Assembly: GCA_003451675.1 (NCBI GenBank)
Contig: DMCY01000074.1
Coordinates: 1 to 12,957, forward strand
Direction of reading: 5' to 3'
DNA: 12,957 nt
DNA from: Candidatus Atribacteria bacterium
GTDB taxonomy: Bacteria > Atribacterota > JS1 > SB-45 > 34-128
Part shown: piece after piece, positions 1-12,957 of the stretch
Layout of the letters: the number at the start of each line of letters is the position of its first letter
Position numbering within the stretch: position 1 is the first letter of the stretch
Position numbers and translations under genes: made by a program
The notes under the pieces: generated by a model
The model's database searches: none
What the model was told of the DNA's origin: nothing
What the model saw: only the letters and a program-made list of their open reading frames with translations

Positions 1-35
1 TGGGGTTTAGTTCTTACAAATTTCTCTTTTGCCAT
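1..35 (-). CDS. tuf: elongation factor Tu, N-terminal fragment (cut by window edge)
   Basis: Reading leftward from an ATG at 35-33, the visible 11 codons give MAKEKFVRTKP, the typical EF-Tu start just before the first GTP-binding loop; the rest lies outside the window. EF-Tu is the GTPase that delivers aminoacyl-tRNA to the ribosomal A site. A perfect AGGAGG Shine-Dalgarno sequence lies at 45-50, nine bases before the ATG. It follows fusA by 48 bp, the classic str-operon order rpsL-rpsG-fusA-tuf, which supports the call although only a short peptide is seen. This is the only gap here without repeat arrays. Confidence 0.9.
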   Translation of the reverse strand, partial: MAKEKFVRTKP

Positions 36-83
36 TTGATTTTTCCTCCTTAAATATTCTATACTATTTTTATTATTTTAAAC

Positions 84-2147
84 TTAGATTAATATTTCCT
101 TCGTAATATTATCTGGAACTTTTTCGTAATATAAAAACTGCATAGTAGAAGTTGCTCTACCTTGTGAAATTGACCTTAAACTAGTAGCATAACCAAACAT
201 TTCTACCAAAGGTACGTAAGCAGTAATAATTTTTACTTTAGCCTTTGTTTCTATCCCCTCTACTTTCGCCCTCCGTGAACTTATATCGCTTATCAGGCTG
301 CCCAGATATTCTTCCGGAGTTACGATTTCTACTTCCATCATCGGCTCTAAAAGTATTGGTTTGGCCTTTTTCATACATTCTTGAAAAGCCATAGAGGCTG
401 CAATCTTAAAAGCAATCTCCGATGAATCTACTGGATGATAAGAACCGTCTAATAAAGTTACTTTTATATTGGTGACCGGGTAATTAGCCAATACTCCACT
501 TAACATAGCTTCTTTTATGCCCCCTTCTACTGCGGGGATATATTCTTTGGGGACTGCTCCGCCAACTATCCGATTAATAAATTTAAAATTATCTTCCTTG
601 TAAGGTTCTACCTCCAAGGTTACATCTCCATATTGTCCCCTACCTCCTGATTGTCTGATAAATCTCCCCCTAGCCTTAGCAGGTCTCTCGATTGTTTCTT
701 TATAAGCCACTTGTGGCTTTCCTATATTTCCTTCTACTTTAAATTCCCGGAGTAAACGATCTACAATTATTTCTAAATGCAGTTCCCCCATACCCGAGAT
801 GATAGTTTGGCCGGTCTCAACATTATGCGTTCTCCTAAAAGTCGGGTCTTCTTCTGATAATTTATCCAAAGCTAAAGCCATTTTATCTTGCTCTGCTTTA
901 CTTTTTGGCTCTATAGCGATAGATATCACCGGTTCAGGAAATTTCATTGATTCTAAAATTATAGGATGTTTTATATCACATAAAGTATCACCGGTAGTAG
1001 ATTTTTTAAAACCTATTATTGCCCCTAAATTTCCTGCAGGTATCTCTGTAACATCCTTCTTGTGATCAGCATGAATCAGTACTAATCTATTTATTCTTTC
1101 CTTAAACTCTTTGGTTGAATTATAAACATAAGAACCTGATTTTAATATACCTGAATAAACTCTGACAAAACTTAATTTTCCTATATAAGGGTCAGTCGTA
1201 ATTTTAAAAACCAAAGAAGATAATGGTTCTTTATCATCGGCTAACCTATCTATCCCTTTCTCATTCTGAGGATCCATGCCTTTGACCGGCGGAACATCTA
1301 AAGGAGAAGGCAGATAATCAACTATCGCATCTAAAAGTAACTGAACACCTTTATTTTTTAAAGCTGAACCACACAAAACCGGTACTACCTCATTTTTAAT
1401 AGTTAACCTGCGAATTGTAGACTTTATTTCATTGGAGGCAATTTCTTCACCTTCAAGATATTTCTCCATAATTTTTTCATCAAGTTCAGCTAAGCTTTCT
1501 ATCATTTTACGATGATGCTCATTGGCTAATTCTCGCATATCTTCTGATATAGATACTTCTTTATAATTTACTCCTAAATTATCTATAGTATAAGAATACG
1601 CCTTCATTTTTATTAAGTCGATAATGCCTTTAAAATTTTCTTCACTCCCCCAGGGCAATTGAACAATGATTGGATTAGTCGCCAGTTTATCTTGAATCAT
1701 TTTTATAACATGATAGAAATCTGCTCCAGCTCTATCCATTTTATTAATAAAGGCAATACGGGGAACACCATATCTTTCTGCCTGATACCAAACGGTTTCT
1801 GTCTGGGGTTCAACCCCTCCTACTGCACAGAATACCGCAACAGCACCATCGAGTACCCTTAAACAGCGTTCAACTTCCATGGTAAAATCTACGTGTCCAG
1901 GCGTATCAATAATATTAATACGCTTATCTTTCCAATAAAGAGTAGTTGCCGCAGAAGTTATAGTAATACCTCTCTCTTTTTCTTGAGGCATCCAATCCAT
2001 AGTTGCAGACCCCTCATGGACCTCGCCCATCTTATGAACTTTTCCCGTATAGTAAAGTATCCTCTCGGTAACGGTAGTCTTGCCTGCATCAATATGGGCC
2101 ATTATACCAATATTTCTTATTTTATCTAAAGGTAATTTCGTAGACAT
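84..2147 (-). CDS. fusA: translation elongation factor G (EF-G)
   Basis: A complete 687-aa EF-G, close to the usual length of about 690-700. It is the cytoplasmic GTPase that drives tRNA-mRNA translocation and, with RRF, ribosome recycling. Visible motifs: P-loop AHIDAGKT (17-24), switch I RGITI (59-63), DTPGH (81-85) and NKMD (135-138). Later come the domain II motif STTGDTL, the domain III stretch GMGELHLE, the domain IV loop YHPVDSSE with the tip histidine at 571, and a domain V/C-terminal end typical of the family. The ATG at 2147 is preceded by AGGATAGGT (2158-2166), about ten bases upstream, a slightly long spacing. It lies 196 bp downstream of rpsG; the gap is filled by a repeat array. 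Nothing suggests an EF-G2 paralogue: the str-operon context and canonical motifs favour the housekeeping copy. Confidence 0.98.
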
Positions 2148-2169
2148 AATTTAAAAAACCTATCCTAAT

Positions 2170-2338
2170 TCGTATCTCGTATCTCGCTAAGAATTAGTTA
2201 GTTGGTTAGTTAGTTAATTAATTATCTGGTTAGCTGGTTAAGAAAAAGAATCTAGAAGCCAAGAGACAGAATACGATTCTCTTTATCTAAAAACTGTAAA
2301 CCGATAACTGAAAACTTGTATTTAAAACTAACGACTAT
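2170..2338. repeat. composite 7-nt/8-nt degenerate tandem array, copy 1 (rpsG-fusA gap)
   Basis: The array fills nearly all of the 196-bp gap. It starts with TCGTATC twice and TCGCTAA (2170-2190). An octamer block (2192-2240) follows, in which GTTA or ATTA recurs exactly every 8 nt at 2197, 2205, 2213, 2221, 2229 and 2237. Next are heptamers such as AGAATCT and AGAAGCC (2247-2281), then AAAACTG, TAAACCG, ATAACTG and relatives (2290-2338). The last unit, CGACTAT, ends five bases from the rpsG stop codon; the first lies just upstream of the fusA ribosome binding site. AGAATC (2247-2252) and GATTCT (2275-2280) form a small stem. The block is a near copy of 12650-12799. No ORF or recognisable RNA gene is seen in it. 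Confidence 0.85.
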
Positions 2339-2343
2339 GTTAT

Positions 2344-2814
2344 TTACCATCTGTAATGTGCAAATGCTTTATTTGCTTCAGCCATCTTATGAGTATCTTC
2401 TTTCTTTTTAACAGCTGTTCCAACACCATTTACCGCATCGGTGAACTCTAAGGATAATTTTTCATGCATCGGTTTGCCTGTTCTTTTCCTGGCAAAGTTA
2501 ATTATCCATCTCATCCCTAAAGTAATTCTTCTATCAGGACTTACTTCAACAGGGATCTGGTAACTAGCTCCTCCAACTCTCCTTGACTTCACTTCCAATA
2601 CCGGCATAACATTCTGTAAGGCTTGATTAAATACTTCCAAAGGCTTCTTTTTTGTCTTTTTAGTAGCAATATCTAAAGCCCGATAAAAAATTGCCTCTGC
2701 TTTGCTTTTTTTGCCATCATACATAAGCTTATTTATAAAAAGTGTTATATTTTTATCATAGTACACAGGATCTGGTGCTTTCATTCTCTTTACTGCCTTT
2801 CTCCTTCTGGACAT
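2344..2814 (-). CDS. rpsG: 30S ribosomal protein S7
   Basis: A complete 156-aa S7, the usual length for most bacteria. S7 binds the 3' major domain of 16S rRNA, nucleates assembly of the 30S head and lines the E site. The sequence opens with the basic stretch [11 protein letters not shown], followed by the family region around [17 protein letters not shown], then [23 protein letters not shown] and YQIPVEV, and ends in the typical FAHYRW. The ATG at 2814 has the good Shine-Dalgarno GAGGTGG at 2821-2827, six bases away. It stands between rpsL (137 bp upstream) and fusA (196 bp downstream). In many bacteria S7 autoregulates the str mRNA, but the repeat-filled rpsL-rpsG gap shows no recognisable E. 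coli-like S7 target. Confidence 0.98.
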
Positions 2815-2848
2815 TATTTACCACCTCTATCTTTTTAAACTATTAAAT

Positions 2849-2943
2849 GGTTAATTGGTTAGCTGGTTACTTAGTTAATTAGTTGATTAACTAACAAATT
2901 GGTTAACTAACTAACCAGGTAACCAAATAACTAGATAACTAAA
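2849..2943. repeat. inverted octamer array (rpsL-rpsG gap)
   Basis: On the + strand, GTTA or GTTG recurs every 8 nt at 2850, 2858, 2866, 2874 and 2882. The complementary TAAC then recurs in the same 8-nt register at 2888, 2904, 2912, 2920, 2928 and 2936; the slot at 2896 is degenerate. Units fit NYTRGTTA on the left and TAACYARN on the right. The two arms can pair over most of their length, so transcript or single-stranded DNA could form a long, AT-rich stem-loop of about 95 nt. The array ends eight bases from the rpsL stop codon and leaves 34 bp, with the ribosome binding site, before rpsG. Confidence 0.85.
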
Positions 2944-2951
2944 TTCTCTTA

Positions 2952-3335
2952 TTACTTACTTGCCTTCTTTGGTCTTTTAGATCCATATCTTGAACGCCCT
3001 TGCATTCTATTTTCTACTCCAGTAGTATCCATAACTCCTCTGACAATATGATATCTAACTCCTGGTAAATCTTTTACCCTTCCACCTCTTAAGAGTACAA
3101 TAGAATGTTCTTGAAGATTATGCCCTATTCCGGGAATATACGCAGTAACCTCCATATTATTAGTCAATCTTACTCGGGTGACTTTTCTTAAGGCGGAATT
3201 AGGTTTCTTAGGAGTTATAGTCCAAACTCTGGTACATACTCCTCTTTTTAAAGGACTACCCTGCAAAGACGGCGTATCAGATTTTTTAAAGACCTTTTTT
3301 CTACCTTTTCTTACTAATTGGTTTATGGTAGGCAT
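2952..3335 (-). CDS. rpsL: 30S ribosomal protein S12
   Basis: A complete 127-aa S12, a normal length. S12 sits at the decoding centre, where it influences accuracy and contacts the tRNA-EF-Tu complex and helices of 16S rRNA. The core motifs are present: [11 protein letters not shown] at the start, KRGVCTRV (30-37), [12 protein letters not shown] (41-52) and GHNLQEHS (71-78), followed by [14 protein letters not shown]. Numbering matches E. coli, with Lys43 and Lys88 retained, so the sequence looks streptomycin-sensitive. Asp89, which RimO methylthiolates in some bacteria, is also present. The ATG at 3335 has AAGGAAGGT at 3341-3349. Its own strong promoter lies just upstream, so this is probably the first gene of an rpsL-rpsG-fusA-tuf transcription unit. 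Confidence 0.98.
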
Positions 3336-3391
3336 ATCTTACCTTCCTTTTTCTAAATTTATCAACATCCTATAAATAAAAATACCTTTAT

Positions 3392-3420
3392 ATTCTAACA
3401 GCATCAGAATTTGATGTCAA
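3392..3420 (-). promoter_or_regulatory. sigma-70-type promoter of the rpsL (str) operon
   Basis: Read on the minus strand: a perfect -35 TTGACA (complement of 3415-3420), a 17-bp spacer and a -10 TAGAAT (complement of 3392-3397, 5/6 to consensus). The predicted start near 3385 gives a leader of about 50 nt before the rpsL ATG. It sits between the rpoC-side repeat array and rpsL. A dyad, ATTCTGA-N5-TTAGAAT (6/7 arms), covers the -10 and part of the spacer and could be an operator or chance. Confidence 0.8.
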
Positions 3421-3436
3421 GCTAAATTATATAAAA

Positions 3437-3534
3437 ACTCGTATCGAGTATCGCGTTAGTATTAAACTAAAAACTTAAAGCGAAAACCATAATTATTATT
3501 TAAGAATTCAGGAGCCAGTAGTCAGGAGTCAGAA
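3437..3534. repeat. heptamer array, rpsL side of the rpoC-rpsL gap
   Basis: Fourteen consecutive units fit one 7-nt register, for example TCGAGTA, TCGCGTT, AACTAAA, AACTTAA and AGCGAAA, then GCCAGTA, GTCAGGA and GTCAGAA (3514-3534). The last three are inverted relatives of units at 3588-3608 (about 16 of 21 positions complementary), so the two arrays in this gap can pair into an imperfect hairpin around an AT-rich loop. The first units resemble those in the rpsG-fusA gap and upstream of rpoB. The 359-bp gap holds no gene. Confidence 0.8.
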
Positions 3535-3587
3535 GAAAATAAAATAATTTAACGAAATAAAATAACCTTATATTCTAAAATAATTCA

Positions 3588-3698
3588 TTCTGGATTCTGT
3601 CTTCTGGCTTCTTTTTCTTAACCAGCTAACCAAGTAACTAAATAAACTTGTATCTTGTAACTAATATTTAAATCTAACGACTATTCACTATCGACTAA
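3588..3698. repeat. heptamer/octamer array running into the rpoC stop codon
   Basis: The units run TTCTGGA, TTCTGTC, TTCTGGC (3588-3608), then TAAC every 8 nt at 3619, 3627 and 3635, then heptamers in register from 3643 to 3698 ending CGACTAT, TCACTAT, CGACTAA. The left part is the inverted form of the block at 12674-12731. The terminal heptamers match 12793-12813 almost exactly in direct orientation. The final unit (3692-3698) contains the complement of the rpoC TAG stop (3695-3697), so the array overlaps the coding end. Confidence 0.8.
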
Positions 3699-6600
3699 TT
3701 AAGTTCCGGTTCTTGATCTGTGGTATTGTCTGACATTTTCTCTCTACTATCTTCATCTTCTTCTCTAAACATATCTATCTTCTTTTCTCTCTGCTCTCCC
3801 TCTGTCTCTTTAAATATTTCTTCCACTTTTTCTTCCTCCTCATGTGAGTAATCAACTTCTATTTCTCCGTATTTATTTAAACCTGTCCCTGCGGGTATTA
3901 TGTTACCAATAATAACATTTTCTTTTAAACCATAAAGCTTATCTACCTTCCCCTTGATAGAAGCATTGGTCAAAACATGAGTAGTCCTCTGAAATGATGC
4001 AGCAGACAGAAAACTTTCAGTAGAAAGGGAGGCTTGAGTAATGCCTTGGATTATGGGCATTCCTACTGCTACAAACTTCTTCCTTCTAATAAATCCTACA
4101 TTTTCAATTATATTAATGCATGCAATCTTATTGCTTGCCCTTACTTTTATTAAATCCAGATGTCTATTGCAAATTTCTGTAGCATGGTTCCTGGTTATTT
4201 TTTTGCCTCCATTAATTATTACTTCACCTGTTTCCGGATCCAAAATATCTAAAGCAGCAATTTTACCTAATACATTGTCGTAAAGGAATCCTAAAGTTCT
4301 ACCTTCTAAAGAAAAATATCTTCCATCTTCCAATGGCAGCTCACTTAATTTATACGATAATATTTTTTTAATTAAATTCTTGCTTATTATTTGATCCTTA
4401 TCTGCTATAATATTTCCGCTTACTGGATCTTTAATATCTTCGCCAATGGGTCGCCCAATAATTTCATCTTTAATTGATTTGATCAGTCCGTCTCTTACGG
4501 ATATCTCCTTAATTTCTTTCCATACCTTTATTCTATCTACCTTAGCTTTTATGATCTTATCCACTTCCGAGGAAGTAAGTTGCTGGTTTGCACTTACTAA
4601 AACTTGAGAATCTTCTGGACTAATAATATCTGCGGCAGCAATCCTGTCTTTTATCTTTTCGTAAATATCTGGTTTAACACAACTTATTGTTCTAATATTA
4701 TTATTAGCAATTTTTACTCCCATTTCTTTGCTAATAACCTCATTAAATTTTATCTTAGAATCACTTAGATTGTCTGTTTCAGTGTTGCCCTCTTGAATAT
4801 TATCTTTAATCCCACCAACCAATATATTGCCAGTTATTCTTTCTATAAAGGAATTTTCTCCTTTAACAATAGTAAATTTTTTATTTTCTTGATCCTCAAC
4901 TATCAATGTAGTAAAATCGCTGGTTTCAATTTTAGGTATAACTTTATTAGTAATAACTTCTCCTTCTTTAACTATTACCTCACCTGTTTTAACATTTACC
5001 AATGAAAAGATAGTTTTTTTATTTTCTAATAATTCTCTGTTCTTCTTACTGATTTCTTCATTTTCTTCTACTACTTTTTTATTAGCCTTTTCAAAATCTG
5101 ATACATATACTAATTCTCCGGATAGTAACTCAGAGTCACGTGCTGATCTGACATAAATCATATTTAAACGAGCAATTTGACGAATTATTGTCTCGATATG
5201 TTTGTCACTGATTTTAACCCCTTGTAATCTATATACTGCTTGTATTTCTTTTAATAAATATTCTTGAACTGCCTTAATTCCCTGAATCTTTAAAATATCA
5301 TGAGGATCAATAAACCCGACAGTCAATCTTTCTCCAGCTCTAATCTTTTGTCCTTTTTCTACTATTAGCCTTAAATCGGCGGAAATATTATAGATCTTTT
5401 TCTTTTCTGCGATAGCGTCTTTATTTTCTTTTGATGTTTCAGGATTAATTACTACCTGCTTCTTATAATTGTTTTCAGTAATAATTTCCTCTACTGTTCC
5501 ATTTATTTCACTGATTACTGCTTGTTTTTTCGGCTTTCTTACCTCAAAAAGTTGCTCTACCCGTGGAAGTCCCAAGGTAATATCTTCACCAGTTATTTTT
5601 ATCCCTCCGGTATGGAAAGTTCTTAAAGTTAATTGTGTCCCTGGTTCTCCAATAGATTGAGCTGCAATAACTCCTACGGCTTCTCCGATATTTACTAATT
5701 TACCAGTAGCCAAATCTTTGCCATAGCATTTAACACATATTCCATGTTCTGCTCTGCAGGTTAAAACCGATCTAACTTTAACCTCTTTTATCCCCATTTC
5801 CGAAATCTTTTTAGCGCTTCTTTCGTCAATTTCTTCCCCTAATCCAATTAATACTTCACCGGTCTTGGGATCTATTACCTCTTCTTGAGTTATTCGCCCT
5901 ACTAACCTTTCTTCTAAAGTCTCAATTACATTACCGTCTTCTTGAAAGGCTCTGATAATTATTCCGTCAGATGTACCACAGTCTTCTTCTCTGATAATTG
6001 CATCTTGAGCTACATCAACCAATCTTCTGGTTAAATATCCTGATTTTGAAGTTCTAAGAGCAGTATCTGCTAACCCTTTCCGAGCTCCATGAGTAGAAAT
6101 AAAATACTCTAACACTGACAAGCCATCTCTAAAGTTAGATCTAATAGGAAATTCAATAATCTTTCCCGAAGGATCAGCCATTAAACCCCTCATCCCGGCT
6201 AATTGACCAATCTGCCGTTTACTTCCTCGAGCTCCGGAATCAGCCATAATATATAAAGGATTAATTTTATCTAAATTCTTTAAAATAGCATTAACTACTT
6301 CATCTGCAGCTTTGGTCCAGGCGTTTACAATTTTCTGTTCTCTCTCATCCTCCATAATTAATCCGTAATTATATTGTTCTTGAATTTTATCTACTTCCTT
6401 TTCAGCCACTTCTAATATCTCATCTTTTTGAGAAGGTATTTCTAAATCTACTATCCCTATAGAAACCCCGGAAGAAGTAGCAAAATTAAAGCCTATTTTT
6501 TTAATCTTATCTAAAATATCAACAGTTATTTCTTTCCCGTATTTTCGGTAAACAAAAGATATAATTTTTTCTAAAGATTTTTTGGTTATAGTTAAATTAA

Positions 6601-8779
6601 TAAAATCCATATCGTCAGGGAAAATTTCATTAAAAATAATTCTACCAGCTGTTGTACCTTTTAAGGAATTATGTATTTTATATTTAATTTTAGCATGTAA
6701 ATCTATAAAGCCGTCCTCATAAGCCCTTATTGCCTCATTAGAATTACCGAAAATTTTCCCCTCACCTTTTTTCCCGCTCTCCCGCATAGTTAAATAATAA
6801 CAACCTAAAATTATATCCTGACTAGGTAAAGCTATAGGTAAGCCATTGGCTGGAGAAAGTATATTATTCGAAGATAACATTAAAATTTCTGCTTCAGCTT
6901 GAGCTTCCGTTGAAAGAGGAACATGGACTGCCATCTGATCACCATCAAAATCTGCATTAAAAGCTGCGCAAACTAAAGGATGAATCTGGATTGCATTTCC
7001 TTCCACCAAAACAGGTTTAAAAGCCTGAATACCCAAACGATGTAATGTTGGCGCTCGATTTAATAAAATAGAACGATCTTTTATGATTTTTTTTAATATA
7101 CTCCAGACTTCCGGCTTGCCTTTCTCCACTATTTTTTTAGCAGTTTTGATATTGTGAGCCAAATCCTGAGCCACTAATTCTCTCATTACATATGGCTTGA
7201 ACAACTCCAAAGCCATCTTTTTAGGTAATCCGCATTGGTAAAATTTTAAATTAGGTCCTACTACAATTACCGATCTTCCTGAGTAATCTACTCTTTTACC
7301 TAAAAGGTTCTGTCTGAATCTACCTTTCTTACCTTTTAACATATCACTTAACGATTTAAGGGGTCTATTCCCGGTGCCAAGCACTGCTCGCCCTCTCCTG
7401 CCGTTGTCTATCAAAGCATCAACCGCTTCCTGTAACATCCGTTTTTCATTTTTAATAATAATTTCCGGTGCCCCTAATTCTAATAATCTTTTTAATCTAT
7501 TATTCCGATTTATAACTCTCCTATACAGGTCATTCAAATCTGAAGTGGCAAAACGCCCTCCCTCTAATTGCACCATAGGCCTTAAGTCCGGAGGAATAAC
7601 TGGAATTATCTCTAATACCATCCATTCAGGTTTGCAATTAGATTTACGAAATGCTTCAACTATCTGCAATCTTTTAATAATCTTTTTCGTTTTTTGGCCA
7701 CTAGTTTTTTTTAATTCTTCGCGAAGTTCCAGAGTTAATTTATCTAAGTTCAACTCTTTCAATAACTCTTTAATTGCTTCTGCCCCTATCCCAGCTTTAA
7801 ATTCAGGATCATAATTACTTAGAAGGAGTTCTTCTATTTCTAAAATTATTTCTCCTCTTTTGTAAGAAGTATTACCAGGGTGTATCACTATGTAACAAGA
7901 CTCTTCAATGTTTTGAGTAGCTAATTTTGCCCTCAAGGATAAGTTTTTTTCTTCCTCTAATCTTTTTAAGTTGGTCTCAGAAATTAAGCCATTAACTTTA
8001 GTAATTCGATATTGGGTCTCCTTATTTTCTACCTCTTCTTCTTTAACTTCTTCCTTAAGTTCTTTAATACCTTCCTCAACCTCTTCTTTTTCTTCTTCGC
8101 TTTCAGATTCTTCCTCTTTGCTCACAGGGAACAATAATTCCTTTTGATAGAATATTTTACCAAATATTTTCTGCAGATCCTGATCCTCTTCCTTCGAAAT
8201 TACATCACCTATTTTATGAGAAAATATTTTTACTTTATTAATATTATAAACCGGTTCAGCATTAAATTTTTCATTATACTTTTTGTGAATACGGTATTCT
8301 GCATCTAAAATTATATCTCCTTTTTCTAAATCTGTCCCGCTTTTCTCAATAACTTCGAATAACTGTTCTCTTCTTCGATCTGGAGCATAGTATAATATCT
8401 TTTCTAAGTTACGAGGAGATATATCTAAAAGTAGAGATAAAGGGCTGGGTATAGCCTTAAAATACCAAACATGGGAAACAGGGGAAGCTAATTTAATATG
8501 CCCCATTCTTTCCCTTCTAGTAATAGATTTAGTAACTTCGACCCCACATCTATCGCAAATGACACCTTTGTATCGTATCCTTTTGTATTTTCCACAACTA
8601 CATTCCCAATCTTTAACTGGTCCGAATATTCTTTCACAAAATAAACCATCTTTCTCTGGTCTTAAAGTTCTATAATTGATAGTTTCAGGTTTTTTAACTT
8701 CACCATTAGACCATTTTTTTACTTGCTCTGGCGAAGCCAGTCCGATTTTGATCGAGTTAAAACTCTTCAAAATTGTCAA
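3695..8779 (-). CDS. rpoC: DNA-directed RNA polymerase subunit beta'
   Basis: A complete 1694-aa beta', much longer than in E. coli (about 1400) or Bacillus (about 1200). It forms the RNA polymerase clamp and active centre. Visible landmarks: the N-terminal zinc ribbon with Cys60, 62, 75 and 78; a nonconserved insertion around 160-340 with a Glu/Lys-rich stretch at about 219-255; and the catalytic NADFDGDQ motif (608-615) with Mg-binding Asp610, 612 and 614. The bridge helix is near 860-890, the uninterrupted trigger loop is near 900-935, and the second zinc site is Cys934, 1008, 1015 and 1018. An insertion of about 340 aa (roughly 1230-1570) then carries several repeated D-P-x-T-G-E modules before the conserved [19 protein letters not shown]. 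The C-terminal tail is strongly acidic. The start is TTG, fixed by AGGGGG eight bases upstream and by alignment to the family N-terminus. It follows rpoB by 188 bp, all repeat array, and ends inside another array. Confidence 0.97.
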
Positions 8780-8787
8780 TATAATTA

Positions 8788-8793
8788 CCCCCT
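8788..8793 (-). promoter_or_regulatory. ribosome binding site that fixes the rpoC TTG start
   Basis: AGGGGG on the minus strand, one mismatch from AGGAGG, ends eight bases before the TTG at 8779-8777. No ATG or GTG nearby would keep the conserved [18 protein letters not shown] start. The heptamer array stops at 8800, leaving this site free. Confidence 0.75.
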
Positions 8794-8799
8794 ATTAGA

Positions 8800-8967
8800 G
8801 TCGTTAGTGAGTAGTATCAGAGCGTAGAGTGTAAAGCTAAAAACGCAAAACCAAAACTTAAAACCTAAGAAAAAGTTTTGAATTTTGAATTATGGTTTTT
8901 CGCTTTTCGCTTTAAGTTTCTAGTTTAATGTTAACGCAATACGCAATACGATATACTATATACTAAT
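8800..8967. repeat. unbroken 24-unit heptamer array filling the rpoB-rpoC gap
   Basis: All 168 bp divide into 24 heptamers in one register. Outer left units include GTCGTTA, GTGAGTA and AGCGTAG. Inner left units are A-rich (AGCTAAA, AACGCAA, AACCAAA, ACTTAAA). The centre has TTTGAAT twice. Inner right units are T-rich (TTTCGCT twice, TTAAGTT, TCTAGTT). Outer right units are AACGCAA, TACGCAA, TACGATA, TACTATA and TACTAAT. The right half is roughly complementary to the left, so the spacer could form one long imperfect hairpin with its loop near 8870-8890. It ends one base into the rpoB stop codon (8968-8970 side) and stops just short of the rpoC ribosome binding site. Bases 8887-8927 match 12825-12865 at 36 of 41 positions without gaps. 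Confidence 0.88.
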
Positions 8968-11900
8968 TTAAGTTATTTCTTTCATTAAATTTTCATTAAT
9001 TTCATCTTTTAAATCGATATCTTCTTTAATATCTACTTCTTTATCTTGAGAATCTAAAACTTGTACATCTAAACATAAACTACGTAATTCTTTAATTAAA
9101 ACTTTAAATGATTCTGGCATGCCGGGGACAGGGATACATTCACCCTTAACAATAGCTTCATAAGTTTTAATTCTTCCCAACACATCATCTGATTTTATAG
9201 TTAAAAGCTCCTGGAGATTGTAAGCAGCTCCGTATCCTTCTAAAGCCCAAACTTCCATTTCCCCAAATCTTTGGCCTCCAAACTGTGCTTTTCCTCCTAA
9301 AGGTTGTTGGGTAACCAAAGAGTACGGGCCAGTAGAACGAGCATGAATTTTATCATCTACTAAATGGGATAATTTTAAAATATAGCTGTAACCTACAGTA
9401 ACCTTTAGATCAAAGGGTCTACCTGTTCTACCATCATAAAGAATTGTTTTACCATCTTTGGGCAAACCTGCTTCTATTAAAGATTGTTCAATTTCTTCTT
9501 CTTTTGCTCCATTAAAAACAGGAGTTATAACTCTAAGACCTAAAGTTTTAGCTACCCAGCCTAAATGTACTTCTAAAACTTGCCCCACATTCATCCGAGA
9601 GGGTACTCCTAAAGGGTTCAATACTATTTCTATTGGCGTACCATCTGACATAAAGGGCATATCAGCCTCAGGCAAAATTTTAGCAATAACTCCTTTATTT
9701 CCATGTCTTCCCGAAATCTTATCCCCTTCAGAAATCTTTCTTTTTTGGGCAATAAATATTTTTACTAATTGATTTACTCCCGGGGGAAGGTCGTCATTGT
9801 TTTCCCTGGAAAATACTTTTACGCCCATAACCTTACCTTTTTCACCATGGGGAACTCGGAGAGAAGTATCTCTTATTTCTCGAGCCTTTTCCCCAAAAAT
9901 TGCTCTCAATAATCTTTCCTCTGGCCCTAAATCTGTTTCGCCCTTAGGAGTTACTTTTCCTACTAAAATATCGCCTGATTCCACTTCTGCTCCAATTCGA
10001 ACTATTCCTCTTTCATCTAAGTTAGATAGGCTGCCTTCCCCGATATTAGGGATATCACAAGTTATTTCTTCCGGTCCTAATTTAGTATCTCGTGCTTCAC
10101 ACTCCTGTTCAGAAATATGAATAGAGGTGAAAGTATCTTCTCTAACTAATTTTTCACTAATCAAAATAGCATCCTCAAAATTATAGCCTTCCCAAGGCAT
10201 GTAAGCTATTAAAACATTCCTACCCAAAGAAAGACGCCCTTCAGAAGTTAAAGGACCATCAGCAAGCACATCTCCCTTCTTTATAATCATTCCTTCTTCT
10301 ATTAAAGGTATTTGATTTATACAAGTTCCCTGATTAGAACGAACGAATTTTTTTAATCTATATTCTTTTTGGATATTGTCAGTATTTTCAATAATTATCT
10401 TGTCTGCACTTACTTCTTTCACCAAGCCATCATCTTGGGAAATAAGGACTGCACCTGAGTCGACAGCAACTTTATTTTCCATTCCCGTTCCCACTAAAGG
10501 AACTTCGGGTTTTATTAAAGGTACAGATTGTCTCTGCATATTAGTGCCCATTAAAGCTCTGTTCGCATCATCGTGCTCTAAAAAGGGGATTAAACTAGCT
10601 GAAATGCTGGCAACCTGTTTGGGAGACACATCTATAAAATCTATTTCATCTGGTAGACACTCAATAATGTCTCCTCTGAACCGGCAGGGTACATCCTCTT
10701 GTGAAATCTTGTTATCTTTATCTATTTTTATATTTATTTGAGCAATTCTATACTTATCTTCTTCATCAGCGGAGAGGTAAACGATCTCATCAGTTATTTT
10801 CCCTTCTATCACCCTAAAATAAGGTGTCTCAATAAATCCTAATTCATTCACCCTTGCATAAATACAAAGAGATCCTATTAATCCAATATTAGGGCCTTCA
10901 GGAGTTTCAATGGGACAAATTCTGCCATAATGAGTATGGTGAACATCTCTCACTTCAAAGCCTGCTCTTTCTCTGGTTAAGCCTCCTGGGCCTAAGGCAG
11001 AAAGCCTTCTTTTATGAGTAATTTCAGATAAAGGATTAGTCTGATCCATAAACTGAGAAAGCTGACTACTCCCAAAAAACTGTCTAATAGTGGCTAATAA
11101 TGGCCGTGCATTTATCAAGGCTTGAGGAGTAATAGCAGAAACATCAGGTTGGATAGTCATCCTCTCCCGAATCACTCTTTCCATCCTGCTTAATCCAATG
11201 TAAAATTGATCCTGAAGTAACTCACCAACTGTCTTTATTCTTCTATTCCCTAAATGATCAATGTCGTCTATATACCCAATTCCCCTATATAAATTGACTA
11301 AATACCTTAAAGAAGCGACAATATCCTCTCTTGTTAACGAAGGACCTTTTTTTATTTTTATCTTTTCTTTACATTCTTTTATTTTGTATATTAAGGCATT
11401 AGTTAATTTATCACCTATACTACAAATTACTTCACCTGTTTTTGGATTGATTATTTCTTCAGCAACAATCGCATCTATAATCCCCTCATTAATTCCTTCG
11501 CTCAGTTTATCGACAATAGGCACAGAAGCTTCGTCTTTCTCGTTAAAAACAGTTACCGTTTCATTTTCAGAATTCAGCACTTTTACCTTTTCAATTCCTG
11601 AGTTTATTATTGCAGAAAATGTTTTCCGATTTATTTTCTCTTCTGCTTTTACGATTATTTTATTGTCTCTAGGATCAACAATGTCTTCGGCGGAGATTTT
11701 ACCTAATATCCGATCTTCAAAGTTTAATTTCCTATTAATTTTATATCTCCCGACTTTTGCTAAATCATATCTTTTAGGATCAAGAAGTAATCTATAAATT
11801 AATTGTCGGGTATTTCTTTCAGTCGGAGGCTCGCTGGGTCTCAATCTTCTAAACATTTCTATCAGGGCTTCTTTTTCATTGTTTGTATTATCTTTTTCTA

Positions 11901-12573
11901 AAGTTGTTTTTACAATCTCTTCGTAATCAAAAAGTTCCATTATTTCTTCATCATTTTCATATCCCAATGCTCTTAATAGAGTAGTTGCTGGAATTTTCCT
12001 TTTTTTATCAATTCGGACATAAATCATGTCGGAAGAATCAAATCCAAATTCTAGCCAGGATCCACGATTAGGTATAATTTTAAATTTATACAATGATTTG
12101 CTATTTTCATTTTTTTCTTCATCAAAATAAATACCGGGAGATCTTATTAATTGATTTACTATCACCCTTTCTGCTCCGTTAATAACGAAGCCTCCGTTTT
12201 CAGTCATAAGCGGTAACTCGCCCATAAAGACATCTTGCTCTTTAATTTCACCTGTCTTCTTGCTGATTAAATTTATCTTAACTTCTAAAGGAGCAGAGTA
12301 AGTTCCACCTTTTTCCCAACATCCGTAAGCAGAATCTTTACATTCCCCCAGTGAATAACTAATAAAATCTAAAATTAGATTACCGGTAAAGTCTTGAATG
12401 GGAAAAATGTTTATAAAAACTTCCTGCAACCCTTGCTTTTTTCTTTTATCAGGCGAGACGAACCTTTGTAAAAAATCTTCAAAAGATTTTTTTTGTATAT
12501 CCAATAAATTGGGGATTGGACATACTTCAGGTATTTTGGAATAATCTTTCATTTGATTATATTTATTGTGCAC
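8968..12573 (-). CDS. rpoB: DNA-directed RNA polymerase subunit beta
   Basis: A complete 1201-aa beta subunit, near the Bacillus length. With beta' it makes the catalytic cleft. Landmarks: [15 protein letters not shown] near the N-terminus; LIRSPGIYF near 140; and the rifampicin region [12 protein letters not shown] (500-511), with Asp510, His520 and Ser525 equivalent to E. coli 516, 526 and 531, all wild type. Further on are [19 protein letters not shown] with Glu800-Asp801, the flap, [12 protein letters not shown] with the active-site lysines Lys952 and Lys960, and the C-terminal clamp sequence [36 protein letters not shown]. Two D-P-x-T-G-E-like modules (cores near 300 and 376) lie between the lobe and the conserved [16 protein letters not shown]. 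The start is GTG at 12573; a downstream ATG (codon 8) has no ribosome binding site. No rplL is seen in the 384 bp upstream. Confidence 0.97.
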
Positions 12574-12580
12574 CGCAAAA

Positions 12581-12590
12581 CACCAACCTT
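12581..12590 (-). promoter_or_regulatory. weak ribosome binding site supporting the rpoB GTG start
   Basis: The minus strand reads AAGGTTGGTG. GGTG lies seven bases and AAGG 13 bases before the GTG. The alternative ATG at 12552 is preceded only by A and T-rich sequence without purine-rich complementarity. The site is weaker than those of the other genes. Confidence 0.5.
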
Positions 12591-12618
12591 TATATAATGA
12601 TTAAAATATTAAATTATT

Positions 12619-12647
12619 AGTATATAATGAAAAACGAAAAGCGTAAA
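12619..12647 (-). promoter_or_regulatory. possible proximal rpoB promoter
   Basis: Minus strand: TTTACG (complement of 12642-12647), 17 bp, TATACT (complement of 12619-12624), giving a leader of about 40 nt. The -35 matches only 4/6 and lies inside heptamer units, and the region is AT-rich, so a chance match is quite likely. Confidence 0.3.
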
Positions 12648-12906
12648 ACTATCTCGTATCTCGCTAAGAACTAGTTATTTGGTTAGTTAGTTACCTGGTT
12701 GAGAAAAAGAAGTCAGAATACAGAATCTGATTCTCTTTTTCTAAAAACTGAAAACCGATAACTGAAAACTTGCATTTAAAGCTAACGCCTAACGACTATT
12801 CACTAACGACTAGTTAAGAGTTTTGAATTATGCTTTTTTGCTTTTCGCTTTGCGTTTTTAGTTTATTGATTTATCCTACACGCTAAACGCTGTACACTCT
12901 ATGCTA
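12629..12906. repeat. long composite heptamer/octamer array upstream of rpoB, copy 2
   Basis: Heptamers GAAAAAC, GAAAAGC and GTAAAAC open the array, followed by TATCTCG twice, CTAAGAA and CTAGTTA (12650-12677). GTTA or GTTG then recurs every 8 nt at 12674, 12682, 12690 and 12698. From 12711 to 12906, 28 heptamers keep a single 7-nt register (196 bp), including AACTGAA, AACCGAT, GCTAACG, CCTAACG, TTCGCTT, TGCGTTT, CACGCTA and AACGCTG. AGAAAAAGAA (12702-12711) can pair with TTCTCTTTTTCT (12731-12742). The opening A-rich units are complementary to the T-rich units near 12844-12860. Most of the 384-bp gap before rpoB is this array; the remainder holds only promoter candidates and no gene. Confidence 0.85.
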
Positions 12907-12925
12907 TTTATTTCCGTAAATTGTT

Positions 12926-12954
12926 ATTTTATCATTTATTAATTAAAAATGCAA
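12926..12954 (-). promoter_or_regulatory. extended -10 promoter candidate for rpoBC
   Basis: Minus strand: TTGCAT (complement of 12949-12954, 4/6), a 17-bp spacer, and TAAAAT (complement of 12926-12931, 5/6) preceded by TG one base upstream, an extended -10. It is at the window edge, just outside the array. A start near 12919 would give an unusually long leader of about 345 nt made mostly of heptamer repeats. Confidence 0.5.
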
Positions 12955-12957
12955 GAA

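Follow-up and report, generated by a model that had tools for sequence, protein, structure and literature searches.

The segment at 12711-12906, upstream of rpoB, is made of several short heptamer families placed end to end, and these belong to a repertoire of blocks common to the intergenic spacers of one Atribacterota clade. We put a probability of roughly 0.56 on the reading that the segment is a mosaic drawn from this shared repertoire of heptamer blocks, formed at the DNA level by slippage and by recombination between spacers. The spacers of the clade have a 7-nt period and a common stock of families, differ from one another by tandem gaps of 7 nt, and carry copies of each other in both orientations at non-orthologous positions. 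Between co-directional genes their families are ordered inward from the borders, and many orthologous spacers differ wholesale.

The segment lies in the predicted leader of rpoB

The window, i.e. the whole stretch of 12,957 nt that was analysed, contains five genes, all on the minus strand: rpoB (8968-12573), rpoC (3695-8779), rpsL (2952-3335), rpsG (2344-2814) and fusA (84-2147). We take the second gene to be rpoC from its position and from recognition of its protein, and presume the identity of rpsL, rpsG and fusA from recognition of their proteins. RpoB of the window is 95% identical to that of its nearest relative, an Atribacterota MAG (L001 of G001), and 87% and 77% identical to its counterparts in G003 (L003) and G002 (L002), respectively. 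The heptamer segment is held by the spacer upstream of rpoB (12574-12957, minus strand; lag-7 z 8.7), which is predicted to be the leader of this gene. Scanning of 12500-12957 yielded five promoter-like sites where 2.0 were expected, and no terminator. A TTGCAT/TAAAAT pair seen by eye at 12954-12926 on the minus strand is absent from these five sites. The distance from promoter-like hexamers to rpoB, also judged by eye, is about 350 nt in the window and about 50 nt in G031.

The 7-nt period is carried by a chain of short families

An earlier note on this DNA had described 12711-12906 as 28 heptamers in one unbroken register and had named autocorrelation against shuffled sequence as the check. 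Identity at lag 7 was 0.545 (z 8.1), a value reached by none of 1000 dinucleotide-preserving shuffles, and with the same shuffles lags 14 and 21 gave z 5.1 and 4.7, so that peaks are present at all three lags and the 7-nt period is real. The single register did not survive. In a running test with 21-nt windows placed every 14 nt, lag 7 was the best lag at every start from 12742 to 12882 and also at 12700, lags 6 and 8 outscored it at starts 12714 and 12728, and lag 4 was best just upstream, at starts 12672 and 12686; the main stretch under lag 7 thus spans roughly 12742-12896. Identity at multiples of 7 was at background beyond lag 35 (0.259 for lags 28-98, 0.275 for other lags). Given this loss of phase and the better scores of lags 6 and 8 near the left end, we regard the segment as a chain of short families rather than one register. 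The period is not special to the rpoB spacer, as lag-7 z was 7.9 at 8780-8967, 4.6 at 3336-3694 and 3.5 at 2148-2343; the spacer at 2815-2951 has a period of 8/16/4 instead (lag-7 z 0.3).

Read along the forward strand, the rpoB spacer begins its succession of blocks with a GAAAAGCG-type heptamer block of family F3 (12630-12649), which forms an inverted repeat with 12834-12856 at 78%. It is followed by a TCTCGTA block of family F2 (12650-12663), a GTTA octamer/tetramer block of family F4 with a period of 4/8 and not 7 (12664-12700), and a GTCAGAATACAGAAT block of weak period with the small palindrome AGAATCTGATTCT (family F5, 12701-12741). Then come an AAAACTG block of 3.9 units (F6, 12742-12770), a CTAACGA block of 4.4 units (F1, 12782-12812), a TTTTGAATTATG/TTTTCGC block of families F8 and F3 (12816-12866) and a ACGCTAAACGCTGTACACTCTATGCTA block (F7, 12872-12906). 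The GTTA octamer/tetramer palindrome, found at 2815-2951 and at 12664-12700, behaves like the heptamer families but with a period of 8.

Much of this succession recurs elsewhere in the window. The stretch 12650-12791 is matched within the rpsG-fusA spacer by a forward-strand copy at 2173-2337 (77% over 165 columns), and the two differ by gaps of 16 nt in the octamer block and 7 nt in the heptamer block. A second forward-strand copy, that of 12777-12906, lies at 8832-8965 in the rpoB-rpoC spacer (70%) and includes a 32-nt inverted repeat (8832-8863 and 8883-8914, 81% complementary), and an inverted partial copy of 12666-12865 is found at 3463-3656 on the minus strand in the rpoC-rpsL spacer (65%). 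The rpsL-rpsG spacer (2815-2951, minus strand) is a period-8/4 palindrome of GTTA units (z about 7 at lags 16 and 8; hairpin z 7.9), and its matches to the rpoB spacer are short (29-37 nt).

The repertoire is common to one Atribacterota clade

Matches to the segment numbered 46 in G001, 17 in G002 and 43 in G003. In sampled spacers, lag 7 exceeded the other lags in each of the 12 genomes of the clade (z 3.1 to 12.4), and the window's four between-gene spacers gave z 3.7; coding DNA showed no lag-7 peak. Analysis of five other Atribacterota revealed a lag-7 signal in G043, G048 and G008 (z 4.9-5.1), a weak one in G040 (2.1) and none in G028 (0.0). Under a stricter threshold for runs, G043 and G008 still had some, and G048, G040 and G028 had none. 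At this threshold no sampled genome had more than two runs for periods 5, 6, 9 or 10, compared with up to 32 for period 7 and up to 14 for period 8. In four samples (the window, G032, G035 and G038) period 8 gave more runs than period 7.

Single families differ in their range. The GCGAAAA family was above its reversed control chiefly in G001-G003, G031 and G033-G039, with counts of 4 to 0 in G030 and 4 to 5 in G032. Of the 50 genomes, 21 had the CGTATAT family, G042-G045 and G049 among them. Minimal F1 palindromes were detected in 3 of the 50 genomes by an exact, and hence strict, pattern. Two similarly strict exact patterns of 24 and 21 nt had no match in viral contigs, and a distant BLAST search, in which simple sequence is masked, had none in plasmids. 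In G008, neighbouring spacers (C1:512901-516078) carry plant-telomere-like CCCTAAA arrays. CCCTAAA was ruled out as a phylum-wide family, as the exact 15-mer was found in this one genome of 50, within one 3-kb stretch. Repeats of the GTCATTGCGAGCGAA type are nested within heptamer spacers of G035 (rpsL-rpsG, L193) and G003 (L128); similar repeats are known from many phyla.

Spacers gain and lose whole units and are often replaced entirely

When 407 spacers, a few of which were present in duplicate under different names, were compared all against all, 653 homologous pairs emerged; 374 run in the same direction and the other 279 are inverted relative to each other. Among the inverted pairs, the rpsL-rpsG spacer of G036 and the rpoB-rpoC spacer of the window are 93% identical over 169 nt. 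Small gaps dominate these alignments, with 460 of 1 nt, 132 of 2 nt, 69 of 3 nt and 37 of 4 nt, and a second peak is formed by 7-nt gaps (70, against 21 of 5 nt, 21 of 6 nt, 27 of 8 nt, three of 9 nt and two of 10 nt; 14-nt gaps numbered eight), in counts to which related pairs contribute shared events. In a non-redundant set of 73 pairs, in which no spacer was used twice, seven of nine 7-nt gaps, three of eight 8-nt gaps and two of seven 4-nt gaps duplicated their neighbour, as did none of the four 6-nt and five 5-nt gaps; no neighbour-duplicating gap was seen in this set at other lengths of at least 4 nt (5, 6, 9, 11, 14, 18, 21). Some excess of 7-nt gaps is expected from the alignment of periodic sequence itself. 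The data support a change of block length by gain and loss of whole units, and it is in this form that the 'ongoing unit-wise amplification' of the earlier note stands, given the 7- and 16-nt gaps between the copies in the window and the tandem gaps of the 73 pairs.

Many orthologous spacers are wholly different between sister species while the genes around them stay alike. Comparison of the window with eight close relatives, using spacers of at least 80 nt, gave 181 orthologous spacer pairs, 36 of which align over at least 90% and 122 over less than half, with 23 between. Twelve of the 122 set a full rpoC-rpsL spacer against one of 81 nt in G037 or G038, shortened by the stop-codon rule, and in two one of the spacers contains a stretch of N. 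Two conserved spacers, rplT-pheS and infC-rplT, the latter of which we take to contain rpmI, account for 19 of the 36 well-aligned pairs. The rplT-pheS spacer (L245 and its orthologues) is fully alignable across the genomes that were compared, keeps a length of 218-220 nt and lacks the usual turnover; it may harbor a hidden small gene or a leader. By the stop-codon rule, the rpoC frame of G037 and G038 (L196 and L195) traverses most of what other genomes have as spacer and ends some 80 nt short of rpsL.

Families read inward from both borders of co-directional spacers

In the first sample of co-directional spacers, the 5' half mostly carried each of the larger families in forward and the 3' half in reverse orientation (31/35 and 26/29, respectively, for F1; 24/25 and 22/24 for F2; 21/21 and 14/17 for F4), the families having been defined from str-operon spacers that belong to this sample. 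The same polarity was seen in 28 later loci (forward in the 5' half 57/62, reverse in the 3' half 50/66). Two loci were then dropped, one that overlapped an earlier locus by about three quarters and one contained in another, and the co-directional spacers of the remaining 26 gave 52/57 and 46/62 (Fisher p about 1e-13), in matches that are not fully independent because many of the 26 loci are mutual orthologues and three overlap earlier loci by a few per cent. These 26 loci had 119 matches in co-directional spacers (43.5 kb of spacer in all) against seven coding matches in 270 kb. F8 ran against the trend, with six reverse matches in the 5' half and four in the 3' half. Divergent spacers of the 26 loci showed no polarity in eight matches (forward 3 and 1, reverse 3 and 1), and convergent spacers held one match in the non-overlapping set and five when overlapping loci were included. 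Inward polarity, seen in co-directional spacers alone, may thus be tied to the direction of transcription. Among the matches of the CGTATAT family listed for G033, eight forward/reverse pairs within 500 nt face inward and none outward, as judged by eye.

As the families read inward from both borders, co-directional spacers tend to be concentric palindromes, and the order of their layers is largely conserved: F3 lies outside F8 in 20 cases to 0 and F2 outside the GTAG palindrome in 20 to 1, with exceptions for K outside F4 in the left arm (1 to 5) and F1 outside F2 (14 to 4). Hairpin z was above 4 in 60 of 212 co-directional clade spacers, in 7 of 49 spacers of other Atribacterota and in 10 of 65 of G002. 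When the left arm of a spacer was matched to its own right arm and to the right arms of other spacers, the own arm was in the best 5% for 58 of the 212, with a split point that was chosen on the own score and so favours the own arm. The uvrB-uvrA spacer of G031 (L261) is 39 nt long and consists of the outermost layer alone, its core TTAGTCGTTAACGACTAA being a perfect 18-nt palindrome; in G033 and G036 the same outer layer encloses about 200 nt. The inner arms of GTAGGGG...CCCC palindromes are variable yet complementary.

Slippage and recombination between spacers as the preferred origin

In the reading that we prefer, blocks would gain or lose whole units by replication slippage, and recombination through shared blocks, rather than a transposase, would copy, invert and swap larger cassettes between spacers. 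The step of 7 nt, less often 8, would stem from the copying machinery rather than from a bound protein. Slippage alone yields direct repeats and leaves the inverted concentric order unexplained; candidate routes by which both arms may come to carry one family are hairpin-templated correction and nested insertion. For the latter, examined as a preference of insertions for the palindrome centre, there was no overall support: an ungapped test gave 1 of 42 events, against 2.5% of random sites, and a gapped test 6 of 42, against 4.6% (mean rank 0.47, p 0.24). Striking single cases of insertion at the centre do occur: some small palindromes of the CTGCCTGTGCGT type lie at the middle of a further palindrome of their own kind, and the loop of the rpoB-rpoC type hairpin has received insertions. 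A bolder version of the preferred reading, which we hold only tentatively, is that the spacers are self-organising concentric palindromes, with an inherent copying step of 7 (sometimes 8) nt, matched arms and swapping of cassettes. If this were true, most non-coding DNA would be made by one hairpin-and-slippage cycle, a palindrome-building genome process of fixed unit length that needs no dedicated enzyme.

The strongest competitor, possible though clearly less probable than slippage with recombination, is that the cassettes are miniature mobile elements, MITE- or REP-like and bounded by heptamer terminal inverted repeats, and that a transposase acting in trans, e.g. a REP-associated tyrosine transposase, moves them. 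Dispersal of copies in both orientations at non-orthologous sites, and their high identity between species, would be expected of such elements; the outer families F1 and F2 occur at both borders and resemble inverted ends, GTAGGGG palindromes are nested inside spacers, and 34 of the phylum's 50 genomes have Y1_Tnp. The presence of Y1_Tnp is, however, uncoupled from that of the arrays: G034 has arrays and no Y1_Tnp match, whereas G040 and G045 have seven matches each and few or no GCGAAAA arrays. Moreover, left and right families, compared by eye, are often mismatched, as expected of recombinants and not of intact elements. Thirty-four candidate insertions, inspected by eye, comprise about five small G+C-rich palindromes, the rest being longer and mixed. 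Some cassettes could nevertheless have been moved by an unrecognised transposase.

We consider it improbable that the blocks act in RNA as regulatory or stabilising hairpins, or as spaced protein-binding sites, roles of the kind suggested for the TAACTGA repeats of Beggiatoaceae, with selection maintaining the 7-nt spacing. Blocks often abut stop codons and ribosome-binding sites, the genes on either side of them are probably co-transcribed, and their inner parts can pair, all of which would suit such a role. Yet hairpin mismatches in 73 co-directional spacers were nearly symmetric, with 110 G-U and 100 A-C where composition predicts a ratio of 1.02, under a scoring that gave G-U no advantage. 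Selection on RNA should favour G-U on the transcribed strand; with G-U about equal to A-C, the inverted order is better understood as a property of the DNA. RNAalifold analysis of 19 copies of the rpoB-rpoC cassette gave consensus energies of -1.7 and -0.2 on the two strands, i.e. near zero. On either strand G-U abounded among its few predicted pairs (46 to 2 and 55 to 15); we attribute this to the energy model, since no pair was left when G-U was barred. Two Watson-Crick types occurred at 3 of 15 and at 6 of 29 of the predicted pairs. A search of Rfam returned no match at gathering score. A regulatory RNA with a consensus structure was rejected on the near-zero energy and the lack of a strand-specific excess of G-U over A-C. 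The different cassettes carried by many orthologous spacers also argue against a role in RNA, and the data do not support the 'selection on spacing' proposed in the earlier note, given that phase is lost beyond about 35 nt and that the hairpins lack a clear RNA-strand asymmetry.

Addition of heptamers by a templated synthesis enzyme, either a reverse transcriptase or telomerase-like, is very unlikely. It would fit a period that stays constant while sequence varies between families, and the telomere-like arrays of G008, but the latter are confined to the single stretch described above, and RVT_1 is present in 10 of 50 genomes and in three of the 13 of the array clade (G032, G038 and G039), drafts being partly incomplete in both counts. 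As gene presence does not track the arrays, transposase and reverse transcriptase are both disfavoured as drivers. Least credible of all, and refuted by the results, is chance low complexity of A+T-rich DNA or an assembly artefact: clade spacers do have only 28-35% G+C, but the signal is specific in period, exceeds every shuffle, recurs in 12 separate genome assemblies and gives no lag-7 peak in four Firmicute control loci of just 1.6-2.2 kb of spacer each.

Relation to known heptamer and palindrome systems

It has long been asked, and little tested, why bacteria prefer heptamers when it comes to longer simple repeats. One clade now offers many heptamer families in every sampled genome, with internal controls in coding DNA, in other periods and in sister lineages. 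Together with these controls, the single-unit differences between paralogous spacers and the ordered palindromic layers make it possible to test, in close strains, where the 7-nt step comes from and how spacers turn over. The spacers also carry a warning, as those around conserved operons, e.g. rpoB-rpoC, can differ wholly between sister species. Searches of open-licence papers gave no title and no abstract that deals with such repeats in Atribacterota.

Cyanobacterial heptanucleotide repeats, known as STRR, had been named in the earlier note as a precedent. The precedent holds as an analogy, in the 7-nt unit and its dispersal, and goes no further: STRR units are near-perfect and are not known to form layered palindromes, unlike the Atribacterota families.

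As in the multicopy elements described for Geobacter metallireducens (PMC2700814), where in the parts of that paper on repeats four or five heptamers stand in tandem and one class is drawn folding back, the units here are tandem heptamers in many copies; the Geobacter elements have a short fixed consensus (GGGACCG; MTYCTGA), and GGGACCG also occurs within genes. The TAACTGA direct repeats of marine Beggiatoaceae, for which translational roles were proposed (MacGregor 2015, PMC4679880), are likewise heptamers that stand between genes and close to them, those for ribosomal proteins among these. As presented in the sections of that paper on TAACTGA, they have a single fixed unit that in most cases points forward and lies shortly before a start codon, and related heptamers are rarely or never repeated. 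In the window TAACTGA occurs singly at 2305 and 12759 in spacers, and in genes at 1338 and, reversed, at 10790; direct repeats of it just upstream of start codons are absent. GTAG-tagged REP (Di Nocera 2013, PMC3733652) resemble the present blocks in being dispersed intergenic palindromes, often paired and inverted, and differ, as the relevant passages describe them, in their length of 20-40 bp, their GTAG tag and an often linked transposase gene. The heptamer families have no GTAG tag at an end, whereas the separate, nested GTAGGGG palindromes do.

A further parallel is offered by the bacterial heptameric repeats treated by Rehm et al. 2015 (PMC4692102), where, in the parts on their occurrence, a 2007 survey is cited for the over-representation of heptameric simple repeats in bacteria, Calothrix heptanucleotides are mentioned, and the hypothesis is quoted that 7 nt is the length of DNA contacted by the polymerase, favouring slippage. 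Those repeats and ours are intergenic, change length between close species and include some inverted pairs. The spacers studied here share with them 7-nt tandem units above chance and length variation by whole units between relatives. They lack perfect or near-perfect runs of one unit, having instead several degenerate families whose phase is lost after about 35 nt. As far as the same parts of that paper describe them, its repeats have one G-rich unit (GGGNATC, GGGGAYT), whereas Atribacterota have many degenerate families, ordered inverted layers and spacers that differ as a whole. The excess of heptamers is thus already known, and it is their layered, exchangeable form that is new.
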